From assembly GCF_028288185.1 (NCBI RefSeq), contig NZ_JAQBOF010000040.1, positions 186,001 to 250,000 on the forward strand: a stretch of DNA of 64,000 nt. The letters run 5' to 3'. How positions within the stretch are numbered: the stretch's first letter is position 1; each line of letters starts with the position of its first letter. Shown piece after piece: positions 1 through 64,000 of the stretch. Under the pieces are notes generated by a model, which saw only the letters and a program-made list of their open reading frames with translations, searched no databases and was not told the DNA's origin. A program made the position numbers and the translations under genes. The stretch is from Mucilaginibacter sp. Lineage in GTDB: Bacteria > Bacteroidota > Bacteroidia > Sphingobacteriales > Sphingobacteriaceae.

Positions 1-9
1 ACCAACGAA

Positions 10-1200
10 ATGAAACATCTAATAACTTTTTTGCTTGTATGTTTTGGGACAACCGGATAGGCCCAAAAAGTAATTCATCATTTAGCGAGTACAGATCTTA
101 GTACATTAAATATACGGTTGCAAAAGCCCCTGAATGGACAGCATTGCTTAATAGAAGCTCGGGCTGGTTTGGAGGAGATGGTATTTTTACCATACCACTT
201 AATGGTAAAGAACACAAGCAAGCATCAGTAAATGACAAAGTGCTTTTTTTGTTTAGCGATAGTATGATTGGCAATATTCGGGATAATGTACTGATGCCCG
301 GTTCTAAAATGATTCACAACTCTGTAGCTGTTTTAAATGGTAATGAGGCAGATAGTAGAAAAATGAATTTTTATTGGGCAAAAGATAAAGAAGGAAAACC
401 CAAATCGATATTTATCCCCCAAACCCCTAAAACGGAAGCGGACGATTATTTCTGGCTGGGTGATGGTTTTGTAAACCAGGAATTGAATAACAATATTTAT
501 ATTTTGGGGTACCGTATAAGAAATACAGGCACGGGCGCTTTTGGATTTAAGGAAGTTGGTAACGTGCTAATAAAGATAGCATCTGAGGATAAGCCGCCGT
601 ATGCCAGGCAACAGAAAATGGATACGCCGTTTTATTTGATCGATAAGCAGGGTTATTGGGGTTCATTCGGCGCAGGTATTTATGTAAATACTAAACAAGC
701 CGGCGCCCCTAATCCGGATGGATATGTTACGTATATAGTGTTATCGGCAAATGGAAAAATTTATTAGTTGCCAGGGTGGTACCAAAGGATTTTGAACATT
801 ATGCCAAATGGAGTTATTGGGACGGAAACAACTGGACTAATGATGTTAAAAAAGCCGAGAAAGTAGCCGATTGGGTTTCTAATGAATTAAGCGTTACTTC
901 ATTACCCGATGGACGATACGCTTTGATATTTCAGATAGGAACCATGACCAAAGATATAGGCTTACGAATTGGAAAAACCCGGTATGGGCTATTTGGCCCT
1001 GCTATAAAGATATGGGATTGTAGTAAAGACCTCGCCAAAAAAACGTATATGGTTTATAATGCCAAGGCACATCCCAGCCTGTCAAAACCAGGCGAATTAT
1101 TAATATCCTATATAATATCAATTCGACCGAGTTTTTAAAAGACCTAAGCAAGGACCCAAACTTATATCGCCCCAGATTTATTAAGATAAAATTTAATTAG
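10..1200 (+). pseudogene. Broken DUF5005-like secreted protein gene
   Basis: An ATG at 10 opens a signal-peptide-like start (MKHLITFLLVCFGTTG) that ends in an in-frame TAG at 58. Reading on in that frame gives AQKVIHHL, then the coherent product moves to another frame near 100 (YIKYTVAKAPEW...GWFGGDGIFT), which is the 144..767 ORF. It shifts again near 765 into the 776..1138 ORF (VPKDFEHYAKWSYWDG) and once more near 1115 into a C-terminus ending RPRFIKIKFN and TAG at 1198. The GWFGGDGIF and FWDG-like blocks resemble the DUF5005/DUF4185 secreted proteins of Bacteroidota, which look like five-bladed glycan-binding or hydrolytic folds; that family call is from memory. One nonsense and three frameshifts make it a decaying gene. 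The two ORF-track entries here are fragments of one ancestor, not separate genes. Confidence 0.75.
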
Positions 1201-1591
1201 ATATTATATTGTTACAGTAACATTATTGTGTTACAATTAGCTAAGTCATATTACATTTTACTTTTGTATTGATATTTTAATTTTATAACCCTAATTATAA
1301 AACTACCTGTCACTGATGAAGCACAATTATTAAGTGCTGATCAGAAATAAAGTTTAACGGTTTTGAGTCATACCTATCAGCCGGTAAATAAATAAACACA
1401 ACAGCTATTGCTTATAATAATCTCTTTTTGCGGACTTATTTAATAAAGTAATGTTCGACAAGCAAAAACTTCAATAATTTAATTATTCTCCCCTTAATTT
1501 ATTAAATATTGAAGCCCTGGGCTATCAGAAAAATATATTTTTCTTTTAAAACCATACGCATTTTTTACACCTAACCAAACAATATCGCCTT
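1201..1591. other. Intergenic region with two small palindromes
   Basis: There is no gene in this 391-bp AT-rich stretch. It contains a perfect palindrome TGTTACAGTAACA (1210-1222), next to ATTGT-GTT-ACAAT (1225-1237), and a TAnnTTTG-type word TACTTTTG at 1259-1266 that could be the -7 element for the CotH gene. A well-spaced -33 TTG is not obvious. The palindromes are plausible operators, but no regulator can be assigned. Confidence 0.4.
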
Positions 1592-3175
1592 ATGAAACAA
1601 CATTATTTATTTTATGGATTGCTGATTGCAATGGTTGTGATCGGTTGCAAAAAAAATAATACCGGAATATCAAATACAAATCCCAATTCAAACGGGGTGG
1701 GAAATAAACCTAAAGTACCCATATTATCAACAACGCCTCAATTAATTAATTTCAAGATTAATGGAGCCAATTGCGCTTACGACTCAATCACTAACGCGTA
1801 TTATTATCCTGTACCTATCGGAGCATCATTATCTACCTATACGATAAATTTTGATACTACCGCTGCCAAAGCTATATTAATTAATAATATACGTACCAAA
1901 GACGGTGCAACTGTAAACTATGAACTTAAAACCAATCAACAGGTAGAGATTAAGGCACTTAGCAGCCTTAATGATGTCACAACCTATAATCTTATTGTTA
2001 CCGGATTGCCAATTGTTACGCTAAGTACAAATAGGACTATCCAGGACGCTGATGTAAAAGCCTCATTCAATTTGGTTGATCCAGATTACCAGGCGCAAAA
2101 CAGTAAACTGCAAATATCATCTAATATTAATATTGCTATCAGAGGAGCTACATCACGCGGCTATCCTAAACTTTCGTATGCGGTGCATATAGTAGATGCG
2201 GCAGGTAATGATAGCAATGTTTCATTACTCGGCCTGCGTAATGATAATAGCTGGATATTGGATGCTATGTACATTGACAGAGGCCGTATGCGTAACAGGC
2301 TATGTACAGATATATGGAACAGCTTTAATAATGTACCCTATATAGCCAATGAGCCAACTGCACTTAATGGTACCCGCGGATATATGAGCGAAGTGTTTTT
2401 AAATAACAAATACCTTGGTGTTTATTGCCTTACCGAAAAGCTTGACCGCAAGCAACTACAAATAAAGAAACAATATGGCAATATGTACAAGGCCGACAAC
2501 TGGACCAATGAAACCGATTTCACAGGGGTGTCTGCTTTTAGCAATCTAAGTAAAACCTGGGGTGGCTGGGAATTAGCGTATCCGGATCTTGGAGATACAC
2601 CGGCACCAGATTGGGGATATTTATACAATGAGGTTAACTTCATTAAAACTGCAACCGATGATGACTTTACCAATCAAATTAAAAGCAGGGTAGATATTAA
2701 CAATATGGTGGATTTTTTAATTTTTGTTAATATTATCAGAGGGACGGACAATGATAATAAAAACACTTTTTTTAGTTTTTATGATTCTCGCAGCGCAAAC
2801 GCCTTTTTTTACTCGCCCTGGGATATGGACAGCACCATGGGAGGAAATGCGGCCGGTATCCATACAGATAACACGATTATTGGAACCACAGATAACTATC
2901 TCTTAGATCGCTTGCTTAATCTAAACGTCGGTAATTTTAAAGGACTAATAAAGGCGCGATGGAATGTGCTTAAAACCAATCAGCTAAGTAAAGCTACGGT
3001 AAGTGCACGTATAGAAGCTTATAGAAAGATATTAGTTAATACAAACGCATTTGCACGCGAAAGATCAATATGGCCTGGTAGTGTAGACCCTAGTCTTACT
3101 GACGAAACCTCTTTTATGACCAATTGGTATAGTTTACAATATGATTTGGTTGATAGTTATATTAACGGGTTGTAA
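1592..3175 (+). CDS. CotH-kinase-like lipoprotein
   Basis: The 527-aa product starts with a lipoprotein signal (AMVVIGC, Cys at about residue 19), so it should be anchored in a membrane and face the periplasm or outside. From about residue 130 it matches the CotH family, the spore-coat protein H-like atypical kinases: a GATSRGYPKLSY substrate/ATP-loop block, then LRNDNSWILDAMYIDRGRMRN, and YSPWDMDSTMGG, where the Asp pair would be the metal/catalytic motif. The first 130 residues form a beta-rich region that may be a surface-protein fold of the bacterial Ig type. CotH proteins phosphorylate proteins in Bacillus. In Bacteroidota the substrate is unknown and many sit in glycan loci, as here beside a GH99-like gene. 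The start is fixed by the signal peptide. Likely independent or co-transcribed with the next gene (85 bp gap to its ATG). Confidence 0.8.
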   Translation: MKQHYLFYGLLIAMVVIGCKKNNTGISNTNPNSNGVGNKPKVPILSTTPQLINFKINGANCAYDSITNAYYYPVPIGASLSTYTINFDTTAAKAILINNIRTKDGATVNYELKTNQQVEIKALSSLNDVTTYNLIVTGLPIVTLSTNRTIQDADVKASFNLVDPDYQAQNSKLQISSNINIAIRGATSRGYPKLSYAVHIVDAAGNDSNVSLLGLRNDNSWILDAMYIDRGRMRNRLCTDIWNSFNNVPYIANEPTALNGTRGYMSEVFLNNKYLGVYCLTEKLDRKQLQIKKQYGNMYKADNWTNETDFTGVSAFSNLSKTWGGWELAYPDLGDTPAPDWGYLYNEVNFIKTATDDDFTNQIKSRVDINNMVDFLIFVNIIRGTDNDNKNTFFSFYDSRSANAFFYSPWDMDSTMGGNAAGIHTDNTIIGTTDNYLLDRLLNLNVGNFKGLIKARWNVLKTNQLSKATVSARIEAYRKILVNTNAFARERSIWPGSVDPSLTDETSFMTNWYSLQYDLVDSYINGL

Positions 3176-3260
3176 TTAAGCTTTACAGGTTGTATAATTT
3201 TAGCTTATATTGGTAGCGTCCAATCAGTTTCATTGGCCGACCTTTATAAACCGTACTATA

Positions 3261-4562
3261 ATGAAAAATTTAAAATTAGCCCTTTTAGGGTGCTTATTAA
3301 TATTAGCGATAAACATAAGTAATGCCCAAAACAGACACAATAAAACCACCTTATATCCATCTTATAAAGGATTAATAATGGCCGGTTATCAAGGATGGTT
3401 CAGGGCCGCCGGTGACGGCACAAAGGCCACCCGATATTCCTACGGTAATGAACAACGATCTGGCCTTGATATGTGGCCTGATGTAACCGAATACGAGAAA
3501 ACTTACGAAACACCTTTTAAGTTAACTAATGGGCAAGCAGCCCGATTTTTTAGTTCGGCAGATAAAAGCACTACCGACCTGCATTTTAAATGGATGCAGC
3601 AATATGGTGTTGACGGCGTATTTATGCAACGTTTTTTTGGAGAAACCAAAAATAAAAAACATGATAGCGAGTCGGTAGCTATTATTAAAAACGCGTTTGA
3701 GGCAGCTTCAAAATACAAAAGAGCTATTGCTGTAATGTATGATCTGTCAGGCTTGAGCGCCAAAGGCGAGGATTGCTCATCAATTATTGAAGATTGGAAA
3801 TACCTGGTAGATCAGCTTAAAGTAACTAACCAGGAGGGCGCTAAAACCTACCTGCATCATAACGGTAAACCAATTGTGGCCATCTGGGGTGTAGGCTTTC
3901 CCGATAGATCCTACAATACACGCAATATTGGTTTAGAAAGGGTAATAGACTTTTTAAAGAATGATCCTGTGTATGGTGGTTGTGCCGTTATGCTTGGTGT
4001 ACCCAATTCCTGGCGCACACTGCGCGCCGATTGCCTGCCTGACCCCTATCTGCATGAAATAATAAAGCAATGTGATATTGTACTGCCGTGGAGCGTGCAA
4101 CGGTATTCGCCTTTATTGCATAATGATATGGATCGCTATCGCGATGATGTAATAGATGATATTAAATGGTGCCGCGATAATAAGATCGACTACGTACCTT
4201 GCGTATATCCGGGTTTTAGCTGGCATAATTTGAGTAGATATGAGTTTCCGGATGATATAAAACCTGTAGGTTCTATCCCGCGGGAAGGCGGACGTTTTTA
4301 CTGGCAAATGCTATCGACCGCTATGTCGGCAGGTGCATCAATGATTTATGTGGCTATGTTTGATGAGGTTAACGAAGGTACTGCTATATTTAAAGTTACG
4401 GATAATCCGCCGGTGCCTGCCGCCAGCACCGGAACCGCATTTACCAATCTTGACGGTAAACCATCCGATACTTATTTATGGCTCACTGGCGAGGCGGGGA
4501 AGATGCTAAGAAAAGAGAAGCCATTGGTATTGAAAATGCCTGAACGCGATGCTCAAAAATAA
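3261..4562 (+). CDS. Secreted GH99/GH71-like glycoside hydrolase
   Basis: The ORF track starts at 3210, but the ATG at 3261 begins a clear signal peptide (MKNLKLALLGCLLILAINISNAQ), so 3261 is preferred (433 aa). The mature protein opens with KGLIMAGYQGWFRAAGDG and carries MWPDVTEYE, HFKWMQQYGVDGVFMQRFF, PWSVQRY and MFDEVNEGTAIF. This order is typical of Bacteroidota proteins annotated as GH71/GH99-like. The E-x-x-E-G-T pair near the C-terminus corresponds in position to the catalytic acidic pair of GH99 endo-mannosidases; that mapping is inference. The likely role is cleavage of an alpha-linked glycan in the periplasm or outside. It lies between a CotH lipoprotein and an AraC regulator, which starts only 14 bp downstream and probably shares its transcript. 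Confidence 0.75.
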   Translation: MKNLKLALLGCLLILAINISNAQNRHNKTTLYPSYKGLIMAGYQGWFRAAGDGTKATRYSYGNEQRSGLDMWPDVTEYEKTYETPFKLTNGQAARFFSSADKSTTDLHFKWMQQYGVDGVFMQRFFGETKNKKHDSESVAIIKNAFEAASKYKRAIAVMYDLSGLSAKGEDCSSIIEDWKYLVDQLKVTNQEGAKTYLHHNGKPIVAIWGVGFPDRSYNTRNIGLERVIDFLKNDPVYGGCAVMLGVPNSWRTLRADCLPDPYLHEIIKQCDIVLPWSVQRYSPLLHNDMDRYRDDVIDDIKWCRDNKIDYVPCVYPGFSWHNLSRYEFPDDIKPVGSIPREGGRFYWQMLSTAMSAGASMIYVAMFDEVNEGTAIFKVTDNPPVPAASTGTAFTNLDGKPSDTYLWLTGEAGKMLRKEKPLVLKMPERDAQK

Positions 4563-4576
4563 TCGCCTGCCGTAAA

Positions 4577-5482
4577 ATGCTGCGAAACTATTTTAAATAT
4601 CTTAATGTAACGCCAACCGAAGAACGGTGGGGCATTTATATTACAACCACAGGATATTCTAAAATTGAGCCGAATGATAATTACCCTAACCAGGAGCATC
4701 CGCAAAGTCATCAGCTAACCTGGAACAGGGGACGCATTTTAAATGATTTTTATGTTGTTTTTATTTCGAAGGGGAAAGGTGTCTACGGATCTGCCTTAAC
4801 AAAACCATCAGAAATAGTTGCCGGTACCTGCTTTTTTCTTTACCCCGGCGTTTGGCACCGCTACAAGCCTGACCCAAAATCTGGCTGGGAAGAATATTGG
4901 GTAGGCTTTAATGGATTTTACGTTAAACAACTAATGGAGAATGGCTTTTTTGATAAGCAAAGCCCTGTTGTTAACGTAGGCCTGAATAAGGATATATTGA
5001 TTCTCTTTAGAGAGCTAATTGAAACTGTTCAGGCTTCATTGACGGGCTACCCACAGCAAGTTGCCGGCATTACCTTGCGGATATTAGGGCTGATTAACGA
5101 GATTACCCAGCATCATGAATACAATAATGATCCGGTCGGTAAATTAATAGCAAAGGCCAAATTCATTATCCAGGAGTCTTTTGAAAATACATTAGATATG
5201 GAAAGGCTGGCAAAAGAACTGCCTATGGGCTATTCCTCTTTTCGCAAGGCGTTTAAACAGATCACCGGCGAATCGCCAAATCAATATCATTTAAACTTGC
5301 GGCTTAATCGGGCAAAAGATCTGCTAACAACCACTGCGTTAAATATTAATGAAATAGCAGATCAAACCGGTTTCGAGTCGGTGTTTTATTTCTCTAAACT
5401 ATTTAAAAAAAAGAACGGCGTGTCGCCCAGATCTTATCGTAATACCGAAGAAAGCATTAACGGTATTGATGATACCGCTTAA
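4577..5482 (+). CDS. AraC-family transcriptional regulator
   Basis: The 301-aa protein has an N-terminal cupin-like sugar-sensing half (about residues 20-160; GTCFFLYPGVWHRYKPD is the typical pocket segment) and a C-terminal double HTH (about residues 200-290). The second helix block reads LNINEIADQTGFESVFYFSKLFKKKNGVSPRSYR, the AraC/XylS signature. It should bind DNA as a dimer in response to a carbohydrate ligand. It follows the GH99-like gene by 14 bp and its 3' end overlaps by 26 bp the convergent isomerase gene. The most likely targets are the plus-strand glycan genes before it or the minus-strand dioxygenase/glycosidase/isomerase operon. No binding site could be assigned. Confidence 0.9.
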   Translation: MLRNYFKYLNVTPTEERWGIYITTTGYSKIEPNDNYPNQEHPQSHQLTWNRGRILNDFYVVFISKGKGVYGSALTKPSEIVAGTCFFLYPGVWHRYKPDPKSGWEEYWVGFNGFYVKQLMENGFFDKQSPVVNVGLNKDILILFRELIETVQASLTGYPQQVAGITLRILGLINEITQHHEYNNDPVGKLIAKAKFIIQESFENTLDMERLAKELPMGYSSFRKAFKQITGESPNQYHLNLRLNRAKDLLTTTALNINEIADQTGFESVFYFSKLFKKKNGVSPRSYRNTEESINGIDDTA

Positions 5483-6278
5483 TAAGCAAATCCTTCATAA
5501 AACAGTTAATAGCAAACAGATTGGCTAATGGCTTGTCGCTATAGGGTGCCTTTGGCATGTATGGCTCTGGCCCAAACTCGGTTGTAATTGGTAGTATCTC
5601 CCGGCCTGATTTTGCATTTGCTGCCACTATGCTGTCCCACCAGGCAAGAAAATTATCTAAAGCATACTTCCACTCGGGTGCCGCCGGGTCTGTCACTTGC
5701 GGTCCCTCTTCAAACCCAACTCGTGCATGAATATGTATACTGCGGTTTATAGCTTCGTCAACAATATCTTTAAAATTTTCCAGCATGCTTTCTGTAACGC
5801 ATACCCAATGCGATAGATCGGCAGTTATTTTAAAATCTGGGCGCAGTTTAAAAACCTCGTTAGTGATTTGGGGTGAGTAGCCCAAACGACCTCTATGCGT
5901 TTCATGCGCTACCGCGATACTCATTTTTGCGGAAAACTCGGCAGCGGCATCCACCAATTCCAGGTTTTGTTCTAAAGAGAAATAGTCTTTGCCAGTATGC
6001 GAATTGATGAGTAGCGGGCCGGGTTCCACACATTCATAAAGCTCTTTAATAAATGAGGACTTGAAATCTTTAAATGTACTGCCCTCTGCACGGTGCTGGT
6101 GGGTTACGATATGCATTTCATGCTGCTGTAAATAATCAAACAACATTCGCTTATCCTTAGCATCCAATGGTATCCAGGTATCTACGCCATCATAACCCGC
6201 GTTCTTAATTTTAGAAAGAAATGTTGCCATATCCAAATGCTCATGCCCCCACTGCGGACTAAGTATTTTTATTTCCAT
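5457..6278 (-). CDS. Sugar phosphate isomerase/epimerase (TIM barrel)
   Basis: The 273-aa protein belongs to the xylose-isomerase-like TIM-barrel superfamily (AP-endonuclease 2 fold). Metal-ligand blocks are visible at the ends of strands: AHETHRGR (Glu and His), ITADLSHWV (Asp and His), HIHARVGFEEGPQV (His) and ITTEFGP (Glu). It is cytoplasmic, with no signal peptide. Its start overlaps the stop of the upstream six-hairpin glycosidase by 10 bp and its 3' end overlaps the convergent AraC gene. As the last gene of a dioxygenase-glycosidase-isomerase operon it likely isomerises or epimerises a sugar released by the glycosidase. The substrate cannot be told from sequence. Confidence 0.8.
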   Translation of the reverse strand: MEIKILSPQWGHEHLDMATFLSKIKNAGYDGVDTWIPLDAKDKRMLFDYLQQHEMHIVTHQHRAEGSTFKDFKSSFIKELYECVEPGPLLINSHTGKDYFSLEQNLELVDAAAEFSAKMSIAVAHETHRGRLGYSPQITNEVFKLRPDFKITADLSHWVCVTESMLENFKDIVDEAINRSIHIHARVGFEEGPQVTDPAAPEWKYALDNFLAWWDSIVAANAKSGREILPITTEFGPEPYMPKAPYSDKPLANLFAINCFMKDLLIKRYHQYR

Positions 6279-8767
6279 TTGATCAAAAATTTAGTGATCG
6301 AGGAGCAAACTTTTGAAACGGAACAAGAACCATCAGCTTTTACTTTTACAGACTGTGCTTTATTGTTCACCCATAACTGATGAACCGACCCCGGCTGCAA
6401 ACCCGTAACTGTAAATTGATATTTATTGGGCGACGTAATCGTCCATGAGATCTGTTTTTCATCCCACTCATTAATATCCGTATCAATAAGTTTGTTTGAA
6501 GCAGCATTAACCTGCAGTAAATTACTGTCCTGGTTATGATGATAGTAGGTTAATTTATTGCCTGCCCTGGATGCACCAAAAGCTTCATTACTTTTAACCG
6601 AAAAAGTATTGGTACGCATTACATAATCATTCACACTTAATTTAAGCTGATAAACTGTGTCGCGAAGGGTGTAATTAAACTCGGTTCCATTTAAGCTACT
6701 ACTCAAGTTGGGTTCTAATCCCATCCTGTTCCATTTTGGACGAATACCGTAAATGTCTCTGTAAAGCGCCGTTATGGTAGTACATATCCCAGCCAGTATA
6801 TCATCGCCTTGCCCTAATTGCGTAACCCTGCTATAGCGTTGCGATGATAAGCCATCTTTTTTATACTGTTCAAGAATGTTATTGATATATTTTAGCGCGA
6901 TACTTTTGTCGTATCCTACATAAGCCCTTATGCCCAGGTAGCCCCAGGTAGGGAATATATCACCATTCTCATATCGCGGAAATGGCCAGTTGCCCCCCTG
7001 TACTTCTTCTCTTTTAAAAGAATCAAAACATAACGGCCAATGGAACAGATTCTCGGCTTTGACTCGTTGTTCTATTTGGTCGAGTATCAAGGCTATCCGT
7101 TTGGGGTCATCGCATATACCAAAAGCAATTGCTGCAAAGTTTACCGGTGTTACCAAATTGTCACCATGTATTGATCCATCTTTGTCACGCCAATACACAT
7201 ATTGCTTTTTAGCTGCCGACCAAAATCCGCCTTTTTCAATCGGTTTATTAAAAGCAGTTTTAAGCCGCAATGCAATAGCCGAATAGTAAGCCGCTTTTGG
7301 TTGATTGCCCATTATCTTTTCACAGTCGGCCCAATGATTTAAGGCTTCATACATTTGAGCGTTAACAAATGCGTTTTCATAGCTGGCATAAACAACATCT
7401 ATCCAGTCGCTGGCTTTATGTTCGGCAATATTGTTGTTTACCATTTCAAATATGCCATTGTTATTGGCATCGCGCTTAATCAACCAGTCGAGCGCTTTTT
7501 CACAACTTATTTGGTGAGATCTGAGCCAGGCTACATCGCCCGTAATATCAAATTGCTCACTGGCATTTATCACGTACCCGGTTTGCGAGTCTACCGTATA
7601 CCCCCAAACAGTTTCATAATAGCCTGTTTTAGCGTTGTAGGTGCCTGGTATCTCATCGCCCGGCACATTATGCCAGCGCGATAAAACGCGCCCGTCAGGC
7701 AGCATGGCCTGATCGCGCTCCTGGTTAAGCGTTGACGACATGTTGCGGGTATAATTTTGATCATCCACCGCCAAGCCAATCTGGGCGAAAAATGGCTCAT
7801 GCAGGCACTTCCAATTGCTTGTCCAGCCGTTTGCACCTATAATATTATTGTCTACCACGCCATAGCGCCCGGTAGTATTTAGCAATTCGCGTACGGCATC
7901 CGCATCAATGCCGGTAAGTTTACCTCTTGAATATTTAACAAAATAGTTTACATACTGCAATACAAAATGTGCGGTAACTGTTTCTTTCTTTACCTCAAAA
8001 GGAGCAAATACATTGGCCCGCCTACCTACAAATCTGCTTAAATTATATCGCTGTTGTAAAGGCGTGCTGGTTACTAATTGTGTGCATGTAAATTCATTCT
8101 TCGGACTGTGCGAGTATTTAGTGGCAATAGCATTGTCATCATCCGTTTTCGCATTAATACTCAACGCATTGCCCGATTTGGCGTTCCAGAAAGTCACACC
8201 GCCGGTATGTACACCGTAGGTATCATTTACCTGTTTTAGATATTTGCACCAAACCATCCCGCCATTATCAATAATACCACCTTTCCAAACGGAGAGGTCA
8301 GCAAAGTTCCATTTTGGGAAAGATATATCTTCCAGTTGGTCATCCTGGTTATATGCACGGGTAATATCCCATGTTATTTTATTGCCATCCAGTTTAAAGC
8401 CCCAGGTTTCTTTAATGCCGATAGTACTATCACCATAATTTATGCCTTTTAACGTAACGCCATTGATTGTCTCAATTACTTGTACATTATTTATATGATC
8501 GCCAGACGAAAACGTGGCGCTTTTAGTTTGCACACCGCTATATATGCCCGAAGGGGATAAAGTATTATTCCCTTTTATGTTTAACTGTTTAATGATACAA
8601 CCTGATGAATAATCTATTACTATAGCCAGGCTTTTATCGGGCGTGGTTATGGTAATTGTTTTGGTGGAACGATTATGGCTTATGTTTTTGTTTATAGCGG
8701 ATGAAAAGCTTACCTGCTGTAAAAGCAACAATAGGATAAAAAGACCAGGCAGGATTTTTTTGGTCAT
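6269..8767 (-). CDS. Exported six-hairpin (alpha/alpha)6 glycosidase
   Basis: The 832-aa protein has a signal peptide (LFILLLLLQQVSFSSA). After an N-terminal beta-sandwich of about 270 residues comes a helical toroid (about 280-700) with motifs seen in six-hairpin glycosidases: ETVWGYTVDSQTGYVI, DWLIKRDANNNGIFE, NAQMYEALNHWA, HWPLCFDS, GNWPFPRYENGDIFPTWGY. A C-terminal beta domain with GLQPGSVHQLWVN closes the protein. This layout resembles GH78/GH94/GH95-type enzymes, but no single GH family was recognised. It sits 4 bp after the PhyH-type dioxygenase and overlaps the isomerase by 10 bp, so the three are one translation-coupled operon. It probably removes a sugar from a substituted glycan or glycoside in the periplasm. 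Confidence 0.7.
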   Translation of the reverse strand: MTKKILPGLFILLLLLQQVSFSSAINKNISHNRSTKTITITTPDKSLAIVIDYSSGCIIKQLNIKGNNTLSPSGIYSGVQTKSATFSSGDHINNVQVIETINGVTLKGINYGDSTIGIKETWGFKLDGNKITWDITRAYNQDDQLEDISFPKWNFADLSVWKGGIIDNGGMVWCKYLKQVNDTYGVHTGGVTFWNAKSGNALSINAKTDDDNAIATKYSHSPKNEFTCTQLVTSTPLQQRYNLSRFVGRRANVFAPFEVKKETVTAHFVLQYVNYFVKYSRGKLTGIDADAVRELLNTTGRYGVVDNNIIGANGWTSNWKCLHEPFFAQIGLAVDDQNYTRNMSSTLNQERDQAMLPDGRVLSRWHNVPGDEIPGTYNAKTGYYETVWGYTVDSQTGYVINASEQFDITGDVAWLRSHQISCEKALDWLIKRDANNNGIFEMVNNNIAEHKASDWIDVVYASYENAFVNAQMYEALNHWADCEKIMGNQPKAAYYSAIALRLKTAFNKPIEKGGFWSAAKKQYVYWRDKDGSIHGDNLVTPVNFAAIAFGICDDPKRIALILDQIEQRVKAENLFHWPLCFDSFKREEVQGGNWPFPRYENGDIFPTWGYLGIRAYVGYDKSIALKYINNILEQYKKDGLSSQRYSRVTQLGQGDDILAGICTTITALYRDIYGIRPKWNRMGLEPNLSSSLNGTEFNYTLRDTVYQLKLSVNDYVMRTNTFSVKSNEAFGASRAGNKLTYYHHNQDSNLLQVNAASNKLIDTDINEWDEKQISWTITSPNKYQFTVTGLQPGSVHQLWVNNKAQSVKVKADGSCSVSKVCSSITKFLIKWK

Positions 8768-8771
8768 AATG

Positions 8772-9584
8772 TTAAATGCTTGTGTAGATCAATGGTGTAA
8801 GCTCGTTATTATTTAACAGGTCGCCAACTTTTAAACGCGATACTTCTTCATCACTTAAAATATTTTGTGTGCCGTTAAAGGTATTGCCATCGGGCATATA
8901 GGCGCAGGTCATTGCGCGCCGGTAGCCGGGTGTCATATTAGGGTGTGCGCCATGTATGGTAAGGCCGTTATGGAAAGAGCAACTGCCGGCTTTCATGGGC
9001 GCGGCAAATGATTTGCTTGCTTTAAATTCAGGATATGTAGTAAATATAGCGCCCATGTTTTTGCCAATACCCGGATTCTCAAACGTAGTTGTATGGCAAG
9101 AGCCGGGAATAAAAAACAAGCAGCCGTTCTCATAAGTAGCATCATCCAACGCAACCCAAATAGACAAGGCTCTTCGATCGCTGAACGACCAGTACGGCGT
9201 ATCTAAATGCCATGATGTTGGGTTTGCCCATGGTTTTTTAATTAAAGCCTGGTCATGCCATATGCGTATACCGTCCGAGCCGGATAATTGGGCCGCCATT
9301 TTACCCAAGCGCTCATCCAACATTATCTGTTTCATTTTTTCATTATCCTGCCAAAGATTAATTAGCTGATCAAATACGTTGTCGTAATATGATTTATCGG
9401 TGTCATCGCCTTTACCATACACTTCTTTTCTGTCTGGCAGTTTATTCCCGTTTCGCTTGGCGATGGCTTCGTTAAGCGCTTCGCGCCAAAACGCCAGCTC
9501 ATCAGCCGATAAAAAATCTTCAACAACTAAAAATCCGTCTTGCCGGTATTGTGCAATAGCTTGCGCCGATAATTCATTTTTCAT
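8772..9584 (-). CDS. Phytanoyl-CoA dioxygenase (PhyH)-family Fe(II)/2OG oxygenase
   Basis: The 270-aa cytoplasmic protein has the PhyH-type jelly-roll layout: QDGFLVVEDFLSADEL near the N-terminus, the iron-binding HLDTPYWSF (His-x-Asp) around residue 120, FIPGSCHTTTFENP, and the distal His in NGLTIHGAHPN followed by the 2-oxoglutarate-binding Arg in YRRAMTCAYMPDG. Family members hydroxylate or halogenate small molecules, and in sugar loci they often act on methylated or lipid-like glycosides. It is the first gene of the minus-strand operon with the six-hairpin glycosidase and the isomerase, and is divergent from the membrane regulator at 9798. Confidence 0.85.
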   Translation of the reverse strand: MKNELSAQAIAQYRQDGFLVVEDFLSADELAFWREALNEAIAKRNGNKLPDRKEVYGKGDDTDKSYYDNVFDQLINLWQDNEKMKQIMLDERLGKMAAQLSGSDGIRIWHDQALIKKPWANPTSWHLDTPYWSFSDRRALSIWVALDDATYENGCLFFIPGSCHTTTFENPGIGKNMGAIFTTYPEFKASKSFAAPMKAGSCSFHNGLTIHGAHPNMTPGYRRAMTCAYMPDGNTFNGTQNILSDEEVSRLKVGDLLNNNELTPLIYTSI

Positions 9585-9633
9585 TTGGAATACAATTGGT
9601 TATCCAAAATTATTGTAAATGAGTCTTTGGTGT

Positions 9634-9674
9634 AAGTACAATTTACTCTTTTTTTTGTACTTTTTGATATATCA
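9634..9674. promoter_or_regulatory. Palindromes in the divergent PhyH / regulator region
   Basis: The 213-bp divergent region holds an inverted pair AAGTAC (9634-9639) / GTACTT (9657-9662) and a perfect 10-bp palindrome TGATATATCA (9665-9674). Both could be operators shared by the two divergent genes. No factor is assigned. Confidence 0.35.
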
Positions 9675-9797
9675 TGCAGATTTGTAAGACCTAAATTCTT
9701 ATTGAATTTTAATACTTATTATCAAATACTAGAATTTTGGTTTTTTGAATTAACTTGCAGATATAAACCTAAGCCAATCTATCTAAACCTGTGAGCT

Positions 9798-11414
9798 ATG
9801 AAAGTTTTATTGTCCATATTATTTTTTGCTCTATTATTTAATAGTGCTAAGTGCCAAAAAAATGATGATAGCCTTTTAAATGTACTTAAATCTGAAATTT
9901 TAAAAAAGAAGATTTATGACAGTGAAAAGGAGCATCAATTAAATAAACTTAAACAAACCCTGACCATAACCCCTAAAAACGATTTTAGAGCTCAATATGC
10001 TTTATTTGATCAATTGCATGAGGAGTATAAGAATTATCAATTCGATTCGGCGCACGTTTATATAGTACGGTTACTCGGGGCGAGTAAACAATTGCATGAT
10101 CTGCCTAAACAATACGAAAGTGAAATAAAGCTGGGTCTCATTCAACTATCGTGGGGTATGTATAAAGAAACTTTTGATTGTATTGCCCGACTTAATGTAC
10201 ACATGTTACCTGATAGCACTAAACGAGGTTATTATGCTTTAAAATACAGGGCACTTAGAAACCTTGCTACTTATAATACAGACGAGTTTTACTCGCCATC
10301 CAATCAGGTAGAATCAATAAAGGCATTAGATTCGGCAGTACGTTTAAATAAGCCAGGAACTTACGAGTATAATAAATACTACTCTCAACTACTTACCCTG
10401 CAAGGCAAGAAAAATCAAGCCACTAGTTTATTATATGGGGTGCTGGGTGATAACACTATTAACTATCATCTACGAGCAATGGCAGCATATGATCTGAGCC
10501 ACCTGGTTAATGATCCCGAAAGGAGAAGATTGATAATACTGGCTGCAATTTACGATGTCAAATCATCTACAAAACAAACACTTGCTTCATTTACGTTGGG
10601 CAATATCTTATTTAAAGAAGGAAACCTGGTTGATGCAGAGCTTTTATTAAACGAAGCCCTTGAGCAGGCCCGGTTCTATGGCAGCAAGCTGCATGAGGGA
10701 GAAACGTTAATTGTTTTAGAACAAGTTGCTGCAAAAAAACTATTAAACACTGCCATCGAAAAAAATCAAGCCTTAACTTTTATGATAGGGCTTGTTAGTG
10801 CCGCGCTAATAGGTATAGCATTTGTTTCATTTATAGTTTATTCGCGTTTGAAAAAAGTGAGGATAAGAGAGGCGGTCGTACAAGAAAAGTATCAACACCT
10901 TGATAACATAAACAAAAGGCTTTTAGAAGATACACATATTAAAGAGGAGTATATAGGATATTTTTTTAATATCATATCAAGCTATATTTTAAAACTCGAA
11001 AAGATTAAAAGGCAAACCGAGCGTAAGCTCAAAATAAAGAGCTATGAAGAGCTATTGCAATTGGCTAAAGAAATTGATATAAAGCAAGAAAGAGAAAATC
11101 TGTTTTACACATTTGATAGTATATTTCTTAAACTGTTCCCAAACTTTATCACCGCATTTAATTCATTGTTGAAGCTCGAGGACCAGATATGGCCAAAAGA
11201 CAACGAAATATTAAACACCAACCTGCGGGTATTTGCTTTAATGCGGTTAGGCATAAAAGATAGCCAAACCATTGCTAACATACTAGAAACTACCATTAGC
11301 ACTATATATACTTATAAGAACCGAATTAAATCAAAGGCCCTTATACAGGGTAATGATTTTTACGATGTAATTATGGACATAAAATTTGTTGACCTAGAAA
11401 CAAATGTGTCTTAA
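9798..11414 (+). CDS. SusR/DUF6377-like membrane-anchored HTH regulator
   Basis: The 538-aa protein has a signal peptide (LLSILFFALLFNSAKC), an alpha-helical periplasmic part of about 300 residues with TPR-like repeats (LASFTLGNILFKEGNLVDAELLLNEALEQA), one transmembrane helix near 325-345 (MIGLVSAALIGIAFVSFIVY), a coiled-coil linker, and a cytoplasmic C-terminus ending in a LuxR-like HTH (LRVFALMRLGIKDSQTIANILE followed by TISTIYTYKNRIKSKA). This is the layout of Bacteroidota regulators of the SusR/DUF6377 type, which sense a glycan in the periplasm and control nearby glycan genes directly from the membrane. Likely targets are the lipoprotein downstream and/or the divergent PhyH operon. The long 3' gap carries two near-identical palindromes that may be its operators. 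Confidence 0.75.
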   Translation: MKVLLSILFFALLFNSAKCQKNDDSLLNVLKSEILKKKIYDSEKEHQLNKLKQTLTITPKNDFRAQYALFDQLHEEYKNYQFDSAHVYIVRLLGASKQLHDLPKQYESEIKLGLIQLSWGMYKETFDCIARLNVHMLPDSTKRGYYALKYRALRNLATYNTDEFYSPSNQVESIKALDSAVRLNKPGTYEYNKYYSQLLTLQGKKNQATSLLYGVLGDNTINYHLRAMAAYDLSHLVNDPERRRLIILAAIYDVKSSTKQTLASFTLGNILFKEGNLVDAELLLNEALEQARFYGSKLHEGETLIVLEQVAAKKLLNTAIEKNQALTFMIGLVSAALIGIAFVSFIVYSRLKKVRIREAVVQEKYQHLDNINKRLLEDTHIKEEYIGYFFNIISSYILKLEKIKRQTERKLKIKSYEELLQLAKEIDIKQERENLFYTFDSIFLKLFPNFITAFNSLLKLEDQIWPKDNEILNTNLRVFALMRLGIKDSQTIANILETTISTIYTYKNRIKSKALIQGNDFYDVIMDIKFVDLETNVS

Positions 11415-11519
11415 ATAACGGTTGCGCTCACTAATTGCCATTTTCTATGGATTTTTAATAACTTTCAATCCACTGAAAATGCCAAAATTTTAAATGGGTT
11501 GTTTTGATATTTAAAAACC

Positions 11520-11538
11520 AACTATTTGATATTTAGTT
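11520..11538. promoter_or_regulatory. Candidate operator, copy 1 (AACTA-N9-TAGTT)
   Basis: Imperfect palindrome with 5-bp arms. It matches the copy at 11719 at 18 of 19 positions and lies 359 bp before the lipoprotein start. Confidence 0.4.
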
Positions 11539-11718
11539 GTTTATGAGTTATTTTTTTTGATTTTTACCCAAAACCTCTATATCCTGACTATGAAATCAAT
11601 AACCTCTAAAATATATTGGTTAATTCCTCAACAACTATTTTTTGGAGCTTAAAAAAATAATTTTAATATTTCTTAACCCTGGCTGGTCAAGCTATTTTTC
11701 TTTGATTTTTGTAGACGC

Positions 11719-11737
11719 AACTATTTGATATATAGTT
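11719..11737. promoter_or_regulatory. Candidate operator, copy 2 (AACTA-N9-TAGTT)
   Basis: Second copy of the 19-mer, 199 bp downstream of the first and 160 bp before the lipoprotein ATG, in a position suited to transcription control. Confidence 0.4.
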
Positions 11738-11896
11738 TATTATGTACGATGTTTTTTTGATTTAGGCTAGGTCTACCACTAAAATCGAATAATTTGCACT
11801 GTACTATACACAACTTTGTAATAGTATCTGGATATTGAATTATCGGTGCAAACCAATTGACGCAACCTATAACCAATTTAAAACAAAACACATACA

Positions 11897-13000
11897 ATGA
11901 GAAAATTATTACAGCCAATGGGCTTACTTTTTTGTATAGGGACGATGATGTCCTGTTCAAAAAGCGGACAGGTAGTTCCTGTTGAAAATGTGCCGGTAAA
12001 TCCTATTTCTGATTACACTATCACGCCTGATCCTACAGATGGCTTTACTTTTAAGTTTAGCAGCCTGGCAAAAAATCATACCAGTTTGGAATGGCGGTTT
12101 GGAGACGATACGCTAAAAACAGATCTAAACCCTACGCATACCTACCTGGATACTGGCGATCCGACTAAAAAATACACCTATACAGTTGATTTAAAAACAG
12201 TTTCTTCAACAGGTAATGTTTCACATAAATATGTTGATATCACTATTAAGCCGGATAGTATAGTGCAAATGTCGGCTGTAAAAACAGGTACAGCTAACCA
12301 GCTTCAGTTTGGTGTAACCGTTAAGGCGCCTGTTGCATCTGTTTTGTGGACATTTATAGATCAGGGTCTTTTTGGTGCTGCGGGGCCTACTACTACCAGT
12401 GCGTTGGCTGCTCCATTAAAAACTTATGCAGTAAACTCTGTTAATACGGTCAAGGTAAAAATTACCTCAACAAAAGGTTCGGTTGCAACAATTAGCCGTA
12501 CGGTTACCCCCGGCGGCATTGCACAAGATATAACGGTAAATAGAACAAGCTTTACCACCAACCATGAAAATTTGAGTAATCTGAATGAAAACTCCCCGAA
12601 AATGGTTGATGGTAATACAACATCCACCAAGTTTTTAATGGGTACTACAACACCATTTACTTACCCGTTCATTGCAACATTCGGATTTGCATCACCTATA
12701 GTTGTTAAAATGTATGCCGTTGGAAATTGTGGCGATCTCCCCAAAAGAGATCCCAAATCATGGACTTTTGAAGGATCGAATAATGGTATAAACTGGACAA
12801 TTTTAGATACCCAGCTAATGACCCAAACCTTTTATGATCAGCAAACAGCACTGGGCGCCACTACTGACGCGCAACGGTATTGGAAATTGTTTTACTTTTC
12901 AATAGCTAATCCGCAACCCTTCTCTCAATATAGATGGAAAGTCGCTTCAAATTGGGGCGATGCAAAAATGCAGGTATCAGAGTTTCAGTTATATAAGTAA
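11897..13000 (+). CDS. Lipoprotein with PKD and F5/8C (discoidin) domains
   Basis: The 367-aa protein begins with a lipobox (GTMMSCSK, Cys at about residue 20). A PKD domain follows (about 35-120; LEWRFGDDTLKTDLNPTHTY is the classic strand/turn block), then a second Ig-like segment, and a discoidin/F5-8C-type carbohydrate-binding module at the C-terminus (about 215-367; KMVDGNTTSTKFL, SWTFEGSNNGINWTILD and WGDAKMQVSEFQLY). No catalytic domain is seen, so it is probably a surface glycan-binding protein on the outer membrane. Its position after a SusR-like regulator fits a sensing/binding role in glycan capture, although no SusC/SusD pair is in the window. A strong terminator follows within 10 bp, so it is likely monocistronic. 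Confidence 0.8.
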   Translation: MRKLLQPMGLLFCIGTMMSCSKSGQVVPVENVPVNPISDYTITPDPTDGFTFKFSSLAKNHTSLEWRFGDDTLKTDLNPTHTYLDTGDPTKKYTYTVDLKTVSSTGNVSHKYVDITIKPDSIVQMSAVKTGTANQLQFGVTVKAPVASVLWTFIDQGLFGAAGPTTTSALAAPLKTYAVNSVNTVKVKITSTKGSVATISRTVTPGGIAQDITVNRTSFTTNHENLSNLNENSPKMVDGNTTSTKFLMGTTTPFTYPFIATFGFASPIVVKMYAVGNCGDLPKRDPKSWTFEGSNNGINWTILDTQLMTQTFYDQQTALGATTDAQRYWKLFYFSIANPQPFSQYRWKVASNWGDAKMQVSEFQLYK

Positions 13001-13008
13001 TCGTAATA

Positions 13009-13057
13009 AGCTTAAACAATCAGGCTATTAAAATATAACAGCCTGATTGTTTAAGCT
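13009..13057 (+). terminator. Rho-independent terminator after the PKD lipoprotein
   Basis: A perfect 18-bp stem AGCTTAAACAATCAGGCT (13009-13026) / AGCCTGATTGTTTAAGCT (13040-13057) encloses a 13-nt loop, 8 bp after the stop codon, followed by a T-rich stretch. Confidence 0.85.
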
Positions 13058-13103
13058 ATTCTTGTTTTGACCCAATGAAAAAACCGCAATTGATGCGGAC
13101 AAA

Positions 13104-13321
13104 TTATGATTTCAACGATGGATTAGGATAATTATCGCTTTGATCTTCTGCCACATTATCTAAACATTTAATTTTTTTCAATTAAAAGAAACAGATCATC
13201 ATAAAAATCCTCAAAACCAACCCTTTCCGTCAGCTTGCAGCTTACGCGTCCCTGTATGCGATGCATCGAAGAGTGAATTTAAGTTAATATAAACCTGTTG
13301 CTGCATCGTTAGTGTTTTCAT
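13104..13321 (-). pseudogene. Degenerate short ORF (about 70 aa), function unknown
   Basis: This is not in the ORF track. On the minus strand an ATG at 13321 opens MKTLTMQQQVYINLNSLFDAS. After a shift near 13266 the sequence continues MHRIQGRVSCKLTERVGFEDFYDDLFLLIEK, and after a one-base slip in a run of seven T/A (13172-13178) it goes on IKCLDNVAEDQSDNYPNPSLKS to a TAA at 13104. Three frame pieces join end to end into a plausible acidic helical protein, which suggests a gene broken by two indels, one in a homopolymer. No family was recognised. The rest of the 13058-13629 gap is AT-rich, with an inverted repeat TATAATTGTATGAACATACAATTATA near 13535-13560 and no other gene. Confidence 0.45.
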
Positions 13322-13629
13322 TCCTGTTATCAGCATAATACATACATATAGATCTTTATACAACTTGCTTGATCAACATTCAAATCATATCAATTACAAA
13401 TTTTTATTCTTAATACAATTGTAAAAATTAATAGAATGTTCGATTTTTTATATGTTTGTTCTAATAAACTCATACACAATTCAATCTTTTATTACGGCAA
13501 GTTAAACTGCAAAAAACGCGTATAAATCTAAACGTATAATTGTATGAACATACAATTATACAAATCATAGCGATGGCAGACTTAACCCTCTTCTCTAAGT
13601 TGCCACCATTGTACTAAAGATATTATTTG

Positions 13630-14079
13630 ATGAAAAAGTATTTGTTATCCATTCTGATTGTTATAGTCGTCTATCATTCGGTATCCGCGCAGTACCAACG
13701 CTCGAAGACTGAAACGATTGATTTTATCAATAACCTTCTGAAGTTTAGGGAGGAGACAAGGATCTATGAATCAGATCCAATAAGTAAGGTCAATAATCTC
13801 ATCGTGTTACAGCATCTGGATGATGAAACCTGCAAACAGGTAAAACAAACTATAGATAATAAACGGCTAACCACCATCATCAATAAAATTCATTGGGATG
13901 CTTTCAGGGCGTTTGGATACAACGACAATCGTTCAGAATTATATATCTACTTTAACACAAATATAAGGGTAAATAATACCCCTAAAGACGTATTTGGCAT
14001 ATATATCCCGGATGATAAAGTTGAGGAAATGAAGAACGCCATCCTACGTCTGGTCGCAATTTTTAAGACAGAGAAATAA
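13630..14079 (+). CDS. Small secreted protein of unknown function
   Basis: The ATG at 13630 is preferred over the upstream TTG (13627) and gives 149 aa. A signal peptide is clear (YLLSILIVIVVYHSVSAQ). The mature 130 residues are mixed alpha/beta with YIYFNTNIRV and YIPDDKVEEMKNAILRLVAIF and no cysteines. No family was recognised. It stands alone between a long AT-rich gap and the epimerase gene 107 bp downstream. Confidence 0.6.
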   Translation: MKKYLLSILIVIVVYHSVSAQYQRSKTETIDFINNLLKFREETRIYESDPISKVNNLIVLQHLDDETCKQVKQTIDNKRLTTIINKIHWDAFRAFGYNDNRSELYIYFNTNIRVNNTPKDVFGIYIPDDKVEEMKNAILRLVAIFKTEK

Positions 14080-14186
14080 TGTAATTTATTAGTTACAATA
14101 ATATTAAAATGACTATTTATTATTAAAATAATAACTTTGGCTTAACCATTTCAATATAAACCACTCTTTTTATAAGCTAATTCAAA

Positions 14187-15029
14187 ATGAAATTTGGTAT
14201 AAATACCTTTTTATTTACATCTCCATTTACTAATGATAGTATTTTATTATTCCCCAAGTTTAAAAAATGGGGTTTTGATTCAGTAGAAATAGCACTGGAA
14301 GACGCGTCACATATAGATCCAAAACTTATTAAAGGAGCCTTAGATAAAAACGGCCTAACTTGTGGTTCAATTTGTGCTGCAATGGGTCCCGGTAGGGATC
14401 TCAGAGGAATAAAAGAAGAACAAAACACAGCTGCCAAATATATAAAGGATGTTATTGACGTAATGCCGGTATTGGATTGCCCTATTCTTGTTGGCCCTCT
14501 ATATTCTTCTGTGGGCCGGGCTGAGCCTGTAAGTGAAGAGGATTATAAAATTCAATGGGATGCAGTGGTCGCTAATTTAAAAAAGCTGGCAGCGTATGCT
14601 GAACAAAAAGGAGTGAAACTTGCTATTGAACCTTTAAACCGGTACGAAACAGATTTTATTAATACCGCCGAGCAGGGCCTAAAGATGATTGCGGATGTTA
14701 ATAGCGATGCACTATTGCTGCACCTGGATTCTTTTCACATGAATATAGAAGAAAAAGATCCATATAAGGCAATTATGAGTGCCGGTGATAAACTGGGCCA
14801 TTTCCACGCTTGCGGGTCAGACCGCGGTACGCCGGGTGGGGATCATATCAATTGGGATAAAATCAGCGCCGCGCTTAATCAATTGGGTTATGATAAACAA
14901 ATTGTAATTGAATCATTTACAACTGATGTTAAAGTAATTGCAAAAGCAGCATCTATATGGCGTAAGCTGGAACCCTCGCAGGAAGATATTGCTATAAAAG
15001 GATTGCAATTTTTAAAAAATAATTTATAA
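14187..15029 (+). CDS. Tagatose/psicose 3-epimerase-like TIM-barrel protein
   Basis: The 280-aa cytoplasmic protein matches the D-tagatose/D-psicose 3-epimerase branch of the xylose-isomerase-like fold. Metal ligands stand in the expected order: Glu in AIEPLNRYETDFINT, Asp in LLLHLDSFHMNIEE, His in HFHACGSDRGTPGGDHINW and a final Glu in IVIESF. These enzymes epimerise ketoses at C3 through a metal-bound enediolate. A TAACTTTG word (14132-14139) upstream is a candidate Bacteroidota -7 element. It precedes the PQQ-propeller/HEAT/cytochrome lipoprotein and the FG-GAP gene on the same strand. This gene order recurs in sugar-oxidation loci, so the substrate may be a 3-keto sugar or another ketose. 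Confidence 0.8.
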   Translation: MKFGINTFLFTSPFTNDSILLFPKFKKWGFDSVEIALEDASHIDPKLIKGALDKNGLTCGSICAAMGPGRDLRGIKEEQNTAAKYIKDVIDVMPVLDCPILVGPLYSSVGRAEPVSEEDYKIQWDAVVANLKKLAAYAEQKGVKLAIEPLNRYETDFINTAEQGLKMIADVNSDALLLHLDSFHMNIEEKDPYKAIMSAGDKLGHFHACGSDRGTPGGDHINWDKISAALNQLGYDKQIVIESFTTDVKVIAKAASIWRKLEPSQEDIAIKGLQFLKNNL

Positions 15030-15119
15030 TATATATCAAATTAAAACAACCAAAGAAAGAAGCTTTAATGTTTAGCTGTTCTTTTATACCCCATTAACCA
15101 CCAATCAATAAACAAAAAA

Positions 15120-18100
15120 ATGAGTAAGAAGATTTTAAGTTTATCTACATTTTTAGGATTATGCCTTTTAATAATAATAGGCTGTAAAATTCATAAAATG
15201 CAGCAACAGAGCAATCCGGCTGATATAGTAGCCGCAAATGCTAAAGATGCTGAAGTCGCCAAAGAAGATGACGATAGCCAATACAGCGGCCCTTTGTTTA
15301 ACGATAATATAAGATCTACAACAGCGCGTACCCCCGAAGAAGAACGCCTTGGCTTTAAACTGCCTCCCGGCTTCGAGATACAGCTATATGCTTCTGATCC
15401 GGATATTGGCAAGCCTATAAATATCGCTTTTGATGCCAGGGGAAGAATGTGGGTTACACAATCATTTGAATATCCATTCCCTGCCCAATCTCCAAACAAG
15501 GGTAAAGATCGTTTGACCATTTTGGAAGATACGGATCATGATGGCAAGGCAGACAAGTTTACTCATTTTAATGATACACTGAATATCCCGATAGGGATAC
15601 TGCCTTTAAATGATGGTGCCATAGCTTATAGCATCCCTTCGGTTACCAGGTTTACCGATTTAAACGGAGATGGTATAGCTGACAAGGAAAAAACGCTATT
15701 GACAGGGTTTGGACATAAGGATACCCATGGTATGGTTAACAACTTTGTACGCGGATATGATGGCTGGATATATGCTGATCATGGATTTACAAACCAATCT
15801 ACAGCTTCTGGTAGCGATGGGCACTCCATTAGCATGACGTCAGGAAACACATTCAGGTTTCGTATGGATGGCAGCCGTGTTGAACAAACCACTTTTGGCA
15901 GGGTTAATCCTTTCGGTTTAGCTTATGATGAAAGAGGTTACTTATATTCAACAGATTGTCATACATCGCCTCTGTATCAGCTTATAATGGGCGGCGACTA
16001 TCCTAGCTTTGGCAAGACAACCAGAATGGGTTTCGCTCCTGATATGAAGCGTCTTGAAAATGAAGCTACCGCTCTTGCCGGATTAGCATATTATAACGAT
16101 GTGCAATTCCCGGAACAATATCGTGGTGATTTTTATATGGGAGATGTAGTAACGAGCAGGATATACAGAAACTCATATATCAATAAAGGCTCTACTCCTG
16201 TAGGAAAAAGAGAAGCGGATTTTATGAAAAGCAAAGATCCCTGGTTCCGCCCGGTGGATGTAAAGCTTGGCCCCGATGGCGCTTTATATATTGCTGATTT
16301 TTATAATAGCATAATAGGGCATTACGAAGTGCCTCTGGATGACCCGCATCGGGATAAAACCCGTGGCAGAATCTGGCGGATCACTTATAAAGGCCAGCAT
16401 AATGCCATTAAAGATTGGAGCGCGGCAACTATTGATGAACTGCTATCAGCGCTTGATATGCAGAATATTTCTGTTAGAATGACGGTGACAGATCAGCTTT
16501 CAGATCGTATTGGCATGCAGGCAGTTGAACCATTAAAGGCGTTGCTTAACAAACAATCAACAAGCTCTTTAAAGTATATTCATGCATTATGGGTATTAGA
16601 ACGTTTAAATTCATTAAATGATAAAATAATAAAACGATCAGCGGCAAACGCGGACCCATTGGTAAGGTTACATACCATGCGGATTCTTTTAGAGCAAAAA
16701 CCCAATGAACACAATTACAAGCTTATATTAAATGCTGTTAAAGATAAAGATCCGCATGTAGCGCGTGCCGCCATAGAAGACCTGGTAAATTACCCTAGCA
16801 TGACCTCTCTTGAGGCTATACTGGCAGTAAGACCAGAGATGCCCGTATACGATACCCACCTGATTTATACGGCCAGGCTTTGTATTAAGAATCTTTTAAT
16901 ACATAATGAATTGATGAAGCAGGCAGTTGCAAAAGAGTGGAAACAGCAGGGCGCGGCAAATATTGCCGATGTATTAGTTGCTGTACCATCAGCTGAATCA
17001 GCAGCGTTCCTGGCCCAATATATTAGCAAGTATCCTATACCGGGTAATACGGCCATAACTTATGAGCAAATAGCAGAGTTTATACCTATTGACCAAATAG
17101 CTAAAGTAATAGCTGATGCAAGGCAAAGAAAGGCTGACGTTGAGTCTGAGTTTATAATTTTTGGAGGAATACAGCAGGGGATAGCAAGAAGGGGTGGAAA
17201 AGAAACAGTAGAATTACAGCAGTGGGGTATACAACTGGCAGAAAATCTTTCAAATAAATATCCGGCATCAATGAAGGTTAAAGGTCCGGATTTAGTAAAG
17301 CAGAAATTTGCAATTGGCATAGCCGGAGATTATAAAGTGCACGCGCTTGAACCTAAAGTAAAGTTGTTTTTAGAACCGGGCTCTAATGCTGATATTGATA
17401 CTAAAACCGATGCATTAAGAGCTTTATTAAAAATTGACCCGGAGCATAATGCCGAGTTGGCTGCCAAACTATTCCAGGATCCGGCTTCTTCTTTAGAGTT
17501 TAAAATTAAAGTTGCTAACGTACTGGGCGATTTAACAGGCTCTACTGGGTCTTCTTTAAACCAGGTTTTAACCAATGTTAATCGGGTTTTAGCAGAAGTT
17601 AAAAATGCGCCGCCTGATCTGCAATCGGCTATAGTAACTTCATTAGCTAGTTCTCCTGAAGGCAAAGACCTTGTTTTTAGCAAAGTTAGGCAGGGGCAAA
17701 TATTTTCGCGAGTGTTGGTTGAACCCAAGGTTGGAGAAAGAATGTTGTTTAACATATCGCCTAAACAAAAAAAGGAATATGATGAATTAACGGCCAATGT
17801 TGAGCCTGTAAACACAGAAAGGAATAAGGCCATAGGTATGATGATGGGCTTATACAATAAAGATTCGAAAGCAAAAGAATTACCATCGCTAGATGCCGGA
17901 CACCTGGTATTTACTCAAAATTGCTCTCCATGCCATAAAATAGGCACAGAAGGTGGAAATATCGGCCCTAATCTGGATGGTGTAAGTAAATGGGGCCCCA
18001 ATGCCCTGGCTACAAAAATAATAGACCCTAACCGTAATATTTCTGAAGCTTTTAGAAACTATACCATTAAACTAAAAGATGGCAAGGTGGTGGCTGGATT

Positions 18101-18290
18101 ATATCGTAGGGATGAGGGCGCTATAATGATCTTTGCTGATGCTTCAGGGCAGGAGTTTTCGGTAGCTAAAAGTGAGGTAGCCGAACGTACCGCATCCAAG
18201 TTTACATTAATGCCGGATAATTTCAGGAATAAACTGTCGCAAACCGAATTTAATGCCATTATAAACTACTTGCTTAACCACAAAAGTTAA
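15120..18290 (+). CDS. PVC-type beta-propeller / HEAT / cytochrome c lipoprotein
   Basis: The 1056-aa protein starts with a lipobox (LLIIIGCK, Cys about 22). Residues about 75-430 form a membrane-bound dehydrogenase-type beta-propeller of the TIGR02604 kind (GFEIQLYASDPDIGKPINIAFDARGRMWV; VDVKLGPDGALYIADFYN). Residues about 440-820 are HEAT-like helical repeats (DPLVRLHTMRILLEQ, DPHVARAAIEDLV). The C-terminus (about 930-1055) is a Planctomycete-type haem-binding domain with a single CSPCH motif and a likely distal ligand Met in FTLMPDNF. It should lie at the outer face of a membrane and oxidise a sugar or alcohol, passing electrons to the haem. It sits between the 3-epimerase-like gene and the FG-GAP gene (21-bp gap), likely one operon. 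Confidence 0.85.
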   Translation: MSKKILSLSTFLGLCLLIIIGCKIHKMQQQSNPADIVAANAKDAEVAKEDDDSQYSGPLFNDNIRSTTARTPEEERLGFKLPPGFEIQLYASDPDIGKPINIAFDARGRMWVTQSFEYPFPAQSPNKGKDRLTILEDTDHDGKADKFTHFNDTLNIPIGILPLNDGAIAYSIPSVTRFTDLNGDGIADKEKTLLTGFGHKDTHGMVNNFVRGYDGWIYADHGFTNQSTASGSDGHSISMTSGNTFRFRMDGSRVEQTTFGRVNPFGLAYDERGYLYSTDCHTSPLYQLIMGGDYPSFGKTTRMGFAPDMKRLENEATALAGLAYYNDVQFPEQYRGDFYMGDVVTSRIYRNSYINKGSTPVGKREADFMKSKDPWFRPVDVKLGPDGALYIADFYNSIIGHYEVPLDDPHRDKTRGRIWRITYKGQHNAIKDWSAATIDELLSALDMQNISVRMTVTDQLSDRIGMQAVEPLKALLNKQSTSSLKYIHALWVLERLNSLNDKIIKRSAANADPLVRLHTMRILLEQKPNEHNYKLILNAVKDKDPHVARAAIEDLVNYPSMTSLEAILAVRPEMPVYDTHLIYTARLCIKNLLIHNELMKQAVAKEWKQQGAANIADVLVAVPSAESAAFLAQYISKYPIPGNTAITYEQIAEFIPIDQIAKVIADARQRKADVESEFIIFGGIQQGIARRGGKETVELQQWGIQLAENLSNKYPASMKVKGPDLVKQKFAIGIAGDYKVHALEPKVKLFLEPGSNADIDTKTDALRALLKIDPEHNAELAAKLFQDPASSLEFKIKVANVLGDLTGSTGSSLNQVLTNVNRVLAEVKNAPPDLQSAIVTSLASSPEGKDLVFSKVRQGQIFSRVLVEPKVGERMLFNISPKQKKEYDELTANVEPVNTERNKAIGMMMGLYNKDSKAKELPSLDAGHLVFTQNCSPCHKIGTEGGNIGPNLDGVSKWGPNALATKIIDPNRNISEAFRNYTIKLKDGKVVAGLYRRDEGAIMIFADASGQEFSVAKSEVAERTASKFTLMPDNFRNKLSQTEFNAIINYLLNHKS

Positions 18291-18311
18291 CATCCACTTA
18301 AATAAAAAAAG

Positions 18312-19499
18312 ATGAACAGGTTCAATATTTTCTTTGTAGCAGTATTTACACTTACATCGACTTTAGGTTACGGCCAAACAGACGGTGTACAGTTTAAGAA
18401 GCATATATTAACTAACGACTTTATTTCTGAAGGGGTAACGGTAGGTGATGTTAACAGGGATGGAAAGATGGATATTATAGCCGGCCTATACTGGTTTGAG
18501 GCACCTGATTGGAAACGCCATGAAATTGCACCGGGTAAAATATATAATCCGGGTAAAGACTACTGCACCTCGTTTTTAAATTGCGGTATGGATGTTAATC
18601 AGGATGGGTGGGTTGACCAGGTAATAATAGGTTTCCCCGGTACGCCCGCTTTTTGGTATGAGAATCCAAAAAATAAAGGAGGGTACTGGAAAAAACACGA
18701 CATTATGAATAATGTGGGTGTGGGTAATGAATCACCAAATTTTGTTGATGTTGACGGGGATGGCCGTATAGATATACTTTGTGCGGATGTTGATGCCAAA
18801 CAGATAGTTTGGTTGAGCCCGCCGGTTAAAAAAGGCGATACCGTATGGACACGATACCCCATTAGCGCAACTAAAGCACCCGGAACAGATAAATTCTCGC
18901 ATGGCCTGGGCTTAGGCGACATTAATGGTGATGGCCGGGCGGATATTATTATAAAAAGTGGCTGGTTTGAGGCTCCTGTTGACAGAAAACAACCTGACTG
19001 GACTCTCCACCCGGCAGACTTTGGCGAAGATTGCTCTGAAATGTATGCTTATGATGTGAATGGGGATGGCTATAATGATGTGATCAGCGCATCGGCACAT
19101 AAATATGGTATTTGGTGGCATGAGCAGGTTAGGGACGCGCAAGGAAATGTTACCTGGAAGCTTCATGAGATTAGTAAAGCATTTTCTGAAACACATGGAT
19201 TAGCATTGACAGACATGAATGGAGACGGAGCTTTAGACCTGATAACCGGTAAACGCTGGTTTGCACATAACGATACTAATACAGACCCGGGATCGCATGA
19301 ACCGGCCGTTTTGTACTGGTTTGAATTTAAGCCGGGTAAAGACCCCTCATGGATAGCGCACGAAATTGATAACGAATCAGGCGTAGGCCTGCATGTGGTT
19401 ATACAGGATATGAACAAGGACAAAATGAAAGATATTGTTATCGGGAATAAAAAAGGGGTGTTCTATTTCGAAAATATGATGAAAAAGAAAAAGAGTTAG
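18312..19499 (+). CDS. Secreted FG-GAP/VCBS repeat protein
   Basis: The 395-aa protein has a signal peptide (FNIFFVAVFTLTSTLGYGQ) and six FG-GAP/VCBS blades with Ca-binding D-x-N-x-D-G-x-x-D loops: VGDVNRDGKMDII, DVDGDGRIDIL, GDINGDGRADII, YDVNGDGYNDVI, TDMNGDGALDLI and QDMNKDKMKDIV. This builds an integrin-like beta-propeller for ligand binding or structure rather than catalysis. It starts 21 bp after the haem-propeller lipoprotein and is probably its exported partner. A short GC-rich inverted repeat CCCGGC/GCCGGG follows the stop (19500-19526) but lacks a U-run. Confidence 0.85.
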   Translation: MNRFNIFFVAVFTLTSTLGYGQTDGVQFKKHILTNDFISEGVTVGDVNRDGKMDIIAGLYWFEAPDWKRHEIAPGKIYNPGKDYCTSFLNCGMDVNQDGWVDQVIIGFPGTPAFWYENPKNKGGYWKKHDIMNNVGVGNESPNFVDVDGDGRIDILCADVDAKQIVWLSPPVKKGDTVWTRYPISATKAPGTDKFSHGLGLGDINGDGRADIIIKSGWFEAPVDRKQPDWTLHPADFGEDCSEMYAYDVNGDGYNDVISASAHKYGIWWHEQVRDAQGNVTWKLHEISKAFSETHGLALTDMNGDGALDLITGKRWFAHNDTNTDPGSHEPAVLYWFEFKPGKDPSWIAHEIDNESGVGLHVVIQDMNKDKMKDIVIGNKKGVFYFENMMKKKKS

Positions 19500-19594
19500 C
19501 CCGGCCAGATAGATACTTTTGCCGGGTGATTGAAGGTAGTTACTAATACTTTATCATTAACACTTACCTTATATTAATTACCTTATTGCGATAG

Positions 19595-22500
19595 TTAAAA
19601 GGTTAAACTAAAATTAATATATGGATAAAAACCTTCTTTGGAGTACCCTCCCTTAACCTGAAACAGCGCCATATCTGACGGTGAAAAATACATGCCGCCC
19701 CCAAAACCGTTATGCCATTCGGTTGAATGTTCACCCTTTACCCATACGCGCCCTATATCATATGCCGCTGTAAAGCCAAACTGCCCCGGTGTGATATATG
19801 GGAAAAAGTCGCTTAGCTTTATTCTTGCGTCTAAATTATTGTACATCATTTGCTGGCCTGCAAACCGATTTTGTTTGAAGCCGATCAGATTGTTTTCGCC
19901 CCCTAAAAACATGGATTGATAAAAGGCAGTTTGCCCAAAAGTGATACCGCCACCAAGCCGCTCAGATATAACAAAGTTTGATTTGGTATCAACACTTTTA
20001 TATAAAATTGCTTCAGGAATGGCCTGAAAAAAAGTACGCGCCGAACTGCCTAAACCTGCATAAGCTTGTATTCGCACGTTTACGTAAACTCCCCAATCTG
20101 TAAGCGCCTTGTTATTGCGTTTATCATTTATATAAGTAACTACAAGCCCTAAATGCATTTTGTTTTTATTGATAGTGGTACTATCGTAAGAATGGATAAG
20201 ACTGGTATTACCGGTAAGATGCAGATTATTGTTGATGATGGAATTATAGTATTGTACAGACGGGCCTATTCTTAAACTGGTAGTACCGGCCAGGTTTTGA
20301 AAGCGTAAGGTCGCATCGGCAGTATAATAGCCAAAGCGGGCCCGGTAATAGTCCTGGTACTGGCCGGTTTTATTAAAAGGGGTTTGATTACCCAATCCAA
20401 AGAAATTTATAACGTTAGGGAAATAGGCTTTTACCGCAATTTCGGCATCGGCTTTATCAATTGCGTTACTCCAATCGCCAGTGTAACTAAAACGAGTTGA
20501 CCGTGTGCCAAACGCCCTGCCAAGAATAACTTGCTGCGAACTACCCGGATCTTTCCGAAACCCCTCGTGAACATATTTAAAGCCGGCATCGGCATATAAC
20601 CCGTCATCAATATTATACCCCATTTTTAATAGCGGTATCACCGTATGATATAAATTGGTAGGTATATAAGCTACGTTTGATGTGTCGTTAGATATATGTT
20701 TATCAATCAGGCCTTGCGCGGCACCTGTAAAAGTAGCAGAGTTAACTTTTTCATAAACATTTACCGTTCGGCTTGCATTCACAATATTATACTGTTTATG
20801 GCCGTTACCGCCAATTATTCTAACTTTAATGTGCGATATTTTTTTATCTACAAAAACACTGTCGTCACCCTTTGAGATATAAAGACGCACTTCTTTAGTG
20901 ACCTTAGGATCAAAGATCCGGGAGAATAAAATATTTTTGCGACTCTTTTCGGCGGATACCGTTGTTTGAATAATTATATTGCCATTAAGGGTATCCCTGA
21001 TGCTGAATTTCTCACTAAGGTCTGTTGCTTTAATATCAACCCGGCGATTAAAAAAACGATAATAGGTTTCGGCGGCGTCAACCAAACTGTTCCGCCTTTT
21101 TTTCATTAGCGCCAGTAGTTCTTTATGCCGTATGCGGTAAATGGCTAATGGCATTTTGCGCAAAGCATTTTCTAATACCTTATCGGTTAGCGCGGCGGCA
21201 AAGGCGCGGGTTACCTGCATCCATTGCTCATGGCCAATTTGGGTCATGAACCTGGTGTTAAGTATATGGTCATTTAGATAAAAATCGTTGATTGATTTAG
21301 AACCTGCATTATAACCCTTTAAATAACGTGCCACCCACTGCCGCGAAGCTATATGGGGTATTAAACCCTGGTTAGTAAAAAACACTTCAGAACGATCATG
21401 CGGAACTGCGGTGAAATATCTTATCCCATTCCTTATTTTGGCTTGCCAGCGCCATTGGTCTTCATGCTCATCCCAATCGCCCAAAAACCAATCGAGCAAG
21501 CGAGCTTTAAAAAATTCTATGCTGTCTATCCGGTTGTTATAATCAGCATTTAGCAACTTTATCATATTGCTTGTATTGATAGAGGTATCGCTACCCGGTT
21601 CGCGCTCATCTATCAGGCATATTTTACCGGCAAACTCTTTTTCGTAAAATCCCAGGTGAGTATCTGGTGCCACCCAGCCAATGGTTGGGGTGGTATGGCT
21701 TACTTTAACAACTGCTGCAAGTTCTGCCGCCATTATTGCGCCATATGGGTATTGGGCAGACATGGCATCGTTTAACCATGCTTTTGCGAAAGTTTGCCTT
21801 AACGCCTGTGGTAACAATATCAAAGGGTATTTTTCAATACTGCTCATGATATAGCTTTTACCCGCTGCGTTTTTTAGCAACAATGATTTTGTTTGGTGAG
21901 TACCGCCATAGCCTACTGGTTTTAACCCGCCCTGGTATTGGTCTATTTTTATAATAGGTAATGTTGCTTTTACCGACCATTCTTTGCGGTAGTTTTCGCC
22001 GTAAAGAATGCGGTGCAGTTTGCCAACATTATTAAAAGATGGATGGGCGGCTATAGTAATGCTGTCTTCTTTAATTACCTGGTCGCTTTTTTCAACCGGG
22101 ATATGCACCTTAATAAATGGGCGATTGTGAGTGAATACTTTTTTAAATACGCTGTCTTTGGCGGTATTAGCAAAATAGGTAAACTTCATGCTTTTGTCTA
22201 TCATCAAGTCTACTGTTACATAGCCAGCCTCTTTTAAAGCGAATAAAGAATGCTTGCCTTTTTTAACAACGGCCTGCTTTGCACCGGCACCACTTACAAC
22301 CTGCATTACACCTCCATCGTTTATAAACTGTAAGCCATGCTCATGGCCCGACACCCGAACAACGTTAGAGTCGATGTTAAAGACTCTATTGATCTCTTGG
22401 ATCATGGTTTTGTATAAGGGGTGGCCATTATCTTCGGGGTTATCAAAAGTGCCACGCAATAGAGGATAAAGCGCACCTAAACCAGGCAGGGGGATATATA

Positions 22501-23200
22501 AACTGCTTTTAACTGATGTTAGCGGGAACAAATAATCCTGCCATATATAGCTGCCACCATGGTGCCCGTAGGTTTCAAACGGGTGATGATCTGCGAGGAT
22601 AATGATCTTGTTTCGGTTCTTATATAATAGTTCTCTAAACCTGTCAATAACCTCATCGTTGGTTTTGCAATCGCAATCTGCATCGGGATTGTCTTTATTG
22701 TAAATATATAACCACCACTCCGAGTCGAAGGCTATTACAACCATGTCATCGTTTATAGTGATTTCAGTAGGGTCAGGGCAGCCTTTTGCAGGTACCAGCT
22801 TTAATAGTGAATCTTTTTGCTCCATTAAATACTCGCCCTCTCTTTTTATTTTTGCCAGCCCCTTTGGCCCCATGCGGTCCCAATCATGATTGCCGGGAAT
22901 AAAATATACGGGCGCGCCTGCCGCACGCATTGGTTTATATTGTTGTTGAAGTATTTTTTTTGTCCCTTCTTCTTCTTTACTACCGGGCAGCCCCATACCT
23001 ATTGGATAGATGTTATCACCCAGGTATAATACCGAAGTTTTGCCTTTTAAAACGTTCCCGGCAGCGCTTTGCAGCACCCCGTTTTGTTGTTTGCCGAGTT
23101 CGCCGGCATCACCAATTAATATAATACGGTATCGTACAGAATCTTGCGCGTGAGTTATAAGTGCGGCAAATAATAAGGATAGTAAAAAAAGCTTTTTCAT
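19595..23200 (-). CDS. Metallophosphoesterase fused to an outer-membrane beta-barrel
   Basis: The 1201-aa protein has a signal peptide (LFLLSLLFAALITHAQ). Residues about 25-340 are a calcineurin-like phosphoesterase with all metal motifs: GDAGELG, YLGDNIYP, GNHDWD, ILADHHPFETYGHHGG and VSGHEHGLQF. The middle (about 400-850) is unrecognised and has many aromatic and basic residues. The C-terminal 300-350 residues read as strands of an Omp85/TamA-like surface-antigen barrel (FVISERLGGGITFGQ, MFLGGENNLIGFKQNRFAG) and end in YINFSLTF, the usual outer-membrane C-terminal Phe. It is probably a surface or periplasmic phosphatase tethered by its own barrel. It is read in the same direction as the kinase operon, 112 bp downstream of the last kinase gene. 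Confidence 0.8.
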   Translation of the reverse strand: MKKLFLLSLLFAALITHAQDSVRYRIILIGDAGELGKQQNGVLQSAAGNVLKGKTSVLYLGDNIYPIGMGLPGSKEEEGTKKILQQQYKPMRAAGAPVYFIPGNHDWDRMGPKGLAKIKREGEYLMEQKDSLLKLVPAKGCPDPTEITINDDMVVIAFDSEWWLYIYNKDNPDADCDCKTNDEVIDRFRELLYKNRNKIIILADHHPFETYGHHGGSYIWQDYLFPLTSVKSSLYIPLPGLGALYPLLRGTFDNPEDNGHPLYKTMIQEINRVFNIDSNVVRVSGHEHGLQFINDGGVMQVVSGAGAKQAVVKKGKHSLFALKEAGYVTVDLMIDKSMKFTYFANTAKDSVFKKVFTHNRPFIKVHIPVEKSDQVIKEDSITIAAHPSFNNVGKLHRILYGENYRKEWSVKATLPIIKIDQYQGGLKPVGYGGTHQTKSLLLKNAAGKSYIMSSIEKYPLILLPQALRQTFAKAWLNDAMSAQYPYGAIMAAELAAVVKVSHTTPTIGWVAPDTHLGFYEKEFAGKICLIDEREPGSDTSINTSNMIKLLNADYNNRIDSIEFFKARLLDWFLGDWDEHEDQWRWQAKIRNGIRYFTAVPHDRSEVFFTNQGLIPHIASRQWVARYLKGYNAGSKSINDFYLNDHILNTRFMTQIGHEQWMQVTRAFAAALTDKVLENALRKMPLAIYRIRHKELLALMKKRRNSLVDAAETYYRFFNRRVDIKATDLSEKFSIRDTLNGNIIIQTTVSAEKSRKNILFSRIFDPKVTKEVRLYISKGDDSVFVDKKISHIKVRIIGGNGHKQYNIVNASRTVNVYEKVNSATFTGAAQGLIDKHISNDTSNVAYIPTNLYHTVIPLLKMGYNIDDGLYADAGFKYVHEGFRKDPGSSQQVILGRAFGTRSTRFSYTGDWSNAIDKADAEIAVKAYFPNVINFFGLGNQTPFNKTGQYQDYYRARFGYYTADATLRFQNLAGTTSLRIGPSVQYYNSIINNNLHLTGNTSLIHSYDSTTINKNKMHLGLVVTYINDKRNNKALTDWGVYVNVRIQAYAGLGSSARTFFQAIPEAILYKSVDTKSNFVISERLGGGITFGQTAFYQSMFLGGENNLIGFKQNRFAGQQMMYNNLDARIKLSDFFPYITPGQFGFTAAYDIGRVWVKGEHSTEWHNGFGGGMYFSPSDMALFQVKGGYSKEGFYPYINFSLTF

Positions 23201-23312
23201 TAATGGTTGTTATCTTTATAAGCAAACTTTAAAATGTTACCCGGCTGCGGCATGTGTCCTTGTTTTGATATGTACAGATTGTTTTGGTCTAATTTATACA
23301 GTAAATAGCGAT

Positions 23313-24605
23313 TTAAAATAGACCAAGAAATTTCTTTTTTTTAGCTTTTCGTTTCTTAACAATTGGAGCCCGTGCTTTTGATTTACGCGCTTTTGCAATG
23401 CTGTCTTTGGTCTGATTAATTGCTGTTGTATTTGGAGGAGTATAACGAAACATAAATGGCACATATGCAGTAGTTGCTTGCGGGCTGGACTGATATACTA
23501 TTTTTTTGGAAGAAAGGCCGTAAACGCTCAAACCAACCAGTATTATTATAAATACAATCCCTCCGTTAAACAATGACCTGGGCACTGTTATGGTTGATTT
23601 TTGCACAAAGAGTGCGGCTTCCTGTAACTGTATCAGTATTGTTTGCAATGTTTCATTTTCGGTTTTTAATGCCACTATATTACTGTCGGTATTACCTGCC
23701 GAAACGCTGTTCTCTACAATTGCGTCTTGCAGGTACATGCCGTTAGCGTAGCGATCCTCGGGCTTTTTTTCAAGACATTTATAAATGATATTTAAAAGCC
23801 AGGCCGGCACTTGCATTTCGTGCTGTTGTTGTGCTGCAGTCCAGTTTTTAGGCAGATTTTCCTTTCGTAAACTTAATAGATCGGGCACCGGAGATTCCAT
23901 GTGCGCGATCATTACCGTATTTCGTGCTGTTTCTCCATTGTCATGCAGCGGGAACGGCACGCTGCCAGCCAATAACTCAAATAATACCACACCAAAACTG
24001 TAAATATCTGTTTGAAAAAGCATTTGGCCCTCATTCTGCTCGGGGGCCATAAATTCTATAGCGCCGGCATGGCGCATACTGCTGCGGCGCTCCTCGTCTG
24101 ACATGATCGACAGGCCAAAATCCAACAACACGTAATTGCCCGTATGAATATTAAATTTAATGTTATTGCTTTTGATATCACCGTGCTTTACGCCTACTTT
24201 ATGGCAATGTGCCAAGGCTCCGGCCAACTGGTCGGCAAGTTTAATGGTTTCTTTTATACTGAAAATTTTCTCGTGCGGTTCAGACAGCAGCTCACACAAA
24301 TCAGGACCTTCTATAAACTCCATTTCTATAAAAGGCAGTGATCCGCTTTCTGTAATGCCCCAGCTTAATATTTTAACCACGTTGGGGTTAGCTACCTCGT
24401 TTACTTTTTTAAGTTTTTCAACCTCGCTTACAAATTTTCTGTAGTTTTTGTCGTCAAGACTCTCGTTAGCAATAGGTGTAGGTAAAAGTTTCACGGCGCT
24501 TAGGATAGGCCCTATGCGCCGGCCTTTATAAACAGAGCCTTGACCACCGGTGCGTAACGCGCCCATGTTCTCCAAGCCTTCCATTATTGTAAACACCTTG
24601 CTCAT
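23313..24605 (-). CDS. Transmembrane Ser/Thr protein kinase 1 (non-RD)
   Basis: The 430-aa protein has a Hanks-type kinase domain (about 10-275): glycine loop RTGGQGSVYKGRR, the ATP Lys in AVKLLP (K39), catalytic loop HGDIKSNN, metal motif LLDFGLS, then EFMAPEQ and TDIYSFGVVLFELLAG. The catalytic loop reads H-G-D instead of H-R-D, so it is a non-RD kinase, expected not to depend on activation-loop phosphorylation. A TM helix lies near 347-367 (GGIVFIIILVGLSVYGL), with a short basic outer tail rich in Lys. It is the last gene of the operon and starts 5 bp after the FHA gene. Its kinase domain is nearly identical to kinase 2 (32122-33447). Confidence 0.92.
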   Translation of the reverse strand: MSKVFTIMEGLENMGALRTGGQGSVYKGRRIGPILSAVKLLPTPIANESLDDKNYRKFVSEVEKLKKVNEVANPNVVKILSWGITESGSLPFIEMEFIEGPDLCELLSEPHEKIFSIKETIKLADQLAGALAHCHKVGVKHGDIKSNNIKFNIHTGNYVLLDFGLSIMSDEERRSSMRHAGAIEFMAPEQNEGQMLFQTDIYSFGVVLFELLAGSVPFPLHDNGETARNTVMIAHMESPVPDLLSLRKENLPKNWTAAQQQHEMQVPAWLLNIIYKCLEKKPEDRYANGMYLQDAIVENSVSAGNTDSNIVALKTENETLQTILIQLQEAALFVQKSTITVPRSLFNGGIVFIIILVGLSVYGLSSKKIVYQSSPQATTAYVPFMFRYTPPNTTAINQTKDSIAKARKSKARAPIVKKRKAKKKKFLGLF

Positions 24606-24610
24606 TTATC

Positions 24611-25399
24611 TTATTTCCTCTTTTTATAACTAAATTCTATCACGGCTGTTTCGCCCAAAATAATTTGGTCACCTTCTGTTAACTGGTGGCCTATTTGGCT
24701 CGAATGCAATTTTACCAGGCTATCATTAGCCACCGACCGTATCTTTACTTTATTACCGGGTGGAATGCCGCCTTCGTCAGCATAAAGCATAAAGCACCCT
24801 TTTTCATTATTCCACTCCAAATGCGCGTGCTGCCGACTGATATATTTGTTGTGTTCATTATTAATGTCGCCGGAGAAAGCTATATGGTTAGTCCTGAAAA
24901 AGCCACCCTCTACTTGTGCCGTTTTTTCGCGGCCGATATTTAACTTGCCATCATCAGATTTGATCTGGTAAACAGATTTTTCGGCCTCACCATTTAATAC
25001 CCTGATATAGGCTGAACCTGATCTTTGGATCACATGATCTTTGGTGCGAATAAACAGCGCCGCGTTAATATCAGCTAATTTTACAGCCTCGGGCGGAAAC
25101 TTTTCATCGAAGTTTACCTCCATTTCCCAATTGTCGGGCAGTCCTATGTCAAAATCATCGGCAATACGTTGCACCTCGTCTTTAAATTTCTCAGGGTCAT
25201 CCTGATATACGGCAGCCTCATACATGTGTTTATCACTACCGCTTGCAGCTATAAAAAGGTTAATGCCTTTGATATTGCGACCCTCGCCGCCCTCAGATTT
25301 TTGAAGATTTTCTTTTATGCCGCGCAACAAAGCATCGCGCACCGCTTTTACATCGCCGGGGCTATCATTATCCTGTCCAAATATTTTGAATATGCTCAT
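24611..25399 (-). CDS. FHA-domain phosphothreonine-binding protein
   Basis: The ORF track starts at 25441, but the ATG at 25399 (MSIFKIFGQDND) lies 4 bp after the preceding stop and is the likely start, giving 262 aa. Residues about 165-258 form an FHA domain with the diagnostic GREK and ISRQHAHLEW (S-R-x-x-H) blocks and a final VIEFSYKK strand, so it should bind phosphothreonine peptides. The first 150 residues are an unrecognised acidic alpha/beta region. It is cytoplasmic. It sits between the RodA-PBP fusion and kinase 1 with gaps of 4 and 5 bp, so it is firmly in the operon and is a natural reader of kinase output, like FhaA/FhaB next to PknB in actinobacteria. That functional comparison is inference. 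Confidence 0.88.
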   Translation of the reverse strand: MSIFKIFGQDNDSPGDVKAVRDALLRGIKENLQKSEGGEGRNIKGINLFIAASGSDKHMYEAAVYQDDPEKFKDEVQRIADDFDIGLPDNWEMEVNFDEKFPPEAVKLADINAALFIRTKDHVIQRSGSAYIRVLNGEAEKSVYQIKSDDGKLNIGREKTAQVEGGFFRTNHIAFSGDINNEHNKYISRQHAHLEWNNEKGCFMLYADEGGIPPGNKVKIRSVANDSLVKLHSSQIGHQLTEGDQIILGETAVIEFSYKKRK

Positions 25400-25403
25400 T
25401 AGT

Positions 25404-28400
25404 TTAATTTGTTGTTGTGTCCGGCACTTGATTTGGCGCATCCATAATTTGCTCCGGTTTGGGCAGATTTAGGTTTTGCGTTTTATCAGGCACAATACTT
25501 TTGATATACCCTTTTTTGATCAGCAACGGAATTATGTGCTTGCCAGCCAGACGTACCGCATCTGCCGATCCTTTGGTCGATTCGATCCTGATACATACAA
25601 CTATGTTGCCTGTACCCTTTGCCATCGGCGCAAAAAATACGTACCATCCATCATTAATGCTTTCTTTTTTCCAAATGCGTTCAGGCGTACCTGTTTTACC
25701 GGCTACACTCAATCCCAGTATTGGCACTTTGGGGGCGCTTTGCTCTATCATAAACTTGGTTATAAGCGCAGCATATTGCGGATCGTTAGCAAGCTTGATA
25801 CTGCCTTTAACGGGCTGCCCGGCATCGCTTACCTTTAATACAAAACGGTTAGCAACCAATTCGCCATTATTTGCAATGCCGGATACCAATCTTGCAACCG
25901 CGGCCGGCGTAGCAATCAGTTCGCCCTGCCCCCAGGCCATGCCCGAAATACCTTTGGCACGCGTGCGGCGTATATTATTTGGGTCGTAACGCGGTTTGGT
26001 ATTAAACTCGGTTTTACGCCAAAAGTCGCGCCATTTTTCTTCCTGTGTGGTATTATCCGGCTGTTTACCATAAAAGTATCCGCCAACGCCATGCAAAAAC
26101 ATTCCGGTTTTTAAATATAAAGTAGCCATGTCTTCCTGCAACTGTTCCTGATTAGCTAACTTAATAAAGTACACATTGTTTGATTTTGCCACAGCTCTTT
26201 CTAACGTTATCACACCTGTTTCATCGGGCTCAATGCCTTTGGTGCGTATACGCTCCCAACTGGCAACCGTAAATTTTTTATCGACAGCGGCTAAACCAAG
26301 CTTGTTGAAGGATGCCATGGTAGTTATTAATTTAGCCGTCGACCCCGGTTGCGTGGCATAGGTAAAGCCCAGATCACTTGTGGTGAGCCATTGCGATAGC
26401 TTGTTTTGCTCGTTAACCGGCATAGTTAACTGGTCCCAGTTGTGGATAGGCGGCAGCGGATAAACTGCTGATGCCAATACATCGCCGGTAGAAGGCAGCA
26501 TAACTACCACCGATACCCTGTTATCATAAAGAGAGGTATCTGTCGCTATTGACTTTTGTATCTTAGTTTGCAGGTCGGCATCTACCGTTAACTTTACATC
26601 ACGGTTGCGGCTTTTAAATTCGGCCACTTTGTTGCTGTTAATACCTGCTATAAGCAACGGCGCCAAGGCGCTGTAATCTTTCTTGCTCACCGACATTTCT
26701 TTTACGCCACGCGGTAAAAACCGGTCTTCTTTAAACCTGTTGGCATGGGTATTATAATTGGCTACAGGCATGTTAAAGCCGCGCAATTCTGCCGCGTGCT
26801 CATACTCGGCAAAGTAACCGTTAGTGCTTCCGTTAAAAACACCGGTATTAACATCGCCCACCCAAAAAAACATTTGTTCTTCAAACGGGTAGTAACGTGT
26901 CAGCCTTTTATGCATTGCCGAGTCCAGGTTATAATTCTGGATGCCCGATGAATCTAACAACCGGCGTTGTTTTTGTATCAGCAGCGGGTTACTGGTGGCC
27001 AGTATCCGGCCATCTCGGTCGTAAAGTGTACCGGCCTGTAGTTTGTTCATTAACACCGCAATGCGAGGATTATAGCTAAACATCCGCGCGCCACTTCTGT
27101 CGGCTACCAACGCGGGTTTTACTATCCATTTGGCATTGATGAATAAATAGCGCGAAACATTTACTGTAAGCAGCAATATGCCTATACAAGCCATTGCCAA
27201 AGCAGGTACAAGATTGTGGTCCTGCTGTTTGGTAATAAAGCTCATTTGTACAGGTGTGCCTTTTACCCGTGATGCTGAAAGTAAAAAACCGGCGGCTATA
27301 AAATTTGCAACCAGAGATGAGCCACCATAACTTTCGAACGGAAGCGAAACACCCGATAATGGCAATGCCCCGGTTGAGCCGCCTGCGATCAGCAAAAATT
27401 GCACAAATGTGCAAATACCTATGCCCGCGCATAAATAAAATAAAAATGGTGTCCCTGTTTGCCGGCCTATAATAATGGACCGGTGCAGGTAAAGCAAAAA
27501 TATCAGGAAGATGCACACAATACCAGTCCATCCAAACTCCTCGCCAATAGAGGGCAATATCATGTCGGTATGTGCTTCGGGGATGGTTTTGGCAAATCCT
27601 TCGCCTACACCTTGGCCGGTTACGCCTCCGCTGGCCATGGCCCAAAGACCGTTGGCTACCTGGTCGCCGCCGTAAACCTCGTTATCCCAGGCGTCCTGCC
27701 ATATAGCTTTTCGTTCAACTAAGCGTTGTACCGGCCCGGGTATCAATTTATCAAGATGCGGTATTTTATCGATGGTTAAAAAGCCCGCTATGATGATCAA
27801 TGCCATAATAGCCGACTCGCTTAACTGTTTCCTTTTGAATGCCGTTATAGTTACCAGCATTATAATAGTGGCTAAAGCAGAAAGCCAAACATTCTTAAAT
27901 ATCCAGGTAATGAGCACATAAAAAATAACCGAGCCTGCCATAAACAGGAAATCGCCCCGCGAAAACGAGAACAGGATGATGAAGGTAAAGCAGATCACCA
28001 TAGCCGGCCCCAGATCGCCCAATATTAAAAACAGGAATAGTGCGACAGCGATGGATATAACCGCGAACGAGAAGAACGAGAACCGCTTTTTAAAACTGGC
28101 GTACTCGCTAATAAAACGCTCGTTAGCGGCAAAAAATCCTGCTAAAAATATGATCACTAAATACTTTACGATCTCGCTCGGTTGAAAACCAAACAGGTTA
28201 ACCTTTACTCCGCTGCCCTCAGGTCCCGAGCCAAAGCGTATGGTTAACGCCAATAAACCAATGGCGATAACTATCCATGGCCAGCCGTTTGCCGCTCTGC
28301 GGTTATTTTTAAAGACTAGTAATCGATAAAGGGTTGAATCGGCTGTGAAGCGGCGCATGTTAAATAAAAGCATGACTATCATACCTGCAAACCCCATTGC

Positions 28401-29543
28401 AAGGTACATCAATGTGTCTTTAGCCAAAAACCTATCCCGAAGTGGGTCCTGCAGGCTCAGTAAGGTTAAGAAGGACAAGCCGGTAAGTACCATTATAAAT
28501 GGCAGTATCAATTGGTCGGCGGTGCTGAATTTCCAGTTTAAAATTAAATGAGCCAATGCAAAGCAACCAAAAAAGCAGGCTATGATAATTAAAAAGGATG
28601 AGTTAAATTCGGCCGGCGTACGGATAATAAATGACCGTTCTTTTTTAAGTATGCTAAAGTCGCGCGTTGATAATAGCTTGATAGTATGCGGCGAGCGGTT
28701 AAAGTTAAAAACATTGTCTTCGTTTAAATTGTCGGTTCCGGCCGAGAAGCCAAACTGGTAACCTGGTTGCAGCGGTAAAATTTCAAACGCTTTACCGGTC
28801 GGCAAATTCTTAAAGGTATAGTGGCCCTGGTCATCGGTACGGGCAAACGCTACCAACGATTGTAGGTGCCGTTGCTTTTGCTCATCCAACACATATACTT
28901 TTTTTACACCAGTCGTTTGTTCGGTTTTGGTTGATACCAGGTCTATTTCTTCATCGTTATAGGTGCTATCCTGCGGCAACACCAATTGCAACCGCATTAG
29001 CACACCTGCAACGGGCGTTTTTTTTTCAAACACCTGCCCGGATATTGAACTGCCTGATAGTCCAACATCGGTAATCGCAGGTAAAAGAGGCGGCTTGATT
29101 CGTTCCTCAACAAATCGTAACGAGTCATCGCCGGTATACCCCAGTAACGAGCGCGACACGACTACCCTTTGCTGAAACGATTTGCCCCCCTGGCTCATAG
29201 CCATATCGGCGTTAATATTGTATCGTTTTTTATTTAACTCGCCAATGTTTTCAAACTTACTGCCTGGGGTTACCCTATCGGCAATAACTTTTTCAATCAG
29301 GTCTATATCGCGCTTGTCCTCAAAATAATATCCTCGTTCTAACAAAGTGCGGACATTTTTTGCCGGGTTTTTTGCATTGAGGTTTACCATTGTGCCGTCT
29401 TTTAAACGTTTATCTACATCGGTAAAATTCTTTTGTTCGATATAATATAACCTGCCAAAAAGCAGGGCCAATACAAACCCGATCAACGCAAGGAACAAGC
29501 GTTCTTTTTTCCTGCCACCCGATGCTATAATCTCCTGCTCCAT
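25404..29543 (-). CDS. RodA/FtsW glycosyltransferase fused to class B PBP transpeptidase
   Basis: The 1379-aa membrane protein has a TM helix at about 17-33, then about 280 outer residues with a carboxypeptidase-regulatory-like beta domain (VAGVLMRLQLVLP; DDQGHYTFKNLPTGKAFEILPL). Residues about 320-770 are the SEDS polymerase (FtsW/RodA/SpoVE) with GFQPSEIVKY, QGVGEGFAKTIPEAHTDMILPSIGEEFG and GVSLPFESYGGSSL. From about 800 a class B PBP follows: LYDRDGRILATS, the active-site STAK (Ser near 1068), SNN (near 1117) and KTGT (near 1281). The two halves normally are separate partner proteins; here one chain joins cell-wall polymerisation and cross-linking. ATG overlaps the PP2C stop by 1 bp (TAATG), so translation is coupled. 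Confidence 0.93.
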   Translation of the reverse strand: MEQEIIASGGRKKERLFLALIGFVLALLFGRLYYIEQKNFTDVDKRLKDGTMVNLNAKNPAKNVRTLLERGYYFEDKRDIDLIEKVIADRVTPGSKFENIGELNKKRYNINADMAMSQGGKSFQQRVVVSRSLLGYTGDDSLRFVEERIKPPLLPAITDVGLSGSSISGQVFEKKTPVAGVLMRLQLVLPQDSTYNDEEIDLVSTKTEQTTGVKKVYVLDEQKQRHLQSLVAFARTDDQGHYTFKNLPTGKAFEILPLQPGYQFGFSAGTDNLNEDNVFNFNRSPHTIKLLSTRDFSILKKERSFIIRTPAEFNSSFLIIIACFFGCFALAHLILNWKFSTADQLILPFIMVLTGLSFLTLLSLQDPLRDRFLAKDTLMYLAMGFAGMIVMLLFNMRRFTADSTLYRLLVFKNNRRAANGWPWIVIAIGLLALTIRFGSGPEGSGVKVNLFGFQPSEIVKYLVIIFLAGFFAANERFISEYASFKKRFSFFSFAVISIAVALFLFLILGDLGPAMVICFTFIILFSFSRGDFLFMAGSVIFYVLITWIFKNVWLSALATIIMLVTITAFKRKQLSESAIMALIIIAGFLTIDKIPHLDKLIPGPVQRLVERKAIWQDAWDNEVYGGDQVANGLWAMASGGVTGQGVGEGFAKTIPEAHTDMILPSIGEEFGWTGIVCIFLIFLLYLHRSIIIGRQTGTPFLFYLCAGIGICTFVQFLLIAGGSTGALPLSGVSLPFESYGGSSLVANFIAAGFLLSASRVKGTPVQMSFITKQQDHNLVPALAMACIGILLLTVNVSRYLFINAKWIVKPALVADRSGARMFSYNPRIAVLMNKLQAGTLYDRDGRILATSNPLLIQKQRRLLDSSGIQNYNLDSAMHKRLTRYYPFEEQMFFWVGDVNTGVFNGSTNGYFAEYEHAAELRGFNMPVANYNTHANRFKEDRFLPRGVKEMSVSKKDYSALAPLLIAGINSNKVAEFKSRNRDVKLTVDADLQTKIQKSIATDTSLYDNRVSVVVMLPSTGDVLASAVYPLPPIHNWDQLTMPVNEQNKLSQWLTTSDLGFTYATQPGSTAKLITTMASFNKLGLAAVDKKFTVASWERIRTKGIEPDETGVITLERAVAKSNNVYFIKLANQEQLQEDMATLYLKTGMFLHGVGGYFYGKQPDNTTQEEKWRDFWRKTEFNTKPRYDPNNIRRTRAKGISGMAWGQGELIATPAAVARLVSGIANNGELVANRFVLKVSDAGQPVKGSIKLANDPQYAALITKFMIEQSAPKVPILGLSVAGKTGTPERIWKKESINDGWYVFFAPMAKGTGNIVVCIRIESTKGSADAVRLAGKHIIPLLIKKGYIKSIVPDKTQNLNLPKPEQIMDAPNQVPDTTTN

Positions 29544-30982
29544 TATTTTTGTTTGTAAGCTACAGGAAGCGAGTCGGCCTTAAAGGCTTGCAGGCTGCCG
29601 CTAATAAATTTATTGCCTGGGATGGCAAACAGGTTTTGCACCGCTACAGAGCAATTATCAAACTTTACGTTTTTTAGTAACAACGCATTATTATATGCGA
29701 TGATACCGGTCTTAAAGTTTTTGATGGTTAAGCTATCCAGCATCACCAATTTACATTGTTGAGCAAGATTAAATGCAGCACCGTTATAACCGCTATCGGC
29801 AACCATCTCAACCTTCCCTTTGGCTTTTATAAATAGTGTATCGCGTTTTATTAGCATGGCGCGACTAATACTTATTGGCGAAGAAAATACGGTATCAGTA
29901 AGTATAAGCAAGTTCCCCTTCAAGCCATCTATGGCATTTTGTAACTTAATTTCGAGGGCGCTCTGTGGTTTACTGCCCATAGGCGTAACCGCTTTGGCAA
30001 CAACCGTTGTGGTTTGTTTATTTTGCCGGTATTGCCAAATGTTGCCCCCTAAAAAAATAAGAGCTAAAAAGGCTAATAGCGCTACTGTTATTCCTTTACT
30101 TTTTTGCGGCATTAGTTCGGTGTTGTCATGTTGTGTAATCGGCGTATGTGCTATAACCGTGTCAGCAGCTATCGGCAGTTCATTTTTTTTTTGATTAGCG
30201 GCCGGCATGGTGGCATCATGTTTTAGGGCTTGCTTATCGTTTTTCACTAAAACCACCGTAATGTTATCCTTGCCTCCCTTGGTATTTGCAGCATTAATTA
30301 GCTGGTAGCACTTATCTTTTAGCGAAGATCCGTCTGGTGTGATTATCGCGGCAATATCAGAGCTTGTAACCATATCGGTTAAGCCATCGCTGCAAAGCAA
30401 CAGCATATCGCCCGGCAAGAAAGGCGATTGTCCCGTTTCGATATAATCGCTGTCTTTAGCCAGGTTGGCTTCAAACCCCAGCGCCTTGTTAATTTCGTTT
30501 CGTTTGGGATGCGTCATAGCCTCTTCCTCGGTTATCCGGCGCGATTCTTCTAAAAAACCAACAAATGATTGGTCGTGTGATATCTTGATCAATGAATTAT
30601 CGCGCAGCAGGTACAACCGTGTATCGCCTATATGTGCGTAATAAAACTGGTTGCGTTCAATATCTACCAGGGCAAGTGTAGCAACACAGGCCATGCTATC
30701 GTGTTCTTTAACGCGACTCTTCTCGTCCAGTATCTTTTGGTTGGCCTGGTTAAAACAATCTATCATTATCGGGATGATCTCGCCGGCTGGTTTGCTTAAC
30801 CGTTGCAGTATGGCCTCGCGAGCCAGTTCGGCCGCAATTTCGCCACCCGAATAGCCGCCAACGCCATCAATAACACAGGCAATAATAAATTTACTGCCGA
30901 CAGTAGCCTGCGCAATAAACGTATCCTCATTATTCTTTCTTTCCTTACCGGTATCGGTTAGCCCGTAAAACTGATCAGCCAT
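29543..30982 (-). CDS. PP2C-type Ser/Thr phosphatase with membrane anchor and outer domain
   Basis: The ATG at 30982 (MADQFYGLTDTGKERKNNEDTF) is preferred over the TTG start at 31009 in the track, giving 479 aa. Residues 1-240 are a PP2C catalytic domain with metal motifs KNNED, DGVGGYSGG, AHIGDTRLYLL, CSDGLTDMV and GKDNITVVLV. A TM helix follows near 298-316 (GITVALLAFLALIFLGGNIW), then an outer segment with beta-helix-like repeats (VFSSPISISRAMLIKRDTLF, MLDSLTIKNFKTGIIAYNNALLLKNVKF). It should reverse the action of the two operon kinases, like PstP in mycobacteria. Its start overlaps the stop of a 33-aa membrane ORF by 8 bp and its stop overlaps the RodA-PBP start by 1 bp. Confidence 0.9.
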   Translation of the reverse strand: MADQFYGLTDTGKERKNNEDTFIAQATVGSKFIIACVIDGVGGYSGGEIAAELAREAILQRLSKPAGEIIPIMIDCFNQANQKILDEKSRVKEHDSMACVATLALVDIERNQFYYAHIGDTRLYLLRDNSLIKISHDQSFVGFLEESRRITEEEAMTHPKRNEINKALGFEANLAKDSDYIETGQSPFLPGDMLLLCSDGLTDMVTSSDIAAIITPDGSSLKDKCYQLINAANTKGGKDNITVVLVKNDKQALKHDATMPAANQKKNELPIAADTVIAHTPITQHDNTELMPQKSKGITVALLAFLALIFLGGNIWQYRQNKQTTTVVAKAVTPMGSKPQSALEIKLQNAIDGLKGNLLILTDTVFSSPISISRAMLIKRDTLFIKAKGKVEMVADSGYNGAAFNLAQQCKLVMLDSLTIKNFKTGIIAYNNALLLKNVKFDNCSVAVQNLFAIPGNKFISGSLQAFKADSLPVAYKQK

Positions 30983-31076
30983 TGTTTCGTCGTGAATTTT
31001 TGATATCAAAAAAATGAGTAGCTAATAATATAACAACAATAACCAACAAGCCTGCCGATAGTATTTGTGACATCAT
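30975..31076 (-). CDS. 33-aa single-TM protein inside the kinase operon
   Basis: This gene is too short for the ORF track. ATG at 31076 gives MMSQILSAGLLVIVVILLATHFFDIKNSRRNNG. It has one hydrophobic helix (ILSAGLLVIVVILLATHFF) with a short N-terminus and a basic C-tail, so N-out/C-in or a tail-type insertion is likely. It starts 4 bp after the FHA-like gene's stop (31081) and its TGA (30975-30977) overlaps the phosphatase ATG by 8 bp (ATGGCTGA). Placement within the operon and the tight coupling on both sides favour a real gene. A second ATG immediately before or after the first leaves the start uncertain by one codon. No family was recognised; a subunit or regulator of the phosphatase or wall enzyme is possible. 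Confidence 0.65.
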   Translation of the reverse strand: MMSQILSAGLLVIVVILLATHFFDIKNSRRNNG

Positions 31077-31080
31077 ACCC

Positions 31081-32031
31081 TTATGATTTAAATATATTAA
31101 CACCTACTATGCCGTTAAGCAATATCCTTGAGTTTACAGGCAACTCGACCCACGATGGCGAATTAATATCGCTTTTCTCCACCTCATTCTCATTTAAAAT
31201 GGTGCGCTCGCCAAACGAGGCCAGGTAAAATTTCCCGTCGGATTTGTTTAACCTAATCTGCAAATGCGGCGTATTTACCCACTCGGTTGGTATTTTAAAG
31301 ATATTTGATTCTTCGCGCGTTTCTTCATCGCCCGATATGATGACCTCATCGTCCTTCATGATAAATTCAACCTTTTTGCCGGCAAACTGCTTTTCGGGCA
31401 AGATGGTCTCAAAACGTGCAAAGGTTTTTTTGCGATCATCGACCGGCGCATTCTCATCATATTCCAGGTCATCGATATAAGGTAATTCATAATAGCCTTC
31501 ACTGTAATAATTAAAACCTTTCAACACATCCTGGCTTACATCAAATGTTTGAGCTATACCTGTTTGTCGGGGTATGAAAGTCACCCTTAAATTCTCTTCT
31601 TTTTTTGCACTGCCCGGCAATAGTTTACCCATAAAACCGATATCTCCGCGGGCGTAATCAGGATGAGATACCAAACGGAACACCCATTTAGAACTTGATG
31701 GTACCACCGTTTTACCTGCTGCACGGTATTGTTTTAGCTGCTCATAAAACTTTTTTACCGTTTCATTTACGATCAGCCCGAATATGCCCTGTTTGTTGTT
31801 CATAAACTCTTGATAATCATCAGAGTTAAAGCTAATAATATATTCGTGGTAAAATACAATACGGTCGGCAAATGATAGCTGGCGAATGGAATCGTTGAAT
31901 TTATCCATTACATAATTGTAAACATCATCAGGTGTAAGTAACGATTGTTTCTTTTTTCCACTAATGTTTTCGCTGGTTAAAAACCAGTCCTGTAGTCCGA
32001 TACGTTGCCAGATAGAGGTCTTGGGGTCCAT
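31081..32031 (-). CDS. FHA-like degenerate domain protein of the kinase operon
   Basis: The 316-aa soluble protein has no signal or TM. The N-terminal 230 residues are helical then beta-rich and unrecognised (DDVYNYVMDKFNDSIRQLSFADRIVFYHEYI; FARFETILPEKQF). The last 80 residues read like an FHA fold: IPTEWVNTPHLQIRLN, then FYLASFGERTILNENEVE and VELPVNSRILLNGIVGVNIF, which matches the strand and glycine pattern of FHA ends but lacks the canonical S-R-x-x-H motif. It is therefore probably a divergent, non-canonical phosphopeptide or protein-binding domain. It follows kinase 2 by 90 bp and precedes the 33-aa ORF by 4 bp. Confidence 0.6.
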   Translation of the reverse strand: MDPKTSIWQRIGLQDWFLTSENISGKKKQSLLTPDDVYNYVMDKFNDSIRQLSFADRIVFYHEYIISFNSDDYQEFMNNKQGIFGLIVNETVKKFYEQLKQYRAAGKTVVPSSSKWVFRLVSHPDYARGDIGFMGKLLPGSAKKEENLRVTFIPRQTGIAQTFDVSQDVLKGFNYYSEGYYELPYIDDLEYDENAPVDDRKKTFARFETILPEKQFAGKKVEFIMKDDEVIISGDEETREESNIFKIPTEWVNTPHLQIRLNKSDGKFYLASFGERTILNENEVEKSDINSPSWVELPVNSRILLNGIVGVNIFKS

Positions 32032-32121
32032 GTAATTAATATGAGGGGGTTAATGTGCTTTGAATAACATAATTACCAGCCCGGATGTTTTAAACTGATA
32101 ATCATTAATTAGCTAATTAAT

Positions 32122-33447
32122 TTATTGTGTATCTGATGTATCTACCATAGTAGTATCCGGCTCATATCGGTTCTTTTTTGATTTTTGTATTTCTTCGTTA
32201 ATGGTGGCTCGGGTTATTGAATCGGCAATACGTTTTCTCTCCTTGCCTAAGGCCCGGTTTTTTAGTTGGTTTTCGGTTATGCTATCGGTATGCCTTGCAG
32301 CAGTATCTGTTACAGGGGTTAAAGTCGTGTTGTTTTGATTTGCAGGATTTTTAAATAACGAGTAACCCGTATATCCCATAAAACCCATCAGTAATAACAT
32401 CAATATGGCAAAAACCGGTTTCGACATCCGGATCATATTACTTTGCCCGGGCTGGTAAGCAGCAACCGATTCAACAACAGCTTGCGGTTCTTGTTGCAGT
32501 ACAACACCTTCAACCTTTAAGCTATCATTTAATTTTATGTTGGCGATGCTGTGCTGTATAATAGCATCGTGCAACTCCATACCATTGGCATACCGGTTCT
32601 CCGGCAATTTCTCCAGGCATTTGTAGGTAAGGTTAAGCAGCCATTGGGGCACATCCATTTCCTGCTCCTTTTGTTTTTTTGGCCATCCGGTGGGCAGGTT
32701 TTTCTTCCTCAGTTTTAAAATATCTGGTACCGGCGACTCCATGTGAGCTACCATCACCGTATTTCGGGCGGTTTCGCCGTTATCTGCCAGTGGGAACGGA
32801 ACCGTGCCGGCCAATAACTCAAATAATATTACTCCGTAGCTGTAAATATCTGTTTGGGGCAACATTTTGCCTTCATTCTGTTCGGGCGCCATAAATTCAA
32901 TAGCGCCGGCATGGCGCATACTGCTTCGGCGTTCCTCGTCTGACATGATGGACAAACCAAAATCCAACAACACATAGTTGCCCGAGTGCACATTAAACTT
33001 TACGTTATTGCTTTTAATATCGCCATGCTTAACCCCTACGTTATGGCAATGTTCTAACGCGCAAGCCAACTGATCGGCCAGTTTAACTACTTGTTTCAGG
33101 GTAAATATTTTATCGTTAGGTGGCGATATTAGTTCGCCCAAGTCTGGCCCTTCTATAAATTCCATTTCGATAAATGGAAAAGCCCCGCTTTCTGTAATTC
33201 CAGAGTTAAGTATTTTTACAACATTTGGGTTGGGTATCTCATTTACTTTTTTTAGTTTATCAACCTCATTAAGGAAATTTCGGTAATTTTTATCATCTGG
33301 GCTTTCTGATTGGATAGGTGTGGGCAGAAGTTTAACGGCGGTAATAATAGGCCCGATCCGGCGTCCTTTATAAACAGAGCCCTGTCCGCCCGTTCGCAAT
33401 GCTCCCATGTTCTCAAGGCCTTCGGTTATAGTAAATACTTTACTCAT
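32122..33447 (-). CDS. Transmembrane Ser/Thr protein kinase 2 (non-RD), operon leader
   Basis: The 441-aa paralogue of kinase 1 shares almost all of its first 270 residues (RTGGQGSVYKGRR, AVKLLP, HGDIKSNN, LLDFGLS, EFMAPEQ). It too is non-RD (H-G-D). A TM helix lies near 345-362 (MSKPVFAILMLLLMGFMGYTGYSLF). The outer tail differs completely from kinase 1, being Asn/Thr-rich then Lys/Arg-rich and ending TTMVDTSDTQ, so the two kinases may share cytoplasmic substrates but sense different outer signals. It is the first gene of the operon. No TM-linked PASTA repeats are present, unlike PknB. Confidence 0.92.
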   Translation of the reverse strand: MSKVFTITEGLENMGALRTGGQGSVYKGRRIGPIITAVKLLPTPIQSESPDDKNYRNFLNEVDKLKKVNEIPNPNVVKILNSGITESGAFPFIEMEFIEGPDLGELISPPNDKIFTLKQVVKLADQLACALEHCHNVGVKHGDIKSNNVKFNVHSGNYVLLDFGLSIMSDEERRSSMRHAGAIEFMAPEQNEGKMLPQTDIYSYGVILFELLAGTVPFPLADNGETARNTVMVAHMESPVPDILKLRKKNLPTGWPKKQKEQEMDVPQWLLNLTYKCLEKLPENRYANGMELHDAIIQHSIANIKLNDSLKVEGVVLQQEPQAVVESVAAYQPGQSNMIRMSKPVFAILMLLLMGFMGYTGYSLFKNPANQNNTTLTPVTDTAARHTDSITENQLKNRALGKERKRIADSITRATINEEIQKSKKNRYEPDTTMVDTSDTQ

Positions 33448-33606
33448 GCGTTAATAGCGTTATTGTCCTTAATGGCTAACAAATAATTCGGAGTTTAGTT
33501 TAGTTAATAGCTAACAAAGTGTGAAAGAGGTGCCTGTAATTAAAGTATCGGCATTAAAAAGAGAATCATAGCACTTTTTTATACCCCGTTTAAATTTTAT
33601 GGTATA

Positions 33607-33640
33607 AAAAATGCCCTTATTACCAAATAAGGGCATTTTT
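33607..33640 (-). terminator. Hairpin terminator linked to the tRNA fragment
   Basis: A perfect 15-bp stem AAAAATGCCCTTATT / AATAAGGGCATTTTT with a 4-nt loop. On the minus strand it directly follows the tRNA 3' fragment and runs into T residues, so it likely terminated the original tRNA gene. Confidence 0.75.
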
Positions 33641-33650
33641 ATTAATCTTA

Positions 33651-33675
33651 TGGCGAGAGGGAGGGATTCGAACCT
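33651..33675 (-). pseudogene. 3' end fragment of a tRNA (integration scar)
   Basis: On the minus strand AGGTTCGAATCCCTCCC followed by TCTCGCCA is a T-loop (TTCGAAT), the 3' side of the T-stem and an acceptor end, ending in CCA. The upstream T-stem, anticodon and D arms are missing and replaced by unrelated AT-rich DNA. Twenty bases (GAGAGGGAGGGATTCGAACC on the plus strand) are shared with the intact tRNA-Ser at 56298, as expected for a T-arm. A tRNA 3' end that keeps its terminator but lost its body is the usual mark left by integrative elements. Confidence 0.7.
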
Positions 33676-33911
33676 ATTTTAATTCGTGATAATTTATTTT
33701 GTAAAAAATTTGTTTTAACTGTATTTTTAACACATTTGATTAAATAAACCAAAGCTGACTAAACGTATATTACAAAAAATATGCTACCATATTTGCTACC
33801 TAATTATTTGACAAAAATTAAATCTGAGGAATTTCATGTATGACTATTTAATTGGTTAATCAAATTTAGCGTGGTTTTTCGCCCAGAAAACACCCAATAT
33901 CATATCACAAC

Positions 33912-33925
33912 GTGATTGGCGTCAT
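33912..33925. promoter_or_regulatory. FNR/FixK-like box 1 (GTGAT-TGGC-GTCAT)
   Basis: Palindromic DTGAY-N4-RTCAY site centred 63 bp before the first Usp ATG. Candidate target of the REC-FNR fusion regulator at 53624. Confidence 0.55.
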
Positions 33926-33981
33926 TATTTTGAAACGGTAGGATAACGATTTTTACTATGTAAAAGTAAATTATCAAAACC

Positions 33982-34842
33982 ATGAAAAAACTATTGATCG
34001 CCACCGACTTTTCTTCCAATGCAAGGCATGCGGCTGAATATGGTTATCTGCTTGCCAAACAATTAAAAGCGGGTATTTTCCTTTGTAATACTATAACTAT
34101 ACCTGTAGAAATACCTATGGCAGGCTGGGCGACCTGGCCACAGGATCAGGGTGAATTACTATTGGAAGATTCTACTGAAGAATTAAAACGTTTAAAGGCC
34201 CATCTGGAACATACTGATCATTCCACAAGCTTCAGGCCACCGGTAGATTATTTAAACGAAGCCGGAACAGTAAGGCAAACGGTAAACGAAGCAGTAGCCA
34301 AGCAAAAAGTTGATTTGATAGTGGCCGGATCACATGATCCCGACAGGCTGGGTACTTTTTTATTAGGAAATCATATGCACGAATTGATCGAGTTCACTAT
34401 TAAGCCTTTGTTGATCATTCCTAATACAGCTAAGTTTACCCCGATCAAGAAAATAGCTTTTGCCACAGACCTGGAGAATCCTGAAAATGACCTGAAACAT
34501 TTTTATGAGTTGATAGAATTTGCTCGGCGATTAGATGCTGAAATTCTGCTTACGCATATTTATAAGAACGAAGATCATTTATTAAATTTTGAAAAGGGTA
34601 TTGAAAAATTCTTGTTAGAGATCTCCAATAAAGCTAACTATCCACAAATTTTTTACCGCGTCATTAAACACGATAAGGTAGAGATGGGTCTGGATTGGCT
34701 TTGTGAACAAGGCCACATTGATATGCTGGCTATGGTGCATAGGCCGCATGATTTTTTAGATAGTATTTTAAAAGGCAGTCATACTAAAAAGATGGCAAAG
34801 CATATTGCTATACCATTGTTAGTCTTTCCTGAAACTAAGTAA
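33982..34842 (+). CDS. Tandem universal stress protein (UspA), copy 1
   Basis: The 286-aa cytoplasmic protein carries two UspA domains (about 1-145 and 150-285). Domain 1 opens KKLLIATDFSSNARHAAEYGYLLAKQL, then VDLIVAGSHDPDRLGTFLLGNHMHELIEFTIKPLLII. Domain 2 opens IKKIAFATDLENPENDLKHFYELIEFARRL and ends DMLAMVHRPHDFLDSILKGSHTKKMAKHIAIPLLVF. The second domain lacks the usual G-x-x-G-x(9)-G ATP loop (it has KGSHTKK), so only domain 1 may bind nucleotide. Tandem Usp genes under FNR-type control are known from low-oxygen regulons of several proteobacteria. A second tandem Usp gene lies at 38842. Box 1 stands 63 bp upstream. Confidence 0.88.
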   Translation: MKKLLIATDFSSNARHAAEYGYLLAKQLKAGIFLCNTITIPVEIPMAGWATWPQDQGELLLEDSTEELKRLKAHLEHTDHSTSFRPPVDYLNEAGTVRQTVNEAVAKQKVDLIVAGSHDPDRLGTFLLGNHMHELIEFTIKPLLIIPNTAKFTPIKKIAFATDLENPENDLKHFYELIEFARRLDAEILLTHIYKNEDHLLNFEKGIEKFLLEISNKANYPQIFYRVIKHDKVEMGLDWLCEQGHIDMLAMVHRPHDFLDSILKGSHTKKMAKHIAIPLLVFPETK

Positions 34843-34851
34843 TTAATTTTT

Positions 34852-35049
34852 ATGACAGATCAGGAATTTGCGATAGCTTATCTTAAAGCGGTTCAAAAAA
34901 AGCACGCTTCTTATTTTGAAGAAAGCAATATGAATATTATGAAGTGTGTAAGAATAATAGGAGATAACCTTGTAAGTGTTCATATTATAAATAAATCTCT
35001 CCCGGCCGAAATACAATACGATATTGAGGAAATGTTTTGGCAACACTAA
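34852..35049 (+). CDS. 65-aa hypothetical protein downstream of Usp copy 1
   Basis: It starts 9 bp after the Usp stop and is likely co-transcribed. The helical protein (EFAIAYLKAVQKKHASYFEE) has a central beta pair (CVRIIGDNLVSVHIINKSLP). No family was recognised. A reverse-strand ORF of similar size (34843-35046) is its shadow. A convergent hairpin (35066-35090) ends the operon. Confidence 0.6.
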   Translation: MTDQEFAIAYLKAVQKKHASYFEESNMNIMKCVRIIGDNLVSVHIINKSLPAEIQYDIEEMFWQH

Positions 35050-35065
35050 TTGACAAAAGTTTAAC

Positions 35066-35090
35066 GGAATGTATTGATCTTATACATTCC
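35066..35090. terminator. Bidirectional terminator between convergent genes
   Basis: Stem GGAATGTAT (35066-35074) / ATACATTCC (35082-35090) lies between the plus-strand 65-aa gene and the minus-strand NMO-like gene. T-rich or A-rich flanks on both sides suit termination in both directions. Confidence 0.65.
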
Positions 35091-35109
35091 GGTTAAAATT
35101 TGTTTTTAC

Positions 35110-36897
35110 TTAGTCTGTTATAACAATAGTGTTGAGTTTGTTTTCAGATGTTGTTAACGCCAGGAATAAATCTTCCATATTAAAAGTTGCCTGCCAGGGT
35201 AGTTTTTCAAAAAGCGTTTTGTAATAATTTAATCCTTCCTGTAATTGCATTTTAAATTTATGCAGGCTTTTTTTCTTCTTTTCGGTAAGGTCTTTAAAAT
35301 GGTTTTGGATGTCTGTTTTAAGGTAGTCTATATAAAGATCTATTTCTTTTATAAAGATATTTGGGCGCTGCACCGTTTTTAAAAGGTCGATTTTGCCATA
35401 TATATGCATTACCATTTCTTCGAGCGAATAAATTCTGCTAAAGTAGGTTAGGTTAGGGCCAGGGCATATGGCAACTGCTTTGCTTTCTTTGCGTTTTACT
35501 ATGTCATACTTAATATAGGTTGATGAGCATAAACCTTCGCAAAGACAGATTTTTTCGGTTATGGCATTAAATTGCTCCTCGTATTCTTCTTGTGGCAAAG
35601 CCAATCCTTGGATCTGCTTTATTTTTAGATTTTGATATTCTCTTGAGGCGGTACAGATGGGTTTCTCGGTAAACTCGGTATTGGTACATAAATATTTTTT
35701 GGTGCAGGGGCTGCCGGGTCGGCCTTTTTCCAGGCGTTCTAATCTTTGGGTTTCCGCACTGCTTTGTTTAAAATTATTAAATAATATGCCTAATGGTGAT
35801 GCACCGCTTAAATAAAAATCAGCTTCAGTGGCATTGGTTAACTGGGTTAAAGTTTGGTCATCAACATTAGTTACTTCGGGTACTAATAAAAAAGGGCTTC
35901 CCCAACCAGTTCCGTCAAGCTGGTAGTAATCCATCATGAAGTCGTTTTCCTCCGAAGTACCTATGCCGCCTTGCACGCTTATGCGTTGTGCAGGGATAGG
36001 CAGTAATTCTAATCTCTTTTGCAACATAGCCGGTTTATAAAGCTCGAAAAGTTCATCGACCATCGTTTCTCTTTTTTGCTTAAACTCCTCCAGTATGGGG
36101 CCTAATAAATAGCCCTCAGTCGCAAAAGCATGCCCTCCGCAATTTAAACCGGACTCTACCCGAAACTCTGACACCCATAATCCTTTTTTAGCCAAAAACT
36201 TAGCCTGTATTAATGCCGAACGGAAATCACTCACTTTTAAAATAATTTTTTTACTAAACTTACCTTCGCTGTCTGGCAAAAAGCAATCAAAATTTTCAAG
36301 GTAACTATATAAACGCGGGTTCATGCCGGCTGATAAGACAACTGATGATTGAAGATTGCTCTCGGCGAACCCGCGCAAAGCGGCAAGCGCGTCTGTGTTT
36401 TCATCGCCTAAATATTCTCCATCGGCATTAAAGTTCATCTTATCTACCTTAGCCATAATGTTAACATCAATAGAGCCAACCTTAATGCTACGGCGCAGTA
36501 TGTTTTGAAAAATTGTTTTACGCTCACCATCCGGATAATCCATCATTAATTCATAGCCCTGTTTTAGTTGAGAGCCATCAGGCAACAATTCAAAGTACCG
36601 GCACAGATCATTGTTGAGTACAAAAGGGAGCTTTTTTAGCTCGGCAACTTGTTGGCTAACCAAGCTCTCAACCAAGTTTAAATAAGCTGTTATGCGCCTC
36701 GCCCGTGCGTTATCTGCCGATTTTGGTATGGCAATATATTCAATGCCATTTTGTTTGGCGTGATATTCCCTTATGCGCTCAACCAACTCATCATCAACAA
36801 TAGAAATCGCAGACGAGATGCCGTACCTGGCAACTTTTAATGGCGTATCGATGGAAAAACCTAATCCTAATACCGGGATATGAAATGTATGGCTCAT
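35110..36897 (-). CDS. NMO/2-nitropropane-dioxygenase-like protein with Cys cluster
   Basis: The 595-aa cytoplasmic protein keeps parts of the nitronate monooxygenase (NPD) TIM barrel: GLNCGGHAFATEG (the GGH flavin/catalytic block, about 252-262), SVQGGIGTSEENDFMMDYY (310-325) and FLLVPEVTNV. It is far longer than the usual 320-350 aa. A cysteine-rich region follows, with Cys at about 398, 404, 415, 451, 453, 457 and 478 (CTKKYLC, CLCEGLC, ICPGP), suited to bind an iron-sulfur cluster or zinc. The C-terminus is a helical domain of about 100 residues. The gene is divergent from the coiled-coil/CoA-transferase pair, and the shared intergenic region carries two FNR-type boxes. A flavin-dependent redox role under low oxygen is a guess. 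Confidence 0.6.
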   Translation of the reverse strand: MSHTFHIPVLGLGFSIDTPLKVARYGISSAISIVDDELVERIREYHAKQNGIEYIAIPKSADNARARRITAYLNLVESLVSQQVAELKKLPFVLNNDLCRYFELLPDGSQLKQGYELMMDYPDGERKTIFQNILRRSIKVGSIDVNIMAKVDKMNFNADGEYLGDENTDALAALRGFAESNLQSSVVLSAGMNPRLYSYLENFDCFLPDSEGKFSKKIILKVSDFRSALIQAKFLAKKGLWVSEFRVESGLNCGGHAFATEGYLLGPILEEFKQKRETMVDELFELYKPAMLQKRLELLPIPAQRISVQGGIGTSEENDFMMDYYQLDGTGWGSPFLLVPEVTNVDDQTLTQLTNATEADFYLSGASPLGILFNNFKQSSAETQRLERLEKGRPGSPCTKKYLCTNTEFTEKPICTASREYQNLKIKQIQGLALPQEEYEEQFNAITEKICLCEGLCSSTYIKYDIVKRKESKAVAICPGPNLTYFSRIYSLEEMVMHIYGKIDLLKTVQRPNIFIKEIDLYIDYLKTDIQNHFKDLTEKKKKSLHKFKMQLQEGLNYYKTLFEKLPWQATFNMEDLFLALTTSENKLNTIVITD

Positions 36898-36945
36898 AGT
36901 AATAATTTATAGGCCCAAAACTACAACCATTAAAAGCCCCGAAAA

Positions 36946-36959
36946 TTGACGAGCGTCAT
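36946..36959. promoter_or_regulatory. FNR/FixK-like box 2 (TTGAC-GAGC-GTCAT)
   Basis: DTGAY-N4-RTCAY site centred 55 bp before the NMO-like start and 122 bp before the divergent coiled-coil gene. Confidence 0.55.
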
Positions 36960-36988
36960 ATTTCGAATTATTTATTACTGTCGATTTG

Positions 36989-37002
36989 ATGACCCAGATC
37001 AT
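36989..37002. promoter_or_regulatory. FNR/FixK-like box 3 (ATGAC-CCAG-ATCAT)
   Basis: Second site in the same divergent region, 43 bp from box 2 (about four helical turns), centred 80 bp before the coiled-coil gene ATG. Confidence 0.5.
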
Positions 37003-37074
37003 TTTTAAGGCGTATCGCCATCATTTAATAGACACAGTTTATTACTGAGTTTTACCTCATCAAACACTAAGCAA

Positions 37075-37542
37075 ATGGAAGTACTAATAGATAACACTCA
37101 ACTTGATTGCGAATTGCAGGAAATGTACATTATAAGCAGTCACTGGAAAACCGATGTGGATTTTGTAAAAGACGAAATAAGGTTTCTAAAAAACACACTC
37201 AATAAATACAAAACAGGTGTTATGGATGTCGAGCAAATCAGGATAACTCAATTCCAAAAAATTGTCGACCATGAAGAAGGTAAAATACATGAAGCAGAAT
37301 CTAAAATATTCGAATTCCTGGAACTGCTGGGGCCGATAGTTAATCATGCAAAAAACGAGTTCGGTTTGGATGTGCTGGGAAAATTTAACGAGTTAGAGAC
37401 AGATATAAAGTCTGTTACAAACTATATTTTATTAGTTAAACGGCTTGTTTTTTTATTTCTTGAAAAAATAATAAATGCCAAAAAACATTATCAGGCCGCA
37501 TTAGCAAACAAAAAGCTATTACCATTAAAATATCAGTTATGA
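37075..37542 (+). CDS. 155-aa coiled-coil protein of unknown function
   Basis: The protein is mostly alpha-helical with heptad-like stretches (VDFVKDEIRFLKNTLNKY; VDHEEGKIHEAESKIFEFLELLG; INAKKHYQAALANKKLLPLKY) and no TM or signal peptide. No family was recognised. Its stop overlaps by 4 bp the start of the CoA-transferase gene (ATGA-type coupling), so the two are translated together. Two FNR-like boxes upstream suggest induction at low oxygen. Confidence 0.7.
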   Translation: MEVLIDNTQLDCELQEMYIISSHWKTDVDFVKDEIRFLKNTLNKYKTGVMDVEQIRITQFQKIVDHEEGKIHEAESKIFEFLELLGPIVNHAKNEFGLDVLGKFNELETDIKSVTNYILLVKRLVFLFLEKIINAKKHYQAALANKKLLPLKYQL

Positions 37543-38822
37543 TCGACATTAACTACACAACTGCTGACGAAGCAGTAAAATATATACTACCTGGTAATAG
37601 GGTGTTTATACATGGCGGCGCAGCTACGCCTTCATGCCTGGTACAAGCTATGCAGCAAAGGTGCCCTGAACTTTATAATATTGAACTGGTAAGCATTACC
37701 ACTTTAGGCGATGTGAACTTTGACAAACCCGAGCATAGAAAAACATTTTATTTTAATTCGCTATTTGTTTCGGCTGCTACCCGGTCTGTTGCCAATAGTG
37801 AAGATGGCGATTATGTTCCGGTTTTTTTAAGCCAGATACCTCAACTTTTCCTTAAAAACATATTAACTATAGATGTTGCTCTGATACAGGTATCACCACC
37901 AGACGCTCATGGCTTTTGCTCATTAGGTACATCGGTTGATATTGCACGGTCTGCTGTTGAAATGGCAAAGCATGTAATAGCACAGGTTAACCCTTTAATG
38001 CCACGTACACATGGCCAGGGCTATATCCATATCAAAAAAATTGATGCAATGGTATGGCATAAATCCGAACTGCCGGAAGTTGATTACTCGACAGACGTTA
38101 GCGATGCGGTTAAGAAAATCGGTTACAATGTTGCGTCCTTAGTTGAAGACGGTGCAACATTACAATTAGGTATTGGAAGTATACCAGACCAGGTTTTAAA
38201 TAATTTAACCACACATAAAAACCTGGGCCTTCATACAGAAATGTTTTCTGACGGAATTATTCCGCTGATAGAAAGAGGCATTATTAATAATAGTCAAAAA
38301 AAATTAAACACAGGCCGTTCTGTAACATCTTTTATAACCGGCACCCGCAAATTGTATGATTATGTAAATGATAACCCGGGTATAAGAGTAATGGATATTA
38401 GTTATGTAAACGATACGGGAACCATAAGACAAAACCCGAGGGTTGCAGCTATTAATAGTGCTATAGAAATAGATCTTACCGGGCAAATTTGTTCAGATTC
38501 TATCGGTACTTATCAGTATTCAGGTATAGGAGGCCAAATGGATTTTATACAAGGGGCCGCATTGTCCGAAGGTGGCAAACCCATTATTGCCTTGCCATCG
38601 CAAACAAACAAGGGCATAAGCCGTATAGTGCCATTTTTAAAGGAAGGTGCCGGCGTAGTAACTACACGCGGGCATGTACATTGGGTGGTTACTGAATATG
38701 GCATTGTTAACCTGTTTGGTAAAAGCCTTAAACAACGTGCACAATCATTAATTGAAATAGCTCACCCAAACCACCGTCAAACATTGGAAGAGGCTTTTTA
38801 TAACCGATTTGAAAAAGTGTAA
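37539..38822 (+). CDS. Acetyl-CoA hydrolase/transferase family CoA-transferase
   Basis: The 427-aa protein has both halves of a family I CoA-transferase of the Cat1/4-hydroxybutyrate type: GNRVFIHGGAATPSCLVQAM, PDAHGFCSLGTSVDI, LVEDGATLQLGIGSIPDQVL, then TEMFSDGIIPLIERG and a catalytic-Glu-type GIGGQMDFIQGAALSEGGKPI, with VVTTRGHVHWVVTEYGIVNLFG at the end. It should move CoA between acetate or propionate and another acyl-CoA, as in fermentative acid metabolism. It lies between the coiled-coil gene and Usp copy 2 (gap 19 bp) in a low-oxygen gene set, consistent with acetate handling when respiration slows. Confidence 0.88.
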   Translation: MIDINYTTADEAVKYILPGNRVFIHGGAATPSCLVQAMQQRCPELYNIELVSITTLGDVNFDKPEHRKTFYFNSLFVSAATRSVANSEDGDYVPVFLSQIPQLFLKNILTIDVALIQVSPPDAHGFCSLGTSVDIARSAVEMAKHVIAQVNPLMPRTHGQGYIHIKKIDAMVWHKSELPEVDYSTDVSDAVKKIGYNVASLVEDGATLQLGIGSIPDQVLNNLTTHKNLGLHTEMFSDGIIPLIERGIINNSQKKLNTGRSVTSFITGTRKLYDYVNDNPGIRVMDISYVNDTGTIRQNPRVAAINSAIEIDLTGQICSDSIGTYQYSGIGGQMDFIQGAALSEGGKPIIALPSQTNKGISRIVPFLKEGAGVVTTRGHVHWVVTEYGIVNLFGKSLKQRAQSLIEIAHPNHRQTLEEAFYNRFEKV

Positions 38823-38841
38823 ACCCTAAATATCCAAGATC

Positions 38842-39729
38842 ATGAAAACTATACTGGTATTAACAGACTTTACAATTAAGGCAGACCATGCTGCGCATTA
38901 CGCGTTAAAACTGGCACATAAAATAAAAGCAAATTTATTATTGTGTAATGTGTACCCCGAGCCAGCTGTCATCTCTGCATCGGCCCATACTTTTTGGAAT
39001 GGTAATGAAAGCGAAAATTTTGAACAGGATAGTTTAAATGATCTTACTGAGTTGGCCGGCCGTTTAAACAAGCAATTAGAAAATACTTGCGATGACGAAT
39101 TTAAGCCTACCGTAGAGTTATGTAGTAAGGCCGGGCCGTTAACCGATGCTATTAACTATATAGTAGCCAGCAGGCAAATACTATTTGCAGTTATTGCAAC
39201 CCACAACGCTGATGATTTAATGGCTTTTTTAAATGGGAACCATGCTAACGAGATCATAGAGAATGCTAATTGCCCTGTGTTGGTTTTACCATATCAGTTA
39301 CCATTTAACGGGTTTAAAAAAATTGCCTTTGCTACAGATTTAGCACATAATGGCACTGATGTTTTGCATAGCTTATACAATATCACCAAATATTTTGATT
39401 CGGAAGTGTTAATTACTCATGTGGGTATGGCAAAACTGGCTAAAGTAACAGAAGATTATATAACCAAACGTTTTTTGCGCCAGGAAATAGGGGTAAGTCA
39501 TTATCCTAAAATTCAATACAGATCGGTACAAAACAAAAGTATTACCGCCGGCTTGCAATGGCTGGCAGAGCATGACGATATAGATCTTTTAGTGTTAGTA
39601 CACCATAAACGTAATTTGATCCAAAAAATATTCGAGCCAAGCATTACAAAAAAATTGGCTGACCGTTTTGCTAAACCGATGTTGGTTTTTCCAAGCTCTT
39701 ACGAGCGTGGTAGTGTGCCAATATTGTAA
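38842..39729 (+). CDS. Tandem universal stress protein (UspA), copy 2
   Basis: The 295-aa protein repeats the two-domain Usp layout of the 33982 gene: KTILVLTDFTIKADHAAHYALKLAHKI at the N-terminus and FKKIAFATDLAHNGTDVLHSLYNI opening domain 2, ending DLLVLVHHKRNLIQKIFEPSITKKLADRFAKPMLVF. Sequence identity to copy 1 is moderate, so the duplication is old. It begins 19 bp after the CoA-transferase and is likely the last gene of that operon. A hairpin follows at 39749-39780. Confidence 0.88.
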   Translation: MKTILVLTDFTIKADHAAHYALKLAHKIKANLLLCNVYPEPAVISASAHTFWNGNESENFEQDSLNDLTELAGRLNKQLENTCDDEFKPTVELCSKAGPLTDAINYIVASRQILFAVIATHNADDLMAFLNGNHANEIIENANCPVLVLPYQLPFNGFKKIAFATDLAHNGTDVLHSLYNITKYFDSEVLITHVGMAKLAKVTEDYITKRFLRQEIGVSHYPKIQYRSVQNKSITAGLQWLAEHDDIDLLVLVHHKRNLIQKIFEPSITKKLADRFAKPMLVFPSSYERGSVPIL

Positions 39730-39748
39730 TAGTTGTGTGTGTGAGAGT

Positions 39749-39780
39749 GTGCCTGTGGCCAAGTTGGTCATGGGCATTTT
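39749..39780 (+). terminator. Imperfect hairpin terminator after Usp copy 2
   Basis: An interrupted stem TGCCTGTGGCCAA / TTGGTCATGGGCA followed by a run of T residues, 20 bp after the stop codon. Confidence 0.65.
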
Positions 39781-39828
39781 TTATTTAAGGGTCCTACTAT
39801 AAATAGTTGTAAATGTTTTACTTAAAAA

Positions 39829-39842
39829 GTGACAAGCATCAC
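39829..39842. promoter_or_regulatory. FNR/FixK-like box 4 (GTGAC-AAGC-ATCAC)
   Basis: Near-perfect palindrome within AAGTGACAAGCATCACTT. A TACTTTTG -7-like word lies at 39887-39894, so the box would sit at about -62, a normal class I activator position. Confidence 0.65.
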
Positions 39843-39917
39843 TTTAATAAGCACTTCGCATCATTCCCCACCTTGGTTACACAGGGTACTTTTGGTCATA
39901 ATCAAACACCAAATAAA

Positions 39918-40550
39918 ATGAAAAATTTAAACAGAAAAATAATAGCAATCACCTTTATAATAGCCGCGGTTATTTTGGGTGCAGTGCCTCAAATAGTGAG
40001 CGCGCAAAGTACTTATAAATTAACACCTGGTAAAGATGCCACTATTAAGGTACTCGGTACATCTAATGTACACGATTGGGTTTTGACATCATTGGCTGTC
40101 GAGAGCCAGGGCGAGTTTAAATTAGATGGCGATGGCCAACTTCGCGCACTTTCTTCATTCAATTTATCGGTAAACGCTAAAAGTCTTAAAAGCGAGCATG
40201 AGTCTATGGATAACCGGACCTACAAAACTATGAAAGCCGATCAATACCCAAAAGTTACTTATAAACTTAGCTCAGCCATCGTAACGCAGACTCAAAAAAA
40301 CAAATACACCATCAAAGCAACAGGCGAACTTACTATAGCTGGTGTATCGCAAAGTATTGTCATGACAATTTATGCGGTTACTAATGCTGATAACACCATT
40401 ACATGTACAGGATCTGAAAACTTAAAACTAACTGATTACAAAATTGACCCGCCAAGCTTTATGCTGGGTGCAATGAAAGTTAAGAATGACCTTACCATAC
40501 AATTTAATCTTAATTACAAAAGCAATCAACTATTAACCAAAGCCCTTTAA
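39918..40550 (+). CDS. YceI-family periplasmic protein, copy 1
   Basis: The track starts at 39813, but the ATG at 39918 begins a signal peptide (IIAITFIIAAVILGAVPQIVSAQ), so that start is chosen (210 aa). The mature part is a YceI lipocalin-like barrel: TSNVHDWVLTSLAVESQGEF, SLKSEHESMDNRTYKTMKADQYPKVTYKL, and the closing block NLKLTDYKIDPPSFMLGAMKVKNDLTIQFNL. YceI proteins bind isoprenoid quinone-like lipids. It is followed 12 bp later by the porin-like gene and preceded by FNR-type box 4, so both are probably induced at low oxygen. Confidence 0.85.
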   Translation: MKNLNRKIIAITFIIAAVILGAVPQIVSAQSTYKLTPGKDATIKVLGTSNVHDWVLTSLAVESQGEFKLDGDGQLRALSSFNLSVNAKSLKSEHESMDNRTYKTMKADQYPKVTYKLSSAIVTQTQKNKYTIKATGELTIAGVSQSIVMTIYAVTNADNTITCTGSENLKLTDYKIDPPSFMLGAMKVKNDLTIQFNLNYKSNQLLTKAL

Positions 40551-40562
40551 AATAATAACATC

Positions 40563-41942
40563 ATGAAAACTAAAATTTTTACCCTAATAAGCTCATTGGC
40601 CCTAGGCTTAATGGGTGTGGTTCCTTTAACAGCAAATGCACAGGAGGGACAAATTCAATACTATCGGCCTAACAACAAACAAGGTATAAATGTATTTGAA
40701 ACCAGTAAAAAAGACACCGTAAAATTTAGCGGCCTTAAAGTAAAAATTGGCGGTGGTTTTACGCTGGCATATCAAACTTTAAAAGCATCAAATACGGCAA
40801 CGGCACTTACAAAAACTGTAGGCACGTCAACAGGTAATGTAAATGCAATTACACCAATATATAATGGATTTAATCTGCCAATGGCAAATATGGCTTTTGA
40901 TATCCAGTTAGCTGATGGCGTACGTTTAAACCTAACCACTTACCTGGCAACCAGGCACCACGAAGATTCTTGGGTTAAAGGCGGGTACTTGCAAATAGAT
41001 AAAATGCCTTTCTTACACAGCCCGTTGGTTGATGACATCATGAAGAGTATAACCTTTGTAGTAGGCCAGTCAGACGTTGACTATGGCGATCAGCATTATA
41101 GAAGATCTGATGGTGGTAATACTATTTATAACCCTTTCGTAGAAAATTATATTATGGACGAGTTTGCTACCGAAATAGGTATGCATGTTTATTACAAATG
41201 TCAAAAAACAGGCCTGTTTGCAATGGGCGCCATTACAGATGGTGAATTAAACGCGGTTACCATTGCCCCAACTAAAATTGACGCAAAAACGGGCCAGGTT
41301 AATAAATATCCGCCTGCATTTATTGGTAAATTAGGTTTCGACAAACAACTTACTCCTGATTTTAGGTTAAGAGTTTCAGGCTCAGTTTATTCAGTAAACA
41401 GTGCTGCAAGCAATACCTTATTTGGCGGCGACCGTACCGGCTCAAACTATTATAATGTTATGTCAAACCCAACCACTGCGGCAGGCAGCGTACTTACACA
41501 AGCGGTTGATTATAATGCTTTTTCAGGAAGGTTTAACCCGGGCTTTAGCCAGGAGAACCATAGTTTAATGGGCAACTTGTTTTTGAAATATCGTGGCCTT
41601 GAACTTTTTGGAACAATAGAATCTGCAAAAGGCAGAACTATTACCGAAACAGCAAATCGCGGAGCAAAACAATATGCAGCTGATGTGATATACAGGTTCC
41701 CTGCTGAAACTGAAAACTTTTGGGTAGGCTATCGCTACAACACCGTATCAGCAACAATTGTGGGCAATACTACCGATGTAACTGTTAGCCGTTCTGCCGC
41801 TTCAGCCGGATGGTTCCTTACCAAAAATGTTATGATGAAAGGCGAATGGGTAAGCCAGCAATACAAAGATTTTGACGCTACAAATATCTTAAATGGCGGC
41901 AAGTTTAGCGGTTTGGTTATACAGGCAGCCATATCATTTTAA
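40563..41942 (+). CDS. Outer-membrane porin-like beta-barrel protein
   Basis: The 459-aa protein has a signal peptide (LISSLALGLMGVVPLTANAQ). The mature region is made of alternating beta strands rich in aromatic residues (GGGFTLAYQTLKAS, VRLNLTTYLATRHHEDSWVKGGYLQ, FWVGYRYNTV) and ends with GLVIQAAISF, a C-terminal Phe typical of outer-membrane barrels. No precise family was recognised; it resembles putative porins of Bacteroidota. It is 12 bp downstream of the YceI gene and is closed by a terminator, so both form one operon under box 4. Confidence 0.75.
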   Translation: MKTKIFTLISSLALGLMGVVPLTANAQEGQIQYYRPNNKQGINVFETSKKDTVKFSGLKVKIGGGFTLAYQTLKASNTATALTKTVGTSTGNVNAITPIYNGFNLPMANMAFDIQLADGVRLNLTTYLATRHHEDSWVKGGYLQIDKMPFLHSPLVDDIMKSITFVVGQSDVDYGDQHYRRSDGGNTIYNPFVENYIMDEFATEIGMHVYYKCQKTGLFAMGAITDGELNAVTIAPTKIDAKTGQVNKYPPAFIGKLGFDKQLTPDFRLRVSGSVYSVNSAASNTLFGGDRTGSNYYNVMSNPTTAAGSVLTQAVDYNAFSGRFNPGFSQENHSLMGNLFLKYRGLELFGTIESAKGRTITETANRGAKQYAADVIYRFPAETENFWVGYRYNTVSATIVGNTTDVTVSRSAASAGWFLTKNVMMKGEWVSQQYKDFDATNILNGGKFSGLVIQAAISF

Positions 41943-41960
41943 TACCTTAAGTGACTATTG

Positions 41961-41996
41961 AACAAGACCCCTAACTGCGAAGTGAGGGGCCTTGTT
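41961..41996 (+). terminator. Terminator after the porin-like gene
   Basis: Stem AACAAGACCCCT / AGGGGCCTTGTT (one mismatch) with a 12-nt loop and a trailing T-run. Confidence 0.75.
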
Positions 41997-42022
41997 TTTA
42001 ATCTCTTTTATTAATCATTAAC

Positions 42023-42430
42023 ATGAAAAAAATAATTGTTTCGGGTTTTATTACCGGTTGCATACTGTTTGTATTTAGCTATGGCGGCTTATACCTGGCA
42101 GTAAAGTATTTCCCATCGTTATTTACAGAATATTTTAACCCGCTTTTTAATTCAGACGGTAGCCGCGATGTGCTTTTTTACATGCATGCGTTCATCTTCA
42201 GTTTCGCATTATCATGGTTTTGGGACAGGTTTAAAACCCTGTTTAAGGGCATGTTTATTTTACGTGGGATAGAGTTTGGCCTGGTGTACTCGATCATTGC
42301 ACTAGTACCGGTAATGTGGATCTCATTTAGCGCGCTGGATATTACTGTTGCAATGGTATCAAGCTGGTTTATTTATGGGTTAATACAGGCCACAGTAGCC
42401 GGGATGGTTTTTGCAAAACTTAATCCTTAA
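42023..42430 (+). CDS. 135-aa polytopic membrane protein
   Basis: Four hydrophobic segments are visible (IIVSGFITGCILFVFSYGGLYLAV; VLFYMHAFIFSFALSWFW; GLVYSIIALVPVMWISF; VSSWFIYGLIQATVAGMVF). It has no recognised family. It is 13 bp upstream of the second YceI-like gene and probably co-transcribed. Context suggests a partner of the YceI-like protein or of respiratory assembly. Confidence 0.65.
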   Translation: MKKIIVSGFITGCILFVFSYGGLYLAVKYFPSLFTEYFNPLFNSDGSRDVLFYMHAFIFSFALSWFWDRFKTLFKGMFILRGIEFGLVYSIIALVPVMWISFSALDITVAMVSSWFIYGLIQATVAGMVFAKLNP

Positions 42431-42443
42431 TGAACCATAAAGT

Positions 42444-43052
42444 ATGATGCACAGAAATATTTTATGGATAACAGTTCTGTTTGTTTTACTTACCGGCTTT
42501 GTTAAGCCACGTAACTTTACTGTTGTCACCGAAACAAAATGGCTCATCAGCGAGAGTAGTAGCCTGTCTGTAAACGGTACAACAAACATTAATAAGTTTG
42601 CATGTGATATTCCTGCTTACGACCAAACTGATACACTAACGCTGAGTAGGGGGAATAAAGAAATTATTTTATCAGGAGATATCAGGCTTAAAATACAAAG
42701 CTTTAATTGCCACAATTCCATAATGACGCATGATTTGCGGAAAACCTTAAAAGAAAAAGAATTTCCGCACCTGCGTATTAGGTTCTTATCGTTAAGCGAG
42801 TTCCCCGACTTAACGGCCAAACCAGCAATGATAACAGGCTTTGTAGATATTGAACTTGCAGGTGCAACTAAACGTTTCCAGGTTAAATACCTGGTATCAA
42901 TTGATGATCAAAAAAATATTCACCTTTTAGGATCCCGGGATGTTAATTTCTCTGATTTTAACCTCATTCCGCCACGGAAGCTGGGTGGTATGATAAAAAC
43001 CAATGATAAATTGAGCGTTGCTTTCCATCTAAAAATGAGAGATCTTAATTAA
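42444..43052 (+). CDS. YceI-like exported protein, copy 2
   Basis: The 202-aa protein begins with an uncleaved or cleaved signal (NILWITVLFVLLTGFV). The YceI-like barrel blocks are looser than in copy 1: ESSSLSVNGTTNINKFACDI, IQSFNCHNSIMTHDLRKTLKEKEFPHLRIRFL, and SDFNLIPPRKLGGMIKTNDKLSVAFHLKM. Two Cys (CDI and FNCHN) could pair. It follows the small membrane protein and precedes the cbb3 copper ATPase gene. Confidence 0.75.
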   Translation: MMHRNILWITVLFVLLTGFVKPRNFTVVTETKWLISESSSLSVNGTTNINKFACDIPAYDQTDTLTLSRGNKEIILSGDIRLKIQSFNCHNSIMTHDLRKTLKEKEFPHLRIRFLSLSEFPDLTAKPAMITGFVDIELAGATKRFQVKYLVSIDDQKNIHLLGSRDVNFSDFNLIPPRKLGGMIKTNDKLSVAFHLKMRDLN

Positions 43053-43060
43053 TACCAAAA

Positions 43061-43074
43061 TTGATGAAGATCAC
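43061..43074. promoter_or_regulatory. FNR/FixK-like box 5 (TTGAT-GAAG-ATCAC)
   Basis: Nearly the E. coli FNR consensus TTGAT-N4-ATCAA. Centred 75 bp before the CcoI start. Confidence 0.6.
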
Positions 43075-43142
43075 TTTCTTCTCCGCAATCCATCATTCTT
43101 TATCATCAAGTATTGAGGCAGTTTTGGATAAAATAATTTCTA

Positions 43143-45533
43143 ATGATTAAAAGCCCTGTTCTTGAAAAAACAGCCTGCTACCATTGCGGCGATGATTGTA
43201 CAACCACAGAATATATTGTTGCCGGCAAACACTTTTGCTGCCATGGCTGCAAAAGTGTTTACGAGGTATTATCAACAGATAACCTTTGTAATTATTATAG
43301 CTACAATGAGCACCCGGGCATAACCCGTAAGCAAACCGATAAGCGCTTTGATTATTTGAGTGACGAAACCATAGCGAGTGATCTTATTGACTATCGCGAC
43401 AAGCATATTACAATAGTAACCTTTTACATTCCCCAGATCCATTGCAGCTCGTGCTTATGGCTGCTGGAGAAACTGAACAAGATCAATCCTGCCGTGCACA
43501 ATTGCCGGGTAGATTTCTTGAAAAAGCAGCTTAATATACATTACGATCACGAAAAATTAAACCTGCAGCAATTGGTAGAGCTTTTAGATAATATAGGCTA
43601 CGAGCCGCTTATAAGCCTGCAGGATGTTATAAAAAAACAAAACACTGCCGATAAGGATAACCTGGTGTCAAAAATAGCCGTTGCCGGCTTTTGTTTCGGC
43701 AACGTTATGTTATTAAGCTTTCCCGAATATTTTGGTTTATCGAGTTTCGAGCAAACATTTAAACACTTTTTTGGCTGGATAAATATTTTATTTTCTTTAC
43801 CCATAGTGCTGTATAGCGGCACCGGATATTTTGTTTCGGCCTGGCAGAATTTAAAAAACAGGGTGTTGAATATTGACTTTCCGCTCGCGCTTGGTATTGC
43901 GGTTTTATTTGGCCGCACGGTTTTAGAAATATTTACCCATACAGGTGCCGGTTTTGCCGATACCCTTTGCGGGCTGGTGTTTTTCTTATTGGTAGGCAAA
44001 TTCGTTCAGAAAAAAACATACCACCATATTTCGTTCGAGCGCGATTACCGGTCGTTTTTCCCGGTGGCGGTACATATTATTGAAAATGGGATAGAGAAAC
44101 CTGTGCCACTCGGCAAGTTGGGTATTGGTAACAGAATGGTGATTCGTAACAATGAAATCATCCCTGCCGATGCCATTTTGTTAAAAGGGGAGGCTTTGGT
44201 TGATTTTAGCTTTGTAACCGGCGAAGCTATACCAGTAAGCAAAACTCTTGGTGAGATCATTTATGCAGGTGGCCGCCAAACTGGTGAAGCTATTGAATTG
44301 GAAGTGGTTAAGACTGTATCGCAAAGCTACCTTACGCAATTATGGAACAATGAAGCGTTTACACGCAAGCAGGATAAACGTATGCAAACTTTTAATGAGA
44401 AAATGAGCAAATACTTTACCATCGTTTTGCTATCGATAGCATTTGCAACCCTTATTTTTTGGCTGCCCACAGATGTAAGAAGAGGGTTTGCCGCATTTAC
44501 GGCTATATTAATAGTAGCATGCCCATGTGCATTGGCATTAAGTACGCCATTTACGATGTCGGCAGCATTAAGCACTTTTGACCGTAACCGTTTTTATTTA
44601 AAAAATGTAGCGGTGGTTGAGCAGTTAGCCGCAATTGACAGCATTGTGATGGATAAAACGGGTACAATAACAACAGGCACGGTTAAGAACATAAAATTAG
44701 AAGCCGTTTTAACAGATGAACAAAAACAACTGGTTTACAGTCTTTGCAGTAATTCAAGCCACCCGCTAAGCCGTATAATTTGCCTTTACCTGGGTAATAT
44801 GGATCAGCTTGCTGTAAACGGATATAATGAGATTGCAGGCAAAGGGATACAAGCCCATATCAACGGACACTTTGTAATGGCAGGTAGTGCCGATTTTATA
44901 CTGGAGTGCAGCGACCATTCCCCGGTTCATACAATGGTTCATATTGCTATTGATGATAAGTATATGGGCTATGTTGCATTCTCGCTTAGCTATCGCGATG
45001 GAATGAAAAATATTGCCGCATTATCAGCCAGTTACGATGAGTATTTACTTTCCGGCGATCAGGATCATGAAAGGGAAGACCTACAGGAGTTTTTCCCCAA
45101 GGCAAATAGCATGTACTTTAATCAATCGCCACAAAGCAAGTTAGACTTTGTGCAGTCACTGCAAAAAAACGGCAGCAAGGTAATGATGATTGGTGACGGG
45201 CTTAATGATTCGGGCGCTTTAAAGCAAAGCGACCTGGGTATAGCAGTTACAGATAATGTAAACAACTTTTCGCCCGGCAGTGATGCTATACTCGATGGAA
45301 AATCGTTTGATAAATTGCCGGTTTTTTTACGTTTCGCTAAAGACACCATCGCCATCATTCATTTTTCTTTTTTTATATCCTTAACCTACAACCTGGTTGG
45401 TTTAAGTTATGCCGTAACGGGTAATTTATCACCATTAACGGCCGCTATATTAATGCCGTTAAGTACCGTTACCATTATTTCGTTTACCAGCCTGGCCACA
45501 CATTTCGCTGCAAAAAAACGACAATTAATATGA
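43143..45533 (+). CDS. ccoI: CcoI/FixI copper P-type ATPase for cbb3 oxidase assembly
   Basis: The 796-aa membrane ATPase has an N-terminal zinc/copper-type CYHCGDDC plus CCHGC region, an HMA domain with QIHCSSCLWLLEKL (Cys-x-x-Cys), the intramembrane VACPCALALSTPF, phosphorylation site MDKTGTITTG, the P1B hallmark SSHPLSRI and MIGDGLNDSGALK. The CPC and HP motifs place it in the P1B group; context makes it CcoI, delivering copper for the CcoN active site. Its stop overlaps ccoS by 4 bp (ATGA). Box 5 stands upstream. Confidence 0.93.
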   Translation: MIKSPVLEKTACYHCGDDCTTTEYIVAGKHFCCHGCKSVYEVLSTDNLCNYYSYNEHPGITRKQTDKRFDYLSDETIASDLIDYRDKHITIVTFYIPQIHCSSCLWLLEKLNKINPAVHNCRVDFLKKQLNIHYDHEKLNLQQLVELLDNIGYEPLISLQDVIKKQNTADKDNLVSKIAVAGFCFGNVMLLSFPEYFGLSSFEQTFKHFFGWINILFSLPIVLYSGTGYFVSAWQNLKNRVLNIDFPLALGIAVLFGRTVLEIFTHTGAGFADTLCGLVFFLLVGKFVQKKTYHHISFERDYRSFFPVAVHIIENGIEKPVPLGKLGIGNRMVIRNNEIIPADAILLKGEALVDFSFVTGEAIPVSKTLGEIIYAGGRQTGEAIELEVVKTVSQSYLTQLWNNEAFTRKQDKRMQTFNEKMSKYFTIVLLSIAFATLIFWLPTDVRRGFAAFTAILIVACPCALALSTPFTMSAALSTFDRNRFYLKNVAVVEQLAAIDSIVMDKTGTITTGTVKNIKLEAVLTDEQKQLVYSLCSNSSHPLSRIICLYLGNMDQLAVNGYNEIAGKGIQAHINGHFVMAGSADFILECSDHSPVHTMVHIAIDDKYMGYVAFSLSYRDGMKNIAALSASYDEYLLSGDQDHEREDLQEFFPKANSMYFNQSPQSKLDFVQSLQKNGSKVMMIGDGLNDSGALKQSDLGIAVTDNVNNFSPGSDAILDGKSFDKLPVFLRFAKDTIAIIHFSFFISLTYNLVGLSYAVTGNLSPLTAAILMPLSTVTIISFTSLATHFAAKKRQLI

Positions 45534-45703
45534 ACATACTTTATTTCCTGATAGGGTGTAGCGTAGTGCTAGCGCTTGGCTTTTTGGGCGCTTTTTTCTG
45601 GGCACAGGGCAATGGGCAAAATGATGACCTGTTTACGCCCTCAATGCGTATGCTTATAGAAGATGATGAGGAAACGCCGGACGAAACGCCGCCGTCAATC
45701 TAA
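45530..45703 (+). CDS. ccoS: CcoS, cbb3 oxidase assembly protein
   Basis: This gene is too short for the ORF track: 57 aa, ATG at 45530 overlapping the ccoI stop by 4 bp. It begins MNILYFLIGCSVVLALGFLGAFFWAQGNGQ with one TM helix and an acidic tail (MLIEDDEETPDETPP), the layout of CcoS/FixS, needed to insert cofactors into cbb3 oxidase. FNR-type box 6 starts 3 bp after its stop codon. Confidence 0.92.
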   Translation: MNILYFLIGCSVVLALGFLGAFFWAQGNGQNDDLFTPSMRMLIEDDEETPDETPPSI

Positions 45704-45705
45704 AA

Positions 45706-45719
45706 GTGACACCAATCAC
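45706..45719. promoter_or_regulatory. FNR/FixK-like box 6 (GTGAC-ACCA-ATCAC)
   Basis: Within AAGTGACACCAATCACTT, centred 81 bp before the ccoNO start. The close match to box 4 suggests the same regulator. Confidence 0.65.
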
Positions 45720-45793
45720 TTTTTTGCTTAACTGTCATCATTCTGTCACACCGCTAACCGCAATATTTTTACGCCTATAAAAAGATACTTAAT

Positions 45794-47920
45794 ATGCAGC
45801 CTGAAAAATTTTATTATGACAACAAGATCGTCCGTGACTTTGGTATAGCTACGGTGTTATGGGGTATTATTGGTATGACAGTAGGTTTAATAGCAGCCAT
45901 ACAACTTTACCATCCTGGCGCCAATATGCACAACCAGTACACCACCTTTGGGCGGATACGCCCGTTGCACACTAATGCGGTGGTTTTTGCATTTGTGGGT
46001 AACGCCATTTTTATGGGGGTGTATTATTCGCTTCAACGGCTGCTTAAGGCACGGATGTTTAGCGATGCATTAAGCAATATACATTTCTGGGGATGGCAGC
46101 TCATCATTGTTTCGGCTGTAATTACGTTGCCGTTGGGCCTAACTACCTCGCATGAATATGCCGAACTGGAGTGGCCTATAGATATAGCAATTACCGTGAT
46201 ATGGGTGGTGTTTGGAATTAATATGTTCGGTACCATATTTAAACGCCGCGAGCGCCACTTATATGTTGCTATTTGGTTTTACATAGCAACATTTGTTACT
46301 ATAGCTGTACTACACGTTGTAAACTCGTTCGAGTTACCGGTATCTGCTTTTAAAAGCTATATGGTTTATGCTGGTGTGCAAGACGCGCTGGTGCAATGGT
46401 GGTACGGACATAATGCGGTTGCATTTTTCTTGACTACTCCTTATTTGGGCATGATGTATTACTTCTTGCCTAAAATGGCTAATCGACCTATTTATTCCTA
46501 CAAACTAAGTATACTTCACTTTTGGGCGCTGATATTTATTTATATCTGGGCCGGCCCTCACCACCTATTATACACCACATTACCTGGTTGGGCACAATCA
46601 TTAGGTGTTGCGTTTTCTATTATGCTGATAGCTCCAAGCTGGGGTGGCATGATAAACGGATTATTAACACTTCGTGGCGCCTGGGATAAGGTGCGCGATG
46701 ACGTTATTCTGAAGTTTATGGTGGTTGCATTAACCGCCTATGGTATGGCCACTTTTGAAGGGCCAATGTTATCCTTAAAACAAATAAACAGCATTGCCCA
46801 CTTTAGCGATTGGATCATAGCCCATGTACACGTTGGTGCATTGGGATGGAATGGATTTTTAACATTCGCTGTTCTGTATTGGTTAATTCCGCGCATTTAT
46901 AAAACCGAATTATTCTCGAAAAAACTGGCCTCATTCCACTTTTGGGTAGGTACCCTGGGTATTATTTTTTATGCCGTACCCATGTACTGGGCCGGCTTTA
47001 CCCAAAGCCTTATGCTAAAAGAGTTTACCCCTGAGGGTATGCTTAAATATCCAAACTTTTTAGAAACCACATTGCAAATATTACCAATGCATATTATGCG
47101 GTCAGTAGGTGGCGCCATGTATTTATTAGGCGTTATTGTGATGGCTTACAATCTTCTAAAAACCGCAAAACAAGGCAGCCTTGTGGCCAATGAAGCCGCA
47201 CAAGCTATGCCGCTTGAGCCGGTACATACAATAGCGAGAGAGTCTGGCTGGCACCGCAGGTTAGAGCGTAAACCTATACAGCTAATGATAGCGGCTTTAA
47301 TAGTAATATTAATAGGCACTTTTGTAGAGTTAATGCCCACATTAACCATCTCATCAAATATCCCAACTATAGCAAGCGTAAAACCTTATACATCGTTAGA
47401 GTTGCAGGGGCGCGATCTTTACATCCGAGAGGGTTGTTCAAATTGCCATTCGCAAACAGTAAGACCGTTCAGGTCTGAAACCGAACGTTACGGCGAATAC
47501 AGCAAGGCCGGCGAGTTTGTATACGATCACCCATTTCTGTGGGGATCAAAACGTACGGGGCCGGATTTGGCACGCATAGGTGGCAAGTATGGTAATGCCT
47601 GGCACTATAATCACCTGATGGATCCAAGGTTGATGTCGCCCGGAAGTATTATGCCGGAATATAGCTGGCTGTTAACCCAAACACTTGATACTACCACAAC
47701 CCGAGCTAAAATACATGCCATGCGCACATTAGGTGTTCCATATCCGGTGGGTTATGAAAACTTAGCTAATGCTGATTTGGATGAGCAGGCAAAAGCAATT
47801 GCCGGTGATTTGGCTAAAGACCATATCAAAATAAAAAGTGATAAAGAAGTAATAGCCATAATAGCCTACCTGCAACGCTTAGGTATGGATATAAAAGCAA
47901 ATAAAACCGATAAAAATTAA
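45794..47920 (+). CDS. ccoNO: Fused CcoN-CcoO, cbb3 cytochrome oxidase subunits I and II
   Basis: One 708-aa polypeptide joins CcoN (about 1-480, twelve or more TM helices) and CcoO (about 500-708). Haem/copper ligands appear in RPLHTNAVVFAF, WYGHNAVAFF, AGPHHLLYT and HVHVGALGWNGF. The CcoO part carries one c-type haem motif CSNCHSQTVRPF and PGSIMPEY with the distal Met ligand. The complex is a high-affinity, proton-pumping terminal oxidase for low oxygen. Fused NO subunits are usual in Bacteroidota. It starts the ccoNOQPGH run under box 6. Confidence 0.96.
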   Translation: MQPEKFYYDNKIVRDFGIATVLWGIIGMTVGLIAAIQLYHPGANMHNQYTTFGRIRPLHTNAVVFAFVGNAIFMGVYYSLQRLLKARMFSDALSNIHFWGWQLIIVSAVITLPLGLTTSHEYAELEWPIDIAITVIWVVFGINMFGTIFKRRERHLYVAIWFYIATFVTIAVLHVVNSFELPVSAFKSYMVYAGVQDALVQWWYGHNAVAFFLTTPYLGMMYYFLPKMANRPIYSYKLSILHFWALIFIYIWAGPHHLLYTTLPGWAQSLGVAFSIMLIAPSWGGMINGLLTLRGAWDKVRDDVILKFMVVALTAYGMATFEGPMLSLKQINSIAHFSDWIIAHVHVGALGWNGFLTFAVLYWLIPRIYKTELFSKKLASFHFWVGTLGIIFYAVPMYWAGFTQSLMLKEFTPEGMLKYPNFLETTLQILPMHIMRSVGGAMYLLGVIVMAYNLLKTAKQGSLVANEAAQAMPLEPVHTIARESGWHRRLERKPIQLMIAALIVILIGTFVELMPTLTISSNIPTIASVKPYTSLELQGRDLYIREGCSNCHSQTVRPFRSETERYGEYSKAGEFVYDHPFLWGSKRTGPDLARIGGKYGNAWHYNHLMDPRLMSPGSIMPEYSWLLTQTLDTTTTRAKIHAMRTLGVPYPVGYENLANADLDEQAKAIAGDLAKDHIKIKSDKEVIAIIAYLQRLGMDIKANKTDKN

Positions 47921-47924
47921 GATC

Positions 47925-48116
47925 ATGTTTAAACAATTCACAGAAAATATTTCGGGAAATCAGGTGTACCTGCTTTTCTCGCTGGGTATATTCCTTGTAT
48001 TCTTTATAGTAGTTGCCGTCATACTTTTTCGGCTTAAGAAATCGCACGTTGATCACATGAGCGATATGCCACTACATGATAGTCAAATTGGTTCATCTAA
48101 TACCTTACTAAAATGA
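47925..48116 (+). CDS. ccoQ: CcoQ/FixQ-like small cbb3 subunit
   Basis: The 63-aa protein has one TM helix (VYLLFSLGIFLVFFIVVAVILF) and a polar C-tail, between ccoNO (4-bp gap) and ccoP (4-bp ATGA overlap). The assignment rests on size, topology and position; sequence similarity to classical CcoQ is weak. Confidence 0.75.
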   Translation: MFKQFTENISGNQVYLLFSLGIFLVFFIVVAVILFRLKKSHVDHMSDMPLHDSQIGSSNTLLK

Positions 48117-49003
48117 AATATCAACGTGTTATTTTATTGTTTGCCTTGTTGTTTACAGCTGGCCCAACCATGGCTGCTAATGATAGCCTGATACCAGGCG
48201 ATTTAATGAATTATATAGGCTACGGGGCGGTGGTATTTATGTTATTACTTCTTATAATAGTTTTACTGGTGTTGTTAAAAACTACCAAAATACTAACTCG
48301 CATTATTCTAAAATCAGAAGGATATACTGAGCAAGAGATCAAAAAGCAATTAGCACCAGAAAAAGCCCCTGCGAAACCCAAAGGCAATGTTTGGATTAAA
48401 CTGATGTCATTACGTCCTTTATCTGAAGAAAAAGATATGATAATGGAACATGAATATGACGGGATCCAGGAACTGGACAATCCAACCCCTGCCTGGTTTA
48501 TGTACCTGTTTTACGGCACCATCATTTTTGGGATAGGATACCTTTTAAACTATCATGTTTTCCATACCGGCCAGTTACAATACGCTGAGTATAAAACAGA
48601 AGTTGCACAAGCCGATATTGCTAAAAAAGCTTTTTTAAGTAAAAGTGCTAATCGTGTAGATGAAAATACGGTAAAGTTGGTATCAGATCCGGCCGTTATT
48701 AGCGCGGGCCAGGGTATATTTAAAACTAATTGTGTGGCTTGCCACGGCGATAATGCGCAAGGCATGGTTGGCCCGAACTTAACAGATGACTTTTGGTTAC
48801 ATGGCAGTAAAATAAATGATCTGTTTAAAACTATAAAATACGGCGTGGCCGCCAAAGGTATGCCTACCTGGGAGAAGATCTTATCGCCCAAACAAATAGC
48901 GGACGTGGCCAACTATGTAAAATCATTGCATGGTACAAATCCGGCTGGCGCTAAAGAACCCCAAGGCACTAAAGAAACGGATAGCAAACTGGCGTCAAAC
49001 TAA
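48113..49003 (+). CDS. ccoP: CcoP, cbb3 oxidase c-type cytochrome subunit III
   Basis: The 296-aa protein has an N-terminal signal-like helix, a TM helix at about 32-55 and a second near 127-147 (FMYLFYGTIIFGIGYLLNYHVF), then one cytochrome c domain with CVACHGDNAQGMVGPNLTDDFW and GMPTWEKILSPKQIADVANYVKSL. Classical CcoP carries two haems c; only one CxxCH is present here, as in several Bacteroidota, so it is a monohaem form. Confidence 0.93.
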   Translation: MKYQRVILLFALLFTAGPTMAANDSLIPGDLMNYIGYGAVVFMLLLLIIVLLVLLKTTKILTRIILKSEGYTEQEIKKQLAPEKAPAKPKGNVWIKLMSLRPLSEEKDMIMEHEYDGIQELDNPTPAWFMYLFYGTIIFGIGYLLNYHVFHTGQLQYAEYKTEVAQADIAKKAFLSKSANRVDENTVKLVSDPAVISAGQGIFKTNCVACHGDNAQGMVGPNLTDDFWLHGSKINDLFKTIKYGVAAKGMPTWEKILSPKQIADVANYVKSLHGTNPAGAKEPQGTKETDSKLASN

Positions 49004-49007
49004 AATC

Positions 49008-50381
49008 ATGAGCGGATTATTGGCAGGGAGCGGATCGGGAGAAAGAAAGTGGCAATACCCGCTTATACGCAAAGGTGTTTATTATAAATGGCGTAACTGG
49101 TTAAGTTACGCCTATTTAATATTCTTCTTCGCCGGCCCTTTTTTACGAATTGGCGGACAGCCTTTTTTACTGCTTGACTTTGTTAATAAGCACTTTGTAA
49201 TATTAGGACAAGCTTTTTGGCCGCAGGACATATTTCTGTTTATGCTGGCATCGTTAGTTTTTATAGTCTGTGTGGTGTTGTTTACCATCGCATTTGGCCG
49301 TATGTTTTGCGGTTGGATATGTCCACAGACCATTTTTATGGAGATGGTATTCCGCAAGATAGAAATATGGATAGAAGGTGATGCTAATAAGCGCAAAAAG
49401 TTAGATGCGGGCCCATTGACAAATGAAAAGCTATTTAAAAAAACAGCCAAACATGTGCTGTTTTTTCTTGTGTCATTTTTGATAGCAAATACGTTTCTGG
49501 CTTACCTAACCGGCAGCGAAAACCTGATCAAAATAATTGCCGAACCTGTTAACAAGCATTGGGTTGGCTTTGCCAGCATTTTTGTATTTACAACTATATT
49601 TTATTTAATATATAGCCGGGTACGTGAGTTGGTTTGTACGGTTATTTGCCCTTATGGCAGGTTACAAAGTGTTTTAATTGATAAAGACACCTTGGTAGTG
49701 GCTTATAATGATGTGAGGGGAGAACCGCGCGGAAAGCTAATGCGCGTTTTAGACCCGCTAAACCAAAAAGGGGACTGTGTAGACTGTGGGCTATGCGTTG
49801 GTGTTTGCCCTACAGGAATAGATATCCGTAACGGTACTCAGATAGAATGCATAAACTGTACCATTTGTATTGATGCCTGCGATCATGTAATGGACAAGAT
49901 AAGTAAGCCAAGAAACCTTATTGGTTACTTTTCTGAAAACATGATCCACGCTCAAAAAAAAGCAACGTTTACAAATAGGATGAAAGGCTACGCGGCCGTA
50001 ATTGTATTGCTGATTGGTGTTTTATGCTATTTTATTTTTAGTCGCAAGGATTTAGATATGACCGTAATGCGCGGGGCGGGCATGCTTTATCAGCAGCAGC
50101 AGGATGGCTATATCAGCAATATTTACAATGCGGAGATCATTAACAAAACTAATGGTTTGCAACAGATAACCTTGAAGGCCGAAGATCCTGCAATTAAAAT
50201 AAAATACATACAGGCACCTGCGATTATAAAGAAAGGCGAAGAAACAAAAGCTGTGTTTTTTGTAATGATACCGGCAAAAAATATCCGGTCGCCTAAAACA
50301 GAGGTTAGGCTGCAGCTTTTATTGGGCAACAAAATTATACAGACGGTTACTACATCATTTGTAGGGCCAATAAGCGATTAA
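49008..50381 (+). CDS. ccoG: CcoG, cbb3 oxidase accessory ferredoxin-type protein
   Basis: The ATG at 49008 (MSGLLAGSGSGERKW) is used instead of 48930 in the track, giving 457 aa. It has about five TM helices, the FCGWICPQTIFMEMVFRKIE and CPYGRLQSVLI blocks, and two 4Fe-4S clusters in VDCGLCVGVCPTG and CINCTICIDACDHVMDKI. The C-terminus is an Ig-like outer domain. CcoG reduces Cu(II) to Cu(I) for oxidase assembly. It starts 4 bp after ccoP and 4 bp before ccoH. Confidence 0.95.
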   Translation: MSGLLAGSGSGERKWQYPLIRKGVYYKWRNWLSYAYLIFFFAGPFLRIGGQPFLLLDFVNKHFVILGQAFWPQDIFLFMLASLVFIVCVVLFTIAFGRMFCGWICPQTIFMEMVFRKIEIWIEGDANKRKKLDAGPLTNEKLFKKTAKHVLFFLVSFLIANTFLAYLTGSENLIKIIAEPVNKHWVGFASIFVFTTIFYLIYSRVRELVCTVICPYGRLQSVLIDKDTLVVAYNDVRGEPRGKLMRVLDPLNQKGDCVDCGLCVGVCPTGIDIRNGTQIECINCTICIDACDHVMDKISKPRNLIGYFSENMIHAQKKATFTNRMKGYAAVIVLLIGVLCYFIFSRKDLDMTVMRGAGMLYQQQQDGYISNIYNAEIINKTNGLQQITLKAEDPAIKIKYIQAPAIIKKGEETKAVFFVMIPAKNIRSPKTEVRLQLLLGNKIIQTVTTSFVGPISD

Positions 50382-50385
50382 AACC

Positions 50386-50808
50386 ATGAATTGGGGAAAA
50401 GGAATTGTAGGTGGAATGATCATATTTATGCTGTTTATCATCAGCATGTGCGTTTATATGATCATGAGCCCGGCTGATGATTATGACCATCAGTATTATG
50501 AGAAAGGACTATCGTTCAGCAAAGACTATGATAAAGAAATACAAGTTGTAAAAGATCATGCACAGCCTGTAATAATAATCAATAGCATCACAATGCGGTT
50601 AGTCTTTAATAAACCCGCCATAGGTAAGATCACTTTTTTACGCCCATCAAACCAATACCAGGATAGGGTCTTTAAAATTGATACTCATGCCGGTCCATTG
50701 GTCTATCTGCCTCTTAACTCAATTGAAAAAGGAAAATGGCGATTGCTAATTGAATGGGAAAGTGAACGTAAGTTGTACATGTTTCAAAAAGAAGTATTTA
50801 TAAAATGA
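50386..50808 (+). CDS. ccoH: FixH/CcoH family assembly protein
   Basis: The 140-aa protein has a single N-terminal TM helix (GGMIIFMLFIISMCVYMIM) followed by YYEKGLSFSKDYDKEIQVVKDH, the FixH signature, and an outer beta domain (GPLVYLPLNSIEKGKWRLLIEWE). It is required for cbb3 stability in other bacteria. Its stop overlaps the next gene's start by 4 bp. Confidence 0.9.
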   Translation: MNWGKGIVGGMIIFMLFIISMCVYMIMSPADDYDHQYYEKGLSFSKDYDKEIQVVKDHAQPVIIINSITMRLVFNKPAIGKITFLRPSNQYQDRVFKIDTHAGPLVYLPLNSIEKGKWRLLIEWESERKLYMFQKEVFIK

Positions 50809-51494
50809 GCGCTAATTGGATAGCTTTCTTTATTGGATTGTTTGGCAGTGTGCATTGTATTGGCATGTGTGGGCCACTGGCTTTTGCAATACCTACTCTT
50901 AATGCGCGTTGGTGGCTAATAATTGCCGACAAATTGCTTTATAACATAGGGCGCGTTATTACTTATTCGTTTTTAGGCTTATTAATTGGTTTTATAGGTA
51001 AGCAGCTATGGTTATTAGGTTTACAGCAGGGGGTAAGCATACTTGCCGGCGTATTGGTGATTATGGCGGCTATAACAAGATTGTTAAAAATACGCGTTGC
51101 CAATAATAAGGCTCTGTCTGTTTTATTTACACCCATTAACAAATCATTACATTATGCTTTACAGCACAAAGCCGGCCATTTTATTGTTGGCTTGTTAAAC
51201 GGCTTTTTACCATGCGGCTTTGTTTATATTGCGTTAATAGGCGCGGTAAATACGCCATCGTCCATATCCGCGGCGCAGTTTATGCTGTGCTTTGGATTTG
51301 GGACTTTTCCGCTGATGTTATTAGCTACCATTGGCTCGGGCTTTGTTGGTCCGGTAATTAGGCGCAGGATAAATAAGGCCATGCCTTATTTAATGATATC
51401 CCTGGGCTTTTGGTTTGTTCTGAGAGGGATGAATTTTAATATTCCATATTTAAGCCCTGCAAAGCAACAATCAGGGGTGGCCATTTGTAAATAA
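50805..51494 (+). CDS. SafE/UreH-type membrane protein of the cbb3 cluster
   Basis: The 229-aa protein has about six TM helices with HCIGMCGPLAFAIP and NGFLPCGFVYIALIGAVNT, the paired Cys-Gly-Pro/Pro-Cys-Gly motifs of the DsbD-like UreH_2/TauE-SafE group. Members next to ccoH are thought to help in copper or redox handling during oxidase assembly. It is the last intact gene of the run; a decayed DUF1275 gene follows. Confidence 0.85.
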   Translation: MSANWIAFFIGLFGSVHCIGMCGPLAFAIPTLNARWWLIIADKLLYNIGRVITYSFLGLLIGFIGKQLWLLGLQQGVSILAGVLVIMAAITRLLKIRVANNKALSVLFTPINKSLHYALQHKAGHFIVGLLNGFLPCGFVYIALIGAVNTPSSISAAQFMLCFGFGTFPLMLLATIGSGFVGPVIRRRINKAMPYLMISLGFWFVLRGMNFNIPYLSPAKQQSGVAICK

Positions 51495-51498
51495 AATT

Positions 51499-51710
51499 AT
51501 GTTAAAGCACTAAGCGAACATATAGGCTATAATGTTAAATTAGCCTAGCTATTTGGCTTAACGGCTGGCTTTGTTAACGCTGCCGGCTTTTGGGCTTTCT
51601 AGGTTTTAACAACTAATGTTACCGGCCATCCGGCGCTATTTGCAGAATGTATACAGGCGATTTTATTATGCTTCAAAAAGGTGTACCGGTTGAAGATATT
51701 TAAAACATAA
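51499..51710 (+). pseudogene. DUF1275/YoaK-family remnant
   Basis: In one frame the gap reads VKALSEHIGYNVKLA-stop-LFGLTAGFVNAAGFWAF-stop-VLTTNVTGHPALFAECIQAILL. LTAGFVNAAGFWAF and LTTNVTGHPALF are the hallmark blocks of DUF1275 (YoaK) membrane proteins. Two in-frame stops and loss of most of the 200+ aa protein leave a fragment of about 65 codons. It fills the 220-bp gap between the cbb3 cluster and hemN. Confidence 0.75.
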
Positions 51711-51714
51711 TTAG

Positions 51715-53076
51715 TTACACAGCCATGCTAAATAATTGAGTTTCGGGTTTGTCTGCCCATAAGCGTTCGTCAAGCGCCATGCAAATATTACGCAAAAATG
51801 GCTTGCCCGATTCGGTGATTTTTACACCCCATGAATTAAGTTCTATTAATCCATCATCGGCCAACGGCTGTAATCTGTCAATGCCGTTAAATATGGCAGC
51901 GCAAGGTTGGGTGTGGTGATTCCAGGCAGTATAGCCTTTGCACATAATATTCAGAATGTGCTTCCTAATAATTAGGTCCTCTCCGGTTAATATATGCCCT
52001 TTAACAACGGGTAGTTTATCTTCGTTCATCAACTTTAAATATTCTTCGACCGTTTTAACATTTTGGGCATAGGCATAGCAGGCATCGCTAATTGACGATA
52101 CGCCCAAGCCTATCAATAATTGAGTGTTTTGGCTGGTGTAGCCCATAAAATTTCGATGCAATTTCCCTTTTGCTTGTGCAACCAAAAGCGCATCACCGGG
52201 CAGCGCAAAGTTATCCATTCCTATTTCCTGGTAACCATAACCTTTTAAAAGGCTTCGGCCTACCTGATGTAATTTGGTTTTTAGTTTTGGCTCGGGCAGG
52301 TCAAGCTCTGTAAACTTACGTTGCCCGGGTTTAATCCAGGGTACGTGTGCATAACTGTAAAATGCAATCCTGTCTGGTTTTAAGTCGGCAACCATATTCA
52401 TGGTATTTATTAAACCGTTAAGTGTTTGTAAAGGAAGCCCATATATCAAATCATAATTAATGGATGTATAGCCAATCCTTCGCGCCTCAAGCGTTACAGT
52501 TTGTACTTGTTCAAATGTCTGCTTCCTGTTGATGATGAATTGTACTTTGGGATCAAAATCCTGGATACCTAAACTGATCCGACGAAAGCCGAGATGATAT
52601 AGCGTTTCTAAATGTTCAGTAGTCGTATTACCGGGATGGGCCTCGAAACTAAACTCGGCCTGGCAGTGGACAGTTGAATGTTCAAGTAAGCCTGAAAGAA
52701 GTAATCCAAGATGCTTTGCGCTAAAAAAAGTAGGTGTGCCACCACCAAGATGAATTTCACGTATAATTGGTTTATGCTCCATTACCTCACCATATAACTG
52801 CCATTCTTTTAACAAAGCCGCGATATAGGGCGCCTCTACGCCATGATTTTTAGTGATGCGGGTATTGCAACCACAATAGGTGCAAAGGTCTTCACAAAAG
52901 GGCAAATGGATATACAAGCTTATGCCATCATTATCATTGCATTCGGCAAACGCCCATTGTACACGATTTTTCCAGGCAGCATTAGTAAATTTGTCGTTTT
53001 CCCAATAAGGCACGGTGGGGTAACTGGTATAACGTGGTGCCGGCACATTATACTTTTCTGTAAGATAGTTAGGCAT
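51715..53076 (-). CDS. hemN: HemN, oxygen-independent coproporphyrinogen III oxidase
   Basis: The ATG at 53076 (MPNYLTEKYNVPAPRYTSYPTVPYW) is the family's normal start; the track's 53148 is upstream. The 453-aa radical-SAM enzyme has FCEDLCTYCGCNTRI (C-x3-C-x2-C for the 4Fe-4S cluster), EIHLGGGTPTFFS, FSFEAHPGNTT, GIQDFDPKVQ and YDLIYGLPLQTL. It makes protoporphyrinogen for haem without oxygen. It lies 10 bp after the truncated LDH and both are downstream of FNR-type box 7. hemN is a classic FNR/ANR target. Confidence 0.95.
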   Translation of the reverse strand: MPNYLTEKYNVPAPRYTSYPTVPYWENDKFTNAAWKNRVQWAFAECNDNDGISLYIHLPFCEDLCTYCGCNTRITKNHGVEAPYIAALLKEWQLYGEVMEHKPIIREIHLGGGTPTFFSAKHLGLLLSGLLEHSTVHCQAEFSFEAHPGNTTTEHLETLYHLGFRRISLGIQDFDPKVQFIINRKQTFEQVQTVTLEARRIGYTSINYDLIYGLPLQTLNGLINTMNMVADLKPDRIAFYSYAHVPWIKPGQRKFTELDLPEPKLKTKLHQVGRSLLKGYGYQEIGMDNFALPGDALLVAQAKGKLHRNFMGYTSQNTQLLIGLGVSSISDACYAYAQNVKTVEEYLKLMNEDKLPVVKGHILTGEDLIIRKHILNIMCKGYTAWNHHTQPCAAIFNGIDRLQPLADDGLIELNSWGVKITESGKPFLRNICMALDERLWADKPETQLFSMAV

Positions 53077-53086
53077 GATGTAATGT

Positions 53087-53542
53087 TTATTGAATTGGGC
53101 CCTTAGTTGTAGGCAATACCCGGCAATTGTTTGCACAAGCGCAGGCATTGCCTACACATTTGTTGGCTTGCCATAAATCAAGGTTGGTAATGGTTTGGGC
53201 TGCAGCATCTTGTAATGCTTGCTGAGTCAGGTCTTCCTGTGTGGGGTATAAGGGGATATTTGCCACCTTAATACCATAGGCGGCTGCGGCTTTTGTATCT
53301 ATGTGGCCCATCTCGGCCGATCTGGTAACTATATATTTTATGCCAAACCCGGCCAGTTTCTCAATCACCAATGCCGAAACATCATCATCAGCAAACACTA
53401 TTACAGCATCTTTGCCTTCTGCATAAATTGCAGTATTTATACCTAAAGGATTAGCAATAAGCGTAATATCATGTTTTTTTTGATTTGCCTTTGCCAGGAA
53501 TTCCTTTTCGAAATGCTTTATATTGTATGCAACCGCTTTCAT
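53087..53542 (-). pseudogene. Internally deleted D-lactate dehydrogenase
   Basis: The 151-aa ORF starts like a D-2-hydroxyacid dehydrogenase catalytic domain (MKAVAYNIKHFEKEFLAKAN, IVFADDDVSALVIEKLAGFGIKYIVTRSAEMGHIDTKAAAAYGIKVANIPLY) and then jumps to what looks like the family C-terminus (TQEDLTQQALQDAAAQTITNLDLWQANKC). The whole NAD-binding Rossmann region of roughly 190 residues is missing, in frame. The end carries a Cys motif CVGNACACANNC. The reading frame is intact, so a short protein may still be made, but it cannot bind NAD and should not be an active dehydrogenase. Confidence 0.75.
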
Positions 53543-53613
53543 TAGCTTTGTTTTTATCTAACAAAACTATCGCTATTGCTTCATGTATAGTATGAGAAGC
53601 GTCAGTAAGAAAA

Positions 53614-53627
53614 ATGACCTTTATCAG
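53614..53627. promoter_or_regulatory. FNR/FixK-like box 7 (ATGAC-CTTT-ATCAG)
   Basis: Centred 78 bp before the deleted LDH/hemN operon start and overlapping the last codon of the REC-FNR gene. Weaker match (final G). Confidence 0.45.
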
Positions 53628-54676
53628 TTTTTCATTTTGGCAAGCTTATTTATATCAAGGATGGTTATGGCGCTGCCTTTTTTATCAATTAGTCCCTCAT
53701 CTTTAAAGTCAGATAAAGTACGGCTAACTGTTTCGGTGGCCATACCGGCCATGGCAGCCAGGTCTTCTCTTGATATCTTAAAAGATTCGCCCTCGGTAAC
53801 ATGCTGCCGCGATAAACGAACCATAGCTTCGGCCATGCGCTTTCTAACAGAATGATAAGCTAATTGTAACAACTGTTCTTCTTTTTCGCGGATATCATTT
53901 GATAATAGTTTTATAAACTCGCGTGCAACAACGGGATACATATTTAATAGTTGTTCCAGTTGGTCTTTTGGGATAAGGCATAGTAAACTATCCTCTAAAG
54001 CCGTCGCCGTATCAGTATAATCTTCATTGGCTAACATAGCGTGTATCCCCAGGTAAGTATCAGGCCCATAAATACCGGTCATTAGCTCGCGTCCATCTTC
54101 GGCCAGTTTAATAGTTTTTACACTGCCATTTATTAATAAATAAAGGCCATTGCCCTTATCGCCTTCGTAATAAATAACCTGGTTTTTTTTAAATTGCCTT
54201 ACTTTACGTTCCAGTATAATTTTTTTCAACTCAGCAAGCCCGTCATTTTTAGCTATCAATGTACTTAAATTGTCTAACGATTTGCTATAAAAAGCTTGCT
54301 GTGTTTCCCTTTTTTTTAACCGGCTTTCAATAGCATTAAGCAGTTCCATATCATCAAAAGGCTTGGTTAGGTAATCATCGGCACCCATTTCCATCCCTTT
54401 GCGTAAGTCAACGCGTTCTGCCTTTGCTGTTAAAAATATAAACGGAATGGCTGCGGCTTCCGGCGATTTATTAAGCATATATAAAACGCCATACCCATCA
54501 AGCTCAGGCATCATTATATCGCATAATATAATATCGGGTAAATTTTTTATAGCCAGGTCAACGCCAATTTTGCCATTATTTGCAGCGTAAACCTGGTAGC
54601 CCGCCAATTCCAGTATTTCTACCACATTTTCACGGATATCGTTATTGTCCTCTATTATCAATACTTTTTTACTCAT
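53624..54676 (-). CDS. Receiver-cNMP-HTH fusion: FixJ-like REC joined to FNR/Crp effector
   Basis: The 350-aa protein joins a response-regulator receiver (about 1-120: LIIEDNNDIREN acidic pair, phospho-Asp in IILCDIMMPELDGYG, FIFLTAKAE, YLTKPFDD) to a complete Crp/FNR module: cNMP-like beta-roll (about 150-260: KKNQVIYYEGDKGNGLYLLINGSVK) and HTH_Crp (about 290-340: ISREDLAAMAGMATETVSRTLSDFKDEGLI). The recognition helix E-x-x-SR spacing is as in FNR, which contacts TGA half-sites. No N-terminal FeS cysteines are seen, so the signal must come by phosphorylation. Its start overlaps the FixL-like kinase stop by 4 bp. Confidence 0.93.
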   Translation of the reverse strand: MSKKVLIIEDNNDIRENVVEILELAGYQVYAANNGKIGVDLAIKNLPDIILCDIMMPELDGYGVLYMLNKSPEAAAIPFIFLTAKAERVDLRKGMEMGADDYLTKPFDDMELLNAIESRLKKRETQQAFYSKSLDNLSTLIAKNDGLAELKKIILERKVRQFKKNQVIYYEGDKGNGLYLLINGSVKTIKLAEDGRELMTGIYGPDTYLGIHAMLANEDYTDTATALEDSLLCLIPKDQLEQLLNMYPVVAREFIKLLSNDIREKEEQLLQLAYHSVRKRMAEAMVRLSRQHVTEGESFKISREDLAAMAGMATETVSRTLSDFKDEGLIDKKGSAITILDINKLAKMKN

Positions 54677-55860
54677 GATACTGGAAATGATATGGTAAAT
54701 AATGTGCCTTGATTAACATCGCTTTTAAAATCAACCGTTCCTTTCATTAAGTCGGCATAGCGGGCTACTATATTTAAGCCCAAACCTGTACCCGGTATGT
54801 TGCCGGTATTGTGCGCACGGAAAAAAGCTTCAAATAAATGTTTCTGGTCTGTTTCGGGGATGCCTATACCGTTATCCCTGACGGTTATGATACAATTATC
54901 CCGATTTATCTCGGTGTTAAATTCAATAAAAGTGTTTTCGCCAGAGTATTTAATGGCATTAGCAATAAGATTGATAACACAATTTTTTAACAGGTTTTGA
55001 TCAAGTGTGATCATGCTTTTTAACCCTGTGTGTTGATAGATGATGTTTTGGTTTTGCTTAGCAACCATTTGCATCTCCTCAGTTATTTCTTCGGATAGTT
55101 TAACCAGGTCAAAGCTATTAAAGGATGGTTCAACCTTACCAGCTTCTAATTTTTCTAAAGACAGGAAGTCATTTAAAATAGTTGTAAGGTTTCCTACCGC
55201 GCTTTTAATACGCGCTACGTGCTTGGTAATATTTGGGCTATCAAAGGGAGCGGCGTATTTATCAATTAATGAGGCAGATAATTGCACAGCACTTAAAGGT
55301 GTTCTAAACTCGTGCGATGCCATAGACACAAAGCGGCTTTTCAGTTGGCTCAATTCTTTTTCTTTTTCTAATGATTGGCTAACTTCCTCTTTTGCTTGTT
55401 GCAGCGCGTCCAGCGAACGTCGTAAGGATGACGTTCGTTCCTCAACCAGTTCTTCTAAATGTGTTGCGTATTCTTTAAGTTGCTCTTCGGCTTCTTTTTG
55501 TAAACTAAGGTCATGAATAAAGCCGGTAAAAATTTTACGACCAGAATATTGGACTTCGCTAACGCCTAATCTAAACGGAAAACGGGTGCCATCTTTTCGA
55601 AGCCCCGTTACTTCGCGCCCGATGCCAATAATATGTGGTTCGTGGGTGCGCTGGTACCTGCCTATATATTCATCGTGCTGCTCTCTATCCGGCGGAGGCA
55701 TTAACATAGAAACATTGTTGCCTATTACGTCTTCCTGGGTATAAAGAAATAGTTTGCATGCTGCCGGATTGATCGACTCAATTTTTCCCCTATCGTCAAT
55801 AGTTATAATTCCATCAATAGCATTATCTATTATAGCTTTTAACAGCGCAGCGTTTTCCAT
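54673..55860 (-). CDS. FixL-like haem-PAS histidine kinase (oxygen sensor)
   Basis: The 395-aa soluble kinase starts with one PAS domain (about 5-120) very close to rhizobial FixL. PPDREQHDEYIGRYQRTHEP and HIIGIGREVTGLRKDGTRFP keep the haem-ligand His (H62, equal to His200 of B. japonicum FixL) and the signal residues R68, H76 and R82 (Arg206, His214, Arg220) at the same spacing. A coiled coil leads to the H-box (MASHEFRTPLSAVQLS) and the HATPase (VRDNGIGIPETDQ, GTGLGLNIVARYADLMKG). There is no TM helix. It is the partner of the REC-FNR fusion, whose start overlaps its stop by 4 bp. Residue numbers for FixL are from memory. Confidence 0.93.
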   Translation of the reverse strand: MENAALLKAIIDNAIDGIITIDDRGKIESINPAACKLFLYTQEDVIGNNVSMLMPPPDREQHDEYIGRYQRTHEPHIIGIGREVTGLRKDGTRFPFRLGVSEVQYSGRKIFTGFIHDLSLQKEAEEQLKEYATHLEELVEERTSSLRRSLDALQQAKEEVSQSLEKEKELSQLKSRFVSMASHEFRTPLSAVQLSASLIDKYAAPFDSPNITKHVARIKSAVGNLTTILNDFLSLEKLEAGKVEPSFNSFDLVKLSEEITEEMQMVAKQNQNIIYQHTGLKSMITLDQNLLKNCVINLIANAIKYSGENTFIEFNTEINRDNCIITVRDNGIGIPETDQKHLFEAFFRAHNTGNIPGTGLGLNIVARYADLMKGTVDFKSDVNQGTLFTISFPVS

Positions 55861-55946
55861 AATTGATTATATCCTTCGTATATGATAGCTGTCACAAATA
55901 TGGACAATGTATATCACACAAAATATAATATTTTTCAAGTAAAAAA

Positions 55947-55960
55947 GTGACAATTATCAT
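55947..55960. promoter_or_regulatory. FNR/FixK-like box 8 (GTGAC-AATT-ATCAT)
   Basis: 93 bp before the FixL-like kinase ATG on the minus strand and about 152 bp before the adh remnant on the plus strand. Suggests autoregulation or former adh control. Confidence 0.6.
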
Positions 55961-55963
55961 TTT

Positions 55964-55977
55964 TTGATCTGAATCAT
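55964..55977. promoter_or_regulatory. FNR/FixK-like box 9 (TTGAT-CTGA-ATCAT)
   Basis: Only 17 bp (centre to centre) from box 8. It matches the FNR consensus at nine of ten half-site positions. Confidence 0.6.
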
Positions 55978-56105
55978 AGCTACTACCGCCTTATCATTTT
56001 TTTTAATGATAGCCATCAGTTTTTTCCAGCGTACGATCTGGCAACCTTTGGCACAGAAGCTTAATAGCAAACCATATTTAATTGTCATCTGCTAAAAAAT
56101 ATATT

Positions 56106-56177
56106 ATGATACCTAAAAAAATGAAAGCCGCAGTGATTCACCGGTTTGGTGCAACGTTGCCTCCTCGCCCAAAATAG
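56106..56177 (+). pseudogene. N-terminal remnant of a zinc-type alcohol dehydrogenase
   Basis: The 24-codon ORF MIPKKMKAAVIHRFGATLPPRPK ends in TAG. MKAAVIHRFG is the common start of MDR-family Zn alcohol dehydrogenases, many of which sit in low-oxygen regulons. The rest of the gene (about 320 codons) is absent, replaced by sequence leading to tRNA-Ser. It stands downstream of boxes 8 and 9, which would have been its promoter sites. Confidence 0.6.
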
Positions 56178-56234
56178 CGATCAAAGAGGATAGCCCTTTT
56201 TTGTTGCGAATAGTGAACAATAGTCATTTGACTT

Positions 56235-56281
56235 AAAAGATAAAAGCCTGCAATTTTTTGATTTGCAGGCTTTTATCTTTT
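56235..56281. terminator. Hairpin terminator beside tRNA-Ser
   Basis: A 19-bp perfect stem AAAAGATAAAAGCCTGCAA / TTGCAGGCTTTTATCTTTT with a 9-nt loop. It is placed to end the minus-strand tRNA-Ser transcript. Confidence 0.8.
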
Positions 56282-56297
56282 TTGAAATTGAAATCAG

Positions 56298-56385
56298 CGG
56301 AGAGGGAGGGATTCGAACCCTCGATACACTTTTGGCGTATACACACTTTCCAGGCGTGCTCTTTCGACCACTCAGACACCTCTCC
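56298..56385 (-). tRNA. tRNA-Ser (anticodon GGA)
   Basis: The minus strand folds as a class II tRNA: acceptor GGAGAGG / CCTCTCC, D arm GTCTGAGTGGTCGAAAGAG, anticodon arm CACGC-CTGGAAA-GTGTG (anticodon GGA), long variable arm TATACGCCAAAAGTGTATC and T arm GAGGG-TTCGAAT-CCCTC. The length is 88 nt. CCA is not encoded (GCTGA follows). ORFs 56181..56483 and 56233..56448 in the track are translations of this RNA gene and are not real. Confidence 0.95.
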
Positions 56386-56437
56386 GTATAAATGGATTGC
56401 AAAGGTAAAATAATAATGCGTCCGCAGCGTACAAAAA

Positions 56438-56466
56438 AAGCGGGGCACCCGTTAAATGCCCCGCTT
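56438..56466. terminator. GC-rich hairpin upstream of tRNA-Ser
   Basis: Stem AAGCGGGGCA / TGCCCCGCTT with a 9-nt loop. The T-run is on the minus-strand side, so it would terminate a minus-strand transcript, though no minus-strand gene is seen upstream. Confidence 0.55.
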
Positions 56467-56674
56467 GTATAAAAAATAACCAAAAACTATATTATCACTT
56501 TAATTACAGTGCGTACCTGCAATATCAATGCACTATATAGAGTGTTTGGCGGGCAATTAGTTTAATTGCGGTCAAAATTTTTATGGTAATAATGCAGATA
56601 AACTTTTTTAGCTTATGTTTGCTACAGTTAGCCAGACAAGCAGTTTGGCATACATATAAAAGCCTGCAATTTTA

Positions 56675-57646
56675 ATGTTGAGCATCAACGAGATCAAAAA
56701 ACCCATTGCTGCTGATATTGATGTTTTTGAGGAGCGTTTTAAAGCCTCCATGCAAAGCTCAGTACCGTTGCTTGACCGTATTACCCATTATATAGTAAAA
56801 CGCAAAGGCAAGCAAATAAGACCCATGTTTGTCTTTTTTTCGGCAAGTATTTGCGGGGGTATTAATGAGTCCACCCATCGTGGCGCGGCTTTGGTCGAGT
56901 TACTGCATACGGCTACCCTGGTGCATGATGATGTGGTTGATAACTCCTACCAACGCCGTGGTTTTTTCTCTATCAACGCTTTATGGAAAAACAAAATAGC
57001 CGTTTTGGTTGGCGATTACCTGCTATCAAAAGGATTATTACTGTCCATTGATAACGGCGATTTTAAGCTACTTAAAATAGTATCAGAAGCGGTAAAGCAA
57101 ATGAGCGAGGGCGAGTTGCTGCAAATAGAAAAAGTGCGCCGTATGGATATTGGCGAACCGATTTATTATGATGTTATCCGCCAAAAAACAGCATCATTGA
57201 TAGCTGCTTGTTGCGCTTGCGGCGCGGCATCTGCCGGGGCTGACGAGGAAACTATTGAGAAAATGCGCCTGTTTGGCGAGAAGATAGGCATAGCTTTCCA
57301 AATCAAAGATGATATGTTTGATTTTGGCACAGATGATGTAGGTAAGCCATTAGGCATAGATATTAAAGAAAAGAAAGTTACCCTGCCGTTGATCTATGCA
57401 TTAAATAATTGCGATGCTGCGGATAAAAAGAAAATGATCAACCTGGTGAAGAATCATAATGACGAGCCGGAAAAGATCACCGCCATTATTAACTTTGTAA
57501 ACCAAACCGGAGGGCTACAGTATGCCGAAACCCAGATGCAAAAGTACCGGGATGAAGCCTTTGAAATATTAAACACCCTCCCCGAGTGCGATGCGCGTAC
57601 AGGGCTTGCACAATTAGTGAGTTTTACAACAGAAAGAGATAGATAG
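56675..57646 (+). CDS. Polyprenyl diphosphate synthase
   Basis: The 323-aa trans-isoprenyl synthase has the first Asp-rich motif LVHDDVVDNS, KGKQIRPMFVFFSA, GDYLLSKGLLLS, QMSEGELLQIE and the second Asp-rich motif FQIKDDMFDFG followed by GKPLGIDIKEKKVTLPLIYAL. It builds the long isoprenoid tail of menaquinone. Its last base is shared with the GTG start of the TerC gene, so the two are coupled. An 18-nt word in its leader repeats one arm of the tRNA terminator hairpin. Confidence 0.93.
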   Translation: MLSINEIKKPIAADIDVFEERFKASMQSSVPLLDRITHYIVKRKGKQIRPMFVFFSASICGGINESTHRGAALVELLHTATLVHDDVVDNSYQRRGFFSINALWKNKIAVLVGDYLLSKGLLLSIDNGDFKLLKIVSEAVKQMSEGELLQIEKVRRMDIGEPIYYDVIRQKTASLIAACCACGAASAGADEETIEKMRLFGEKIGIAFQIKDDMFDFGTDDVGKPLGIDIKEKKVTLPLIYALNNCDAADKKKMINLVKNHNDEPEKITAIINFVNQTGGLQYAETQMQKYRDEAFEILNTLPECDARTGLAQLVSFTTERDR

Positions 57647-58692
57647 TGGCAAACGAACTTTTATTTATTGCAGGTTTTTTAGTTTTCATTTTTATAATGA
57701 TGGCTATGGATCTGGGCCTTTTTGGCAAATCTGATAAACCGGTTAGCCTTAAACAAGCTGGCTTTATGAGCGCGGTTTGGGTTGCCTTTGCATTAGGATT
57801 TTATGTGCTGATTTTGAACTATGGCGATTTACTGCACCACATTGACAGCTTTGCCGCGTTACAAAATATCAACACCGAAAATTTCCATAATTTAAAACTA
57901 AACGCAAATGATTTTGCGGGTAGCCTGGCGCTATACCGTAAAAATTTGGGACTTGAGTTTATTACCGGCTATGTGGTAGAGTATGCGCTATCTGTAGATA
58001 ATATTTTTGTGATGGTACTGATCTTTACGGCCTTCGCGGTTAATCCAAGACATTACCATAAGGTGTTACTATGGGGGATAATTGGCGCGGTGGTAATGCG
58101 TTTCCTGTTCATATTTGTGGGTGCTGCTTTAATTGAGGAGTTCCATTGGATACTGTACCTGTTTGGTGCGTTCCTGGTATATACCGGTGTTACCATGTTT
58201 ATTAACCGCAATCAGGAAGAAAACATAGATCCCGAGAACCATAAAGTGGTTAAGCTGGCATCAAAATATTTTTCTGTTCACCCTAAGTTTGAGGGTAATA
58301 AGTTCTTTGTTAAGATCGATAAGAAAAAACTGATCACCCCGCTATTTTTAGTGCTGCTGATCATTGAAGTTACCGATTTGGTTTTCGCTGTCGATTCTAT
58401 CCCGGCTATATTCTCAGTAACTAAAGATCCATACATTGTGTTCTTCTCTAACATATTTGCCATAATGGGCCTGCGTTCCATGTTCTTTTTACTGGTGAAT
58501 ATCATTGATAAGTTCCATTACCTTAAAGTTGGATTGGCTGTATTGCTGACCTTCATCGGCTTAAAAATGCTGGCTGCCAATTATGTGGATAAGATAGGGC
58601 TTACCACCAGCAGGTCGCTATTGGTTATTTTGGGTATATTGGTGATAAGTGTTGTAGCATCGCTAATTTTCCCAAAAAAGAAAGAAACATAA
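57646..58692 (+). CDS. TerC/Alx-family integral membrane protein
   Basis: The 348-aa protein starts at GTG (57646) overlapping the upstream TAG by 1 bp. It has about nine TM helices and the TerC blocks EFITGYVVEYALSVDNIFVMVLIF and LVLLIIEVTDLVFAVDSIPAIFSVTKDPYIVFFSNIFAIMGLRSMFFLL with conserved acidic residues in the membrane. Alx/TerC proteins take part in manganese export and metal loading of exported proteins. It is followed at 10 bp by the truncated haemoglobin gene. Confidence 0.92.
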   Translation: MANELLFIAGFLVFIFIMMAMDLGLFGKSDKPVSLKQAGFMSAVWVAFALGFYVLILNYGDLLHHIDSFAALQNINTENFHNLKLNANDFAGSLALYRKNLGLEFITGYVVEYALSVDNIFVMVLIFTAFAVNPRHYHKVLLWGIIGAVVMRFLFIFVGAALIEEFHWILYLFGAFLVYTGVTMFINRNQEENIDPENHKVVKLASKYFSVHPKFEGNKFFVKIDKKKLITPLFLVLLIIEVTDLVFAVDSIPAIFSVTKDPYIVFFSNIFAIMGLRSMFFLLVNIIDKFHYLKVGLAVLLTFIGLKMLAANYVDKIGLTTSRSLLVILGILVISVVASLIFPKKKET

Positions 58693-58702
58693 CAATATCA
58701 TT

Positions 58703-59185
58703 ATGGAAGAGAACAATAAAACTGCTGTTCCGTCATTGTTTGAATGGGCCGGAGGTATGCCCGCTTTCGAAAACTTGTTTGATAAATTTTACGATCAGGT
58801 ATTAGCCGATGATATCCTGGAGCCGGTATTTAAGCATATGTCGGCACAACACCGGCAGCATGTGGCACATTTTGTGGCCGAGGTTTTGGGCGGACCTAAA
58901 TTATACAGCGAATCTGAAGGCAGCCATTTCCAAATGATACAAAAGCACGTGGCAAAGCACTTAACCCAGCAACACCGCAAACGCTGGATGGAGTTGTTAC
59001 TTGAAACTGCTGATGAACTTGAATTGCCCGATGACCCTGAATTCCGCTCGGCGTTTATGGCTTATTTAGAATGGGGAACGCGTATAGCTGTTTTAAACTC
59101 AAATTTGGATAGCGTTGACGAGGACCCCGACATGCCCATGCCAAAATGGGGCTGGGGTGTACCCGGTGGCCCTTATATTGGTTAA
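58703..59185 (+). CDS. Group II truncated haemoglobin
   Basis: The 160-aa protein has the trHb II pattern: SLFEWAGGMPAFENLFDKFYDQVLADDILEPVF, HVAHFVAEVLGGPKLYSES, GSHFQMIQKH with the proximal His and QQHRKRWMELL. It binds haem and oxygen or NO. It stands between terC and cdaA in a short plus-strand run (gaps of 10 and 17 bp). Confidence 0.88.
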   Translation: MEENNKTAVPSLFEWAGGMPAFENLFDKFYDQVLADDILEPVFKHMSAQHRQHVAHFVAEVLGGPKLYSESEGSHFQMIQKHVAKHLTQQHRKRWMELLLETADELELPDDPEFRSAFMAYLEWGTRIAVLNSNLDSVDEDPDMPMPKWGWGVPGGPYIG

Positions 59186-59202
59186 AAATATTAACTTCGT
59201 AA

Positions 59203-59994
59203 ATGCAGTCGTTAGATCTTAGTCTTTTTAAACTCACACCGCTTGGTGTGTTGGATATACTACTGGTAGCGTTTATTATTTACCAGCTTTATAACCTGGT
59301 GCGCGGTACTATAGCGGTTAATATCCTGTTAGGTATGGGCCTGATTTGTGTGCTTTACCTGGTAGTAAAGCTGCTGCACATGCAATTACTTACTGATATA
59401 CTGGGCTATTTTAAGGATTTCGGGGTAATTATTATAGTAGTAGTATTTAAGCAGGAAATACGGCGGTTTTTATTGCTTGTTGGCAAGAATGCATCGCTAC
59501 AAAGAAATAAGGCCTGGTGGCTTTACTTTTTTGGCCGTGCTAAAGACGAGAAAAACAACTATGCCCGTATTAAACCCATAATAGATGCCTGTAAAATACT
59601 AAAGCAAACCCGCACCGGCGCGCTCATTGTTTTTGCAAAATATTATGATGAACAATTTTATCAAAACAGCTGTGAGGTACTGGATGCCAAAATATCAAAA
59701 CGATTATTGGAAAGCATATTCCAAAAAACAAGCCCGCTGCATGATGGCGCGGTGGTAATAGCAGAGAACAAAATAAAATCCGCCAGTTGCATTTTGCCTT
59801 TGACTGATAAGGTTGACTTGCCCGCGCAGTTTGGATTGCGCCACCGGGCCGGTATTGGCGTTACCGAGGCTAATGAGGCTAGTGCAATCATCATATCCGA
59901 AGAAACCGGCGAGATATCATATGCCAAACAGGGCCGCGTAAAAATGAATATCAGCTTTGCTGAATTAGAAAAACTGCTGAATAAGGATTTTTAA
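59203..59994 (+). CDS. cdaA: CdaA, diadenylate cyclase (c-di-AMP synthase)
   Basis: The 263-aa protein has three N-terminal TM helices (VLDILLVAFIIYQLY; GLICVLYLVVKLL; VIIIVVVFKQEIRRFL) and a DAC domain with TSPLHDGAVVIAENKI (the DGA motif) and QFGLRHRAGIGVTEANEASAIIISEETG (the RHR motif). It joins two ATP into c-di-AMP, which controls potassium and wall balance. This is of interest near a wall-kinase operon, although the two are 26 kb apart. Confidence 0.95.
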   Translation: MQSLDLSLFKLTPLGVLDILLVAFIIYQLYNLVRGTIAVNILLGMGLICVLYLVVKLLHMQLLTDILGYFKDFGVIIIVVVFKQEIRRFLLLVGKNASLQRNKAWWLYFFGRAKDEKNNYARIKPIIDACKILKQTRTGALIVFAKYYDEQFYQNSCEVLDAKISKRLLESIFQKTSPLHDGAVVIAENKIKSASCILPLTDKVDLPAQFGLRHRAGIGVTEANEASAIIISEETGEISYAKQGRVKMNISFAELEKLLNKDF

Positions 59995-60012
59995 CCCAGG
60001 AAGTGTCACCAA

Positions 60013-61032
60013 TTAATTAGAATAATTTACCCGGCCAATAAATCGCTCCGCCTCATCAACACACAATATAATTTGTGTGGCATAGATAGACTTTCTATAA
60101 AGGCGCTCTATCAATACCGGGTTGTTGAAGGTAATTAACACATTAACGCTGCCTTTCATAATACCGCCCTTAAAGCAATTTTCGCCCGGCTCATAGCTGT
60201 CCCTTATCTTTTCAACTGATGCTATATCAGTCTTATTTATTAATGCCCGCCATCTTAACCCGGTGCGTAATAATAATTGGTCCTGGGTAATTATTACCGG
60301 GCTTTTAACGATAGCCGAAAAATCGCCAATAATAAATATAATACTATAAATACTAAGCACGGTAAGTATAACCGCGGCTATGTTGCTATAATGCATCAGG
60401 AATAAATGGAATGCTACCACCTCTATCACGCAAACCGCCAGGATCACACCGAACAAAGCTGCGTAACCTGATTCTTTATAGATACTGAAAGACCTAACAT
60501 CTGCCGAAAATGGCTTTTGTTTTCTCCACCAAAACAACCCGAAGTATAAAATCGTCAGCTCGGTTGATAAAAACTTAACTACCGGGTTGGTGCCCAAAAC
60601 TTCGGTCATGCTTTTATTGAAGTTGAAGGCTGTATCCGTAAACCCGGCTTGTAGCCTGTTAAAAGCTGCGCGTATCTTCCTGACCTGTGTGATGCCATAA
60701 ATAACTACACCCAACTCCAGGCAAACAGTAAGTTTTCTTAACTGGACGATGTAATGCCGCTGATGCGCGGGCAATATCAGATAAGCTACACCGCAGCAAC
60801 AGGTAAAAACAAAAACCAGCCGCCATTTTTTGAGCTTGTTTGGGCGGATAACCAAAAAGTAATAGATCACCGGGAAAGTTATGGTAATATCTATTAAAAA
60901 CGCGGTTGCAGTCAGATCCCTTTTTATTGGCGCTACATTGTGTAATAAAACAAGCCCTATTGTTAAAATTGCTAACGCGATAAATGCGGCGTAAATGTAG
61001 TTTTTAGGGATGGACAGGCGCGGTAATGTCAT
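60013..61032 (-). CDS. 339-aa polytopic membrane protein of unknown function
   Basis: At least six TM helices (YAAFIALAILTIGLVLLH; FLIDITITFPVIYYFLV; LVFVFTCCCGVAYLIL; LCLELGVVIYGITQV; ALFGVILAVCVIEVVAFHLFL; AAVILTVLSIYSIIFIIGDF) are followed by a C-terminal soluble region resembling a bacterial PH-like fold (LLLRTGLRWRALINKTDIASVEKI; VLITFNNPVLIERL). It is convergent with cdaA. No family was recognised. Confidence 0.7.
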   Translation of the reverse strand: MTLPRLSIPKNYIYAAFIALAILTIGLVLLHNVAPIKRDLTATAFLIDITITFPVIYYFLVIRPNKLKKWRLVFVFTCCCGVAYLILPAHQRHYIVQLRKLTVCLELGVVIYGITQVRKIRAAFNRLQAGFTDTAFNFNKSMTEVLGTNPVVKFLSTELTILYFGLFWWRKQKPFSADVRSFSIYKESGYAALFGVILAVCVIEVVAFHLFLMHYSNIAAVILTVLSIYSIIFIIGDFSAIVKSPVIITQDQLLLRTGLRWRALINKTDIASVEKIRDSYEPGENCFKGGIMKGSVNVLITFNNPVLIERLYRKSIYATQIILCVDEAERFIGRVNYSN

Positions 61033-61329
61033 GGCATATTGCAGGCTGAGTTTGCCTGCAGGTAAAGATAAGGATTAATTATTGGCCGCGCCAGTGTGCT
61101 TTTGTAGATTGTAGTGTGCTAATCGCAGGTTGGCTAATTGAACGTGTCGTAGCACTCATGACCGCTGGGCCTATGTTTCTTTTTCCTTAGAGTAGCTGTT
61201 ACGCAACTAATAGTAAAACAGCCACTCAAGACAAAAGTACCTGACCTTAGCGGCCAAGAGCGTCAAGCGGCTACGTTCGCAATGACATTGTAGAGAATGC
61301 AATCCAGTAAACTGCCTATAGGCACAATG
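61033..61329. other. Intergenic region without a visible gene
   Basis: About 300 bp of mixed composition, more GC-rich than most gaps here. No ORF, RNA or clear hairpin could be supported. Confidence 0.5.
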
Positions 61330-62736
61330 CTACACCCCCTTAACATAACCAGTCCCATACGGATAACGTTGTGGCCTTGAAAGTAGCTTGTTCGCTTCGG
61401 CATTATTTTTAAACTTTTCTGTTTTTGGGTCCCAGTATAGTTTGCCGGGAACTTTCATGGATATATGCGCGAGCAGGCAGGCGCTGCATGATCTGTGGGC
61501 CACTTCAACCGGACTAATAGTAGGCTTTTTACTTTCAATACAATCAAGCCAGTTGCCATGTTGTTCATGGTCATCGGCATAAAGGTGCACTTCATTAGGG
61601 CCAATTACTGATGTAAGTATTTTGGGGTCGCTAGCGGTAAATGCAGCATTTTTGGCTGTTACCGGGTCAGATGCTGTAACGGCTCCGCCACTTCTGGTAA
61701 CAAATATCCATCCCTCTGTACCTTCAAATTTAATCCCGTTGGGGTTTTTGCTGTTGATGAGCATGTTAACGCCGTTGGCATATTTGGCCTTTACCTCAAA
61801 ATCCAAATGCACATCCCATAAACCAGTTTTCGGGAAAACGGCAGATCCCTCAATTTCTATCGGGCCGGTATATTCGGTATTCATTCCCCAATGGGCAATA
61901 TCAATATGGTGCACCCCCCACCCGGTTATCATGCCTGCTCCAAATTGTTCGCAGCGTAGCCAACCCCCTCTTGAGCCTATATCGGTTGTAGAGTGCGCCC
62001 TGTCGAGCGTATAATACACATACGGGGTTGATCCTAACAACATGTCGTAATTTAAGCCTTCGGGTATAGGCATTTCTGTAGTAATGCCGCCAACTATATC
62101 AGCCGGAAGGCCAACATTTACGGTATGCAGTTTACCGATCCTGCCGTTGCGCACCAGCTCGCAAGCCTTTTTAAATTGCGGCCATGGATAGTTACCGCGT
62201 TGTTGGCTGCCCAACTGAAAAGTAACGCCCGATTTGCTAACCGCGTTACTCATAGCGCGTCCCTCTTCGATAGTGAGCGAAGTTGGTTTTTGCAGGTAGA
62301 TATGTTTGCCAGCCATAGCGGCCTCAATTGCTGGTTGGGCATGCCAGTGGTCGGGCGTGCTTATTATAACTGCATCTATATCTTTATTAGCCAGTAAGGT
62401 ATGGTAATCATCATAAATTTTAACATCGATGTATTTGGTTTTACCCATCTTTTTATCGTACCAACCTTCGATCATTTTTTTGCCGCCCAGCAAGCGATTG
62501 TGATCAACATCGGCCATAGCCATAATGCGTGCCTTATCGTATTTAAAAGTTTCTACAAGATCATGCGTACAAGCTATTCGCCCGCAACCAATCTGGCCTA
62601 TGTTGATCTTATTACTCGGCGCACTTTTACCAAATACCGATGATGGTACAATGGTAGGGAAACCAATTGCCGCGGTTGTTAATGCAGCGGTTTTAACAAA
62701 ATCTCTCCTGGTGTAAGCAGTTTTTTTAGTATCCAT
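61330..62736 (-). CDS. Gfo/Idh/MocA-family oxidoreductase with Tat signal
   Basis: The 468-aa protein starts with a Tat signal (TRRDFVKTAALTTAAIGFP). It has the Rossmann motif INIGQIGCGRIACTHD, DAVIISTPDHWHAQPAIEAAMAGKHIYLQKP (the EKP motif is QKP here) and a C-terminal alpha/beta domain with WGVHHIDIAHWGM. Exported Gfo/Idh/MocA enzymes oxidise sugars at C3 or similar positions. Its neighbour upstream in the transcript is the ThuA gene, 10 bp before, so they form an operon. Confidence 0.9.
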   Translation of the reverse strand: MDTKKTAYTRRDFVKTAALTTAAIGFPTIVPSSVFGKSAPSNKINIGQIGCGRIACTHDLVETFKYDKARIMAMADVDHNRLLGGKKMIEGWYDKKMGKTKYIDVKIYDDYHTLLANKDIDAVIISTPDHWHAQPAIEAAMAGKHIYLQKPTSLTIEEGRAMSNAVSKSGVTFQLGSQQRGNYPWPQFKKACELVRNGRIGKLHTVNVGLPADIVGGITTEMPIPEGLNYDMLLGSTPYVYYTLDRAHSTTDIGSRGGWLRCEQFGAGMITGWGVHHIDIAHWGMNTEYTGPIEIEGSAVFPKTGLWDVHLDFEVKAKYANGVNMLINSKNPNGIKFEGTEGWIFVTRSGGAVTASDPVTAKNAAFTASDPKILTSVIGPNEVHLYADDHEQHGNWLDCIESKKPTISPVEVAHRSCSACLLAHISMKVPGKLYWDPKTEKFKNNAEANKLLSRPQRYPYGTGYVKGV

Positions 62737-62746
62737 AGCTATTTAA

Positions 62747-63628
62747 TTATGGTTTAAAATTGGCTTTAGTATAACGTACAGGCGTATTGCGCGAGTCGGC
62801 ATAAGCTTTGGTGTAATCTTTGTTTTTTGACTGGCCGGCAATAAATTCAATCCCCTTTAAAATATGATCGGTAAATGCGGGCAGCTGGTAATACTCTTTG
62901 TCATGCCCTAGTGTAGTTATCCATACATTGCCGCCATCGAATGTTTGGTACCACTCGGCGGGAAACAAAGTGCCAAACGACCCGTTAAATTTTTTGATGT
63001 TAACCGAGTCGCGTGGGTTAAGTGTTGAAAGATCGTGCACCATGGTAACTTTAATGCCCGGATAAAACTCTTTGGTAAAATAGCACTCATCGCCTAATTC
63101 GCGTTCGCTAACTAAAGGCAGGCCGGCAACAGTTGGGTGCGATGGGTCAATAACTCTTACCGTATATTTTTGATGGGGCGGATGCCAGGCAAAAGTACCG
63201 CCCAGCATCTGTTTAAACCAGGTCCAGTTACGTTCTGTACCCATTGCTGAGTGTATGCCTATAAAGCCCCCACCCGCTTCCATATAGCGCCTAAAGGCTA
63301 AACGCTGCGCATCGGTGTCAAACACATCGTTGTTGGTGCTGGTAAATATCAGCAGGGTATATTGTTTCAGGTTTTGGTCCGTATAGATAGCCGGATCGTC
63401 AGACACATCAACTTTAAAACTATTTTCATCGCCTAGTTTTTGGATACATTTAACCGAAGCCGCGATATTATCATGTACATAGCCTTTGCCGTTTTTGGTA
63501 TAAACCAACACCTTTATGTTTTTTAATGGCGATGGCTTTGTTTGTGCAAATGCCTTAGCAACAAATACGGCCAATACAAAAAACAGTAAAGCACCAACGA
63601 AACTTCGTTTTAATAATATTGACTTCAT
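62747..63628 (-). CDS. ThuA-domain secreted protein
   Basis: The 293-aa protein has a signal peptide (LLFFVLAVFVAKAFAQ). The ThuA/trehalose-utilisation domain (class I glutamine amidotransferase-like fold) shows VLVYTKNGKGYVHDNIAASVKCI, YTLLIFTSTNNDVF, YMEAGGGFIGIHSAMGTE, MLGGTFAWHPPHQKY and VWITTLGHDKEYYQLP. ThuA proteins accompany Gfo/Idh/MocA enzymes and act on keto-disaccharides. It leads the minus-strand operon with the oxidoreductase 10 bp downstream. Confidence 0.88.
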   Translation of the reverse strand: MKSILLKRSFVGALLFFVLAVFVAKAFAQTKPSPLKNIKVLVYTKNGKGYVHDNIAASVKCIQKLGDENSFKVDVSDDPAIYTDQNLKQYTLLIFTSTNNDVFDTDAQRLAFRRYMEAGGGFIGIHSAMGTERNWTWFKQMLGGTFAWHPPHQKYTVRVIDPSHPTVAGLPLVSERELGDECYFTKEFYPGIKVTMVHDLSTLNPRDSVNIKKFNGSFGTLFPAEWYQTFDGGNVWITTLGHDKEYYQLPAFTDHILKGIEFIAGQSKNKDYTKAYADSRNTPVRYTKANFKP

Positions 63629-63756
63629 AATTGCTATTAGTCTAAAAAGCGTTTAGCAAATGGTTATAATGGAATTAGCAATGTATTAAAAAAATCTGAG
63701 TTTTTTTTTGTAATTTTTTGATGGAAAAATTGTGGCTCCATGGATTTTAATTAATG

Positions 63757-63783
63757 GTCATTCTGAACAGAGTGAAGAATGAC
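63757..63783. repeat. Palindromic GTCATTCT / AGAATGAC element
   Basis: GTCATTCT-N11-AGAATGAC, with 8-bp perfect arms. It resembles the short dispersed GTCATTCTGA...AGAATGAC palindromes scattered through Bacteroidota genomes; a family of copies cannot be tested in one window. Confidence 0.5.
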
Positions 63784-63806
63784 AAAAAAGATTAGTATAA
63801 ACAAAA

Positions 63807-63835
63807 AAAGGGGAGGCTAAACAAGCCTCCCCTTT
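63807..63835 (-). terminator. Terminator of the partial gene at the right edge
   Basis: Stem AAAGGGGAGGCT / AGCCTCCCCTTT with a 5-nt loop; on the minus strand a T-run follows, 20 bp after the stop at 63855. Confidence 0.8.
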
Positions 63836-63854
63836 ACAATGCGATATATACTTA

Positions 63855-64000
63855 CTACTTATTTATCTCCTTCACAGCATCTTCAGCAACTTTAGCTGAT
63901 GCGGTATCGCCCATTTTGGTGCGTTGCGCCTGGATGTCGGTTATCATGGCTGCTAATGGCGGGGCTACCCCATATACTTTATATTTTATAGCCGCATCTT
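63855..64000 (-). CDS. Partial gene, C-terminus only, unidentified
   Basis: The minus strand is open from the window edge to a TAG at 63855 and encodes about 48 residues ending YGVAPPLAAMITDIQAQ...ASAKVAEDAVKEINK. This is too little to name a family. It is probably a soluble protein ended by the hairpin at 63807. Confidence 0.6.
   Translation of the reverse strand, partial: DAAIKYKVYGVAPPLAAMITDIQAQRTKMGDTASAKVAEDAVKEINK

Follow-up and report, generated by a model that had tools for sequence, protein, structure and literature searches.

The window, i.e. the whole 64,000-nucleotide stretch analysed, carries six minus-strand genes between positions 33447 and 23313, whose domains were assigned with Pfam and which are transcribed in the order pkn1–fhaA-like–pp2c–rodA::pbp–fha–pkn2 (Table 1). 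Coordinates and domains agree with the original prediction, which had described a minus-strand set of two kinases, a PP2C phosphatase, an FHA protein, an FHA-like protein, and a RodA-PBP protein. It had also placed the genes −8 to +5 bp apart except for one 90-bp gap. The 90-bp gap was recovered, but the remainder is less tight, the intergenic distances in transcription order being 90, 71–98, −1, +4, and +5 bp. The size of the second gap, before pp2c, depends on the start chosen for this gene: ATG at 30982 is probably the best start, and TTG at 31009 is the furthest possible one. The fha reading frame taken from its first ATG overlaps rodA::pbp by 38 bp, and taken from the ATG at 25399, the start common to homologues, it leaves the +4 gap. 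A search of the whole genome gave two Pkinase matches, one PP2C match, and one FHA match above the cut-off, all of them in this operon.

Table 1 Genes of the kinase/FHA/phosphatase/synthase operon in the window.
Gene	Position	Strand	Product or domains	Evidence
pkn1	32122..33447	-	Hanks-type Ser/Thr kinase	Pfam Pkinase, 2.8e-33
fhaA-like	31081..32031	-	Probable N-terminal FhaA_N-type domain (by homologues) and C-terminal degenerate FHA fold	Homologues, profile, AlphaFold model
pp2c	29543..31009	-	PP2C Ser/Thr phosphatase, Stp1/PstP type	PP2C_2, 4.1e-14
rodA::pbp	25404..29543	-	1379-aa fusion, SEDS and class-B PBP	Pfam
fha	24611..25399	-	FhaA_N-like N-terminus (by homologues) and intact FHA domain	Pfam below cut-off, invariant residues
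pkn2	23313..24605	-	Hanks-type Ser/Thr kinase	Pfam Pkinase, 3.5e-33

Pkn1 consists of a kinase domain (residues 1–300), one transmembrane helix assigned by eye at about 346–369, and a short extracytoplasmic tail. It has a DFG motif and an HGD motif of the non-RD type, a kinase type that the window operon shares with Acidobacteriota. Pkn2 also has one transmembrane helix and ends in a basic C-terminal tail. The two are close paralogues, with 239 of 300 residues identical in the kinase domain. Neither gave a PASTA match, which bears out the predicted absence of these sensor repeats, and the PknB_PASTA_kin model scored 130–136 bits against a cut-off of 450, the kinase part alone being matched. 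The pp2c product, with one transmembrane segment (by eye) and an extracytoplasmic C-terminus, scored 202 bits against NCBIfam Stp1, below the cut-off of 230. In an acidobacterial homologue (locus L110), this C-terminus is a right-handed beta-helix (Beta_helix match).

The FHA protein scored 18.6 bits against Pfam FHA as a single protein (cut-off 20.7) and 21.4 bits in the genome search. Its GR and SRxH motifs are invariant among 14 homologues, and the phosphothreonine-binding residues are intact. Its N-terminus was linked to the actinobacterial FhaA_N domain through acidobacterial homologues by a chain of hhalign comparisons (92% each). The FhaA-like protein had no Pfam match when searched alone. 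However, its family profile matched solved FHA domains (E = 1.1e-6), and its AlphaFold model matched FHA structures with E of about 1e-6 to 1e-5. The profile search of the PDB with this family returned FHA structures, including the FHA domain of mycobacterial FhaA; the FhaA N-terminal structure was not among the matches. In the alignment, the FHA domain of the window clade lacks GR and the SR of SRxH and is therefore degenerate. The phosphothreonine-contacting residues lost in this clade are kept in acidobacterial and Rhodothermota homologues. FhaA_N itself was found above the cut-off in one homologue of the FhaA-like protein (locus L100; 26.5 bits, cut-off 25) and more weakly, below the cut-off, in four others; in the control for this model, only one named genome, Corynebacterium or else Sulfolobus, was above the cut-off. 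There was no direct FhaA_N match in the FhaA-like protein of the window or elsewhere in its genome, but hhalign linked the N-terminus of this protein to the FhaA_N-matching homologues (97%).

The rodA::pbp gene encodes FTSW_RODA_SPOVE and Transpeptidase domains in one reading frame. The product is laid out as a transmembrane segment, an N-terminal extracytoplasmic domain (about 40–310), the SEDS glycosyltransferase (about 345–760), and a class-B transpeptidase (about 1011–1324). The N-terminal domain combines a helical part with a beta-sandwich resembling Cna-B and carboxypeptidase-regulatory domains (model pLDDT 85). This model gave only weak local matches with poor TM-scores, to Cna-B/prealbumin-like sandwiches (pilins and the carboxypeptidase D tail) and to dioxygenases. 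Among 97 fusions, the SEDS catalytic Asp and the PBP SxxK, SxN, and KTG motifs are invariant or nearly so: D660, which we take from its HTD motif to be the counterpart of D262 of Escherichia coli RodA (PMC10449877), and S1068, K1071, S1121, and N1123 are present in all 97, and the KTG lysine is present in 95. Judging from this conservation, the fusion probably has both polymerase and transpeptidase activity. RodA-PBP2 fusions made synthetically are active (PMC6207328, PMC10449877). The same genome has a canonical mreB–mreC–mreD–pbp2–rodA cluster and ftsW in the dcw cluster. With canonical rodA and ftsW both present, the fusion brings the number of SEDS proteins to three.

To describe the distribution of the set, we counted full-length fusions in several genome samples. 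Within the family, 15 of 101 sampled genomes, among them that of the window, have a fusion with 65–75% identity, and a wider sample gave 65 of 201 genomes in 4 of 15 genera (64–88% identity). Many genomes in the same genus lack the fusion. At the phylum level it occurred in 15 of 396 genomes, a count that leaves out five matches to unfused RodA. Of 295 genomes sampled from the class, 7 have the fhaA-like gene, every one of them a fusion carrier. The original prediction had made its case depend on these genes staying together across Bacteroidota. Presence proved patchy, but FHA genes accompany the fusion at its loci, and a phosphatase and a kinase nearly always do so too. The patchiness implies that the module is dispensable. 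The order fhaA-like/pp2c/rodA::pbp/fha, with one or two kinases at either end, was kept in all 14 same-family relatives examined, indicating that the grouping of these genes is not due to chance.

A scan of named genomes found the fusion in Acidobacteriota (most matches), Spirosoma, Larkinella, Fibrisoma, Fibrella, Pedobacter, Chitinophagaceae, Rhodothermales, and one Opitutaceae MAG. In most distant carriers, FHA genes lie on both sides of the fusion, and the core order with kinases recurs in Spirosoma, Larkinella, and Chitinophagaceae. The acidobacterial order, fhaA-like/pp2c/kinase/rodA::pbp/fha, was complete in 31 loci. Spirosoma and its kin have this order with two kinases, whereas loci of the window type have their kinases at the ends. 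Rhodothermota show fhaA-like/rodA::pbp/fha, in one case with PP2C as part of the fusion, as in the PP2C::RodA::PBP protein of Roseithermus (1384 aa). A complete copy of the set was found on a 137-kb plasmid of Spirosoma oryzicola.

We examined the ancestry of the fusion with trees of its two enzymatic domains. In the SEDS tree (56 rows, with few actinobacterial sequences and one clostridial sequence), all fusions formed one clade (100/100), which joined the FHA-linked RodA of actinobacteria and clostridia (100/99) and excluded the canonical RodA and FtsW that these genomes also encode. Grouping of the fusions with canonical RodA was rejected by the AU test (p = 0.007), as was a single RodA clade without the fusions in a topology test (p = 0.005). 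In the PBP tree, one split (97/85) separates the fusions and actinobacterial and clostridial PbpA from PBP2 and FtsI. Pedobacter and Ferruginibacter were the nearest named relatives of the window fusion. As to the phylogenetic check proposed in the original prediction, the Bacteroidota fusions lie in one clade with the other fusions, and this clade is sister to the actinobacterial/clostridial group, not nested within it.

These trees, the FhaA_N domain in homologues, and the shared gene order point to a common origin of the module and the actinobacterial locus; common descent is shown for the SEDS and PBP domains and suggested for FhaA_N. The opposing view, offered as one option in the original prediction, is independent assembly, in which a Bacteroidota RodA and PBP2 fused locally, unrelated kinase, PP2C, and FHA genes were added afterwards, and the likeness to the mycobacterial operon is convergent. 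The kinases, with their HGD motif and no PASTA repeats, the fusion of RodA with PBP, and the different place of one FHA gene would fit such a history. We nevertheless judge it very unlikely, because the AU test keeps the fusion SEDS out of canonical RodA, FhaA_N is found in homologues, and the core order is the same in Acidobacteriota, with fhaA-pstP-rodA-pbpA running in that order in actinobacteria. The other option, transfer, is not supported in the form of a direct or recent move from actinobacteria, since the fusions are sister to the actinobacterial/clostridial group and not inside it.

Transfer among the carriers themselves is suggested by the plasmid copy, the patchiness, and families that are split between clades. 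Two genomes of one family fall in different fusion clades, as do two Chitinophagaceae, and the fusion of the Opitutaceae MAG branches among Acidobacteriota. Gene loss is an alternative explanation of the patchy pattern, and some of the apparent transfers may reflect contamination in MAGs. A single clade of Bacteroidota and Rhodothermota fusions was not rejected (p = 0.07), which leaves room for vertical descent within that group.

The original prediction had matched the set to the mycobacterial fhaA-fhaB-pstP-rodA-pbpA-pknA-pknB operon while stating that order, fusions, and domains differ. Relatedness was upheld by the SEDS clade, the grouping of the PBP domain with PbpA, and FhaA_N in homologues. 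Both loci have an FHA protein after the FhaA or FhaA-like one, PP2C, a RodA-type SEDS protein, a short class-B PBP, and membrane Ser/Thr kinases, and the FhaA-like protein is a probable counterpart of the actinobacterial FhaA_N+FHA protein. Among the differences, the fusion and the lack of PASTA repeats stood, but that in order did so only in part, as fhaA-pstP-rodA-pbpA is common to both. RodA and PbpA are separate in actinobacteria, whereas here they make up one chain, which has an extra extracytoplasmic domain at its N-terminus, and the fusions form a clade of their own; PknB carries PASTA repeats there; and here the second FHA gene follows the synthase, and the upstream FHA domain is degenerate in the window clade. 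The actinobacterial locus is known from Mycobacterium and Corynebacterium, and two further examples were read in records of the plasmid collection. That of Actinomyces oris comprises DUF3662-FHA, FHA, PP2C, RodA, PBP, a kinase, and a PASTA kinase, and Tsukamurella has the same set with the phosphatase stretch unannotated. Therefore, with RodA and PbpA fused and PASTA absent, the set is related to the actinobacterial locus yet outside its usual definition.

Other known systems resemble the operon in fewer respects. In the clostridial Monoglobus pectinilyticus, an FHA gene adjoins RodA and PBP genes and the SEDS protein belongs to the same clade, but RodA and PBP are unfused, and the annotated stretch shown has no kinase or phosphatase. 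The canonical Rod cluster (mreBCD-pbp2-rodA) and ftsW/ftsI of dcw share the SEDS and class-B PBP chemistry; in this genome they are separate, phylogenetically distinct genes without FHA, kinase, or phosphatase genes alongside. Natural SEDS-PBP fusions, which also hold both activities in a single ORF, are mentioned in PMC10449877, where the passages concerned do not present them as part of a kinase/FHA/PP2C operon.

Taken together, the operon likely encodes a dedicated, phosphorylation-controlled peptidoglycan synthase that is homologous to the actinobacterial locus, belongs to a separate lineage, and serves as an accessory third synthase. The SEDS domain, of the RodA type, would polymerise lipid II, with cross-linking carried out by the class-B PBP domain of the same chain, while the N-terminal extracytoplasmic domain probably senses, or anchors the protein to, the wall or envelope. 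Pkn1 and Pkn2 would phosphorylate threonines of the synthase or its partners at the membrane. The FHA protein may read the phosphothreonine and then recruit or switch the synthase; the FhaA-like protein, with its degenerate FHA domain, is probably a structural scaffold; and the PP2C enzyme would reset the system. Gene content, conservation of active sites and linkage, and phylogeny come directly from the sequences; we infer the phosphorylation targets, the switching, and the physiological role by analogy with mycobacterial work on FhaA, PstP, and the kinases (PMC11898655, PMC6554272), where the actinobacterial counterpart has roles in growth and division. Because the canonical Rod and division machineries are kept, the fused synthase would act beside them as an accessory and conditional enzyme.

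The synthase could instead be the effector of a conditional envelope process, such as repairing or remodelling the wall under stress or when antibiotics or competitors attack, and have no part in routine growth or shape control. The presence of canonical rod and division synthases, the patchy distribution, with many genomes of the genus lacking the set, and the plasmid copy all agree with this reading. The growth and division role of the actinobacterial counterpart (PMC11898655, PMC6554272) argues against it, as does the tight conservation where the fusion is present (64–88% identity), which suggests steady use, and we hold it as a tentative reading with somewhat less than an even chance. The kinase domains also matched the PADLOC PD-T4-6 and MADS6 models. 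Type VI secretion loci employ kinase, PP2C, and FHA genes as well, so that a defence- or secretion-related set adjoining a wall synthase by chance might be imagined. However, the PADLOC matches are generic kinase-domain matches, on which ground phage defence was rejected; the FHA-like, FHA, and synthase proteins had no defence match; the core that stays constant from phylum to phylum is the synthase; and no secretion genes were present among the flanking genes examined. We consider such a chance association barely credible and retain the phosphorylation-controlled accessory synthase as the preferred reading.

Neither component is new in itself: PMC10449877 mentions SEDS-PBP fusions, and the actinobacterial locus is well known. 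In the open-access papers searched we found no report of a kinase/FHA/PP2C and RodA::PBP set in Bacteroidota or Acidobacteria, in keeping with the earlier statement that the set was undescribed for the phylum, and no link drawn between SEDS-PBP fusions and the actinobacterial locus. The operon may represent a third, transferable class of wall synthase beside the Rod and division systems, a proposal that we place close to even but slightly on the doubtful side. In this class, one SEDS::PBP chain would be coupled to a closed kinase/phosphatase/FHA circuit of its own; the system would go back to an ancestor shared with the actinobacterial operon and would have spread horizontally, with plasmids among the routes, through Gram-negative Bacteroidota, Rhodothermota, and Acidobacteriota.

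The control of SEDS-PBP synthases by Ser/Thr phosphorylation and FHA proteins has long been under study, for the most part in mycobacteria, in which these components are difficult to delete. In the present genome the set is compact and altogether absent from many relatives. With a single-chain synthase and no other Hanks kinase, PP2C, or above-cut-off FHA detected in the genome, it lends itself to clean deletion and reconstitution. If the proposal is true, a wall-control module regarded as actinobacterial would be older or more mobile than assumed.

All six genes of the module were found on a 137-kb plasmid of Spirosoma oryzicola, where the copy is complete and is followed by genes for a response regulator and a sensor histidine kinase. 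In Roseithermus sacchariphilus, PP2C, RodA, and PBP are joined in one frame (1384 aa), and this triple fusion sits between a gene for an FhaA-like protein and one for an FHA protein. A Swt1-like HEPN domain aligns to the N-terminal half of this FHA protein, the Pfam match itself being in the homologue at locus L101.

Table. Positions of module homologues and of other genes in the window.
Feature	Location
Six module genes, S. oryzicola	plasmid NZ_CP089545.1 (L191), 69767-80323
PP2C::RodA::PBP, R. sacchariphilus	L104:6937-11091 / L108:8191-12345
Second RodA::PBP of genome G369, divergent, 1307 aa	L105:5165-9088
Phosphoesterase/Omp85-type protein	window:19595-23200
Universal stress proteins (two), tandem-domain	window:33982-34842; 38842-39729
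595-aa protein	window:35110-36897

In the window, one universal stress protein gene is the operon's immediate upstream neighbour and is encoded on the other strand. The 595-aa protein had no Pfam match; its C-terminal third contains several cysteines. The 1201-aa protein, a calcineurin-like phosphoesterase joined to an Omp85-type barrel, showed no relation to the six-gene module.

Near the second fusion of G369, a kinase gene was present and no FHA or PP2C matches were detected within the fetched L105 stretch. This copy is the same enzyme type in another gene context.
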